From the NCBI GenBank assembly GCA_961205875.1, contig OY540812.1, forward strand, positions 24,685,098 to 24,749,097: a DNA stretch of 64,000 bases. Reading direction: 5' to 3'. Shown here piece after piece: positions 1 to 64,000 of this stretch. Position numbers and translations under genes: made by a program. This stretch comes from Sialis fuliginosa. Lineage: Eukaryota; Arthropoda; Insecta; Megaloptera; Sialidae. How positions within the stretch are numbered: position 1 is the stretch's first letter; each line of letters opens with the position of its first letter. The notes beneath the pieces were generated by a model, which did not search any database, was not told the DNA's origin, and was given only the letters and a program-made list of their open reading frames with translations.

Positions 1-1734
1 TCACATCATAAAAAGAACTGCCACGGGTGGCACGAGATTTTATTGTACTTTGAACAAAACCTAAACTCGAACCAAAACCCGAATCAAACCAGTATTTTTC
101 TTGGTCATGAACCCAATTCGGAGCGTTATATTTTATAAGCCAGCGAACCTGAATTTGAATCTAACCTTTCTATTTGTTCACTTTGATCGGTTTTATGATA
201 ATCAAGTATAATTTAGTAATAAAAGAATCTTAAGTTAATAAATTGTCTTTAAAGAGCAAAGATACATACAAAAAATGTAAGTTTGTTTTTTTATTCTTAG
301 TTTTTATAATTAACATTAAAAATACAAAAACATAACAGATTTCATATTCAAATATATTAATTCAATACATAATTATTATTACATAAGAATGAAAATTAGT
401 GATTTGGATTATTCATATACGAATTTTTTTATAAATAATACAAAACTTACCTAACAATGAACACAGAAATCATTAATACATACTTATATTTGATTTCTCT
501 TAACAAATAATCTATTAATTTACACATCATAAAAAAAAATAGCAGGAGTCGTGTATGTAGGTATAAAAGTAGCGTAATTAAAAAAATATTTTTTGGTATG
601 ATTTTCATATGTACATTAATGAGAAAGTCTCGCTACGAATATGGCAGCTAATTTTTATGTATATGAAATGTAAAACACGCTGGCAATATACAAAAATTAA
701 TAAATCAATAATATAATACAATACTTCCATTTATTCAGAACATGGAAGTAAAAAACAATGATAAACTATACGAAAATAAAGAACAAAAATTTTTTATATA
801 ATCTTATTGCTTTGCTGGGTTCATTGTTCGTATTTTTCGTTATTTGTTTAATTGCTAAATTATATTCATTGCAAAAATGATTATATATAGTAACCATACA
901 TAGTAAATTACGTAAAAAATATAATGCAATCCTCCAAGCTTCTGTGACTATCTGGGTAATCTTTATGTGATTCCGAAAAGTGCAAATCATATAGTTTTGT
1001 TCATCAACTTAATTAACCAACAATGGTCACATTGTTGAATATTACATTGATAAAATTGCTATTTAAAAATATAATAACTGTTTGAATTGCCATTTTCACA
1101 TTCCACCACAGTTTCTCTAAATAATTTTTGGTATTTTGAGAAAAAAACTTTTCATATTCAATGAGAATATGTATTCATAAATTATATAAAAATAAAGAAA
1201 AATATTATTTTTGAATCCTAAGTATTTTTTTCATATCAATATTATTTTTAAAATATTTGAAATCATCGCTAAAACTAGAAATTATGAAAAGCATATTTTT
1301 GAATAAAAATAAAAATAAGAAAAAATTGTAAAAATAGGTTACTTCCTTCAACATGAACTAAAAACTGGCCAAGTAAGAATAAAATAGGTGAGGGTGAAGT
1401 CTATAACTGTTCCAGATTTTGGCGGAATCACACATATATATGTATAAGCAAGTGAAAGAGATGCTAAAAGAAAAAGAAACCGCAACAGCTGACATAATAC
1501 ACTTACCCCTGTATCTACTCACAATCAGTATTAAATGAAAAATACAGGGGGTATCAAGTCTGCTAAATGCGGCAACAGTGACTAAAGCGACAAATGGAAC
1601 GTAGTTTTGAATATATCTTGTGAATATAATTGTGATATGTTGCAACTACGTATACATAATAATACATACATCTATTTAAATACTACATAGATGGGTTGCC
1701 CAGGTACATGACGGATTGATATACAGGTGTGGTA
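1..1734. other. AT-rich non-coding DNA
   Basis: No exon-like block. There is a small hairpin TACCCCTGTAT / ATACAGGGGGTA at 1504-1553. Probably intron of spen or intergenic. Confidence 0.5.
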
Positions 1735-2475
1735 TTAAATACGGAACATTTATACGAATATTATAAAAGCGAAAATAACTGTTTGTATGTCTGCTGTTTG
1801 TTACCTTTTCACGGCAAAACCGCAGAACCGAACTTGAAAAAAAAGAGAGATAGCTTGCATTCTGAGGAACGGCATAGGCTACTTTGTATACCGGAAAACT
1901 TATTAGAAGAAAAATATACCTATATAAATTCCACGCGGACGAAGTCGGGAAAAATATTTTTTTGGTCGGATTTACTTGAAACAAAATAAATACTCTACAA
2001 TAAAAATAATGAAACACGTATTTCAGCATTTCCCAAAATTCAACCCCTAAGGGGCTGCAAGAGGGTGGAAAAGTTTGTATGAGAAAAAAAATTTGTTTGT
2101 ATTCACTTGAATGTTTGGCACAAAATAATATTGAATTTAAATAAAAATGTCGACATTAAACCCCTAATAGCGTAAGAGGAGGGCGAGGGTGGGTTTTTAT
2201 CTGCATAGCTGCTTTAGTTATAAAGGTAAATTCGGGCAAAATAGTCTATTAAAATAAAAATTACTAAATTCAACCCCTAATGGCGTGGGTAGACAGGGGG
2301 TGGGTTTTTGCAATTTTTAATTAAGATCCGAGATGTTTATGATTTTGTATAGGTAACGAATAAAAATAAAAAAATAAAATAAAAATTTTATATTTCATCC
2401 CGTCTTAAAATATTATTTGTGCTGTCAACATAAAAAAATTATACAACGCGGGCGGGTTCACTAGTATTACAATTG
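1735..2475 (-). mobile_element. Non-LTR retrotransposon (RTE-like) 3'-region fragments
   Basis: Read on the minus strand, the block contains GACTTCGTCCGCGTGGAATT, TACAAAGTAGCCTATG, GGTAACAAACAGC and ends in TTTTATAATATTCGTATAAA. This is a layout seen in many arthropod RTE-clade 3' ends and derived short elements. Three GGGGTTGA blocks at 2040, 2160 and 2280 on the same strand are repeated 3' UTR-like units. No reverse transcriptase ORF. The assignment is by remembered motif, so moderate. Confidence 0.5.
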
Positions 2476-4703
2476 TTGTAAATTTAAAATTCGTTTCAAA
2501 ACCATTAATTATAAGTTTTGTCTTCGAATTTGGTCATAAATACCAAAATACAACTTTTTTGTCACGCAAAATGTTTTTTTTTTGTTCAATCTTAAAATTT
2601 GCAAATAACTATTATAATAATTGACTATTATTTTACTATCAGTTTTAATATTAATACATTATTTTAAAATTATATTAATTATGTGTTACGTATTTATTGA
2701 AATAATAATATAACAATATAAGAAATATATTGTAAAAGTAGGTACCTCAATGAACGTAATAATTAATTATTTGGTTTAATTAAGTATAAGATACGTATTT
2801 TAACATAAGAATAGAAGTTGGTTATCTTTTAAACATTCCAAAACGTCACTAAATATTCAATCATTTCAAAACAATAATAATATTTATAATAATAAATAAA
2901 TTCTGAAAAAAAAAACAAGCGAGAAAATCTTTTAAATAAAAAATAGGGGTCGAGTAATGATGAAGACCATGTATAAAAGTGTTCTACTATTTGACGAAAC
3001 CAACCCATACTCCATACCATACAAACTACTTTTATTATCAAAACTAATGTTCGCAGCATTGCGTGCCCGGCTGCCTCGTAAAAAATCGAACGAGCGAGTC
3101 TTACGCGGCTTTGATGCGCAAAAAGAGGCAACGTTGCACGACACGTACAACGGTAACTAGCACGCTACGCGATGCATGTGGTCATAGACGGGAGAACCTC
3201 TCTCTCGCTCCCATACACAATAGTACCTACTCAAGTATAATGAAAACCTGCAAACAAATGCCTTACATTATTACTACCAAAAATTGTTGTTTTACATATG
3301 TTTTAGCAATTGTTTCAATTTTATTTTATATTGTTATAGCAATATATTTATATATTAACTTGTTTAACATCATTGTATAACATTGTACATTTTTATAAAG
3401 AGAATATCCCTAGGTTATCTGGATTTACGATTCACTATTAATATACAGTTATTATCTGGATTCTAGGAGCCGACGCGACGTTCTATCGATTTGACAACGT
3501 CATTATTAATATTATTATTCTAACTTAAGTACTAGCAAAATTAGTAATCATTGCTCAATTTTTGTGTATTTTTTTACGAAACATATTTTTTTATACTTTA
3601 TGAAAGAAAAAAATATGCAGTCAATTGTCTAAAAACTACCAAATTATTTACATAGAATGCTTCATAACTTCATATTAACGTAACGATATACATATTTGTT
3701 TTTTTAACTGTACGTTCTGTATATTTTTACATATTTGCGTAAGAAATAAATTCATCTTTAAAATTATTATAATAGTTAGAGTAAGGCAAAGCAGGTGAAA
3801 TATCGGACAAAAATAAATAATATTTATTTTATTATTACATTGAATATGTCATTTATTGTTATTTCAAATAACAAAAATTCAATTTAAATTCATAGTTCAC
3901 ATAGCAAAAATGTTACCATTGAAGTTGATTGTTCAAGTTGAGCAAAATATATAATATTATACTTTCCTCAGTTCCTATTCCAAAGTGCGAAAGAGAAAGA
4001 TCTAACAATAAGAGTGGAACAGACATAGCAATTTCAAATGGACTTTGAGGGCAGATTGCTGCTTCAGTTGTTCGGCGCATGCGCATAGCGGTGCACTATA
4101 CGGCACACGAGTTGATGGATTCAGTAAGATTGTGAATGTGAGATCAGCTGTACTTCTTGTACAAATAGCGAATATAAACATTTATAAAATATTGTAGTAT
4201 TTTTTTTATTATATTATTTATAAATAATTTATATTTCTTCTAACATGTTTTGTTGTTAGCATATTGCACAAATATGTATATTTTACAACAATTTTTGTTT
4301 TGTTTGCTTTATAATTAGATCAATGCAATTACGAAAAACATTTGCATTAATTCTAAAAGTAAAATAAAATTTTCTGTTGATGCAGATTTATTCATGAGGT
4401 AATAAAGGACATTAAAAATTGTGCATATATACATTGTTTAAAGGATAAAAATGCCTCAGGATTTTTTAATTAGATTACAAAATTCTCTAAAAAAGTCAGC
4501 GAATCCAATTTCTAAAAATCGGTAAAAAATAGATTTCGATCTTTAAAATGTGCGTTTTTTTACTTTATTATTTTACCATAATTAAAGAGCTTTGGATACT
4601 GCTAAATTTTTCTCTGCTTATTTTGAATTTTGATCCCTTAATTATTTTGGTGAATGTATATATTATCGATATTTTATGTATGAAGTATATTTTATATATC
4701 ATA
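2476..4703. other. Non-coding DNA with two base-balanced pockets
   Basis: AT-rich except 2990-3240 (CpG-containing, with GAGAGAGAGG on the minus strand resembling GAGA-factor sites) and 4040-4150 (NRF-1 palindrome). The short ORFs over 2829-3380 overlap on both strands without family resemblance. Confidence 0.4.
4075..4084. promoter_or_regulatory. NRF-1 / Ewg-type palindrome GCGCATGCGC
   Basis: GCGCATGCGC sits in a base-balanced pocket (4040-4150) in otherwise AT-rich DNA. This is the core NRF-1/erect wing site typical of promoters of housekeeping genes. No ORF begins nearby on either strand, so a distal first exon or enhancer is possible, as is chance. Confidence 0.3.
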
Positions 4704-4956
4704 CCATACGTCAGGGGGTCACCAAACTTTTTGAGAAACGGATCGGATCAAAAAAAATTTAAACATGGACCGAACGAAAAAATTTCTAGTTGGAATCCTA
4801 TTAGAACATTTATTTAAATGTGCATAATATGTAAATAGAGCTTATATCAGAACTTATTACAGAAAATATCTATTAAAATGTACATGTATAGATACATACA
4901 TATGTAATATGTATAATAATAATATACTAATAGTGACGTTAAATATATAAATAAAA

Positions 4957-5134
4957 ACAACTTGTTTGTCTAAACGTCAAAAATTTAATTATGAATATTG
5001 TTGAGATAACGACATCTTTCTCACATTTTGTTCTTCCTTAACCTGACGATGATTCTGTGAATCGAAAGCTTGCGAATACTTTTTCTTTATTAAATTTTTG
5101 ACGTTTAGACAAAGAAGTTGTTTTTATTGATACA
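4957..5134. repeat. Inverted repeat with hammerhead-like core, nested in hAT MITE
   Basis: Arms TTTGTCTAAACGTCAAAAAT (about 4964-4984) and the complement (about 5092-5115) extend to about 40 bp, with AACTT-GTTTTTATT outer parts. Between them lies a hammerhead-like core at 5046-5070. Confidence 0.6.
5046..5070 (+). ncRNA. Hammerhead ribozyme-like core
   Basis: CTGACGA is followed by TGATTCTGTGAATC (stem GATTC/GAATC, loop TGT) and GAAAG. This is the CUGANGA / stem II / GAAA arrangement of hammerhead ribozymes. Stem I and stem III partners and a cleavage triplet are not obvious nearby, so activity is unproven. Such motifs with minimal stem III are known from Penelope-like retroelements and their terminal repeats. 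Confidence 0.5.
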
Positions 5135-5611
5135 TATGTATGTATATTGTATATGCATATAAAAACATTATATTTCTTATACATAAAATATTTTTATATA
5201 AAATCGGGGACCGGATGAAAATCTTTGGATGGTCGTAATTTGGTGACGACTGCCATACATACAACCGAATTTCGTTTTACTTATAACGAGCACGTATCAC
5301 TAATTATTTTAATTTTATTTTTTAAATCTATTTTTGTCAACTTATTGAGTATTAAAAAATTGGCAGTTTATTTAACTCCCCACACTAGTGATACAGATAA
5401 ACCAACTTATATTACACAACATAATATTTGTTTATAGACATATATATTTTATCAACAGACCTTGCGCATACTTTATTGAAAAATAATATCAACCATGATA
5501 TTTTGCTACGAATGTTAAAATAATTTATCCACGACTTATATATAATACATGTATTACATACGTAGTTTTTACTATATAATGCTATATATTAATCCCAGAG
5601 GGAATAATGAA

Positions 5612-5695
5612 TAATTTGAGAAATTGTGATTGGTGCACAAGAGGGTATAATGACCATTATTCCCTCTTGTGCACCAATCACAATTTTTCAAATTA
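5612..5695. repeat. Near-perfect hairpin, arms of about 38 bp
   Basis: TTGTGATTGGTGCACAAGAG at left and CTCTTGTGCACCAATCACAA at right, extended by ATAATG/CATTAT inside and AATTTGA/TCAAATT outside, with almost no loop. GAGGGAATAATG at 5598 repeats the inner part again. Confidence 0.75.
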
Positions 5696-6207
5696 AAAAT
5701 ACCATGGAAACAAAATACACAAACTCTAAAGTCTATTAAAATGAGTGCAACGTATAGGTGATTACATGCGAAAAATGCGATAGAAGCTAATATTGGTACA
5801 AGATAATTTTCCTAGTGGCTGTTTGCGGAACTAACTACTTTCACAGCTGTGTGATAAACAGAGCGAGTTCATTGTAATTTTTTATTTTAAAAAAAATTCT
5901 ACTATGATTTCATTATTAGACATCTACGAAGTAGTGAAAAATACTATAAAACCTCTTCGCGAGGGTGAACAGTATTTTAAAAGTGAAATGTTGATGCGTA
6001 AGTGTTTTTTTATCATTATTCATATCCATTTCTACAGGACGTTTTGTTGAAGCTTGCGTTCCTTGTATTCAGTTCTGTTTTATGAAAGTAATTCAAATAG
6101 TCGTAGATAAAGTACAGTATAGTACTCGCAATAATGGCTATTATAACCTCGGAATTTTTTTTCTCCCTCGCCTCGGCAATAATAGCTATCATTATTGACT
6201 CGTGGTA

Positions 6208-6822
6208 CAGTGGCGTCACTAGGGTTGGTGTCACCCAGTGCGGTAACTTATGGTGTCACCCCCCTCACGACACCCCCATAGATAGAATTTTCTTTTCTCC
6301 CTTATTTTATTGTTCAATTAATTAATCGTTAACTGAATCGTACAATTAAAAACGTAAAATTGTCCTAAAATCTCCATAAGATGAGCTTTTCAGAAATGTA
6401 TAATACATTATACATATTCCTACAAAGTTTTATAGAAAATTAACTTTTAAAGTGATGAAGCGAACAGGTTTGAATTGAAAATCCACAAAAATAATGAACA
6501 GTAAGGCTTCAAAAATAGTCTTTTTACATAAAATTATGTGAAATTCCTGCATTATAGTAAAGAATAAAGATTGACCATTAAACTAATAAATAAAATTAAA
6601 ATATAATGTATGTAGGGACTTTAGTAAAAAACATTTATGATATGTTGTTGTTAATAAATTTTCCATAGTGCGCTGGGCCGGCTGAGGTGAAACAATGCAT
6701 AAGAATAATTTCATGGAGTGACAGAATCGTAGATAGTGATGTTTTGCATTTGGGTGTCACCCCTTGTGATGGTGTCACCCGGTGCGGTCCGCACCCCCCG
6801 CACCCCCCTAGTGACGCCACTG
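6208..6822. mobile_element. hAT-type MITE (CAGTGGCGTCACTAGGG ends) with perfect 8-bp duplication
   Basis: A 17-bp perfect terminal repeat CAGTGGCGTCACTAGGG lies at both ends. Flanking duplications TCGTGGTA are at 6200-6207 and 6823-6830. Subterminal GGTGTCACCC repeats occur near both ends. The body is AT-rich without an ORF. Confidence 0.88.
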
Positions 6823-6884
6823 TCGTGGTATAATATAGCTACTATTATAGTTTAATTATCTGTATATAAGAACAATGTTCTGTT

Positions 6885-7170
6885 TGATGATTCTTTCTTT
6901 TATATCTTTTGTGTCATAGTACTTATCATTTTGTAATCATTAGCAAGTGTCCATCACTACGTGCTCATTACTGGTTTAACCTTTGCCATTACTGGAGAAA
7001 AAATGTGAATAAAATAAAAGGCTATAATTTAAAAAACAAACTATATTTACGGACTTTGATTAAATAAGTTACTTGTTTAATTAGTAACATGAGTTCATGA
7101 TAATTACAAAAAACAAACCCATCAAACCAAAAAATACGAAAACTTGTTCTTATAGCGGCCATAACTGGTG
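6885..7170. repeat. Dispersed repeat shared with 13365-13640, copy 1
   Basis: TGATTCTTTCTTTTATATCT, GTAATCATTAGCAAGTGTCC, AAAAAACAAACTATATTTAC and CTTATAGCGGCC recur in the same order and strand near 13365-13640. No ORF. Confidence 0.6.
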
Positions 7171-7511
7171 TCTTTACCTTAGTTCGTTTTAAGCAAACAT
7201 GCGAACGTCCTTTGACGTTCTTTGTTTTTGAATATGATTTTTTTAAATCTATTGAAAATGATTTTATTTTTACTTTTTGAATTAATTATATAAATTATAA
7301 ACAATTTAAATGTAAATAACATGTAAATATGACACAAATATACGTAAAAAGTACACAAACTTCGTTAAAAATATATATCTAATACCGTGATCAAAAATTT
7401 TGGCCGGGATTGCAATCTACGTAGTATTATAAGCAATTTGATACTTTTTAGAATTTTGTCTGTTTATTTTGATTTGACACAAAAACTACTGATACTGAGG
7501 GAACATTTACA

Positions 7512-8180
7512 ATTAATATTGCTTTGTCGACATATCGAAGATACGAGAAGCTTTGTGATCGTTTTAAAATGAGAAAAAAAATATTCTATTTTAAAATTTT
7601 AATTTCATCTTTCTATTTTACATCAAGATAAACACTTTTCATGCCGTGTCTGTCCCCTGCATTCTTGTCACACGCATAACTCATGAACCACTGAACCGAT
7701 ATTAATGAAACTTGGTTAGTTGGTTGGGTCTGGCTGAAGACGGTTCCATATCAAAATTATAAAAAATCGTGTCTAAGGTAGAGGGGTGACACTTCAAAAT
7801 ATTTATTTTTTGAAGATATTTAAAAAAAGACACGTTACGTTTATAGAATCTTTTTTGTGGAGCATTCAATTTTCTATAATATAGGCCACTATAACGTTTG
7901 TTGTAAAATTTAAATGTCATTTTGACGCTGGCATAAAATTTATATTTAGATTGAAATTGTCAAATATTAAAATTGTTTGATAGTTAATTCTCTATGATGA
8001 ATTTAGCACGAGGAAGCACTGTGCATTTACTTAGTAGATGTGTTTTTTTTAATAATGTGTAAAAATAACAAGAAAAATCAAAGGGAAAAACTACAATTGA
8101 TGATTTTAATTGTTTAAAAAAATAATTTGACTTTGGAAAATAATGGCGTGTGATGCTACGGGGAATTTTTGAAGTCACTG
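7512..8180. repeat. Dispersed 0.7-kb repeat, copy 1
   Basis: TATCGAAGATACGAGAAGCT, ACTCATGAACCACTGAACCG, TAAATGTCATTTTGACGCTG and GCACGAGGAAGCACTGTGCA occur in this order and recur at 36623-37430. Shorter pieces are at 10240-10330, 10610-10700 and 47276-47320. The short ORFs it contains are not conserved as proteins. Element class not determined. Confidence 0.65.
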
Positions 8181-9081
8181 CATATAATTATGGAAGTTAA
8201 TAATATATAATTAATAATTACAATTCCGAATCTCGGGATCCCGACCAATAATTTGATCTCGAAATTCCAAGATTAGCAATACCCACGCATACAAAAGTTT
8301 ACTTATGAAAATCCGACAATATTGTTTTAAAGAGAAGCAATAATATATTTGGACTGTGTTCTGATATTAAAATAATATTATTTCGATATACTATATGAAG
8401 CAAGGATTATATTTGCCAAATGCAATTTTTGTTCTGTGCAGAAACCAGGGAGTTTCGGAATTTTGTATAAATCATTTTGCAAAAAAACTTCTTGGCGAGT
8501 ATGATTTATTTTATAAATAACATAACATGTTATCATTAAAAAGCTGTATTTATTGATTACTAAATATGTATTTAAAAATCATGATTTAATGACAAAACCG
8601 TGCGCCTGGGCTTGAATATTTTATTACGAACATTCATTTTGTTTGTCCTGTTCCCAAAATTATCTAATTTTATATATATGTATATTACGATAAGTAAAAA
8701 ACTACAAGAAAAAGTTGGTAACAGTTCGAGTAATAAAAAAATGGAAAGTAGCAATTTCAAACATTAAAAAAAATTTATAAAAACTGTTTATTCCAAGATA
8801 ACGATAAAATTCACATTCATTTTTATTTGCAGGATACAGATTCACCTAAAAGGTGACTTATTTAGTCAACGTTTTATTATTTTTAGTTTTTACCATTATT
8901 TTTTATCATCCCTTAAAGTTAGGCAAACAGAAATATAATACACTATACAGTGTACTCTCGATTATTCACGCTAATGCTGGGGAAGATAGGCACGGATAAT
9001 TGAAAAACATGGAAATTCCGAAGAACTATCAATTTTTATTTGGTTTAAAAATACATATACATGTATGTATAATATATATTT

Positions 9082-9280
9082 GAGACGGTGAGTTCCAAAA
9101 CTCGTTCGTTCTATTTGAACAAAAATCGAGATGTCAGTGGATTTAGAAGGAATTTTTGGCATTATTTAATATATTCAAAACTGACATAACAATATGAAAT
9201 AATGCCAAAAATTCTTTCAAAATCCACTGACATCTGATTTTTTTTTAATGGGACGAACGAGTTTTGGAACTTACCGCCTC
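9082..9280. repeat. Fold-back MITE with GAGTTCCAAAACTCGTTCGT arms, copy 1
   Basis: GAGACGGTGAGTTCCAAAAC at left and the inverted GTTTTGGAACTTACCGCCTC at right. The arms also share AAATCCACTGACATC. The arms contain their own small palindrome AGTTCCAAAACT. Confidence 0.7.
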
Positions 9281-9472
9281 GTATAGAATGCAGATTATCA
9301 TTTTTTTATTTATTAAAAAAATCTTTTTGTTTCAAAATCCGAACACACCATCGTACCGTTTGTTTATCATAAATCAAAACTTAAAACAGACGCGTCTTCT
9401 GATTAAAAAGTAATTTATTTTTAGCACATATAATTCGCAAACCGGATAATCAGCACCCGGATAATCAAGATT

Positions 9473-9850
9473 ACACTGGAAGCGTTCACATCTCACCAAA
9501 AAACGGAACAACGAGCTTTGATTGGTTGATTCATGGAATTTCTGGTGGAATGTATCAGAAATTAAAAGAGTCATTTTTTAAGCGTGCAAGGAAGTGTGAA
9601 AGAAGTAACCAGAAAGAGATACAAACTAGTGTTCTGGCAGAAACTCTCAACATGAAGCGAACATAAAAGTTATTTGGTTAGCCTAGTCACTAATTTCAAT
9701 CTCTTTCTGGTTACTTCTTTCCTTACACGCTTAAAAAATGACATTCTTTTAATTTCTGGTACATTCCACCAGAAATTCCATAAGTCAACCAATCAAAGCT
9801 CGTTGTTCAGTTTTTTGGTCAAACGTGAACGCTCCCACTGTAATAGCATA
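9473..9850. repeat. Large fold-back repeat with AATCAAAGCTCGTTGTT arms
   Basis: The left arm (9480-9640) and right arm (9690-9850) are inverted copies containing GATTGGTTGATTCATGGAAT, TTTCTGGTGGAATGTA and AACCAGAAAGAGAT. Shorter relatives of the arm occur at 40380-40415, 44725-44750 and 58150-58175. Confidence 0.65.
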
Positions 9851-9885
9851 AAAAATCAGCATGAATACACATCTCCACCGAACAA

Positions 9886-10138
9886 AGTACTGACTAGCCG
9901 TCACAGATTAAAAGAAGAAGATAAGAGAATAAAACAGGTCGCGCGTACAAATGTCACACACCCATTTTTTTATCTAATAAATTTTTCGGGATACAAAGTA
10001 GCCTGTGTCCTTCCTTACGATGCAAACTATCTCCCTGCCAAATTTCATCATAATAGGATTATCGGTTTAGCCGTAAAAGGCAATAAACAAACGGTCAAAA
10101 AGACAGGCACACTTTCGCATTTATAATATTAGTATGGA
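9886..10138 (+). mobile_element. RTE-like retroelement 3' end
   Basis: Contains GGGATACAAAGTAGCCTGTG, CCAAATTTCATCATAATAGG and the terminal TTCGCATTTATAATATTAG followed by TATGGATT. Same class as 1735-2475 (opposite strand). Truncated, no ORF of its own. Confidence 0.55.
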
Positions 10139-10139
10139 T

Positions 10140-13100
10140 TGTTTTCTATGGGAAGGTTTTGTACATTGGAACAGTTTTAAATAGGACGCTGGGCGTTAAC
10201 GGGTTAACATACTTTAATATAACTTTTTCATAACGTATTAAATAAAAACAATAAATATACACTATATAGCTTTGTGATCGTTTTTAAAGAATAAATATTC
10301 TACTAGAATTTAAGCTTTAAGTTTTTCTCCATTGGTTGTCCGTCGCCCCTTCTGAACTAGCACCCCGGGCGGTCGTTCAACCTCCCTTCTTAAAACCAGC
10401 ATTGCTGTTATACATTAACAAAATAAGCAACGAATTTTAATAAATCTAAAAATTTCAAACATCAACCATTCTTTTTTCCAAAGTTTACTTGACTTTAATA
10501 TTGCACTGGTATAGTTTTGGCTGACGCCTCGAATAACAAACATATTTAGTTTTTCATAGCAATTGTGATTTTTATTCAATAATGAATAAAATGCGTTGTA
10601 TCTTTGTTATGAGTTGTTTTATTATCGAAGATACGAGAAACTTTGCGATTGTTTTTTTTTTAAATTGTTCTCAAAATTTTCACTCGGCCTTTGCGTTTCA
10701 AATAAGGACAAACACAAAAATTTATAATCGGATTAATATTAATACGTGTTTAATACTAACCCGATTATACAATTTCATAACTGTATAACAATGGGTTCTC
10801 AAAATATTAAATAAAAACTAATTTTAAGCTAAATCTTTGGGGATCTGTAGCTCCCTCACGAAGAATTTCCGGTCACATGTTTACATGAACTTTCTTTCAA
10901 GAATTATTTTTCTCGATCAACTGATCAAGTTTGTTCCACCTATGACTCACCTGTATATTAATGAAAAAAAATCCGCAGAAACATAAATCACAAAATAAAT
11001 TAATATCACAACTGTTAAAAATAATTAATATATTTAACAATTGAACAAAAAATAAACATCAAGTGCTGTACATTTGTGACTGATTAGAGTACTAAAAATA
11101 TATCATGTGATAAAAAAAAGAATTTTTTTTTAATAGGAAATACCTAGTTTAAATATTTGCGGGAAATTTTTTATTGTTACAAAAACTTCCAACCAAATTC
11201 CTTGACTTGTATCTATCTAGTGAAATTCCCAGGACTTTCCCGGTTTACCAGAAAATAGCCACCCTGTAATTGATTATTGTAAAATACATAAGATTGTTTT
11301 GTGATTAATGCTTAAAATGTAAAACAAAACAAAATATTCATGTTTTTTTTAAAGCAACATACAAATTGGCGTTTGTAGTATGCCGAAGTTTTTTATTTAT
11401 TATTTTATAATACGCTGACGGACTGACTATAGCACTCTGCAAAAAAACTATTGCATAATTTGCTGCAATTTTGTGTCACCGATAAGATTTTGTACACTGC
11501 GCCTTTCTCTAGTAAACTGCTGTCAGGGGAAATGTTAGATATCGCTAGAAGTCCGATCAAATACTCCTTCCGTAAATAATAAATCTATAAAATATTTTAG
11601 GGATATTTTGTTGCACGTTATTAACTTTCTGCTAATTAATAAATTGAATTTTAAAAAATCCCTGCCAAAAATTTAAGTATACTGGTGCTAGATGTACAAA
11701 TCGGGTTGGGTGCCACAAAATATCAACCAATTATAACGGTTCTATAGGAGTAATTTATGTCAATTTTACTAGAAATCGCTTAACATGAAACCACGGGGAC
11801 AGAAATATTTTTTCATGTTAAAATAATTATACAAAAAAAAGAAAAAAAACAGGGGGCCCACAATTTATTAACACGTTACATGTTATATTATTTGAATTAA
11901 TGAAAATTCACCACTTTGAATGTGTCACTCACTTATTAACTACAATCCTGATAACATATCTTTGCTGCCGATTATTAAATTTATTCAAAATGGTACATAC
12001 CTAAATTTTATGGCTCAACATTGCCATACACAGTGAAAAAAATTGGTGACACGTGGTGGCCGGTATATTTGTACTTTTGAGATTCAAAATTTTTTCGTGT
12101 TAAACAGTTTTTATTTTGTGTTAAAAGAAAAAAAAATGTAATTACATAGCATTTTGTCGGGGCCAGAATGTTATTTCCTGTTAACCGATAATTTCACGAC
12201 AAACTAGTTAATAACTTAAATATATTTAACAAAGATGAGAGCGCAATTGAAAACAACGCTAAAATAAAGTAAATAAAAACAAAACATTTTTGTTTTAACG
12301 AAAAAAAAGTACCTATTGGGGGTCTTTTGATGCCAGATTTACTTCGTTGAACATTAAAATAAATAGATTAATTACCGGTTTTATTTTAAAAGTAATACCA
12401 AAATTAATTATCTATAAGTTTGCACTTTAGTCCGGTTCAAGGTACAAGTGTCATTTTTAACAATTAAAACGATTCTTTAAATCGCATTAGTAATAAAATA
12501 TATATTCACATTTTTATTTTCGTAAAAATTCACAAGATAGTTTAACAATTTTTAGATAACTTATACACGTAATATTTTCATTTAAAAATATTTGACTAAT
12601 TTGAATGTAAAAAAAATATAATTGCAAAGTTCAACATAATCTTAAATAAGAGTATAGTAGTTGAGAAAAGACGAAATAGAAAATATACGTTTAAACATGG
12701 AGAGGTAGATTTTATACTTGAAGAGAGTTTTAAGTATTTCGGAGCTATACTTTTAGAGAGGTTTTAATGTAGTACTATTCATATTACGACTTTGACCTAC
12801 GTCACTGGCATTCATTTGCCGACTAGCCTTTTCAGTAAAAGCAGTTTCTCTACGAGAAACAAGAGCACCAACGCTGGCAACGTCTCATTATCGATCGAGA
12901 CAAAATCGCACTATTGCCGGGTCTCAATTCTAGTCTATTCCTCATTATTAACAGACACACGCATATTCTCTCTATAATTATCTAGGTACTAATATAAATA
13001 ATGTACACTGATATTCACTATGTAACCCAGTGGTTCTCAAACTTGTCGCCGAACTCGTACAAAAATTACGAAATCCTAACCGTAAATTTATATTTTACGT

Positions 13101-16100
13101 CTCCCTCCCTACCAATTTTAATAATACATTATTGAAATAAATAAAATATATACATATATTGATACATAAGGTACTGGCCCCAAGTCTTGGATATGACCCC
13201 AGGAATGGCTATTTTTTAATTAAATGTACTGAATTAGAAATATTTACAGCGTGATTTGAATAGGTGTCAAAATGGTAAACATTTCAACTAATTATTAGTA
13301 TAATTTATTTATTAATTATTATATTATCTCAGCAACTACTTTACATTGTTTCAAATTTGACGATTCTTTCTTTTATATATTTTGTGTCGTATATAGTACT
13401 TATCATTTTGTAATCATTAGCAAGTGTCCATCACCGCGTGCTCATTACTTGGTTTTACTACATTACTAAAAAAAGGCTATATAATTTAAAAAACAAACTA
13501 TATTTGCAGATTTTGGTAATTAAATTGATTAAATAAAAAGTTACTTGTTTTATGAGTAACATGAGTTCATGAGAATTACAATTGTCAATCACAAAAATAA
13601 TAAACATTGCTCTTATAGCGGCCGTAACTTACTTTATACTTAACATTGTAGCTAATTAAACTTTTCTTAACTTATCAACTGCGAGGATTTTTTAAAACAC
13701 TTCACATACCTGATTGAAGGTTAAAAAAAGATCACTTATAATAATTGCAATCATTTTATATATATATTCTATCCAGACGAGACCTACCTAATTCCTGTCT
13801 CGTGAGAAATACTTAGCTCAATATTAGGAGCACATGAATTCCGGAATATTATGTATATAACGTTCTGTGTAAAAAATATCGACCTAACTTTAAAAAAGAC
13901 TTCCATTTCTTTCAGAACATGGAAGTAAAATTGAAACTTTGGAGATTTATAATAATATAAAATAAACGTTGTAAGAAATATTTTGCAATAACGTTTTACT
14001 CCTTACTGCAAATACTTCTATGCAAAACTATCTGACTCTACAAAATCCATTAGACTTTGAAAAACAATATATGTAAAGAAATTCATTGATAATAATTAAA
14101 AAATAATACTCTAATCATGCGCTTAGCACATCAAGTGATGTACCTACATCACGTATAAAATACGACAGTTTTTACAATTTTTCGCGATTTAATATTTCTA
14201 GAGAAATGAACAATAAGATTTTTTTTGTTTTTCTTGAGTAGAAACTCTAAACAGGTGTCAGTCAATTGCACGTATTTTATCGATATCTCCTCTTTTAAGA
14301 GATAAAAAAAAGTATTCAAATTTTGTATGATATATATAAGTAAAAATGCACATTATAAAATTATATTGAAGTATACGATGTGGAACCGAAAAAAGGTACA
14401 CATACAATATATTATATATTTTTTTAAATCGAATGACAAATTTTTTAACACCTTATTTAATTCTCAAGCAGAAGGTCTATATATAGTGGTACAATATTTC
14501 TGAAAATAACACTTGAGCTTTAAAAAGTTTTTTGAAAAAAAAAATGACGTTTTTAGACACTGTTTTTTGAAAAATCATATTGGGCTTAATTTTGGAGATT
14601 TATTCTTGCGTTTTGGTGTCGCAGTAGCTTAAACAATGAACTAAAAGTATAGAGGATGTTCCATTAAAAAAAATAGTTTTGTAACTTTGAATTTTTTAAA
14701 ATTGACAGTTTCTAACGGACACGCTGTAAAAAATATAAAAATTCTACATACAGCATAATTACAACCACATCAATACGCGAGAATAAATCTGCAAAATTCA
14801 ACTCAAAATGATTTTTTTTAATATATTTTTTTTTCTTATTAAACCGTTAATGTTTTTCAAAAATATTATAACGTTGTATAGAGACCTCTTGAACAAGAAT
14901 TAAATAATGTAAAAAATAAATGGGTCGTCCCATTTAAAAATTATATAATTTATGATGCACCACCCTATTTTCGGGACCATACGGTATATTTCAATTTAAT
15001 TTTATTATGTGGATTTTTACTTATACTATATTTGCATTTTGTCTATTTCTTAAAATAGATAAGATATGGAAGAAATACGCACTACTGACTTACCTGTATT
15101 TGTTTTATAAATAACAAAAACAAATATTGTAATTATTTTAATCCTATCTATATCGTTGTTTATAATTTTAATATAAAATAAGGTACACATCCGTATATTT
15201 TGTATATTTTTATACATATAAATTAATAAAACAAAACCATTAATCATATTATTTCGTGGATCGCGTAAATACACGCAAAAACTAAGAGACTAACAATTTA
15301 CAAAGATTCTAAAACTTTTTATAACATGTAAAATACGCAATCCTAAAAATAAATAATTCGGAAAATTCCAAAATTCAAACAAATCAATTATTTCCTTAAA
15401 AAATATGTTCAGAATTTTTATATTCATGTCAAAATCGTAAGAAAAACATTTTTTACACTCAACGAACGCTGCCAAAAAAAATTTTGATTGGCTTTTAAGA
15501 TAAAAAATAATACATACAATTTCATCGCAATCATTACAAAAGTTACAGCTTTTTGGATATTGCCCATTTTTTAGGAAATCAATATTCTATACAGTGGCAT
15601 ATCGTTAGAAATCAGTAAAAAAAACACATTTAACTATACTATAACTGACTATGACATACATATATTAATACTTGATTAACTATAATTGACTAAACTTAAT
15701 AGAGCTTGTCTTGTAACTCAAAAACTCAAAAAGCACCTTCTAAGTAGATAAAAAAGTAGCTGAAAGTTGTCCGGGCGTTACAATATATATTATGATGAAA
15801 GAATTGTTTAAGGAACTGAAAATTATTTATAAATGTCATTTCATTTTCATCTCGATTATATAGTTTTTTTTGTTTATTATTTTTCATAAAAAACGAATAT
15901 TTAAATAGAAATTGCAATGTTTTTCAATAAATAAAACAGTACTTTTAGTTTTGGAACGATTTTCTTAAGAAACCGTAAACAAAAAGAACCTATCTACTTT
16001 TGATAAAAAAAATATACTTAACAAAAAAAAGAAAATAAAAATTTTTAATACTCACCTCTTCCGTACAATTAATTCATCTTATTTTACTAAATCTCTCATG

Positions 16101-16659
16101 GTTACTGACCAATGAGGTAAAGTTAGTTACCATTGGAAAAGTTATCTGGGACACCAGGTAGTATAGTAAAGTACCAAAAATATATATTATTTAATTTAGT
16201 AGTATTCAGAAAAAATTCGAAAATTTTCTACTGAAATTTAAGAAATTCGAATGTTTTTAGAAAAAAACTGATATTTATGCAACCCTAGTACAAGTAAAAC
16301 AAATACCAAAGAGACATTTTATATGTAAACAATAATAAATAAGCAATCAATTTTTGAAATTTTAGGATAGAAGAAAATTATATTTGCATTTTACTAAAGT
16401 TATTAAACAATGATACATAAAAGTCTATAAAACTGGTTAAAACTGAAAAAAATAGTTTATCTTGGCACACAAATAAATTCTTCCCTCATCCCACAAAATA
16501 AAAAAAACTTTAATAAAGTAAAGTTACGTCATAAAAAATGAATTTGTATTAGAAGGATAACTTATTACTTATAAAATTTGACTTTACTAAAAATATTGCT
16601 TAATTTTAATGTAATTTTTATGTTTTATACATATAAGTAGTATAGTAAAGACAAAAAAA
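10140..16659. other. Long AT-rich stretch without genes
   Basis: Repeat fragments only: pieces of the 0.7-kb family at 10240-10330 and 10610-10700, a GC-rich fragment at 10325-10390, a base-balanced block at 12780-12960 (no convincing ORF), a lone hAT end at 13028 and the 13365-13640 repeat. The rest is low-complexity. Confidence 0.5.
13365..13640. repeat. Dispersed repeat shared with 6885-7170, copy 2
   Basis: Same blocks as copy 1, with small indels (for example TCATTACTTGGTTT). It is preceded about 340 bp upstream by CAGTGGTTCTCAAACTT (13028), a typical hAT terminus without a matching right end. Confidence 0.55.
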
Positions 16660-17166
16660 GTGATGCATTCGGGAAGTTAAATTTTTTATTTATTTTTTCT
16701 TTGTATATTCGAATATAAGTTGAAAATCGAAAAAGTTAGTAAAATCGGACATGTGCGTCCCGAGAAAAGTGCATAATTATGCATTTTTGATGCATTTTTA
16801 AATATCGCCGGCTCTACAGGCTGTAGAAAAATAAAAAATATAAATAAAATACTAACAATTTTCCTCCATTGTCCATTAATTTGTCTATTACTTATGATAA
16901 AAAAGTTTTTCCACAATTTTCAGTTTTTTGAGGTTAGAGTGCGTTTGAAAAGTAACGTTACCTAATATTGACTTGCGAGTATTTTTTCCTACGGCCTATA
17001 GAACCGGTGATATTTCAAAAATAGTATAGAGATTCACTCAAAATGCACAATTATTGACTTTTCTCAGGACACACATGTCCGATTTTACTAACTTTTTCGA
17101 CTTTCAACTCATACTTGAATATACAAAGACCAAATCCAAAAAAATCCAACTTCCCGAATGCATCAC
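16660..17166. mobile_element. Fold-back MITE with GTGATGCATTCGGGAAGTT ends
   Basis: Left GTGATGCATTCGGGAAGTT and right AACTTCCCGAATGCATCAC are exact complements. Inner homology (AAATCGGACATGTG / CACATGTCCGATTT) extends each arm to about 200 bp. A minus-strand ORF across the left arm is a by-product of the repeat. Confidence 0.72.
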
Positions 17167-17589
17167 TTCAAAATGCTAAATTGCCTCTACTAATACTAAT
17201 ACACGAAATGCTCTGTATATAATAAAATCATGAAAATATTCATGGCTTGAGATTTCAACAGAATTACACGTTTTGAGGGTCCCTGGATAGAATATGACCA
17301 TGGTCTCATTCAATAATAAATTACATATGTCTGTCGGTCGGTTTGTGAACGCTCCATAGCCAAAATGGCGAAACTTACTTACATGATATCTTAAACTCCA
17401 AATTCTTGTATACTGTAGATATCAGCCTAATATTTTTGAAAATCATTGTCACCTATACCGGAAAATATTTTTAAGAAACGTTGTAAAAATACCTATAATT
17501 TATATTGGCTTCATTTATTCAGAATTATAACATTATTTTGGGAACGGTTCGTAGTAAAAAAAATGTTTAAATGTACTCACAAGGGAACC

Positions 17590-18155
17590 TTTTCAAGTGA
17601 TAAAATCGTATCGAATTCAAATTTTGTATACTGTTAGAGGGGGTCAAGGGTAGTAAGAAAAAAACTGCGGTAAAACGGTTTAAGGGGGTGAAATACCCCT
17701 ATGAAAATATTAAAAATAATCATTTTTTTCAAATATCTTCGAAACCAATAAAAATGTAAAGAAATGTACTGTACGACATTTTATACCCTCACCCCATTTA
17801 CGATTTTTATTTCTATTGAATAAATTTTAATATTTTAACCCTTTCGTTGCAATATAAAAAAATATTTTTTTAAATAATTTTCTCAATTTAAAATATTTAA
17901 ATAAAAATTTGAAATTATGGTGTTTAATTACTTTTCTATAATACACTAAAATTTATTAAATAGAAATAAAAATCTTAAATAATTAATGGGGTAGAGTTAT
18001 TTTAAATATACGATTTTTTTGCACATTTTCATAGGGGTATTTCACCCCCTTAAACCGTTTTACCGCAACTAAAATATTTTTTTCTTACTTCCCTTTATCC
18101 CCTCAAACTATATACAAAATTTGAATTCGATACGATTTTAATAAATAAGATAACT
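17590..18155. repeat. Fold-back repeat, arms of about 130 bp
   Basis: AATCGTATCGAATTCAAATT and GGTTTAAGGGGGTGAAATAC at left are repeated inverted at 18010-18150. The centre is AT-rich. Probably a MITE; the ends and target duplication are not clear. Confidence 0.65.
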
Positions 18156-18281
18156 TTTAGAGATTTCATTGTCGTTACTTTGGATTTCGAAAAATAACCG
18201 AACATAGAATCAATTCAATTATAAGTATCTTCTATGAAATCTCTTCAAGTTATCTTATTTATTAGTTTTTAATAAAATAGA
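18137..18281. repeat. Hairpin repeat adjoining the 17.6-18.2 kb fold-back
   Basis: AAATAAGATAACTT..AGAGATTTCAT at left and ATGAAATCTCTTCAAGTTAT at right are inverted around about 65 bp. It shares its left arm with the previous repeat's right end. Confidence 0.55.
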
Positions 18282-18445
18282 CCGTAATTATTTACTAAAA
18301 GCCGGGATTATGTACATTTAACACTTGAAGTACTTTACTAGTTAAACTCAAACATTATATTGAAGTATATTAAAAAAAGTACTTCAAGTATCAAATGTTT
18401 TTTATTATTTTTAAATGTTCTTGAAGTATGAAAATATTCAATATA

Positions 18446-19127
18446 CAGGGTGCTCCATTTTAATTTCCCCAGGCTAATATCTCGAAAACCAAGCAAGATG
18501 GAAAAAATGTTTTAGGCAAAAGTTGTAGCATTTCGAAGGGAACATTTAATAATGCAATAGGTTTTTATTATTTGTGGGGTTTAATGGAGGTTTTATGGGG
18601 TAACTTTTTTTCAAATGGTAACCTATATTTATTATTGCAAATGCGTAATCTAAGGGAAAAAATACGTAACTTTTGTAAGAAATGTTTATTTAGAAATCAT
18701 CAATTTTTTACGATATATTCAGGCTAAAAACAAAAAAGTGATTTTGAGTACCGTCGAAATTAGCGTAACCCCAATGTGCACAACGTGGAGGTTGCCGTTC
18801 GAATTTTCACATCATAGCCCGAAAAAGAGCTGTTTCAAAATCTTGTTCGCATTCAGAATAAATATTAATCATTTTTTTGTTTTAAACCTTGATATCATAA
18901 AAAATTTATGTTTTCTAAATAAATATTTCTTACAAAAGTTACGAATTTTAAAATCCGAAATAAAAAATTTGAGTTACCATTTGAAAAAAAAAGTTACCCC
19001 ATAAATTATAAAAACCTAAGCATTATTAAATTACATCCTGAAAATGCTACAACTTTGGTCTAAAACATTTTTTACCATCTTGCTTAGTTTTCGAGATATT
19101 GGCCTGGGAATAAAATAGAGCACCCGG
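18446..19127. mobile_element. Long-inverted-repeat MITE with CAGGGTGCTC ends and TA flanks
   Basis: Arms of about 150-180 bp are inverted copies: CAGGGTGCTCCATTTTA at left and TAAAATAGAGCACCCGG at right. They share ATCTCGAAAACC-type and GGTAACTTTTTTTCAAATGG segments. TA dinucleotides flank both ends (18444-18445, 19128-19129). No ORF of significance. Confidence 0.68.
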
Positions 19128-20289
19128 TATACTTAGTAGTTATACAATTAAATATAACGTATATTTTACGTATAAAATCTATATTTACGTATAGAATAAA
19201 CTGCTGTGGACGCTACAAAAAATTATTATAGTATAGAATCGGATATCGAAAACGGTTTATTATAATAATAACGAAATAATGATTACTAGTCCAGTCAAGG
19301 AAGCAGTGAAAACTGAGAAAAAATGAAATTTAAGGGGCAAGCAATTTTATGATTGATTCTTATAGATTTGGAACCGGAGAATTCGAAAAAAATAACCCGG
19401 ACTAGCGAAAAGTGGTGTAACACCCTTAAAAATGGGGTTTAAGGGCGAAACCACCAATTCCAACCGTTTTTTCAATTTATCACAAAATCTAAAGCGACGA
19501 CGTATATTTTTATGATTGATATATGTGCAGGACACTCAGGCGAATCGATTGTGACCACATATACTAAATTTGGCCAAAAATTACCTCTTCCAGCGGGCTT
19601 AAAAGACGTAAAAATGCATCTTTTCGGAGGAAATAGTTTAAAAATTAATAACTTTTGTTAAAATCATCCAAATGACACGTAATTAGTCTCAAATTGTTCC
19701 TGAAGTTCCAAAGAATATTAATTAACCATATTTTAAAAAAATATTAATAGTTTAACCAATGAAAATCGCTAATGTTTAAGGGTAAGTAACGTAAATTTTT
19801 GAAAAACTACCTTTTTACTAAAATTTAAATAAAAACATCAGGGTTGAATATTTCACTAAACCGGAAACGGACGTTTACTCTTGTCAATTTTTGAATTTTC
19901 GAATTATTTTTGAAATTAGAAAAAAATGTTTTAGATAAAAATTGCCGAGTATGTTATTATCTATAATTTATGTCCCATATATTTTTTTCCAACATTTTTG
20001 ATTTAGCCAGAAAGAATTTTATTACATAATTAATTAGAATCACTCTCAGTATTACGTATAAGACAGACGTATGATATATTTGGCAAACACGTACACTACT
20101 CAATCTCCGTAATACGTATAAGAAAGTCCCATGACACTCATGGCAGATATTTCTTTTCTGTTGTGAAGCATTTGAAATGTAATTAAAAAAAAAATTAAAA
20201 AATTTCAATTTTTTTTTCAATTTTTTTTAAATCAATAGAACATAAATTATAGATAATAATATTATTTACAATTTCTATATGAGTTTTTC

Positions 20290-20535
20290 TTCCCAGGCAA
20301 AAATTAATCTTAAATGTAAAATCTAACTCTTTTACGACTTGTCATATTTGAGTTACAGCGTCTACAAACCGACCGACAAACATCATGGCGAAAATAGTCA
20401 GAATGGATTCAGGGAAGGCCAAAATTCCATCAAAATCTGGATTTCGAAAAAAATCAATTTTACAATACTTAATTATACCTATATGTATATATTTATATAT
20501 GTATATTTCATATACTTGGGTATAAGAAAGTAAAA
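20290..20535 (+). repeat. Dispersed retroelement 3'-end repeat, copy 1
   Basis: TTCTTCCCAGGCAAAAATTA, TACAGCGTCTACAAACCGAC, ATCATGGCGAAAATAGTC and GGATTTCGAAAAAAATCA recur at 24328-24590 in the same order. The TACAGCGTCTACAGACCGAC-type phrase suggests a LINE 3' end. No ORF. Confidence 0.6.
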
Positions 20536-20875
20536 ATTAACTCACTGCGTGGAAACACTTTAAAATCTGGTTACAAAAATATTTATCAAAGTGACAAAAG
20601 TAGATAAACATTCATTCGTTTCCAGTTTAGAGATTAGCATGTGTACAATTACTATACGAAGCTATAATTTCATATTAGTAAGTTTCACAGTTTAGGCTGA
20701 AGACTGTAGAATAGAACGTTCACAGACTAACACACAGACATCGTTGAGATTATGGGGTATTCGATTGAGGGACTTTGAAAACGTGTAATTTCGTTGAATC
20801 TTAAGTTAGAATTTTTTATGATTACCTATCTTATGTTATTACAATATAAGATATTTATATGTAACTATGTATATG

Positions 20876-20988
20876 AGGAGGCGAGTTCCAAAACTCGTTC
20901 GTTCCATTTTAAAAAATAATTGGGATGCAGTGAATTTTTAAGCATCTCGATTATTTTTTAAAATGGAACGAACGAGTTTTGGAACTCA
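20876..20988. repeat. Fold-back MITE with GAGTTCCAAAACTCGTTCGT arms, copy 2
   Basis: GCGAGTTCCAAAACTCGTTC at left and inverted GAACGAGTTTTGGAACTC at right with an inner ATTTTAAAAAATAAT stem. Same family as 9082-9280 but with a different centre. Confidence 0.7.
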
Positions 20989-21775
20989 CATATACATATA
21001 TATAATGTTTGATTAAGAAATATTTGAATAGAATAAAAAACATGTTATACTTTTTTGGCCAGCTTATACCGACCAAATCTTCTTACTGCTTCAATGGAAT
21101 ATTTGCAAAACAAACCAAATTCGACACATCCCTGTATTGGATAAAATAATATAAACACTAAAAATGCAACTGTATGTGGAAACGCTATTTAAGATTTGGA
21201 TACAAAAATATAACATTTTCGAATTCACTGAAATTTTTATGTTTCTAATAAATTCAAAAATTTTCTGAAAAAAAAAGCATTTTCAAACTGATCACTACTC
21301 TTTCCAGTGATATATTACATGGTAATTTGCATTATATTTATTTATATGATAAATGAATGAATTTTCATTCTCTGGTTGGATAATTGATTTCAAACATTAT
21401 GTACAAATATTTTTTACCATATAATTACAGAGCTTTGAACAATGTTCTTTTTTTGTAAAAAATACTTGACCCTGATATGTATATGTATTATAACGTATGT
21501 ATTTTATATGATATGTTATACATATATTTATTTACTTATGATAACATAATACCAAATACGATAAAATTTACTGGACTCACGAACAGATGCTCTTCTGCTG
21601 CAAGGGTTTCCAAATACAACTGAAAAATAAAATTACACAAAACAAAACAAATTAATAACTATCACAAACACAGCACAGCAAAAGAAATGATCACCACGAA
21701 AAATTTATTGGGCCACTGTGGAACACAAAATATAGCTTTAATATAATAAACACAGAAGTGGGGAAATGGTATTAC

Positions 21776-21858
21776 CGTTTAAAATGCTCTCTAATTCGGT
21801 CTTCACGTACATTATCGGGCAAATTTCCAACCCACAGATGTCTTGTCTCCCGAACCAT
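21776..21858 (-). CDS. spen: Split ends (SPEN), first coding exon, N-terminus of RRM1
   Basis: Read on the minus strand, an ATG at 21858-21856 opens 27 complete codons and two bases of a 28th (CG). A GT donor follows at 21775-21774. The peptide begins MVRETRHLWVGNLPDNVRED and continues RIREHFK. This is the start of Split ends/SHARP/MINT proteins, and LWVGNL is the RNP2 strand of RRM1. SPEN proteins are very large nuclear co-regulators with N-terminal RRMs and a C-terminal SPOC domain, acting in Notch, Wnt and Ras signalling and in RNA-directed silencing. Only this exon is seen. A continuation starting with Tyr-Gly (the usual next residues) with an acceptor was not found leftward, so the next exon is probably outside the window beyond an intron of over 21 kb. 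The identification rests on about 28 near-invariant residues and a correctly placed donor. The upstream sequence looks like 5' UTR. Confidence 0.88.
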
Positions 21859-22160
21859 TTTGGTTCGAACAAAACATGAGGAATTTGAGCGTTCAATCAC
21901 ACTCACTACATGTTATTTATTATATATTTCACAACACACTCATTTTTAAGAACAGCACTGATCACTGAATCACTTCGAAACAAACCAAACTATCACTGTA
22001 CTTAAAACTTATAATATAGCACTTTTTCACATTTCACTTTTTTTAAATATATTTTTTAATAAAAATTCACATATACGGCACTAACATTTCTTTCACTACA
22101 TTCTATTCTTTCAACAGATGCCAACAAACTAAGAACTGTACTACAAGAGTTGCGCGCTCA
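21859..22160 (-). promoter_or_regulatory. Probable spen 5' UTR and promoter region
   Basis: The roughly 300 bp upstream of the spen ATG, read leftward, is the most base-balanced DNA nearby. It has no splice acceptor just before the ATG and several short upstream ATGs. Around 22140-22200 it is unusually CpG-containing (GCGCGC, CACGCC), as insect promoters often are. The transcription start is not defined; a CAGTTC initiator-like sequence sits near 22120. This is inference from position and composition. Confidence 0.4.
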
Positions 22161-23491
22161 CACGCCACGCCTCTACAGACTCATCAAGTAGAGACATACG
22201 TAACTGGTTTACACAAATTCCCTGTGTAGTAGAAAGAGTGCATATTACCTCATATAAACGTCCTGTAATCATTTAATTCAAAATAACAAATATGTGCAAC
22301 AAAACACCAATTTTAGATGCAATAACAGAAGGAAAAGTAGAAAATATGATATTTCATTCTTGTATGCTTTAATATTAAAAAAACTTTAGCTAAATAGCAT
22401 ATTTCAGAGGCTCCATTAAGTACAATGAAATAGAAAAAGAAACTAGATACTAGTCGGTCGAATCCGTTTCATGGGAGTATAATTTTATCTGTCCTTCTTA
22501 TTTTGTCTTTGTTTACCAGAAACTCGACGACCGTAAAATAACATACACACTGTCCTAAAAACATTGTGCACAATTTATATCAAAGAAATAGTCAAATAAC
22601 ATGAAATTATACTTTATTTGTATTTTTATAGATATGAAATGATTTCTACAAGTAAAAAGAACTTTATCATTTAGAATAATTGACCAAAACAATATAATAA
22701 CTAATAATAACTATGAAAATGTATGTTTAATGTCAACTACATGAAAAAATAACGTTGAATACTATTTATTACATTAAAATTGAAAATTATGATTTCATAT
22801 TATTAAAAGTATTATATTACGTATAGATATTTTATTATTTTTAAATAATAAAGAAGAAAAATTGATGAAATATACGAAAATATACAATAGTACATTATAT
22901 ACTAGCCAATGTTTGTCAGACAGATAGTATAACAGTTAATTGAAGCTCAGCCGAGTCCATTTTCTGAGGGGTGTCGGCGTTCACTGAGGCCAGAAACGGG
23001 TCTGGCAACGTTTATATCAGATATGTATTAAGGAAAAATCCCAGTTAGACTATTATGAAGGTAAGCTTAGGCAGTGGCATAACTATAAATACTATAATGA
23101 ACATAAAAATATAATTTGGGAACTCTCCCTCCAAATTTATTTATTGATTTTTATCGTAGAACAACTAAAACAGATAAACAATAATTACAATGAAAAGGAA
23201 AAAAAATAAAACTATTTCAAAGTTTTTTTATTTTATATCATTGAGCTAAAATAATTTTTTTAACTAATTATTTTGCTTCCCTATTATAAGTCCATATACC
23301 GACTTATACATCGAACCGTTTTTTCACAGAATATTTTACATTTTATGGAAAATAATTGATAAAAAATTATTGGTGCTATTATAGCGTGTTATCTACCGAC
23401 ACGTTTACTTTAAGATCCAGTGGCGTAGGTACACAGTTTGAGGCCCAAGACAATAAATCCGGACCCCTGCAATACCGATATTGAAATTTAA

Positions 23492-23848
23492 CCCTTTGGA
23501 AGCGACCATGTCCCGAAACACTTATTCTTAAAAATATGCACATTTCATGTTTCCGTTAAAAATAAAAGTGGTCTAATTTTTATTTTATTTACATTTTCTT
23601 TCTAAAATGTCAATTTTGCATTAAATTGCATATAAGGAAGTTGATATTCGTGTATTGTATATTGAGGATTAAGTAAAACAAAAATTTTATAATATAATTT
23701 TTATTTTACATAAATTTACAAATTGAATAAGCAATGGGTGGGGTGAAGGATTTTACTGAATATTTCATTGACACATTTTTTTTTAAATAAAAACAGTAGA
23801 TTTTCGCGTCAAAGGGAAAACATTTAATCGACTTTCGCGTCCAAAGGG
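23492..23848. mobile_element. piggyBac-type MITE
   Basis: TTAA (23488-23491) precedes CCCTTTGGAAGCGAC. The right end is GTCGATT-like ACTTTCGCGTCCAAAGGG followed by TTAG, a one-base-changed TTAA. Short CCCTTTG ends and a TTAA target are diagnostic of piggyBac. No ORF. Confidence 0.65.
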
Positions 23849-24327
23849 TTAGGTATTCTATTTTGTAAGGAAATAATAAATATTTAAAGTAATCAAACTG
23901 TTTCTTCAAAGTCGACTTGGAAAATTATGGGACCCAATTTAAAAATGGAAAGATTTTTTTTTAATGCATACTGATTTTCTATCCAGCATTACAGTCAGTG
24001 GTGTAGTGTTAGATATTTTTATCTAGCACGGGACTTTCTTATACGTAATCCTGAGAGTGGACAGTGTACGTGATTCTTATTTTATTAAAACATATTTCTG
24101 ACTATATAGATTTCTTCTCTGTTATGAACCATGTGAATTATAATTTTTTTTTTAAATTTGTTTTTAAAAAAAAGAATAGAAAATAAATCACAAAGAATAA
24201 TATGACCTTCAATTTTTAACTTTACAATTTTTCTCTAATTCGCACTGTTTCAAAGTATTTCGAAAAATTCAAAAATTGACGTCAGTAAACATTCCTATCC
24301 GGTTGAAGGATCGTTTTAAAAAATTAA

Positions 24328-24590
24328 TGTTTTCTTCCCAGACAAAAATTAATCTTAAATATAAAATTTTACCCTTCTACGATTTGTCGCATTTGAGGTA
24401 CAGCGCTTACAGACCGACAGACAGACACACATACATCATGGCGAAATATGAATTCAGGGAAGGTCAAAATGGATAATTCTATCAAAATCCGGATTTCGAA
24501 AAAAATCATCTTCACAATACTTACTTCTTATATCTACTATTATATACATATGTATATTTCATATAATACATGGGTATAAAAAAGTATCAT
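24328..24590 (+). repeat. Dispersed retroelement 3'-end repeat, copy 2
   Basis: Homologous to 20290-20535 through TTCTTCCCAGACAAAAATTA, TACAGCGCTTACAGACCGAC, ACATCATGGCGAAATATG and GGATTTCGAAAAAAATCA. It differs by an expanded GACAGACAGAC-type stretch. Confidence 0.6.
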
Positions 24591-24926
24591 AGCGCTACCA
24601 AATTTATCATAATCCCCATCCTTTGAAAGTTGCCAATGTAAGAAAAAATTTAAACATAAGAATATAAAAAGGGCCGAAGCACCGACCTGGTGTACTCCGG
24701 CCCGATTACATTAGATTTAATAACCCAAAAAATATCTCGAAGTGGTTGGAAAGGAGGGGGTACTAAATATGGTTAGACAAGGAAAGATAAAAGACTCATA
24801 ACATACTACTTAACATTGGTACAAGTGTGCTCCGCGAAAATGTACTCCGTAAAGTCATAGGCGTATCATTCGGATCTTGAAATAAATATCAATTAATTAA
24901 TAATAAACGTTTTATATATTTTATAT

Positions 24927-25489
24927 ACTAATGTTGCCAGGTATTTTTACAGCTTAATGTATCCCCAATAGTCCTGTAAATTTTGAAATTGATCCATCGA
25001 ACCGTTTTTCCGGACCGATTGATCAAATTTTGCTTGCATATTAATTCGATTCCAGCATGCGAGACACAAAATTATTTTACAATTTCGTACGGTTCCCACT
25101 GCGAAAGAATTAATTAATGCAATTAATTCAAGATGAGTAAAATTATGGTACGCAAAAGCCGAATCGTGTCAAAAATGAGTCAGTATTGTTTCTTGAAATG
25201 TCTAAAATTTTGAAAAAAAAATTCAAAATTAAAAAAAAAAATTTGAAATTTTTTGGAATTTTTAACAAGTAACTAATGCAAAACTGTAAAAAAAAATCAA
25301 AAATCGAAAATCGATTTTTTCATTTTGATGATGATTACACAATGTTATGTTACACAATACACTTGTTCCTTTAATTGTTTTGTAAAACTTTGATCAATCG
25401 GTCCGGAAAAACGGTTCGATGGATCAATTTCAAAATTTACAGGACTGTTGGGGGTACATTAAGCTGTAAAAATACCTGGCAACATTAGT
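24927..25489. mobile_element. Fold-back MITE with ACTAATGTTGCCAGG ends
   Basis: Left ACTAATGTTGCCAGGTATTT and right AAATACCTGGCAACATTAGT are exact inverted copies. Arms of about 115 bp also share ATTGATCCATCGAACCGTTT and TCCGGACCGATTGATC. No coding capacity. Target duplication not resolved. Confidence 0.72.
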
Positions 25490-26079
25490 CTTTCCATCAA
25501 TATTTGTAAAGTAGCGATAGATTTACTAAAAGACCTTAAAAGGTCATTTTTTTGTACTTTTTCAAACTAATGGTGAGGGTAAAAAAAATTTTTTTTCTAA
25601 TAAAGTCATGAAAGGATCTTGTAGGAAATTTATTCAAGTTTTTAAAACTGCCCTTAAATTTACTGTTTAATCATTAGTTGCTGATATATTGATGATCGAA
25701 GACAAAAGAGTCATTTTTTATTTAAAGTCAGATATCTCGGCAAAAAAAAATTGTGAGAGACCAAAAAAACAAAACAAATTAAAGCTGAATAAACAAGTTA
25801 ACTGACTAATGCATTGGTTTAACTGAAAAAAAATTCCCGAGCCCGCGGACCCATAAAAAAAATTGGAAAATTTTTGTGTCCCACTATTTCTTATGATTGC
25901 GCGATAACCGTAACTAAAAAAAATTATTCTAAAAAATCTCAAAACTATAGTGACTTGAAGCTTTAAAATGCTTTTTTACTTATTTCGATACGACCATTTT
26001 TCACAAAGATACAGCACTCCAAAAAAACACCCAAAAAATGTTTAATTTCTTGTTCTTTTAATTGTTTGGATGAGTGTAT

Positions 26080-26159
26080 TCAACTGGGAGCGCTGCTGTC
26101 GTGGCCGGCGTCAAACAGTCCTTCGACGCGGTTCCAAGGATTAATGGCAGTCGGTTGAT
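26080..26159 (-). CDS. Candidate terminal exon of an unidentified minus-strand gene
   Basis: A pyrimidine-rich acceptor (TTTCTGTTTCAG, ending 26160) precedes a GC-rich block that stands out from AT-rich neighbours. With two leading bases the reading is QPTAINPWNRVEGLFDAG, then HDSSAPS and TGA at 26082-26080. A second frame starting at the first base is also open for 33 codons, to TAA at 26060-26058. An ATTAAA follows within 60 bp. I cannot identify the protein or find its upstream exons. It lies upstream of spen on the same strand, so it would belong to a different gene. Confidence 0.3.
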
Positions 26160-26608
26160 CTGAAACAGAAATTTAAAAGAGATTCTTAGAAGTTAACGTA
26201 TAATGCCCTTCGCTACGTAGGATATTTTGAAAAAAAAACTTTTTCACGAAGAGATTACAGCTTACGTCAATATGAAATAGTACTTAATACGTATTATCAA
26301 GCAAGGAATGTTGAAGTGAGAATGTTAGTGAGAATGGTTATGGAACCCTATAAAAGTGTTCGCATGACGATTTATAAAAAAAAGTTATATCTACATGCTA
26401 CAGTGTTCATTGCAATTTTCTTTGAAAGTACTAATTGAAAGCTACATTCTGGATTTTTTCAACTTTTTTGCTTTAATATAGTTTAGAGGAGGAGAACACT
26501 CAAAGCAAATACAATTAAAATCAAAAGGTCCTAACAAAATGTTGTTTATTAAAGGTAAAGATTAGGTGAAAGAAACTAGTAAATGTAATATTTATATATT
26601 TATTAAAC

Positions 26609-26634
26609 GTTTCGGCTTATTAGGCCTTCTTCAG
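26609..26634 (-). ncRNA. Hammerhead ribozyme-like core, third locus
   Basis: Minus strand: CTGAAGA (26634-26628), then a stem formed by GGC and GCC around CTAATAA, then GAAAC (26613-26609) and GTTT. It fits CUGANGA/stem II/GAAA with a 3-4 bp stem II. Phrases of this type are common in arthropod Penelope-like retroelements. Flanks are AT-rich with no ORF. Confidence 0.45.
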
Positions 26635-27278
26635 TAATATTTTGTCTAAAATCAAACTTTAACAACATTCAGTACAACTAATATTATGAACATTATTATA
26701 AACATCTATCAACTAATACTAAATAGTATTTACCTTAAAAACTTTGCATTGCAATTTTGATGACAAAGATGAATTCATTATAAAATTAAATTAAAAACTA
26801 AAATAATATAAATTTGCAACAACAACATATTATCACAGTTAAATTAACATTTATGTAGTATTACAATTCGTAAATGTTATAGCAAATTGCTTAATACTTA
26901 CTTTGAAACTTTTCGTAGGGAATAAAATAAGTTTCATCAAAAATATTTTTATAAAAGACAATTTCAATTATTATTGCTGGATTACATAAAGAAAAAATAA
27001 CGGAGCATCAGTTCGATAAACTAATCGTGATAAACACGTTGCATAAAAGAAAACAAGTGCAATATGGCAACATCGTAAACAAGCAGATGTATTGGTGAAG
27101 TGAGTGAAATATATACACGAAAACATGATTTTTGTTTTGTTTTTAAGAGAGTATTTTGCTTGTTTATCACGCTCATCTCTCTTTGATATAAATAAGACTA
27201 GTAGTAAACAAAATCCCTTAAAAACAACTGATGAACACCCGCCATATTTAACAAATGTTTACCTACGGACTGAAGCAA

Positions 27279-28482
27279 GCATGCTACTTTTTGTACCAAT
27301 ACGTGCGATTCAGCGATTGCATCGCGATTTTTTTTAATTTAGCTACTCGAAATCTCGCATGTATGTACTTCATGGGTTGAAAAGTCTTTGGCCTAACATA
27401 CAGTACAGATGGCGACATAAACAAAAAATCCTTATGCTTCCCATAGAGCACCAACCTTTACTAGAATAATGTCAAAATTTCATATACTCTTGTTCAAGTT
27501 ACAGCCTTCGAAGTAACGCTACTTTTGTTATTTTTTTAATCATTGAAAGAAGTGAATTTAGTGTTTTGATAAGTGTTATGGCAAATCTTCCCTAACTAAT
27601 TTAACCATAAAATATTGGTTTGCTAAGTTTCGTCGTGACCGTACGAGCACAAATGATGCACCACGTTCAGGAAGGCCAAATGAGGCAGTAACTCTAAAAA
27701 ACATTCGAAAAATTCTTGAAATTGTGTTGAATGACCTTAAAGTGAAAGTGAGTGAGCTAGCTAACACCATAGGCATCTCAAAGAAATGTGTTGGTAATAC
27801 ATATGAAAAACCTTTGCGCGCGATGGGAACTAAAAATGCTGTTTTATCAAGACAATGTACCATCTCACAAGGCTCACGTTACGACCAATAAACTGAAGGA
27901 ATTGCGCTTTGAATTGGTTCCGAAATTGAAAATGTGGCTCTCTGTGGCAAAATATTTTACTCTAATGAAGAGGTCGAGTTGGAAACAAAAGCCTATTTTG
28001 AGGGACTTGACGCGAACCACTATAAGACCGGTATCGAAATGCTAGAGGACCATTGGAACAAGTGCATTACAATAGAAGGAGATTATGTCAAAAATTAAAA
28101 GAGTTTTTTCATTGTTAGGTCAAAGACTTTTCAGCCCATGTCTATCTCTATCGTAATTTTGCGCGCTCCAGCGATTGAAGTTTATTTTTAAATCGCACGT
28201 CTTACATACGAACAAGTTGCGTAAATGCGCAAATTACCTCATCGACATCTATGACTAAATTGTGAGTAGTGTTGGAAAGGCCAAAACGCCTAACGATCGT
28301 GTTGAGTCGCGCGTGCGAACCCACGAGTAAGTGCGCAAGATGTTTTCAACAATCGCGTGTTCGTAATACAACATTCGTGCATTTCGGCAAGTAGTCTGCG
28401 GGTCTACACTGTTCGTAATTATTTCCGACGATTTCCAAGCGACCTAATCGCGATGCAAAAAGTAGCATGTCTTCTTTGGTGC
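27279..28482. repeat. CpG-rich inverted repeat surrounding the mariner relic
   Basis: CATGCTACTTTTTG with GCATCGCGATT at left (about 27283-27335) is inverted at 28448-28478 (AATCGCGATGCAAAAAGTAG). The right part (28150-28480) has many CpG dinucleotides, unlike the AT-rich surroundings. Probably an older transposon into which mariner jumped; class unknown. Confidence 0.5.
27372..28140 (+). mobile_element. Mariner element, internally deleted and inactive
   Basis: Terminal inverted repeats CATGGGTTGAAAAGTCTTTG (27371) and its imperfect complement ending at 28140 bound about 770 bp; intact mariners are about 1.3 kb. Inside, plus-strand fragments match mariner transposase. There is an N-terminal part with FRRDRTSTNDAPRSGRP and a second helix-turn-helix, then a deletion, then the C-terminal part with YQDNVPSHKAHV (one catalytic Asp region), YFEGLD, and a tail with LEDHWNKCITIEGDYV to a stop near 28098. 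Stops and frame changes (for example at 27590-27610) make it a non-functional relic. It sits inside a CpG-rich inverted repeat (27279-28482). Confidence 0.85.
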
Positions 28483-28795
28483 TTAAGTTAAGTAAGTAAT
28501 CAGGTGTTTTGTTCAGCAAAAATTAGAGAATTACCTTTAATCCTCCGTTAATTTTTTTAATTAGCGTTTGTTAAATCCAGCATATAAGTATTTAGAAATA
28601 ATTATAAAAAATATTTAAACTTTTAACACCGGTTCTGAAATTAATATAATTTATGTTATTTTTTATTATTTTATAAATTGTTATTAAAGACATAACACTA
28701 TTTTCTAATAACTATTATTGTAATTATATATATAATATGTGTCTGTACGACACATTTATTATTTCAAAATTCAACAAATTGACTTTATATATATA

Positions 28796-29510
28796 TAGGG
28801 TGAATGGGGTAATCCTTGACCGTTTTTGTGAGGTATTTTAAATGCTATCTTTGTCGTAAATAAATACGTCAGTGAATTCCTTGGAATCTGTAGGCTAAAA
28901 TGCTTTTAATAACAGGATATCTTTTAAAGCTCATGTATGTATATATACAATAAACTTTTTACAAATTCCTACATTTTATTAATTAATATAATATATCATC
29001 AATAAAAACTATAAAATAAAATACAAAACACAATTTAACTCATTATTTATTACTATTCACTATCCCTGTGCTATTTGGCGCTAGCTAAATTGTTCAATAA
29101 CATAATTTTAAATTTGTTTTAGTAATAATTGATTTTCATCGATAATACTACATACATTCCAACCAAGGTATACATATAAAGACAAGTTAACATCAGTAGC
29201 TTCTTAACCAATCAGCGTTTGCGTGGCAATTGACGGGGGTGTATTTAAATGTTATAAATGTATAATAGAATATCAATTGCAAAAACATTCCTTTATTTAT
29301 TCTTGTTTTCGTATTTTTTGATATTTTAACAGCACGTATAATCAAAGAAGTACAAATTTGACATTGCAAAATCATAAAAAGCTGTCACAGACAGTTTTGA
29401 CAGCGCAAACACTGATTGACCAGAGCTACTGGGGTTACCTTGTCTTTATATACCTTGCATTCCAAACTACACCTCATCTTTCAGAGTCAAGATCTATCTC
29501 GTTCACCCTA
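28796..29510. mobile_element. DNA transposon remnant with TAGGGTGAA ends, host of a nested MITE
   Basis: Left TAGGGTGAATGGGGTAATC and right (complement) TAGGGTGAACGAGATAGATC agree over about 26 bp including TTGAC. The 294-bp MULE-like copy at 29164-29457 is nested inside. No transposase. Superfamily not assigned; TA at the edge suggests a Tc1/mariner-type target. Confidence 0.6.
29164..29457. mobile_element. Second copy of the CAAGGTATA MULE-like MITE, internally deleted
   Basis: It has the same termini as 40853-41375 (CAAGGTATACATATAAAG at left, TATATACCTTG at right) and the same internal arm including CCAATCAGCGTT and CATTCCTTTATTTATTC. Flanks are CATTCCAAC (29155-29163) and CATTCCAAA (29458-29466), an 8-of-9 target duplication. 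Most of the right arm is deleted. It is nested in the TAGGGTGAA element (28796-29510). Confidence 0.75.
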
Positions 29511-30252
29511 ATACTGTTTATAACTTTTAAATATAATAATATTAGCCGTATTTTCTAAACATATATGAATGTTTATTATTCTAACACAAACCATTGTTAT
29601 AATTAAAACAAGTTATCTCATCTTCGAAGGACTAGGTACATTTTTAGAAATCGGCCTTATTTCGAGATCTGAAACAAATGTCATTTATTTTTTTTTCGTC
29701 CCACTTTTTTAAAATTTTTTGTAGCATTTAACAAGATCGGCAAAAGGACCAATTGTATTTTTTTCAAATTGCACTCTACCACTTTACCAGTTGAATAAAA
29801 ATATTATATTAAATTATATTTTAGGACAGCTCTATTCAGCGTGAAATCAGTTATCCACCGATGTGTAAAAAGTAATAAATGGCAATTTGAAGAAATATAG
29901 TTGTTCCTGCTACTAGCTCTGTTAAATGTAACAAAAAAATAAAAATATCTATCATCAAAAGCATTGGAAAAAATTACATTTATTACAGCTCTCTGAATTT
30001 AGTATTTTTGAAAAATTTGCCTGGCACTTCGAAGCTGGAATATCCTGGTTTGGGACGAATTGCTTTAAAAAAATACATATCAATATGTAAACATATAAAA
30101 TATAGTAACGTTAATATTTTATTAAAAAATATACTTTTAAAAATTATTGTATTAATTATTGAAATCTATATCACTGAATTGTATACATCAATTAATATCA
30201 CTACGATATCTATGAAATTTCATCTTACTATTGTGTTTCCTATACGTAAAAG

Positions 30253-30508
30253 CAGCGGCGGATTTAGGTATGGGCAACATGGGCTACTGCCCAGGGCGGC
30301 AGATTTTGGGAGAATACAACATTTATAGTTTAATACACAACACTATAAAAAAAAGAATATATATAAAATTACTCCGATAAAAACAGTTATCACTTTTCAG
30401 TTCATATGATAATTCTGAAACTTATATCAAAAATAGGTTATATATTCCCTTGGTAGAGGGGCGGCAATTTTTTTGCCCAGGGCGGCACTTAACGTAAATC
30501 CGCCGCTG
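30253..30508. mobile_element. hAT-type MITE (CAGCGGCGGATTTA ends)
   Basis: Terminal repeats CAGCGGCGGATTTA and TAAATCCGCCGCTG with inner GCCCAGGGCGGCA at both ends. Perfect 8-bp duplication CGTAAAAG at 30245-30252 and 30509-30516. 256 bp, no ORF. Confidence 0.87.
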
Positions 30509-30772
30509 CGTAAAAGAAATATCTTACCTAACCTAAACATAAAAATAATCTATATAGCAGAATTAAAAACAGATATAGCTGAATTAAAACAGATCAAGAA
30601 AATAATTTTACCTTTCAATTTTTTTAGGAATAAATATATTTATAAAGAAAAATGGGCAATATTTAAAGTTCTTTTGTAATTTACAAAAAAAATATGGTTT
30701 TTGCATTCTTTATATTTTATTATACTCAAACTTTAAAATACATTTTTTTTTAAACTATATGTACGATTTTTT

Positions 30773-30874
30773 CCATAATTTTGGTCGACAAAAATAATTT
30801 TTGTTGACCGAAATTATGGCTAACAAGCTGATGCGAGACTTTAATTATTAAAGTCTCCATCAGCTTATTAGCCA
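30773..30874. repeat. Two adjacent hairpins
   Basis: Hairpin 1: CCATAATTTTGGTCGACAAA against TTTGTTGACCGAAATTATGG (30773-30819). Hairpin 2: TGGCTAACAAGCTGATG against CATCAGCTTATTAGCCA with inner AGACTTTAAT/ATTAAAGTCT (30817-30874). They share three bases. No ORF. Confidence 0.7.
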
Positions 30875-31033
30875 TCCCTACTACATGAATTACCCTATTT
30901 TAATTTCAATCTATAAAAATAAGTTAAAATGAAGTACATCCAGTAAGTGTTTATAGATTTCTAATAAAATTTTACAAATAACATCGACTTAAACTAAAAA
31001 TATACATCTTAACCATAATAAACGATGTCACTC

Positions 31034-31069
31034 GACACGTGTTTCGAGTTCACAAGAAGTCCTCATCAG
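31034..31069 (-). ncRNA. Hammerhead ribozyme-like motif, left (opposed) copy
   Basis: On the minus strand: CTGATGAG (31069-31062), stem GACTTC/GAACTC with one C-C mismatch, then GAAAC (31045-31041), ACGTGTC and GAGTGAC. Same layout as the right copy but with one weakened stem II pair. Confidence 0.6.
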
Positions 31070-31105
31070 GAGCCTAACAGTTCTCAGTCTGGAACTGATA
31101 GGCTC

Positions 31106-31141
31106 CTGATGAGGACTTCTTGTGAAGTCGAAACACGTGTC
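31106..31141 (+). ncRNA. Hammerhead ribozyme-like motif, right copy
   Basis: CTGATGAG, then a perfect stem II GACTTC/GAAGTC closed by TTGT, then GAAAC and ACGTGTC. The core nucleotides of a hammerhead are all present. GAAACACGTGTC gives a self-complementary ACACGTGT that could form stem III between two copies, and ends in GTC, the usual cleavage triplet. The sequence match is strong; catalysis is inference. Confidence 0.65.
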
Positions 31142-31393
31142 AAGTGACTTTGTTTATTGTGATTAAAGTGTATAAAATTTTTAGTTTAAGTGACTAAGAA
31201 ACCACAGTTTCTCCGTTTTTTTGGAACGAAGAACCAAACCTTACAAGTTCAGGTTCGTTTCATGGTTTGAAACTTGTATGCAGTACTCGTCCCTGAAAAT
31301 GCTATTATTGAAAATATAAAACTAATGAAATAAAATTAACGATGAAAGATTAATAAACAATCATATTATCGTTCACATATTATTGTTGTGTAT

Positions 31394-31600
31394 TCAACAT
31401 CCTTGTTGCATTAACACATTGACTAATTTAAAAACGCGCCACCATGCAAGAACTGGCTCTGCAGTTGGGGGCGGGTTGTCATTTGCGATTGTTACTTCTG
31501 CTTGATTGGCAGGTCCACCACTAGACGATGACTCGCTTTTATGTTCTTCCTTGTTGGCAGGTTTGATTGCAGGAGACGTCATTTTACTTTCAGGAAAGAT
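31394..31600 (-). CDS. Unrecognised small ORF / terminal exon (62 codons)
   Basis: On the minus strand CTGTAG ends at 31601 and looks like a splice acceptor. The exon then reads GATATC and reaches ATG at 31582-31580 in good context (AAAATG). The 62-codon ORF starts MTSPAIKPANKEEHKSESSS and ends VLMQQGC before TGA. It is Ser/Gly/Pro/Asn-rich for 42 residues, then has a hydrophobic-aromatic end (LAWWRVFKLVNVLM). GC content and codon spread are clearly higher than in the flanking DNA, and no transposon ends flank it. I do not recognise the family. It may be a complete small protein with a spliced leader or the last exon of a gene with exons to the right. The C-terminal helix could be a membrane anchor, but that is speculation. 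Confidence 0.42.
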   Translation of the reverse strand: MFPESKMTSPAIKPANKEEHKSESSSSGGPANQAEVTIANDNPPPTAEPVLAWWRVFKLVNVLMQQGC

Positions 31601-32029
31601 ATCCTACAGGAACAAATATATAATTATATAGGCTGTTTAAATTAAAATAAGTTTATTAAACTGCTGTGTCCACCATAAGACTATTTTATACATAATCTTA
31701 AAATCGGTTCGTTATACCGAAAAAATGATTCGAACATACTTTTTTTTATTAATCGTTTCAAAAAGAATTAGAAAAATTCAAAAATTGACAAAAATAAACA
31801 TCCATGATTTCATGATGCTCTTCAAAAATAGTAGGTGTATATTGTATATCTCATGTATAACACAATAACTTTAATTTAAAAATGTCGTATAAATAAAAAT
31901 AATCATAGACATATGTACAGACGTCATTGAGATAATGGTTACGATTATTATTTCAATAATATCTGTCTCGATAAGTAAGTGCGAATTTTTTCATGTTAAA
32001 TATAGTTTATTAAGTACTATACAAACATA

Positions 32030-32648
32030 CCGGGTGTTTTTTTTAAAAACCTTCCAGCGGATTATTTCCAAAATAACGAATTTTCAGAAAAAAAGTTTCA
32101 AACAAAGGTTTTATGGTTTCGAGGGGGCTAAATATTGACATTATTGGGTGACAGAAAGGTCAATTTGATGAGTTTTCAGGTTCAACTTTTCTTTTCAAAT
32201 CGAAACAATTTTTTTACTTTTTACTTTTTTAAGAAAAATCACAAAATTAAAGAATTACTTAGAACTAAGCAAGGATTCTCGGAGAAATATTTTTCAAATT
32301 TATTGTAAATTTTTTTATGCAACTTTTTTATAAAGAAAAAATTCTGAAATTTTGAAGAAAAAAAATTGAATTACAAATTAAAAAAAAACATTGTAAGAAT
32401 CTTTGCTTAAATCTAAGCACCTCTTCAAACAAAAGTTGTTTATTTTATCTCTTAAATTAGGAATCTGCAATAAAAAATATAGGTTTAGATTTGAAAAGGA
32501 AAAGTTGAACCTGAAAACCCATCAAAATTACCTTTCTAAGGGCACCCCATAATGTCAATATTTAACCCCTCGAAACTATAAAATCTTTGTCTGAAATTTT
32601 TTTTCTGAAAATTAGTTATTTTAAAAATAATCCGCTGGAAACACCCGA
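32030..32648. mobile_element. Long-inverted-repeat MITE with CGGGTGTTT ends
   Basis: Left CGGGTGTTTTTTTTAAAAAC and right AACACCCG close a fold-back of about 620 bp with arms of roughly 180 bp (AGCGGATTATTTCCAAAATAA, GGTTTCGAGGGGGCTAAATA and complements). Related inverted sequence occurs in Polr1B intron 5 near 48775-48955. Confidence 0.65.
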
Positions 32649-32649
32649 T

Positions 32650-33800
32650 ATATACAATAATATACATATGTACCAGAATGTACTTTTATACAGAATAATG
32701 AATGTGTAAATTTAAAAAGTCTAATAAATATAGGTTTGCAATTCAAGCTATCTAAAAATATGAGAGATTTCTATCCATAATCTCTATATTGATTTCTGAT
32801 CAGATAAAATTTTCTTGGACTAAAACTTAAGAAAATTCATAAATATACATGTCGCCCTTGGGGCATTCCACGTAAACATAGTTATCTATAATTCCAATTA
32901 TGTCACTACTTGTTTTTGCATTTATTAATACTGTTTTTTCTGTATGAAATATTTTTTTCAAAAAATAATTAAAAAATATTGGAAAAGGAGCAATCTAGCC
33001 AAAAATAACTGCAATTCATCATCATCAATAAAAGATATTGCCCCACGATCGTATTTGTTTTCATTTATAATTTTTATACACATTAAGAAAATTCGCTTAT
33101 CGCGTAATTGTTCAGAAAATATATTTTTCTTTATAATAGTGGTGTAGCGAAATTTATTGAAAGAGAGGCTATTTACAAGTAAGGATAATATTACAGATGT
33201 AAATGTTTAACAAGCTGACTCCCCACTGGTTACACTACTGCAGGGGGCCAGACCCCATTCCCCCCTCGCTGTTCACGACATTGTTTAAAACGACTTTTTG
33301 ATTGTTTTTCTACGATCAATTGAGAATAAATACCCTATTACTCATAACTATTTAAAAAAATTCGACGATATTTGAAATAGTATTGTTTTTACCACATTAC
33401 GTAATGTTTACACACAAACATTTTATTAAAATTATTTGATTTAGTTACTTTTTTATAATAGTTTGTATAGTTTAATTCAAAATATAGGTATATACATTAT
33501 TATACATACATAGAAAAACAACAATATCAAATTAAATAATAATTTATGAACGCATTGCAAAATGAGGTTCATGTTTGTCTTGTGTATTAATATAAAACAT
33601 TATAATGATTAATTACTTACTGGGACACACTAGTTCACAAAATATGAAAATATTTGGAAGCGATATTGGATTTACAATAACCCACACATGTTATTTGTAG
33701 TTACAAGGTTTGTGGTTCAAATCTCACTGACGTTAAAACACAAGATGTATGTATGCGAGCAGAACGACTTGTAAATAATTCAACACACAATTTCAACAAA
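32650..33800. other. Non-coding AT-rich DNA
   Basis: Nothing assignable except a GC-rich patch at 33215-33280 that resembles a transposon end. GTGGTTCAAATCTCACTGA near 33711 looks like a tRNA B box but has no A box or cloverleaf. Confidence 0.45.
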
Positions 33801-34001
33801 GTTCACTAACGTTGTGCTGTGTCAAACATTGTTCTATCGCGCATCGCTCTATTTGAAAACAGATCCAACTAGACGGAGAGGTGACCTAGTTATGCTGCAA
33901 CAATCAAGCGTGCAAATATGTGCCATATTTGAAATGGGTTTTGGGTTCAAAATTACTTGGCGGGAATATGGATCGATAGAATGCATGCACAGCCAACTGA
34001 C

Positions 34002-34325
34002 ACACTATTCGAAGTGCGTACGATTGAATAGGGTTTCAAAGTTCACATCAATGACAGTACTTACATAATTGCAAGACTTTTCTACGTCATAATAATAAAA
34101 TTCAATTAAATAACAGGCAAAAAAGACTAATAACTTCAAAAAGGATCAAATAATTTGGCATACTATTCGAAATGCGTACGATTGAATAGGGTTTCAAAGT
34201 TCACATCAATGACACTTCTTACATAACTGCAAGACTTTTCTACGTCATAATAATAATTAAATTAAATAATAGACAAAAAAGACTAATAAACAACCTCAAA
34301 AAGGATAAAATTATTTGGCTCTAAA
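34002..34325. repeat. Tandem duplication, two units of about 158 bp
   Basis: ACTATTCGAAGTGCGTACGA at 34004 and ACTATTCGAAATGCGTACGA at 34162 start two collinear units. Both contain GGGTTTCAAAGTTCACATCA and GACTTTTCTACGTCATAATA. Immediately upstream, 33800-34000 is base-balanced and has an 84-codon ORF I do not recognise. Confidence 0.75.
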
Positions 34326-34380
34326 TTAGTTTTGACTATATTACCGCAAAAATAAATCTATAACCGTATTATATTTGATA

Positions 34381-35005
34381 TTTATCTATGCACCGCTGTA
34401 TACGTGTTCTCTATTGTCCGAAGAAGTGCTGCAGGTCTTCAAGTGTCATCATCTTCAGCAAGTCTGCCCTTTTTGCCTTGACCTCTTCTACAGACTGAAA
34501 ATGTGTTCCCTTTAATACACTTTTCACTTTTGGGAACAGGTAGAAGTCTTCGCCAAGGAACAAAAAAGTTCGAATGGGCAAGTCAAAAATGAAAGTCATG
34601 CTCATCGTTTTTTTCGATATTAAAGATATCATCATGATTGAATGGGCACATCAGGGCCAAATGGTAAATCAGAATTATTACATTGAGGTCCTGATCAAGC
34701 TGAGAGAAAGGGCGAGATTTATAGAACAACAACTCATAGATGTTGCACCAGAACAACGCGGCGCACAATTCACTCTCTATGAAACAGTTCTTAGCGAAAA
34801 AGAAAATTACTGTACTCAAACATCCGCTGTATTCACCAAATTTTGCTCCATGCGACTTTTATCTGTTCCCAAAAGTAAAGAAGTGCAGAAGAGGTCAAGG
34901 CAAAAACGACAAACTTGCTGAAGAGGTTGACACTTGAAGACCTGCAGCACTGCTTCGGATAATGGAGAACACGTATACAGTGATGTATAGATAGGCAAGG
35001 TTTTT
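34381..35005. mobile_element. Mariner transposase fragments arranged as an inverted repeat
   Basis: The right half (34574-34990, plus) reads a decayed mariner transposase with the region before the second catalytic Asp, then HQNNAAHNSL where families have HxDNAPAH, then YSPNFAPCDFYLFPK (third catalytic Asp region). The Asp-to-Asn change and frame switches show it is dead. The left half (34381-34560) is an inverted, diverged copy of the same C-terminal part, reading EDFYLFPKVKSVLKG, HFQSVEEVKAKRADL and LEDLQHFF on the minus strand. The outer sequences (CTGTATACGTGTTCTC and complement) face each other across about 300 bp. The result is a tail-facing compound fragment, not one element. Confidence 0.8.
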
Positions 35006-35725
35006 GAAGAGAATTAACAGCTATTTGTAAGAAGTTTTTAATAAAACATATTTTTCAGACCAGTTTCATTATTTAATTGTCACATCTCGTATACGTATTA
35101 TGTATATACGCATATCCCCGAAGGTAGAGGCCCCCCACGGCAGCGTAAAACTTTTATTTTTATTTTGTTCTTGAAAATGTTACACTTATTACGAATTTTG
35201 ATTTCAATGACCTTTTTTTTCGTTGCCAACTTGAATTTTACAATTATTATTCAGAAGTGTAAAATTTACAATTTGAGATTGTCGACAAAAAGTGATAATT
35301 GTGATAATTTTACAAACCCAAAGAAAAATGGCGGGAAACCTAACTGATACAGCACTGATACTCAAACCTTATACGAAACATTTATCCAACCTCGACTTAC
35401 AAAATTTCTTCAGGCCTCATCAAAGTTGTTTTTACTTTAAAGTGGTACGAGCTAAGAGCCACACAACTCATCACTGAAATACAAAAACTAGGATCAATGC
35501 TACTGTCCTTTTAAACGGTCAATTCAGTAATCCGTTCAGTCTCAGTTTCAGTCGAACTGTCCATTTTTCCTATGAGTAAAAACTAAAAACCGACAGGAGA
35601 ACCGAAACGGAAACGAATAACTGACAGGATAGCTAGATCAATTTATTTCATTTCAGTTTCTTAGAACTCCTATGTGTAAACAATCGCGTAATGACTGTCC
35701 GTTCGCTCACGCCAGTCTGGTTCAG

Positions 35726-35745
35726 TGTACAGTGTACACTGTACA
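35726..35745. repeat. Perfect 20-bp palindrome
   Basis: TGTACAGTGTACACTGTACA reads the same on both strands. A related GTACGTACACTGTACATAAG is at 47518. No context that explains it. Confidence 0.7.
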
Positions 35746-35937
35746 TAAGTATAAGGATCACGGTTTTGCTGCTGAATTAATTTAAATTTATAAAATATAG
35801 GTATCCGTACTCATTTAAATGCGACAATGAATTCCTTTGAAGGTACAAAAATTTACTCCATTGGCTTTTTTTTCTTTCACGGTTTCTTCAGCGCCAAAGC
35901 TAAGGATACCGCAATGAGACAGTCTTCATCCATGAAC

Positions 35938-36176
35938 CAGGGTCGTAACTAGAGGCTCTGGGACCCCGGAGCAGCAAGTAACCGAGAGGCCCTTAGTATA
36001 TGCAAAATATAAAAATTGAAGATCTTTTTTTCATTACTACCTCAATTCACGATTTTACGTTTGTTACTAATTTTAATCGCCTTTTTTTTCCTCAATCTTG
36101 CTGATCCCAATTTTTACGTTGTTGCGGGGGGCCCAGGGTAGAGCCTCGCCTGCCACGATGGTAGTACGGCCCTGAC
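35938..36176. mobile_element. Probable hAT-type MITE with CAGGGTCGTAACTAG / GTACGGCCCTG ends
   Basis: Left CAGGGTCGTAACTAGAGG and right TAGTACGGCCCTG are imperfect inverted repeats, with GC-rich subterminal GGGACCCCGG and GGGGCCCAGG. Flanks CCATGAAC and CCATTAAC are similar but offset by one base. Decayed copy; related sequence is at 43878. Confidence 0.5.
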
Positions 36177-36622
36177 CATTAACTATTACGCTATCACATG
36201 TAAAAAAATTAATTAAAACTAGGGTAAACTTCTTATGATTGAAATCTACATTTTGACACTTCACATGCCTTGATAGGTATTTTTTTGTATAGCTTTGAAG
36301 CTCCTACAGGCGCCATAAAAATAGGGTCAAATTAAAATGAATAAGATCTATATTTTGATATCCCACATGCCTTGGCTTAAATTTTTTTTGCCTCTAATCT
36401 GGGGGTCATAACTTTACATGTTCAGTTAAATTTCAAGTTTGTAGCTTATACAATATAGTTTACGAAATATGTTGCTGACACCAGAAAGGATGGATGACAG
36501 ACGACAAAGTGATATTAATAGGGTTTCTTTGGAATGTAAAGTTGTAACGAGAAGTAATAAAATTAGTGTCAATAATAATAATAAAACATACAGTGATATT
36601 AGTTGATATGTACTTTTGCTTC

Positions 36623-37430
36623 CTCGAAATATCGAAGATACGAGAAGCTTTGTGATCGTTTCAGATTGAGAGAAAAACAAATTCTCCGATTTCAAAATTT
36701 TAAATTGATCTATCCGTTTCACGTCAAGACAAACACTTTTCGTTCCGTGTCTGTCTGTCTGTCCGTCTGTCCCCTGAATCCTTGTCACACGCATAACTCA
36801 TGAACCACTGAACCGATATTAACGAAACTTGGTTGGGTCTATCTTGAGAACGGTCCCATTTCAAAATCATCATAATCGTGTGTAAGGAGGAGGGGTGACA
36901 TCCCAAAATATTTATTTTTTCAAAATATCTCAAGAACAACACATTTTACGTGAAAATTTTATAGAATCTTTTTTGTAGAGCATTAAATTTTCTATAATAT
37001 AGATCTACAACGTTTGTTGTAAAATACATATATATTAAAAATATGTATCTCATTTTGCTTTAAGAATTCATTTGTTTTTTTAAATTGATAATGATGTTAA
37101 ATGTCATGTTGACGTTTTAAATGTCATTATGGCGTTTTAAATGTCATTTTGAAGTTTTAAATGTCATTTTGATGTTTGCTTAAATTTAGATTTAGATTTA
37201 AATAGTCATGAAATTAAAAATATACGAAAACATAATCAGGTGCGTTTTAAGAAAAATGTCGAACTAATATTTTTTAGTAAAATTGTATAAAAATTAAATG
37301 GTTAACCAATTCCAGGCAATTTATCTAAACACTATCGGGTTTCATTTAAATTGTTCAATAATTAACTACATTTTGTGAATTTAACACGAGGAAGCACTGT
37401 GCATTTACTTGGCAGATGTTTTCATATGGG
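36623..37430. repeat. Dispersed 0.7-kb repeat, copy 2, with tandem 20-bp expansion
   Basis: Same order of blocks as 7512-8180 and longer. A CTGTCTGTCTGTCCGTCTGT microsatellite-like stretch (about 36750) and a four-unit 20-bp tandem (37094-37178) are expanded relative to copy 1. Confidence 0.65.
37094..37178. repeat. 20-bp tandem repeat, about four units
   Basis: Units are TTTAAATGTCATTTTGACGT-like, differing at two to four positions. Copy 1 of the surrounding repeat (7912-7930) has a single unit. Confidence 0.75.
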
Positions 37431-39170
37431 GAACCAACATTTTTTTTGCATAATTTCAAGTCGTAGAGCAAATGTCCTTTATCTACATCACTTTTCTTTT
37501 GGGGTTGGACACCTTAAATATTTAATAATTTTAATACCAGTAGTGAAGGATAGAAATAACAAGATAATAAGTTTTTTGTAAAATATTTATTTTAACGCCT
37601 ATATTCAAACTATAGAATAATAGCACATACACTTGAGCTTTGACTGTTTACTAATGAAGACAATAACAATTTACATTTTAAATATTGTGAATTCATGTGA
37701 GTACTAAGGCTCTCCAGTAAAGCTACATAAACCCGACAGCCAGAAAAGTAAAGATAAAATTTATCACAGAACCAAATATTTTATACATAATTTACAATAA
37801 TTAATAAATCTTAAAAATGGTGTTATAAACTTCATGTAATTGAACTAAAATATAATAACTTCAATAATATGTATAATAGATTTTACTTTAACAATGTCTT
37901 GATTTAATAACATATTTGGACATACTAAAGATAAATCTATGATCAGTAGCAGATTTAAATAAAAAGACCCAAAATATAATTTAAGTATTAATAACAAACT
38001 TTACCAAAAGCAATTTGAGATTTTTTAACGATATTCAGAATTTAAATAATGGTGTCCCAATTTCATAAATCAAAACCAATTTTGAAAACCAAACATACAA
38101 TTCTGAATTTGTGCTAATTGTATGATGCGACTGCAAAAGTTAATAACATTTAAATTTATAAATTTTTATTTGTATTTACGGCAGAGGTGGGCAAATATTT
38201 TTGATGGAGTGCCTAATTAAATATTACTTATTCAGGGATCAGGAGTCTTATTTTACATTAAATTACATAAACGCTTGAACCCACAATTTCATAAAGGTTA
38301 AAAGTATAAAAGTTTAGCTTTCACAACCAAAAAATATAGCAATTTAGGAAAATTTAGAGAAAATTTTAGAGGTTAAAAAAGTTCAAAGAAGTTAAATTCT
38401 TCATTGAATTAAAAAACCTCGGAAAATAATTTTTGGTACTTGTCTACTACATAACCGTTACAATAAATATAGACAATGGAGTACATATACACGCATTCCT
38501 TCAAAACCGAATAAAAATTTTTATAAATTTTTATCATTATATAATAAATAAAAAATATTAAATATAAACAAGAGATTTCCTTTTAAACAGATCATTCTTA
38601 ATCAACTTTACATATTATAAAATCATCCAGTCTATATCATAGCTGCAGACGTAAAGTAAACAAGTACCTAATTTTTTTTTACTGTTTTCAAATATTTCAG
38701 AGTAATCTCAATAATTCTAAACCCTGGCTAAATAACCGTTAACTTATGCCCCATTTATCAATAAGTTTAGATGTAATAAAATCTTCACAGGCACCAAGCA
38801 TTCAGTGTGTAAAAGCTGGAAATGTATAGAATACAACGCAGTTTGTTTTATTTTGATCTGTTCACTCCATCTAATCTTACTCTTAATAAAACAAAAATAC
38901 ATATAAGTCGATTTTTAGTTTGATCGGTTCAGGTTGAGTCTCAGTCGGCAAATGCCAACTTAGTTAAATTTGCCACTGTCTACGGTCAAACGAGCAGAAA
39001 TACATCTGATGCACTCAATAACCAGATGATCTATACAATGACACTTTACCACAAAAATTGGCCACTTAAATTTGAATACACTTTGCAAATATTACTACTC
39101 GTCTGTCCGTATCCTAAAAAACTAAACTATATATTGTAATTGAAATAGTACATTAAGATGAAATAAATTA
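37431..39170. other. Non-coding DNA 3' of cytochrome c
   Basis: AT-rich. A lone hAT-type end CAGAGGTGGGCAAA is at 38183. It could include a long Cyt-c 3' UTR, but no other gene is visible. Confidence 0.45.
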
Positions 39171-39176
39171 TTTATT
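39171..39176 (-). terminator. Cyt-c polyadenylation signal AATAAA
   Basis: TTTATT on the plus strand reads AATAAA on the gene strand, about 77 bp after the cytochrome c stop codon. It is the nearest canonical signal. AT-rich DNA makes chance hexamers common, so longer 3' UTRs are possible. Confidence 0.5.
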
Positions 39177-39252
39177 TACACGTTTCTTAATAAAATGGCC
39201 GAACAGGATTACATAACCCAAATCTGAAATTGTGACCTATTTTTCTATAATT

Positions 39253-39639
39253 TTAGCTTGTTGATGATTTCAAATAAGCGATTAAATCTCCACGTTCTTG
39301 AGGTTTCTTAAGACCAGCGAACACCATTTTAGTTCCAGGAATATATTTCTTTGGATTTTCAAGGTATTCGAATAATGTATCTTCATTCCACGTGATACCT
39401 GTAAAATTTTAATACAAAAATAATCAAATATTCATTTGTGAGTATTAAAACTAATTACCTTTTGATTTGTTAGCATCGGTGTACACAAATCCAGAAGCTT
39501 GTCCAGTTTTACGACCAAACAGACCATTTAAGTTAGGTCCAGTCTTATGTTTGCCTCCTTTTTCTACAGTGTGGCATTGAGCACATCTCTGCACAAAAAG
39601 TTTTTTACCTTTTTCAGCGTCACCTGCTGGTACACCCAT
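39253..39639 (-). CDS. Cyt-c: Cytochrome c, two coding exons, complete
   Basis: This is the soluble haem electron carrier of the mitochondrial intermembrane space, moving electrons from complex III to complex IV and also involved in apoptosome signalling. Coding is complement(join(39253..39398,39459..39639)). Exon 1 gives residues 1-60 plus the first base of a glycine codon; a GT donor at 39458-39457 and an AG acceptor at 39400-39399 remove a 60-bp intron and restore the Gly. The deduced protein is 108 residues, the usual insect length. It has the haem site CAQCH near residues 19-23, KTGPNL around 32-37, ITWNED after the intron, and the axial Met in PGTKMVF. It ends SSTS. Thr-Gly-Gln-Ala and the Lys-rich surface are intact and there is no frameshift. 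A CAG acceptor 13 bp before the ATG (39655-39653) shows that a 5' UTR intron precedes the coding exon. A minus-strand AATAAA lies at 39176-39171, about 77 bp past the stop. Confidence 0.96.
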
Positions 39640-40197
39640 TTTTTATATTTATCTGTAAATTAATGCAATTCTGATAAAAATTGATTCACTAATTGATAAG
39701 AAAAGTATTGGCATACACTAAAATATTATAAACATAAAAATTTAATTATGAATTCGAAAAAATACGTAATTAAATGTTCAAATATCAATTTAAAAATTAA
39801 ACAAACGTAAGAATGACATAATAGGTAATAATTTAAAATAAAATGAAACTATACTTATTACATACAAATTATTGAAGAAAAGTTATCTAATCAATGATAC
39901 TGGAGTCGTAGGTATATAGGTCAATGTGGCAGCTAAATTGGAGCACAGCCAAGGACTACTACATTAACATATTGCGAAAACTTATGTAATTATTTACTAA
40001 ATAAATTTGATTATCTGCACGTCGCCAAAATAATTTGCAACATTATAATTTTGCTAAAAACTTGAGTTATGATTTGATGTATCTAATAATAATTATTAAA
40101 AGCCATGGAAATAAGATAATATTCTGTTGAATTTATAATGAATAATAATATAACGCTTTTAAAATTAATTAACACCAATATAAGATACAGTACATAC

Positions 40198-40340
40198 CTA
40201 GAGAGTTCCCTGAATACGTGAGAGAAATTAGCAACTCTGGCAGTGTCTGGCACTTCTGGGATTTTCTGTGACGTCTGGCACGCTTGAAATATTGTGCACA
40301 TATTGTGAAATATTCCATAGATGAAAACACAGCTAAGCAA
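40198..40340 (-). other. Candidate non-coding first exon / promoter of Cyt-c
   Basis: The Cyt-c coding exon is preceded by an AG acceptor, so an upstream leader exon is expected. Read leftward, the sequence ending at 40198 is followed by GTATGT (from 40197), a strong donor, and would give a 5' UTR intron of about 545 bp. The segment is more base-balanced than its surroundings and includes a TGACGTC core near 40272, a CREB/ATF-type element. The start of the exon is not defined. Other donors cannot be excluded. Confidence 0.35.
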
Positions 40341-40561
40341 ACACAATGGGAGCATTCACGAACCAGCGGTTAGTGAACGAGTTTTGATTAGCTGATTTAT
40401 GGAATTTCTGGTAGGGGAGTGCCGTTATTTACGTAAGGTTTGGGGGGGGGGGTCTGTAAAACCTTACGAATCCTTACGTTGGGAGGGGAGTCAAAAGTGT
40501 TACTTACGTAAAGTTCTATTATAGTTAACTATTTTAAAATACGTTAATTTAAATCAGTTTC

Positions 40562-40806
40562 GGCAGTTAGAAAACGTAACGATATACTTGCGAAAGTTTA
40601 GACTTGCGCAAGTATATCGTTACGTGTGTTGGATGATTTTTATGCAAATTTCTTAACTTATACAAGTTTTAAAAAGTTTTCGATTTTCGATTCCGAAACT
40701 TGTACTACGCGGTTACTTTCACTTGTACAGTAGAAATTTGCGCAAAATCTTCCAACACACGTTACTGCATACTTGTGCAAGTATATCGTTACGTGTATGG
40801 CTGCCT
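40562..40806. repeat. Fold-back repeat with four ACGTAACGATATACTTG blocks
   Basis: The motif AACGATATACTTG and its complement occur near 40575, 40609, 40772 and 40781 in alternating orientation. Outer GGCAGTTA / GGCTGCC ends and inner GTGTTGGA / TTCCAACACAC arms make a nested palindrome of about 245 bp. Confidence 0.6.
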
Positions 40807-40852
40807 TAAGATCTTTCGATAAAATTTAATGAAAAAATGGGTACCTAGTACC

Positions 40853-41375
40853 CAAGGTATATAAAGCAAGGTAGTCTCAAGATCTCCTTGACCAATCAGC
40901 GTTGGCGCGGGAATTGACGTCACCTGGGGGATCTATTCAAATGTCATAAATTTTTAATAGAATATTAATTACAAAAAATTCCTTTATTTATTCTTGTTTT
41001 CGTATTTTTTGATATTTTAACAACACATAAAATCAAATAAATACAAATTCGACATAGCAAAATCATAAAGTGCTGTCAGAATCATATAACGTATTGCCAA
41101 CTTAAGAATAGTAAAAATGATGCTTCCCGAATTGACCAAATTGTCTTTGACAGCTTTTTTATGATTTTACAATGTCGAATTCGTACTTATTTGATTGTAT
41201 GTGTTGTTAAAATATCAAAAAATACGAAAACAAGAATAAATAAAGGAATTTTTTGTAATTAATATTCTATTAAAAATTCATGACATTTGAATAGATCCCC
41301 CAGGTGACGTCAATTCCCGCGCCAACGCTGATTGGTCAAGGAATTGTTGAGACTACCTTGTCTTTATATACCTTG
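40853..41375. mobile_element. Mutator-like (MULE) fold-back MITE with 9-bp target duplication
   Basis: Arms of about 227 bp (40853-41079 and 41148-41375) are near-perfect inverted repeats beginning CAAGGTATATAAAG, around a unique 68-bp centre. The element is flanked by identical 9-bp duplications CCTAGTACC (40844-40852 and 41376-41384). Very long terminal repeats with 9-bp duplications are typical of Mutator-like elements. No coding capacity. Related copies are at 29164-29457 and 59505-59646. Confidence 0.82.
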
Positions 41376-41403
41376 CCTAGTACCTATGTGATTGTGTCAG
41401 GAA

Positions 41404-41985
41404 CAGTGTTGCCAGAACGTACTTTTTAGTACGGTTTTCGTACTATTCATGACCCGACCGTACCAAAACCGTACCTCAACTCTGACCGTACCTTTTGCCC
41501 CACAAAGATTTTTACAATCTTTTACTCAGCTTCACTACGTAAAAAAATAATTAAAAAATAAATGTTTATTATGAATCAAACCAATAAAAATTAAAGTAAA
41601 AACGAAACGTAGCTATCTTAAATTTTTTCGTCTATATCCCAAGTCTATATCCAAGTATAGTTTACTATTTGGTCTATATCTACTTTTTAGTATTGACAGT
41701 TTTTTAACGAAACATGAAGTGTATTCCGGAGGGCGTCCATTAATTACTTGATAATTGATGTATTTTAACACAAAATAAAATAAAGAGTATAATTAAATAA
41801 AAAATAATAATTCAAATACATTTCTAACAATTTTAACATTTGTAGTATCAGGGGTTGGGGACGGCAAAATGTGACAAAAAAAGTTATTTAATCACAACAG
41901 TTTAAAAACCGTACCTTTTTGTCAAATTTCGTACTATTTTGGTAAGCCTATCGTACTTTTTAGGGAGTTCATACTGGCAACACTG
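41404..41985. mobile_element. hAT-type MITE with 8-bp target duplication
   Basis: Ends are CAGTGTTGCCAG and its complement CTGGCAACACTG. Identical 8-bp flanks GTCAGGAA are at 41396-41403 and 41986-41993. Subterminal inverted pieces repeat GTACTTTTTAG. No coding capacity. Terminal CA/TG with an 8-bp duplication places it in hAT. Confidence 0.82.
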
Positions 41986-42156
41986 GTCAGGAATCAGGAT
42001 GCACAGTTGAGGGATGGACGAATTCAATGTCGCGTCGTTAGTGGCAGTGAGGTTAAATAAAACTCAGACTCATGATGTGCTTGCGTCGTCGTTGACCGAG
42101 CTGCTGACTTTCGCATTTTGGCGTGACCTGTACCTTCTGATCTGACTTAATGTTCT

Positions 42157-43795
42157 GGGCCCTTATTCTCGAGTTCACTCGAGATAATTTAGAATTCGAG
42201 ATTTTCGATCGAGATTTAAAAAGTCGAGTCGCACGATACTTAAAATGCGTATTCTTAAGTTCGATCGAGATGAATTTCGAACGTCAATTTGCCTTCGACA
42301 TTTATGCGACGTTGTCACCTTTATTTCTGGCTGTTGACCAATCAAATTCAAGTATTTTATGTTTTATTTATTTTTATTATCATTTTAAAATCAAAATTAT
42401 CAAAATTTAATTATTTTAAAAATATAAAACTAATAATAAGAAAAATACAAATTTTTACAGGATTGAAAAAAATTATAGTGTTTAAATGTTTCTGTTTTTC
42501 TGTGTTGGTTTAATTTTTGAGGTTAACAAATAAAAGAATAATTTTGGATGTTTATTTATTTTATTTATTTAACAGAAGAAATATTTGTTATAAATTAATT
42601 TATTTCACTATTATTTTGATAACCCACACAACACACTCATGTATAATATACATATAATGTAGGTAGAAAACGTTGATTTTATGTATACGGCTTGTAATAT
42701 ATCGAACTATGTATTATTACACGCGCGTAGATATTATTAATTATACGTAAGTGTGTTGTGTGGGAACTATGGAATAAAATATAGTAAAATACAGTCAAAT
42801 TAGCTATTTGTATCTAAAACTTTCCACACCACATCTTTAATAACATGAGCAAAAAGCGAAAAATTGTCTATGTTGCTTTGAATGTCAGTGTTTTTATTAT
42901 TAATAGCTGTAGCAACTGCTAGTAAACCTGATAAAATTTGGTTGCCTAATGTTTTTGTAGCTTCGGTTTGTTCCTTAATAGCTAAAATTTTATTATTATA
43001 ATAATCTTTTCTGACATTGTAATCTTCTGATATTTTTCTGGCATACGAAATTGTCTCATCGATACGCTGCTAGGCTATTAGACGCCTCTTACTAGGATTA
43101 TTATCACTTGTCCTGTGAGGCTTTTGCTTTAATGTATTTTTGCGAACATGATTGTCAACCCCAGTGTTATTTGGCTGTGACTGGGTGCTAATATCGTGTG
43201 TTTCTATTAATGTTGGGGTAATGATATTAGAGTTTTCAAAAAAATTGCCTTCGTTTTCATCAGTGTGAAAAATCGGTTGATCATCTTCAAAGTTCTATAA
43301 AACAAATATTTCATTAATGGTGGATGTTGAAAGGAAACAATATAATGATTTTGTATAATATACTAAATACTAACAAAATGAATTAACTACCAAGGATTCG
43401 CCAAAAAAGATGCTGAAAATAGATGGCAAGATATTGCTAATGAAATAAATAAAATCCAAGGACCTAAAAGGAATTGGAAAGAATGGAGAGAAGTAATTTA
43501 TTTATTATTTCATTACACATCAGTCAAAGAGTAGTTAATTCATTTTGTTAGTATTTAGTATATTATACAAAATCATTATATTGTTTCCTTTCAACATCCA
43601 CCATTAATGAAATATTTGTTTTATAGAACTTTGAAGATGATCAACCGATTTTTCACACTGATGAAAACGAAGGCAAATTGACGTTCGAAATTCATTTCGA
43701 TCGAACTTAAGAATACGCATTTTAAGTATCGTGCGACTCGACTTTTTAAATCTCGAATTCTAAATTATCTCGAGTGAACTCGAGAATAAGGGCCC
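42157..43795. mobile_element. PIF/Harbinger-like element, rearranged, with Myb/SANT-type gene fragments
   Basis: Inverted repeats of about 130 bp begin GGGCCCTTATTCTCGAG at each end; the left one has an 18-bp insertion. A minus-strand exon at 43294-42800 is preceded by TTTTATAG. It reads for 164 codons (NFEDDQPIFHTDENEG at the start, DVVWKVLDTNS at the end) with one in-frame TAG at 43072-43070. A plus-strand exon at about 43396-43494 reads DAENRWQDIANEINKIQGPK then RNWKEWRE, the third-helix part of a Myb/SANT-like (MADF-like) domain typical of PIF/Harbinger accessory proteins. It is followed by a GT donor, a 131-bp intron and a short second copy of the start of the other exon (43626-43680). 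The two intron copies form an inverted repeat (43290-43386 / 43529-43625). No DDE transposase is present and no target duplication is visible. Superfamily is inferred from termini and the Myb-like piece. Confidence 0.72.
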
Positions 43796-43832
43796 TGTGT
43801 GTGTGTACTGACTGGTAATGGTATATAAAGGG

Positions 43833-44222
43833 CAGTGGCGTAGATAGATTTTTGCGATGGAGGGGGATATGACCAGGGCCGTAACTAGAAGGTCGGGGGC
43901 CCTGAAGCAAGAGGTGGCTGATAAGCTCCCAAAATATGTAAAATAAAAATAAAATAATTGGTATAATTTTTAAATGAATGACCTTTTTTTTTTTTGATCG
44001 TATAGTAAGTATAGTTAATCTAGTCCTTGATACTAAAAAAAAGGTCATTCAATTGAAAATCAAGCAAAAACTGAAGACTTTTTTTTTTTACTCTTAATTT
44101 ACCCTATTTTTCTATTTTGTTCATACTGGAAAAATTTTAAAAAATATCTTGGACTTTTTTTCAAGTAGGCTCATGGGGGATGATTGATCACCTTAATCCC
44201 CCCCACCCTATCTACGCCACTG
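43833..44222. mobile_element. hAT-type MITE (CAGTGGCGTAGATAG ends)
   Basis: Terminal repeats CAGTGGCGTAGATAG and CTATCTACGCCACTG. Perfect 8-bp duplication ATAAAGGG at 43825-43832 and 44223-44230. It contains a piece of another repeat (GGGCCGTAACTAG near 43878) also seen at 35938. It lies 37 bp right of the PIF-like element. Confidence 0.85.
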
Positions 44223-44639
44223 ATAAAGGGTATATTTTCTGATAGCTGCTGAGACGCTCTTTCCAATGTTAGAATATATTCTAATATACTGTTATTTTTC
44301 TTTCAATTCAATTAATATTTTATTATTTTATTTACAAGCAAAATCGTGGAAATACGAAATTCACTTTTTCATATGTATATATCCCCCCTCCCCCACCCGA
44401 AACTTTTTCTTACTACGCCAATGCGTTATGTTAAATTTAAATTTCGATACTGCTTATATATTATATAAAATATTGATTTAGTGTCCCTCTATTGTAGGGG
44501 GGGAGGCAGGAAATTACCCAAAAAATAGCGTGCTACTGCAGCACCATGGTGAATGTGCACTGTGCCTATAGTTGCACACGTAAATTAGCTGTCGCTAATT
44601 TCCCATGGCGAACGTGAAGGTTATTTTATGAGTGGCATT

Positions 44640-44932
44640 CTAGGGTCTTACGGACCGCGTGTTTGATACCACGGATCTATACTAAATTTTTATTATTTAC
44701 GGTACATTTCGCCATAAATTCTTTGAAACAGCCAATCAAAACTCGTCGGTTACTGATCGACTGCCCCGTGAATCTCTCAATGTCGTTTCTTGTTTCTGTT
44801 CTATGGTATTTTCGGTAATGTTTTATTCTGTGGGTAATGTCACGTTTTCTATGCAGAAAACACGTGTATAACCGAAACTAACCTAACTTTGAATGAATGT
44901 TGATTAAAAATAGAAATAATAAATGCGTAGAA
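44640..44932 (+). promoter_or_regulatory. Probable Polr1B promoter and 5' UTR
   Basis: This stretch between the hAT debris and the Polr1B ATG has more balanced base use than the surrounding DNA. It contains GCCAATCA (an inverted-CCAAT-type box) near 44730, which could equally belong to a dispersed repeat sharing the nearby AATCAAAACTCGT (see 9473-9850). A CACGTG E-box (AACACGTGT) lies near 44868. I see no TATA box in a clear position. A short out-of-frame upstream ATG precedes the start. Assignment is by position. Confidence 0.35.
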
Positions 44933-47900
44933 ATGAGGACTGAACCTTGCTTGAAAAACTTAACTGATAAAAGTTTTGGAAGAGCCCCTGAAAAACAAAA
45001 TGAGGTATAGAATACAAATATCTATATTAAATCTTTGTAGATGTATTACCAAAATATATTTTTAGTTATTACAAGATCTGGGAGCTCCACATATCGATTC
45101 TTTCAATTTTATGCTAAGTAAAGGATTAATTCTGGCAGTCAGAGATATCGACGAGGTTTTTTTTGAACTTCCAAATAAAGATCGTGTTTGTTTACAAATC
45201 CTAGATGCGTCAATATCTTCACCTACAGTACCATTAGGTTCCATTGGCATAAAAAATCCAAAAATATACCCCACTGAATGTAGACAGAAACACACAACGT
45301 ACAATGGCAAACTTACAGTTACTGTTGGTTGGTCTGTAAATGGCAAATCGCAGTCAACATTTGAAAAAGATATGGGAAGTATTCCAATTATGATCAAAGT
45401 AAGCATTTTAGTATATCCAAGAATCAATACTTTATAATGTCCCAAGTTGCATATCAGCAGAGTTTGCAAATAGCTTCCTAAGGCCTTCCTGTTTTGCAAC
45501 TAGAATCTCAAACCAGTTGCGCAAGTTAAAATACCGGCTGTTGGTAAACTAGTGTTTATTCTTACTTAGATAGTGTCTACTATTTGTTTTTCATGTTTCA
45601 ATAGTAATAATAAACTATATGAGAGATAATAATTTTAATAGTAGCAATAGCTGAAAAGTGTCATTATTTCTTACATACTAAAATCAATATTGATGAAGAA
45701 ATATTTCTGTTCCTTCAGGATAAATAATTTTGATGCAATGGTAAAAATTGTTATTTTTGACAAGATCTTTCGATTCCCACTCATGTTTACTCTGGGCAAC
45801 ATATGGACCAAAATTAGGTAATGTCCTTTAAAGCATTTTATATTTTTAGTCAGATGCATGTCATCTTGCTGGAATATCACCTGCAGAATTAATAAAACAT
45901 AAAGAACATGCAGAAGAGTGGGGAGGTTATTTTATAATTCGAGGATATGAAAGATTAGTTCGGATGTTAACAATGACAAGACGTAACTATCCTTTAACAC
46001 TGCAGAGGTCTAGCTGGAGGCAGCGTGGAGCATTGTTTTCTGATTTTGGAGTGCAGATACGCTGTGTTGCAGAAGACGAAACCAGTACTGTAAGCTAATT
46101 TTATGTAATTTATTAATATACATCCACCGCAAAAATAAAAGCCGCACTTAAAAGTTTTCTCATTTTTTCGGTTTAGGCATAGTCCAATTTTAAATAAAAT
46201 AAAAAATCTTTAATGTGTGTATGTTGTCTTAATTAATTTTAATTAATATTTAATAATACATTCTATTCATTGAAATAAATACTTTTTTTTTTTTATCTCA
46301 AATGTGGAATTTACAATTTCCAATATGAAATTGGTTAGTCTCAATTTGAACTTGAAAAGGTATAGTGTATTTCATACTACCAATGTCCATACTGTGAACT
46401 GCACTGGCGCAATCAGTTCTATTATAAATCACAACTGTACAAATATATAGAGGTTTTGAGGAGTGAGGATCCACATTATGGAAGGTACCGTGCCCAACCG
46501 AGTTCACAGTATGGAATGTCTACTGTACAATCAAAAGCAAAAGTTCACTTTGAAGGAGAAAAAATTATTTGTTGCCGTGAACAAAAATTTTAAGAAAAAA
46601 TGTTGTCCTGCTTAGTAATATTTTTATAAATATTGTCAAAATCATCTTTTTGGTACTTTTAAATTAGGATATTTCAAAAACATGATTTGATTCAGTTTCA
46701 GTATACCAAAAAAACTATAAATTCAGTATAATTTGTCAAAACAACTTTTATGACTTATTGTCAGCTTTGTTGATGTAAATATTTTCAAACCAAACCTAAT
46801 ATTTTATTTTACAGAATAATGTGTTACATTTTGTAACAAATGGTACAGCTAAATTCATGTTCAGTCATAGAAAAAATTTGTATTATGCACCTGTAATGCT
46901 CATAATGAAATCTCTCTTAGAGTGCAGTGACCAATATATATATGATAGCCTTATTAAAAGCCACGAAGAAGATAAGAACTTTTCTGTGTAAGTAATATGC
47001 AAGGTCTGTAATTAAGTAATGAGAATTTGTTGATAACTCTGTTCGTGATAACTCTTTGAGATACGTTAAATGAGTTAAATCGTCCTTTATATTTATATCA
47101 TTGAAATTATCGTTTTAGTTTTTGTAGTGAAACTTACAGTGAATCAGTTTCAAGAACACACAGTATTAAGGGATGGTAAAAATGAGTAAAAAAATTTTTT
47201 TAAATAAGGCAGTTTATCTGAATACTTTATCGATATTTTTTAAAATTGTTTGATTATTAACTACCTTTGGTGAATTGAGCACAAGGAAGCACTGCATTTA
47301 CTTTACGTTACTACGTGCACCATGACATTTTTGCTGGGTATTGAAAAGCATTTATGCATGTTGTGACGCGTCATATGACGTTTAGGAATTTTTTGAGTAA
47401 ACTCGGGGAATTATGCATCATGGTATTCGGATGTGATTGATAAGTGTTTTAAAATATTGTAGGTTAATTTTTCGTAGTTTTTCAATAATGCCAAATAAGT
47501 ATAACTTCTAATGCGTGTACGTACACTGTACATAAGTACACACACCCATATTTTTTTATGTGTGAGGTCTGAGATGTTACTTTGTGTAACTAAATTGTTA
47601 ACAATCTGGATGTTCTGTATCATTTAAGGATCTAAATCTGCTCTAATTTGGTAAACAGTTCCATTTCATTACTATTAAACACATTAAGATGGCTATCAAA
47701 AGAGCTCATCTTTTGATAACAATCCATCTAGGGTGGATTTCGCTGGTACGTTACACTTGCAAAGGATTGTTGTGAAAGTTTAAGAACATAATTCAATGCT
47801 TTAAGTTGAAGTTGAACTACATTTTTTTAAATGAATATTCTCGTTACTTAATTTCCAGACCTCATATATTTATTATTTACTTATTTGTATGATGTATTTA

Positions 47901-50900
47901 ATATTTTTGTTGAAAAATAATTTCAGTTGCATACAAAGTATGTTAAGGACTCTTCATGAAGATGGTTTACATACACATGAAGATTGTAAAATTTATATTG
48001 CTAAAATGTTTCGACACAAATTTTGGGAAATTCCAACATGGGCAAACGATATTGAAGTGACTGATTATATTTTGAAACGATGTGTATTGATCCATTTAAA
48101 ATCTAATAAAGATAAATTTAACTTGATAGTTCTGATGACCCAAAAATTATTTTCATTCTCAAAAGGTGAATGTAAAGTTGAAGGAGCAGATAGTGTAATG
48201 ATGCAGGTGATTATTATGTATACAATAACAATTGGTGTGTGTCTTTGATCGTACACCACGATGTGGTGACAAAAGGAACTATTCTTATCGGATCAGCTGT
48301 CAGATGTTAGTTTGAAAAACGTATTTAATTAAAATGGGAAGTTGTTTTGATGAATTATACTTATTTTCTTTATAAAAGAAATAAAATACTCTAATTTGTT
48401 AAACGTTTATAATCACTGATTTAATTGTTTATTAAACATTGATTAAGGTAGGTTAGATGACAACTGACCCAGTTGTGTTAGTTCCGATTTTCACCACTGA
48501 AGGTGTTGCTACTATTGACGACACATACCAATAGCAATAACACAACAATTAATGGTTTTAATTAAGTACAGGACATTATGTAGGAAAGTTGTAGATAATT
48601 AAATTATATACATAGTATTTTATCCTTTAAAATTTAAAATTATCCCAAATAAGAACCATCCTAATATGGCACTTTTGATTTTAATTCAGTAAAATCTTTT
48701 CACATTTAATCATCCTTCTATCTCCAACAACAAAATATCTTGAGAACTATATATTTAAAAAAATATGTTTCAGACAAAAGTTGTATGGTTTCAAGGGAGA
48801 AATAAACCAGTGTTATTTATTTTTAAATTGGTGGATGTTTTCATGGTTTCTACTTAAAAAGTAAAGTTGACCTTTAAATGACCTTAGAAATGTCCACCAA
48901 TTTAAAAATAAATAGCACCGTTTTATTTCCCTCTCGGAACCATATATTGTATATTTTTCTTGTATTTCATATTTACTTTAAATTTAAGGAACTTCTGCTT
49001 GGTGGTCATCTTTACTTACAAATTTTAAAAGAAAAACTCAGTTCTTGGTTATATAATTTACGTTTTGCAATTTTAAAACGTTCTAAAGATTCAATGGCTT
49101 ACACATTAACAAACCAAGAAGTATTAAATGCAACTAAACAAGCTGGGCTGCTTCAAACAGCAATCGAGACATTTCTTTCTACTGGAAATTTATCTAGCCA
49201 TTCTGGGCTTGGTTTAATGCAAGATAAAGGACTAACAATAGTTACAGAAAATATCAACAGAATGCGTTACATGTCACATTTTAAATCTGTCCATCGTGGT
49301 CAGTTTTTCACTACAATGAGAACCACCGAAACTCGACAACTTTTGCCAGATGCATGGGGATTTATTTGTCCAGTCCACACACCAGATGGAGCACCATGTG
49401 GTTTACTAAATCATCTTACAATGAATTGTAAAGTTACACAAGCGTGTGATCCAAAAAAAAAAGAAAATATTCAAAATTTACTTGTGTCGTATGGAATGAA
49501 ATCTTTGGAGGCCATTGACAGTTTAGGAATCAAAGAATCTTATGTAACTGTTTTAGACGGGAAAGTTTTAGGTTATACGCCTAAAAAATATGCATCTAAA
49601 ATTGTACAAAAACTACGGTAATTTTTTAAAATAATTATAATTTGTTATTGTATGACTTTTGAATTTAATATAAAAACAGGAAAAAAGATCGGACCCCCGA
49701 AATAAATGGAATGACCTTAAAACAAACCATCATGTTTTTAAACTCTAAAACTTTTACAATTAACATTTTTCTCCAAAACTAAATTCCTTCGATTTATTTT
49801 GAGGTATGATATTTTTTCCTCACCCTGTGTTCTGGCGTCAAATAACTTGACAATTTTTTTTAAACAGAAATTTGAAACAAAGTTAATTTTGCATAGTTTT
49901 TTTTTGTTCTGGTTTTGATGGCAGGAATGTATTTTTTGTGGCATTTAACAAGGCCTTTTAAAATAGCTCTCTATTACTTTTTTACTTATTTGAGTCAAAC
50001 TATATTTAGTTATGAAAAATATCAAAAGTTGTCGTGCAACAGATCTGTAATCCCCAGATAGACTATGGTTGACAAAAAAAATAATCTTTATCTCAAGAAT
50101 TGGAGATACAATTTGAATAGCTCGATTTAAATTTAAATTCCTAATAATGTCCTACAGTTATTCAGCAAAAAATCAGCTTTCCAGCGATATGTTAGAAGTG
50201 ATAGAGTTACTATTTGAAAAAATACAGTTGATCTGCCTTTTTAAACACCACCAAAAAATATCCATGTCTATCTTCAAAACAGGGAAAAAAAAGAACTTAA
50301 TTTCAGATCTATAAGTTAAGCTGTTTTTTTTTTTTTTTTAATTATCTGGTCCTTCAAAGCTAGGACACCCTGTATTATTTTGTTTAACTACCATAAATCT
50401 TAAATGTATCCACCACCTTGCTTAAATTTACAGAATAGAAAAGATTCAAGGTGAAAATATTCCTGAAACAACTGAAATTGCCTTCATTGAAAAAAGAGAT
50501 ATTCCTACCCAGTATCCTGGACTTTACATATTCACTGGACCATCAAGAATGATGAGACCTGTAATCAATTTAACTGTAAATAAAGTAGAACTTATTGGAA
50601 CGTTAGAACAAGTCTATATGAGTATCTGTGTTAAACCTGAAGAAGCATACGAAGGTATGAAATTGTTATTTTCATGCACTAACTTCAATTATAATAACAA
50701 GTAATAATATAAATTGCGCTTTGTTTTCTAACAATTACATTTTTTTCTGAATTCCAGGAATTACAACTCACATGGAGATATCAAAGACTGCATTTCTAAG
50801 TAATCTGGCTAAACTAATTCCGATGCCAGACTGTAACCAATCTCCAAGAAATATGTATCAGTGTCAAATGGGTAAACAAACAATGGGTACACCTATACAC

Positions 50901-53761
50901 AATTGGAAGACATTGAGTGATACAAAACTGTATAGGCTAGAAACACCAGCATCTCCGCTATTTCGACCTGTACATTATGATAATATAGATTTAGACCATT
51001 ATCCAATGGGGACAAATGCTTTTGTTGCTGTTATTAGTTATACAGTAAGTTTTTAATTACTTTATAAAATTGTTTTGACTATGTATATTTTTTTGTACTG
51101 TTTAGACCAAGTAACACTTTCCCCCACTGTCACTTGTGGCTCATTCTAATTATTTTGAAATTTGGGTAGGTACAGTAATAAGTTATAATAAACTTTATTG
51201 ATATGAAAGTTATAATAATCCAGCAAATAAAACTTTTTTTATGTGCCAAATGGAACTAATATTCACCTTGATTATTTTAGTGTTAATCGATGGCAAATTA
51301 TGTTCTTACTAAAATATTTAAAATGCAATGACCTCTGAACAATACACCCAAAGAATTTAAGTGCAGTTCTGCTTAAATCATCAAAGTAGCAAAAACATTA
51401 TAAGATAGAGCAAAAATGGGAAGGAAAAAAAAAATTCTATTAAAAAGTTTATGATGGTATGCATGGTATGTATCTAAAACGAATAGTTCAGGAATGGGAA
51501 TTGTACAAATTTGCAAGACAATTAGGTTCTAAAATAATCAAAGTGAATATTATTTCCATTTAGTAATCTAATTTGACTTGAAAGTATTTAAAAGTCGTTT
51601 TTTTTCTTTATGCAATGCAATATTTTTATTGAGTTCAAATTTTATTTGTAGGGTTATGACATGGAAGATGCAATGATTATAAACAAATCATCATATGAAA
51701 GAGGTTTAGCATTTGGTTCTATATACAAAACTGAATATATAGAGCTTCCAGACAATAAATCATTCTTCTGCAGAGATCCCAGCAATGAATCTATCAAAGA
51801 GTCCTTAGATAATGATGGTTTTCCGCATCCTGGTATGAAATTACATAAAGACGATCCTTTGTATTGCTATTTTGATGAAAATCAAAGTAAATTTGTAATA
51901 CATAAATCAAAGGAAACAGAAGAAATAATGATTGATAATATAAGGATATTTGGTGGGTTTTCAATCATAACTCCGAAAAAAGCAGCTATCACATATAGAA
52001 TTGTAGTATGTATTTTATTTAGAAATTTATACGCCCATCAAAACAGTTAAGGGGTCACATACTTCCAGCCGCGGTGAAAATGATAGTTTCATTATGTATG
52101 ATTTATTGGTCTTTTATGCATAAAAAAATTTATTAACATTTTTTAGTGCCTCAACATGATATATTCTTTGAATTTGAATAGATTTGAAAAATTTAAGATC
52201 GATTGTTATATTATGTCAGATTTTTTAATTAAAAAAAAATAATTAAGTTTATAATATTTTTTCATGAAAAATTTCTTTCTTAATTGTTCATGAAAGTTCT
52301 ATTAAATAAATGTAGATTAAAAAAAGACATCTAAAAATATTAGACCCTATAGAAAAAAACGCATTTAAAATGATTCTAACTAGTATATGACACCCTGACC
52401 CATATTTATTGTTATAATTTCATCGCGGAAAATTTGGATAATATTTGTGTTTTTTTAAATATTCTTCAAAATATAGAGAATGATAATCAATAATAAAAAA
52501 ACGTACGATTTTTCATATATGTACGATCATTTTTATCGTAATTACATAAATTTGAATTTTGTCCTTGTTTTTTGACAATAATTTGGACTCTGTTTTATAT
52601 TTCAGCGAAATCCATCAGTTGGTGATAAGTTTGCTAGTCGTGCCGGTCAAAAAGGAATATGTTCCAAACTATGGCCAGCTGAAGATTTACCATTTACAGA
52701 AACTGGTTTAATACCTGACATAGTTTTCAATCCGCATGGTTTTCCTTCTCGTATGACAATTGCTATGATGATAGAAGTGATGGCTGGAAAATCAGCATCA
52801 CTCCATGGATTAGTACATGATGCAACACCTTTTAGATTTGATGAAAAAGACACAGCCATCGATTGCTTTGGGAAATTATTAGAAGCAGGTAATCTAATAT
52901 AAATGTTTTTTATTTATTTTCTACATTTAAAAGTTCAATTTTGAAAACTGCAATTGCGTGGACTGGGGTTTCTGATAATGATGTCTTGGACAGCAGGTTT
53001 CAGCAAAACCAATAATTTGTAAAAACTGCAGAAACAAATCGTCGTGTCAACTGCAAAATATCGAATATGAAAAAATCGGTTTTTCATTTTTGTCACTTGG
53101 CAGTTGCTCCTGGAGCACAATGGCAAATTTTTTATTATGGATAAATATCAAAATGCTTTCAGCTAGCTTACTTTTTATCATTTTCAGGTGGTTATAATTA
53201 TTACGGAACCGAACCTATGTATTCAGGTGTAAATGGCCGAGAATTGAAAGCTCATATATTTTGTGGTATTGTACATTATCAGAGACTACGCCATATGGTA
53301 TCTGATAAATGGCAAGTACGTCGTACAGGTCCTGTTGATGCAATAACTCGTCAACCTGTGGGCGGGAGAAGGCGTGGCGGAGGAGTACGTTTTGGAGAGA
53401 TGGAACGTGATGCCTTAATGAGTCATGGAGCATCATTTTTATTACAAGATCGTCTTTTTAGCTGCAGTGATCGTAGCGTGGTAAGTTGAACATTGATTTA
53501 ATTTTTTCGAATATTAATTTAATTATAATATTCTTGTTTTAGCAAAAAATGTGTAAAAAATGTGGATCGTTATTAAGTCCCATTGCAATAATCACAAGAA
53601 GAACAGACAAACCGAATATGACTGAATCTCGGGATATCTGTAAAATCTGTCAAGATGACGGAGAGGTAGTGTCAGTAGAAATACCTTATATTTTTAAGTA
53701 CTTAGTTATGGAATTGGCATCAATAAATATACATGTTAAACTTCAGTTGAAACATTCATAA
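44933..53761 (+). CDS. Polr1B: RNA polymerase I second-largest subunit (RPA2/RPA135), 12 exons, complete
   Basis: This subunit forms, with the largest one, the catalytic centre of RNA polymerase I, which makes pre-rRNA in the nucleolus. My exon chain is 44933-45004, 45066-45398, 45850-46089, 46815-46987, 47927-48206, 48989-49617, 50434-50654, 50758-51044, 51652-52005, 52606-52888, 53188-53480, 53543-53761. Every join is GT/AG and keeps frame; the deduced product is 1127 residues, close to the family's roughly 1130. The start follows an out-of-frame ATG at 44923 and matches the family N-terminus ([10 protein letters not shown]). Family landmarks are intact: [18 protein letters not shown] near residues 676-693, GYDMEDAMI near 746 (catalytic acidic loop), [12 protein letters not shown] near 869, [11 protein letters not shown] in exon 11, and the C-terminal zinc site CKKC...CKIC in exon 12. 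No stops or shifts. Intron DNA holds MITE remnants. AATAAA follows at 53785. The exon 1 assignment rests on a 24-codon exon with a good donor and on homology. Confidence 0.96.
46350..46530. repeat. Dispersed repeat in Polr1B intron 3
   Basis: TTCTATTATAAATCACAACT, GTACAAATATATAGAGGTTT and CACAGTATGGAATGTCTACT recur at 61360-61500 in app intron 10. The ends CCATACTGTGAACT / AGTTCACAGTATGG are inverted. Confidence 0.6.
48775..48955. repeat. Fold-back repeat in Polr1B intron 5
   Basis: Inverted arms GTATGGTTTCAAGGGAGAAA and TTTCCCTCTCGGAACCATAT enclose AATTGGTGGATG...GTCCACCAATT. Resembles the inner part of the 32030-32648 family. It lies just before exon 6 and is not coding. Confidence 0.6.
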
Positions 53762-53784
53762 AAATGTATTTTATAAATACTTTT

Positions 53785-53790
53785 AATAAA
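53785..53790 (+). terminator. Polr1B polyadenylation signal AATAAA
   Basis: AATAAA lies 24 bp after the Polr1B stop codon, a very short but plausible 3' UTR. Confidence 0.45.
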
Positions 53791-53799
53791 TTTTACAAA

Positions 53800-55452
53800 T
53801 TGCAATGCCATTTTTTTACCATATGTGTGAATTACTAAAGTTTTTAGAATGGTTTCAGTTTTATTAAGTTCCTGTTTGTAGAGAAAGGACGTTATTGTGA
53901 TTATGGGTATGCTCTGATATACACTGGCCAGTGGTGAAAGTTAATGGACTGTGCGTTCCATTATAGCTTTCAGTGCTCTGGTTACAGTAGTTACAGTAAC
54001 CTAGCGACAATAATTATATCATTGATCGCCGCCATTTTTGTACTGTAGCTTGAATACAGTACTCCGATCATGTGATAAATATTTAAAGGCAATTATATTG
54101 ACAGAACCAGATGCATTTAAGGTTAACATTAAATGTATTTTTTATTATCAGGTTATTTTAAGATTAATTAATAACATTTATAACATATTGTTCCTTATCT
54201 CATGAAATTGCATAACTGATGATTTTGAGAAGTCGGTATTTTGCATCAGGGTAGTCTAATACATATTCTCACAAAGAATAGATATCTGTATTATTTGCGT
54301 AACATGTCAAAAGATGATACCACAACAATGGCATAACTACATATCTCACCTGAAAGTTTCTTATGAACAAGCATAACTAACAATAAAGTTGTTGTTTCTG
54401 TATACAGTTCTTTTAATTATATTTTCAGGTATCTGAAAGATTAAATATCTCACGTAGTAGCGTAACTGTTTTGCAATTCATTTTACTAAATATGGGTACA
54501 TTAGTTGCTGTTTAGCTTATCTCAAATAAACTAGTGATGCTTATTTTACAGAATCATAAAATATTTATATTGTTAATTCTGCAAAGAACAGAAATACAAC
54601 GGTTTTGAGAGGAACAAAAAAAAAATAGTATAGACTATGGATAGTATAGAATAAGTCAAAATAATAGGTAATGGGATGTTCTGCGTGAAGTGGATCAAAG
54701 CCAAAGCCAAAAATTGTGTGGATAGAAACCATTTAATTGGGCTTAAATTGTAGCTTAAGGAAAGAGCTTTCGAATACTGATAGGCGCAAAATTTTTTTGG
54801 TACTTGTACATTATATCCCTGGTATTTGCAGATGTACAAGTCTCATGTATTATATCACATACATATGTATAAATATGCATATTTGAGACTTGCACCAACT
54901 TGCACATCTGTAAATGCCGAGGATGTAATGTACAAGTACCTTAATTAAAAACATTTTGTAAATATCCAAAATATATTTAATCAAATAATAATATATGTAT
55001 TTTGAAGTATGTATTTTAATTAAAATTAATTAATCTTTTTTTGTTGTTTCCCTGGTTGTTTCATATATGTATGTATGTAGTTTCATACTCTATGGATTTT
55101 TTTGTATTTGTAAACATAGTTTCAAAGATGCTAGTGTAAACATAATACATATATCATATGTTGTGAAATGGTTCTATCATTGTAATCTAATCGTGAGAAA
55201 TTTTGCATTGAATAGCCTAAAATTTATTCATTGATGAAAGAGATAATTTCTTTGCGATTTATTCAGTTAATTAAAAAGAGTTACGATGATTTTCTTTCGT
55301 AAATCATACAAAAATAATAATATATTACGAAGAAAAATAAAAAAGAAAATTAATTGAATTTCTTTATTATGACGTTTCTTAATAGAAGTTAGGGCTAGGC
55401 TTACCTTGCCTAATTCGTATTTAATTTGGCGATCATTAAATGACACGGTCTA
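53800..55452 (+). promoter_or_regulatory. Polr1B-app intergenic region with likely app promoter
   Basis: About 1.65 kb separate the two genes. GCCGCCATTTT at 54028-54038 is a match to the YY1/Pho binding core (minus strand AAAATGGCGGC) and sits in the least AT-rich part, so the app transcription start may be near 54.0-54.1 kb. A 140-bp inverted repeat is at 54800-54942. No other gene is seen. The promoter assignment is inference. Confidence 0.3.
54800..54942. repeat. Fold-back repeat between Polr1B and app
   Basis: GGTACTTGTACATTATATCC and GGATGTAATGTACAAGTACC are inverted, with inner GCAGATGTACAAGTCTCA / TGAGACTTGCACC arms. Confidence 0.65.
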
Positions 55453-58400
55453 ATGAAAAATAGTGATTGTAATTATCACTTAGTTAATTCCGATTTGCCT
55501 ATATTTGATAAAAGTAAGTATGTGATAATGAATGATATGTATATTTCAATATGACAATATGTAGTCATTTTGTTTACAGAAGAAGTGATTCAGCTAACAA
55601 ATACTATTCCTGATATAATTACTGCAAATAAAACAAAAATGGCAAGATCAGGTGCAAATAATAAAAAAGTTACTCGCAAATGGGAACTTTTTCCAGGCCA
55701 GAATACGTTTTTATGTGATGGCCGATTGATGACTGCCCCACATACCAGTGTTTTCTATATAACAGTGACATTAGTGTGTGTTACAAGTGGAATGTTTTTT
55801 GCCTTTGAGTAAGATATTTTTTTACGATAATTATAAAAATGATTCTAAAAATTACATGTTTTAGTTGTCCTTTCCTCGCTGTTCGTATATCACCAGCCAT
55901 TCCAGTGATTGGAGTTGTACTATTTATTTTTACAATGTCTTCACTTTTAAGAACATCGTTTAGTGACCCTGGGGTTATTCCTAGAGCTACGCCTGATGAA
56001 GCAGCTTATATTGAAAAACAAATCGGTAAACCTATTTGTACAACTATTTTATATGTATACTTTAAGTACAATTAAATGTTTGTAGAAGTACCGAACAGCG
56101 CAAACAGTCCAACATACAGACCGCCTCCGAGAAACAAAGAAGTTATTGTTAAAGGTCAAACAGTGAAGTTAAAGTATTGTTTTACATGTAAAATATTCCG
56201 ACCTCCTAGGGCTTCTCATTGCAGTCTTTGTGATAATTGTGTTGATAGATTTGATCACCACTGCCCTTGGGTATGTAAAGTTACATATATAACAAGTAAA
56301 GAGAAAACACATTAACCTTTGAAGCCAGTCGTATGTTCCATGTACATTGTTTGTCTAGTCTTGTGACATTTATTTTAGATATGTTTAGTTTATTTCAAAA
56401 ATGGTTTGTAACATAACAAACCACTGAATTTCACACATGCACATTACAAAAGACATATATATTGTGTATATGCTTTTTTTAGTAAGTGTTTATTATTTAT
56501 CTGACAAAACTTTAAAGAATAAGAAAGTGTTGACGTACATTCATCTGTTTTCACATAACTTTTATATTAAAACATTAAATTGTTTGATTTTTTTTTTATA
56601 ATTTACCACTCTTGTTAATCGGAAACAAAATCGTTTATTTGTTGACCTTATCAGAGACACTTTCTCACTACTTATAATATAATACAGTCTGTCTAATAAG
56701 AGTGTGATTGAGGAAACTTATATTTGGAAACTGATTATATTGAAAACTTATGAGCGAGCAGGTAGAAAGACTCGATTATTATCCTACCTTTGCTAGGAAA
56801 CAATATCTTTAATTTTGAATACCATATACACCAAAGACTCAAAGCTGTTTTACTTTGTTTCTACCCAAATGGACTGAAAATGTCATGGGAAGCGGCTTCA
56901 AAATACATGAAACAATCAAAGGCATTTGTGAACTAGTTGATAAACAATAAACACCTGATCTGCCATAAGACACAAAAAAATATCAAATAAAGAGATTAAA
57001 CAGACCATAAAATTATTTTCTACAAACTTTCTATTATTGCTACAACAAGGACAAGGAAAATTCAAGAAAAAAGGGATTGTTTTGGATGAGTGTCGTACAT
57101 AGTTTTTTTTATATAGTTTATAAAAGTTATGTTGATTACGCTTTTATTAGATAGACTATGTACTCTTGAATATTTCACATTTTATAAAAGTTCTTGAATG
57201 TTAATTATTATCGTGTACGTAACTGGAAAATTACCGGCTTGAAGGGTTAATGCTATCAGTATCATATTACATTTAGGTTTATATAAAAGTTATACTATAT
57301 TGTAAATAGACAATGCATTGCTTTTTTGTAGGTTGGAAACTGTGTCGGAAAAAGAAATTATCGATTCTTTTATATGTTCATTGTTTCGCTTGCATTCCTT
57401 GCAGTATTTATTTTTGCGTGCGCACTCACACATCTTGTACTTTGTAAGTATTCTAGGTTATCTTTATTGTGTTAAATAACATTTTTAAGTTTATTTAAGA
57501 TAGGAACGTTAGTATTGTTAATAAAACAGTGTTGGGTAACTGTCGAGTAATATTGCTCATACCAATATCGAAATACATTTTTTAATGCTTGAACACCACA
57601 CTCAGTTATACCAGTTCGTTTGGAAAATTTCATTCCTGAACAGTTCAGATTGGAGGGTTTAGGTTGTCGAGGAAAGAAGTTATGTAATTCACACTACTAC
57701 AAACCTTCCTACATAACGACTTAAGTGAGGATGAAGCAGCTAACCCAGTTGAGTAATAACATTAGTAAAGGCTCCATACCAAAAGTAAACTTTTAGTAAT
57801 TGTGTCTTGCACTTTATATTTGACATTTTTATCTTATTTTAAAACTTCATTTTCTGTTCTCTGAAGCTGCAATTTTTAAGGATTAAATTTTTTAATTTTT
57901 AATCCATGTGTAGTGAAATCAGCTGGTTAACATAGCGTGGTGTTCAAGGGTTAAGTAACAGTTGTCTTCATAGAAATGTAATATAACTGAAGCGATAACT
58001 CTAATGGACGAGCATGTGCTGATAAAGATAGTTTTCAACGTACCGCTTTGCTCCTAGTATTCTTTAACCTAAACATGTTTCAGTTGTTTCCATGGTTTCC
58101 GCCATATCTTGTGAATCTAATGTTTTAGTAAAGAGAGTCGGTTCACACTGTCAGCCAATCAGAGCTCGTTGGACAAGGAAGTGCGGTACCCAAGTGTATC
58201 TCTAATGACACATTCGTAACACTGTGTTATTGCTCCAGTTATATTAAATATCTATGGTTGTCTTTAATGATCAAATTAAACTATTTGTATAATTAACATT
58301 ATTCATTCCAGTAAAGACTTCTAGCTAATATTTTAGTGAAGTAAGTCTTAATTTTAATAAAGTAAAAAAAATTAGCTGTAAAATTTTCTTTTTGTAACAA

Positions 58401-61400
58401 AATATTATTGTTACGTTTTTTGTTTATACCTGTTGGATTTATTAATTACATTTATTAATAAAACAGTATTAAAAATATTTTAGTTCTAATAAAATGTTAC
58501 TAAAAATTTTGTTATAAAGTAAAGTCTGTACAAAATTTTTATTTTATTGATGAGGATTAATGTTTTATAGTAATATTATTGGCATGATTACGTAGAGGCG
58601 TAGCTAGGGGTCGTTGTGTCCCCAGTGAAAACTGAAATAAGCACCTCAATTTTTTTTTTATTATCATCTTTATGTCGTTTTTGGTACTGCAAGATGACTT
58701 TTGCGTCCTTCTTGTATAAGTAAAGACATGATTTCACCAACCCTTAGCTACGTCACTGTGATTATGTACAATTTTAAATGAGAGACACTATTTAAAAAAA
58801 AAAAGTATTAAATTAATACAAATAAACCTTTAAAATTACAGGGACAAGAGTTAACGAGGCCACATTTTTAGACGCTGTTAAAGAATCCCCAGCGAGTGTA
58901 ATAGTTACAACGATTTGTTTCTTTAGCGTGTGGAGTATTCTTGGTTTAGCCGGCTTCCATACATATCTAACAACCAGTAATCAAACAACTAATGAAGATG
59001 TAAGTTAATTTAAACGTAGTATATTAAATTATTTTATGTTGATTGGAAAAGAAATAAGTAATATTTTTTATTAGATAAAAGGATCTTTTACTTCAAGACG
59101 TGGTCAAGATAGTTATAACCCATATTCCCAAGGGAACGTGTGTTCAAATTGTTTCTACGTGTTGTGTGGTCCAGTAGCTCCATCTCTTATTGACAGGTAT
59201 GGAATTTTTATACATGGTTATAATTACAATATATTTAAAAAAATTTTGTGTATACATTTAACGTATACACTAAAAATTTAAAATAAATAATTAGGTAATT
59301 ACTAATTAGAATTATTTATTATTTACTATTTTATTAATTACTAGCAGTTCCCTACGGCTTCATCCGCATTTGTTTTAAAATCAGTAAATGTACACAATGA
59401 TTTTGTATACAAGTCTTGAGGCTTCCACGGTGATCTTGATATGGATCTTGGCTTCTGGGTGTAAGCCAAGATCCATACAATGATTTTGTTCTTTGGTGAT
59501 TGTGTCCATTGTTAAAATATCAAAAAATACGAAAACAAGAATAAATAAAGGAATGTTTTTGCAATTGATATTCTATTATACAATTCCTGCATCAATGCTG
59601 ATTGGTCAAAGAGCTGATGAGTGTACCTTGTACTTTACATACCTTGCTTTGAACTACCATTTCCTCAAGTTCAAAAAAATTTCAACCAAAAGGCAAAATT
59701 CCTTGCTTTCTTTTGCTCTACTTCTAAAATTACTCATTTGCGGACATAAGTTTATTAATAAAAAGGGCTTGTTTTAATCTCCTCGACAACTCCATAAAGA
59801 TAGCATGATGACATATACCCTATAGTACTTCAGAGATTTCAAGGAACATGTTGGTACAGGTTTCATCAAAATCAGTCCAGTACTTTTTTAGATTACCTTG
59901 GTCAAGCACACACACAATCTTTCTTTTTTTATATTAATATAGATTATATATTATTTAATGATTGTTGACATTCTGATTAAATTGTTTTCTGTACAGGAGG
60001 GGTATTGTAACAGATGAATATAGAGCTGAATATGAACAAACTATGTTTGGAGCAAATGTAGTAGTTCCTCCAAGTAAAACTTACGCTTCTGTGAAGGTAA
60101 CATTTTTTGTGTTAATATTATAATATTTAAAACATAAAATGAATATATCATTTTTATACTATGTACGAGATATACTTAGTTCTTACTTATTTTTCTGTCT
60201 TACAGAATGGAATTTCTCAAATCAGTGTTTCGTCTGAAATCGCTAACCACACAGCAATAGCTTCACAAGGTGTTTACAGACATAACAACGAACTGGCAAA
60301 CGGTACGTGTGCAAAACGTTTATTTTATTTTACCCTTTTATGTGCAATAAAAAATACTTTACATATTGTTACATTTTGTATAACTAATTTAAGGAAATAC
60401 AAACGCATACCCTGCAAATAATGTTAACCATTTCGGCAGTCAAGGAATGCCACCGATCAGTCTAAGTAATGGTATAGTGAAATCGAGTCACGTGTATCCC
60501 AGCAATAACAGTATTAACAACTCGTTATTGCAAAACAGCTTTGTTTCTACATCAAGTACTAACTCACCGATTACACCCCTTTCAAACCGTCACTGCATAT
60601 CACAGCAAAGAATTCTGACTACATCGAGACACCCTAATGGTTATTATATGTCGAAACCATTGATTAATGATTATGTGTCTTCAACATTGCCGTTACGAAA
60701 ATGTAACGAAAACGGGAATTATCCGGTACAAAGGTGCCAAAACAGTAACGAGATACTGTCACCTGAAAGTAATGAGTTCATACCAATGCAGAGGTGTGAA
60801 AATACTAATTACGCGTATCCCCAAAGGTGTCAGGAGCATACTACAGAATTCATGAGATATTATTCGTATACGTTACCTCGATTAAAAAATTATTATAACC
60901 CTGATATGAGACAGAACCCAAGACATTTACGTCCTAGGTCGAGTTATTTTTATGAAAATTTTCAACCGATTGATGAAAATGTCAACAGAGATCCCAAATT
61001 ATATTTCACAAATACTTTAGACCCAAACGAACCGGTTAGAGACCCGAAAAATGTTCGGACCGGTTACATTGATTCTAAAATGTACCCGATTTTACCTAAT
61101 TTAAGCGTCATGCGACATTTTCCTATTCCAGAGTATAGCAAAACTTACATCCAAGCTAATCAGGATATAGGTTAAAATTGTTCTTTTTTGATTCTTATAT
61201 TGTTTAATTTTTCTATGCAATAAATAATTGGAATATCAAATGGTAAGTTTATAAACTTAAAACTTTTAGTGTTAAGATACTTTTTTACTTAAGCAGTTCT
61301 TTACCATTTTTTTACTATTATCATTATGTAGATTATAAATTTAAACAACAGTAAACGTTCCTTACTGTGAATGGTGCTGGCATAACCAATTCTATTATAA

Positions 61401-63195
61401 GTGACAGCTGTACAAATATATAGGGGTTTTTAAGGAGTGGGAGTTTACAGTCTGGAAGTAATCGTATCTATCGGGTTCATAGTATGGAACGTCTACTCGA
61501 ACATTATTACCAGTGGTGGATTAACTATAAATTACAATACACGATCTGAAACAGAGTATGATATTTTCTGTTTGTACTCAGTATCCATGTAGAGGAAAAT
61601 GTTTATTATTTACAAAAGATTCATGTTGATATCCTTTCACATCTTATAATAATTGATCAAAATCTATCAATTTTTTATGCTGTTTTACATCCGAAGTTTC
61701 ATTTAATTATAACTTTTACCAAAAATGCTTAAAGTGGTTTTTCATCAAAGCAACAAAACAGAAACTCTATCAAAAAATATAACTTTCCAACTCTTGTTAG
61801 TAAAATTAGCAACTTTTCGAAAACTGTTTTTGTTTTGTTTGTATTTTTATCAACTGGTTCAAGACCTTGAGTCGGTAAGATCAAATTAATAGAAGAATAA
61901 CTGTAATTTTGATTAATTTCTATTAATCTTGAAATAAATCACAGACTCCTTAACCCTTTGAACCCTGAGCTCCTGGACTTACTTGCATTGTGACCTTGAG
62001 CTCCTGAGCACAGGTTGTTAAACGGACCATTAGGGTATATACAAGCATTGTGACCTGGGATTATTATTAAATTTTTGAGAAGTTATGAGGAAAACAATGT
62101 CACTTTATTTTATACTTTATTATAGAAATATAAATGTTATGAAAACATACAATACAACTAAAAAGGTTATCGCCAGAATTCAGCAGATGCAGAATGATCC
62201 AAAAGTCTAGATTCAACCAGATATAGCTGGATCTAATTATACCTGATCCCTAACGGAAATGTTTTGACCTTTTGAACCCTAAGCTCCTGGACTTACTGGC
62301 ACTGTATTCTTGATCTCTTGAGCAACAGGCCAGTAAACCGGCCAATAGGGTTCAAAGGGTTAAAAACTGTAAAGTTTTACACCATAGATTTATGAAAATG
62401 AGCTAAAATTGGATGCAGCCTCATTATTATTTTATAGAAAAATTAAAACTTATAATTTGGTGGTCCTACAATGTGGGGTTTAGGCATGCACCTATTAGAT
62501 AATCCGCCACTGATTGTAACAGTCGTAAATTTATGTATTGTTTCTTTATTCGAAAATTCTGATGAAGAATAAAATAATTAGTTAAATATTCAACAACAGT
62601 ATTCATTAAATAATATATTAAATTTACAGGGAGCAACGCAAGTGTAAACCATCTAGTAAGCAACGAACTACCATTAGCTATGATTAGACCAATCAATTCT
62701 GAAATGAATCAAAAATACAATCAACGTGCTAATAAACCTAACAATACCCCAGTGTATTCAAACGTACAAAACGTCTCAACCGACAAACGGTTGTCGCAAA
62801 ATAACAATGAAAACGGAACACAATCTCATTCGATAAAAACAAATTTCGAGAATGAGCTATTAACAGTACAAAGAAACAGCAAGGATACGAGCATAGCGAA
62901 AAAGAATTACGCAGGGAACGAACATCTAATTGGAGGCGATCTGGATCTGGATCCGGTGGTTATACGAGAGGCGCATATTATACCGAATATAAACGAGGTT
63001 AAAAAGAATGACAATATTAAAAGAGATGCTGATTTGACAGTGCACGAAAAAGAAAACCACTTGTTGAGTGCTAGCCGGTTAAAGTTATTGCAGGATACGA
63101 CAATGATCGAGTCTGCATTGGACTTGGACTCTCTAGATGATTCTAGTATAGGCAATAATAGTCAAGCCGGTTTGTTGAAAGCGGGCATCGTGTAG
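55453..63195 (+). CDS. app: DHHC palmitoyltransferase, approximated / ZDHHC14-18 type, 11 exons
   Basis: A membrane S-acyltransferase that attaches palmitate to cysteines of substrate proteins; fly Approximated controls Dachs localisation in Fat signalling. Exons: 55453-55513, 55580-55808, 55865-56025, 56086-56270, 57332-57443, 58842-58999, 59075-59196, 59997-60096, 60206-60302, 60394-61170, 62630-63195. All joins keep frame; the product is 855 residues. Residues 1-75 are cytosolic. TM1 is about 78-96 and TM2 about 106-127. The cysteine-rich domain is 150-215, with [20 protein letters not shown] and the DHHC catalytic motif at 207-210. TM3 is about 224-247 and TM4 about 268-290. TTNE (the TTxE motif) is at 298-301. 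The segment [20 protein letters not shown] before the CRD is characteristic of the app/ZDHHC14 group. The C-tail is long, low-complexity and Asn-rich, with QRC repeats near 60727-60830. Exon 1 is inferred from an in-frame TGA just upstream of the ATG and a phase-matched GTAAGT; the start might instead be Met at 55639. A weak exon 10 donor allows an alternative end. Confidence 0.93.
58593..58758. mobile_element. hAT-type MITE in app intron 5
   Basis: Left TAGAGGCGTAGCTAGGGG (CAGTG end mutated) and right CCTTAGCTACGTCACTG. Flanks TGATTACG (58585-58592) and TGATTATG (58759-58766) make a 7-of-8 target duplication. 166 bp. Confidence 0.68.
59343..59945 (+). mobile_element. RTE-like retroelement fragment in app intron 7, with nested MITE
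   Basis: Starts ACTAGCAGTTCCCTACGGCT and ends with CATCAAAATCAGTCCAGTAC and TTATATTAATATAGATT. The MULE-like half copy (59505-59646) and a hairpin (ATCTTGGCTTCTGGGTGTAA... 59454-59485) interrupt it. Confidence 0.5.
59505..59646. mobile_element. Half copy of the CAAGGTATA MULE-like MITE in app intron 7
   Basis: Carries the right-arm sequence of the 40853-41375 family (TTGTTAAAATATCAAAAAAT, CTGATTGGTCAA, ACCTTG at the end). The left arm is missing. It is embedded in an RTE-like retroelement fragment. Confidence 0.6.
61360..61500. repeat. Dispersed repeat in app intron 10
   Basis: Second copy of the 46350-46530 repeat: TTCTATTATAAGTGACAGCT, GTACAAATATATAGGGGTTT, CATAGTATGGAACGTCTACT. Confidence 0.6.
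61954..62359. mobile_element. piggyBac-type MITE in app intron 10
   Basis: CCCTTTGAACCCTGAGCTCC at left and the inverted AATAGGGTTCAAAGGG at right, with intact TTAA on both sides (61950-61953 and 62360-62363). AAGCTCCTGGACTTACTGGC near the right end repeats the left end directly, so two related terminal blocks are present. Confidence 0.72.
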
Positions 63196-63290
63196 CTTTC
63201 TCTTTGTTATAGAAGTTTTTAAAATCTTCTTTACATTTTTTTAAAGATATACACGTATTGTTATGCACTTTAAAGTTGCTACTAAAACCA

Positions 63291-63300
63291 AATAAATAAA
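63291..63300 (+). terminator. Overlapping app polyadenylation signals
   Basis: AATAAATAAA, two overlapping canonical signals, lies about 95 bp after the app stop codon. Later AATAAA-like hexamers exist to 63750, so longer 3' UTRs are possible. Confidence 0.5.
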
Positions 63301-64000
63301 TGTTTCGTGTTAATCTTATTAGTTACATTTAGAGTTGTGTCTACTTGGTGCTTTTTTCTCTATCATTCTATAACTCTATTCTACTTGATCCTATGATAGA
63401 TATGGATGAATAAGTAATTCTTTAATGTTTGATTGCATATATATTTTATGAATGCTTACAAAAAAGCACTGTCTAGTTTATTTAACATCATAAAGGACAT
63501 TACTCAAATTTCATTTTTACACTGCCCATGCTTTGGTACTGCCTTCTTAATATGAAACGTTAATTAGTGTAATTTGGTTTTACATTAATATACATCGTAT
63601 TTATTGTCTGTATTTTTTGGTCGTCTTCAATTAATAAATTTACTGAAATACAAAAATAATTATTTATTATTTGGTTTCTTCAATTGTATTATTTATCAAC
63701 TGGTTTTATATACTACATTCTTTTGATTAAAATCAAAATCAATAAAAAACGTTTAAACGTTTGTGTATATTTTATGTAAACAGAATCTGTTATAGAAGCA
63801 ACTTTAACTAATATAATTTTAGGATTGTTAAATTTACAAATTATTTCTAAGAAATCAATATTCTAAATAAAGATGTTTTATAATTACAAAACTGTTAAAC
63901 ATAGACGGACTGGCTTGATGAGACAGTAGGAAAAATGCAATAGATGTGGTGTATGTAAATATACATATATTATTATCTAAATCAATGTTGACTCTTCTAA

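Follow-up and report, generated by a model that had tools for sequence, protein, structure and literature searches.

Penelope/Poseidon-type Penelope-like elements (PLEs) are characterized by inverted, head-to-head pLTRs, palindromic joints, a reverse transcriptase (RT) reading frame, an optional tail of ~30-40 nt at one end, short target duplications and a hammerhead in the pLTR (PMC3846280, PMC11167929). The inverted pLTRs, the tail and the palindromes are described in PMC3846280, and the meaning of the tail is given in PMC11167929. The minimal type I PLE hammerheads (Cervera & de la Pena 2014; Lunse et al. 2017, both as cited in PMC7761336) have a minimal core and a very short stem III, and a dimer has been proposed for them. 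A third related system, the metazoan non-LTR retrozymes, carries a type I motif in AT-rich tandem units of 150-450 bp (PMC7229834). The mode of PLE integration and the role of the hammerhead are called open in PMC11167929 and PMC7761336. The many genomic copies described here hint at how these elements insert.

The window, a stretch of 64,000 nucleotides from Sialis fuliginosa, contains a palindrome that is a decayed, non-coding copy of the end of a Penelope-like retroelement (Table 1). Its arms (31001-31083 and 31092-31174) are 89% complementary and are separated by an 8-nt spacer, and the outer arms (30987-31001 and 31177-31191) are 100% complementary. The palindrome and the opposed hammerhead motif in each arm are thus present as the first-pass annotation described them. 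The TCAGT at the turnaround corresponds to what PMC3625201 calls the 'arthropod initiator'. No target duplication was found for the window copy; the longest word common to both flanks is 3 nt and the 3' flank is diverged. Two more short hairpins, at 30773-30880, precede the palindrome by about 100 bp.

Table 1. Features of the palindromic insertion in the window
Feature	Position	Strand	Remarks
Whole PLE-derived insertion (inverted arm, turnaround, sense arm, tail)	30987..31226	+	Boundaries from comparison with other copies; the window copy is L009
Inverted pLTR-like arm, terminus ACTTAAACT, without tail	30987..31091	-	
Hammerhead-like motif, stem II with a single mismatch, first stem I pair G-C	31034..31069	-	Predicted cut between 31034 and 31033
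TCAGT at the turnaround, possible initiator	31084..31088	+	Most frequent 5' end zone in the arms of other copies
Sense pLTR-like arm, terminus AGTTTAAGT	31084..31191	+	BLAST match extends through the tail to 31220
Hammerhead-like motif, perfect 6-bp stem II, A·C at first stem I pair	31106..31141	+	Predicted cut between 31141 and 31142
Stem II GACTTC/GAAGTC, loop TTGT	31114..31129	+	Read from the sequence
Self-complementary ACACGTGT, candidate dimer stem III	31133..31140	+	In a family copy Rfam aligns the corresponding bases as stem III
Tail	31192..31226	+	Matched at no more than 5 errors and by alignment; final ~10 nt diverged from other copies

Each strand carries one sense motif. The plus-strand motif consists of CTGATGA, G, GACTTC, TTGT, GAAGTC, GAAAC and ACGTGTC, in that order, and the minus-strand motif is identical to it except for GAACTC, which produces the single mismatch in stem II. 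The conserved core of type I hammerheads (CUGANGA ... GAAA ... NUH) is complete in both arms, so that a minimal hammerhead-like core is present twice. These points, including the perfect right and imperfect left stem II, had been noted at first pass. Two further details had not. In both motifs one extra nucleotide separates A9 of the core from the 6-bp stem II, and the right motif has an A after the cut where most of 40 aligned copies have a G. The first stem I pair of the right motif is therefore A·C, whereas the left motif retains G-C. The A·C beside the cut and the left stem II mismatch are marks of decay. The extra nucleotide distinguishes these motifs from the minimal type I PLE hammerheads, as far as these can be judged from the citations in PMC7761336; as a precedent, PMC6155905 cites work on a viroid hammerhead with an additional core nucleotide. 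A second hammerhead-like motif, of a different type, is found on the minus strand of the window at 26607-26634 (CTGAAGAAGGCCTAATAAGCCGAAACGT). It has stem II GGC/GCC and again an extra base after the core.

A covariance-model hit, whose absence the first-pass annotation had named as a refutation, was not obtained in the window at the curated gathering threshold of any Rfam family. In a lenient Rfam search the plus-strand motif (match at 31103-31148) scored 14.2 bits with Hammerhead_1 against a threshold of 34, with an E value of 7.1. An undecayed copy of the family also reaches just 17.7 bits on the Rfam hammerhead model (threshold 34), and we therefore read the low score as that of a short PLE variant of the hammerhead. 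A search of the whole genome with Hammerhead_1 gave no match with E of 1 or less among the 73 scored of 31,351 first-look candidates, a result that says little.

The motif is abundant in the genome (392 Mb in 20 contigs). The 36-base motif, with up to 3 mismatches allowed, has 941 and 950 matches on the two strands (1,891 in all), compared to none on either strand for the reversed control, and is thus not a chance occurrence. A wider pattern, CTGAWGAWG-N8..28-CGAAAC, gave 1,531 and 1,444 matches against 5 and 7 for its control. When the palindrome was used as a query, all 40 scored candidates out of 1,548 first-look candidates matched (80 rows, both strands). Stem II has at least 3 bp in 89 of the first 100 listed matches to the wider pattern, which itself forces the first pair. 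Compensatory change in stem II, proposed as a check at first pass, was borne out at the second pair and not at the third. Among 52 distinct motifs the second pair is formed in 49 (T-A in 33, A-T in 14, G-C and T-G in one each), compared to a mean of 29 and a maximum of 38 in 1000 shuffles. The third pair is formed in 43 and does not exceed the shuffles (42.3). Stem II therefore appears to change compensatorily between the hammerhead families of this genome at the one testable pair, which is support rather than proof because related sequences are not independent.

Upstream sequence retained by some of the copies was followed through the genome (41 rows from 40 scored of 284 candidates) and led to three loci, L108-L110. 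In L109 a frame of 462 codons (1784-3169) matches the RT profile RVT_1 with an E value of 1.2e-12, and the same hammerhead is found on the same strand at 1694-1729, downstream of the frame and about 50 nt from its end. L110 likewise has an RVT_1 match (5.8e-12) with the hammerhead pLTR downstream. Two L109 frames score 17.9 and 18.9 bits with the GIY-YIG profile, compared to a Pfam cut-off of 22.6, and two L110 frames have no match to it. A full-length element was not found among the loci examined; the Protein Data Bank contained no relative by sequence, and no phage match was found. The Penelope-like origin suggested at first pass is borne out by the RT frame adjoining the same end, the tail, the target duplications, the inverted arms and the compensatory differences in stem II, and the sequence evidence supports the assignment of the family to the PLEs. 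Coding copies are rare beside the roughly 1,900 copies of the motif, since an RT segment of 461 bp yields 19 genomic matches, of which 3 reach 95% identity or more (all 18 first-look candidates for this segment were scored). L075-L081 hold other PLE-like frames, the longest of 642 codons, with GIY-YIG matches that exceed the cut-off. Hammerhead-like words beside other GIY-YIG matches were read by eye, and some of them, e.g. at L077, may not be hammerheads.

The family differs from the Penelope/Poseidon-type elements in that palindromes without an RT dominate in this genome. Furthermore, in the copies seen the hammerhead follows the reading frame and belongs to the 3' pLTR, and the frame starting at its ATG has just 12 codons. 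The anatomy was established from 40 copies picked by similarity and from 59 C1 loci derived from 100 exact matches of the 36-mer listed. An inverted arm is present in 34 of the 59 loci by the script rule, or in 36 if two loci in which it extends little beyond the tail are counted. The first-pass annotation regarded the compact inverted arrangement without an RT as unusual; with such arms in 34 of 59 loci and 19 matches to the RT segment it is common here, and inverted hammerhead pairs of this kind are ordinary, having been described for PLEs in PMC3846280. Among the first 100 matches to the wider pattern, neighbors less than 400 bp apart are oriented head to head in 10 cases, directly in 2 and tail to tail in none. 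Close pairs chosen by eye from the 36-mer list include 8 head-to-head and 3 direct ones, the latter all from one array.

The tail, about 35 nt long, is optional and one-sided. It is found at one end in 39 of the 59 C1 loci, at neither end in 20 and at both ends in none. The two sets together contain 78 head-to-head pairs, 7 of which were dropped because one end was undefined. Of the remaining 71 copies, 67 have exactly one tail and 4 have none, although two of these four (L041 and L064) appear by eye to have worn tails. If the ends were independent, about 16 copies would be expected to have both tails, compared to none observed. The passages of PMC3846280 and PMC11167929 consulted hold no count of tails at both ends, and no priority is claimed. 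A target duplication of at least 7 bp flanks 57 of the 71 copies, compared to 2% with shuffled flanks, and it measures 9-12 bp in 50 of the 57. The joints at the turnaround differ between copies and often contain microhomology. Thus the palindrome is not inherited as one unit.

The ends of the arms were measured on the L108 copy, in which position 0 is the first C of CTGATGAG and the predicted cut lies between 35 and 36; BLAST ends are good to a few bases. The 59 loci contain 96 arms. Their 3' ends fall at two sites in 82 cases (44 at 80-88 and 38 at 117). Of the 5' ends, 46 are located at -24 to -16, where the zone around -21 reads TCAGTCTGG, another 11 lie beyond -30, and 3 lie at 34-38, in a set that was chosen for an intact motif. 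Joints between one intact arm and a second arm truncated close to the cut were sought with a genome-wide pattern; there are 58, all of them listed, and none in the control. The weighted counts of truncated ends at 36, 37 and 38 are 4.3, 4.3 and 3.3 against about 2 per position, and three joints are truncated exactly at 36 without microhomology. The zone at 24-26 is, however, equally high, and in both zones there is TC microhomology with the partner arm. The 58 joints thus give no clear signal of cDNA ends piling up at the ribozyme cut, in agreement with the finding in PMC11167929 that insertion in vitro needs no cleavage.

We consider it fairly probable that the palindrome is produced by two cDNAs, primed at both sides of the target, which begin at two internal start sites, extend as far as the 5' end of the RNA and are joined. 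The transcript would start near the TCAGT of the turnaround, a guess based on the cDNA ends, and would carry the hammerhead motif and, flanking the tail, two neighboring internal sites at which reverse transcription starts (AGTTTAAGT and CCAGTA). Each strand of the cut target would prime one cDNA, one per start site, and both cDNAs would be extended through the uncut ribozyme to the 5' end of the RNA. The two cDNAs would then be joined head to head, often by microhomology. The product would be a palindrome with a hammerhead on each strand, a tail at one end only and a target duplication of 9-12 bp. For a lizard PLE studied in vitro, cleavage and extension are seen on both strands of the target, and synthesis begins at two adjacent internal sites, one at each side of the tail (PMC11167929). 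No difference in start sites between the strands is reported in vitro (PMC11167929), and the one-tail regularity consequently needs an asymmetry at each insertion. Such an asymmetry may be built in, a proposal to which we give slightly less than even weight: the two target-end cDNAs would always use different start sites, leaving one tail; ordinary transcripts that begin a short way upstream of the ribozyme would yield solo-pLTR palindromes by default; and each of these palindromes may in turn become a new bidirectional source.

The palindrome could alternatively form by self-priming on an antisense template, in which a single cDNA folds back and copies itself and the hairpin is then inserted. 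This was proposed for rotifer PLE palindromes at inverted junctions and is preferred in PMC3846280, and local filler and repeated snippets at some joints are in its favor. With folding back, however, the two outer ends should share one boundary, and the ends differ in 67 of the 71 copies, so that self-priming appears unlikely here. A route in which the ribozyme is obligatory, with the RNA cut at the hammerhead, perhaps circularized, and reverse transcribed as in retrozymes, is less likely still. It would account for the motif-bearing C1 array L049, described below, and for the slightly raised counts of truncated arms at 36-38, including the three joints at exactly 36. Against it are the equal height of the 24-26 zone, the microhomology in both zones, the small number of arms ending at 34-38 compared to those ending at -24 to -16, and the insertion in vitro of a lizard PLE with a dead ribozyme (PMC11167929).

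Two other explanations concern the nature of the hairpin rather than its insertion. Its near-perfect pairing would suit a source of microRNA or siRNA as its main role, and the best matches of the lenient Rfam search are sub-threshold microRNA families. None of these reaches the gathering score, a long inverted repeat can be expected to give such matches, and the retroelement anatomy already explains the hairpin; we thus regard this role as very improbable. A fold-back DNA transposon (MITE) with hammerhead-like words arising by chance would be short, palindromic and present in high copy number with precise outer ends, all of which is observed. The duplications of variable length, the one-sided tail, the varying joints, the 5' truncation and the RT frame beside the same end speak so strongly against a MITE, and the empty reversed control against chance, that both were set aside as having a negligible likelihood.

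In the full palindrome an open core with stem II is enforced at a predicted cost of about 46 kcal/mol, compared to about 2 kcal/mol in a transcript starting at the turnaround and 6.5 kcal/mol in a family copy, in folds that leave out dimers, tertiary contacts and stem III. The predicted stability of the turnaround transcript is not unusual relative to shuffles (z = -1.1). Unless transcription starts at the turnaround, the ribozyme within the palindrome probably stays silent, and cleavage by the worn window copy is doubtful. A young family with ~1,900 motif copies provides statistics on insertion, and the one-tail regularity, the fixed start and stop zones and the lack of a clear pile-up at the cut site yield predictions for the in vitro PLE system.

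Tandem arrangements are also found in this genome. Unlike the retrozymes, the window copy is a palindrome and not a tandem, but one tandem elsewhere, L049, resembles them. Four 176-bp units (1660-2366; C1:39236159-39236865), each with a hammerhead of the window family, lie inside one insertion. This insertion also includes an inverted arm, and its target duplication, as read by eye, is TTATTGCTTA. Another abundant repeat accounts for about 95 bp of every unit, giving a single chimera with the pLTR. L049 looks as though a PLE end had given rise to a retrozyme-type array. At L111 (C10:3223931-3253562) five matches to the 3' segment of the PLE are spaced by ~7.37 kb and are near-identical across 3.2-kb loci; this is a large tandem that holds a PLE fragment.
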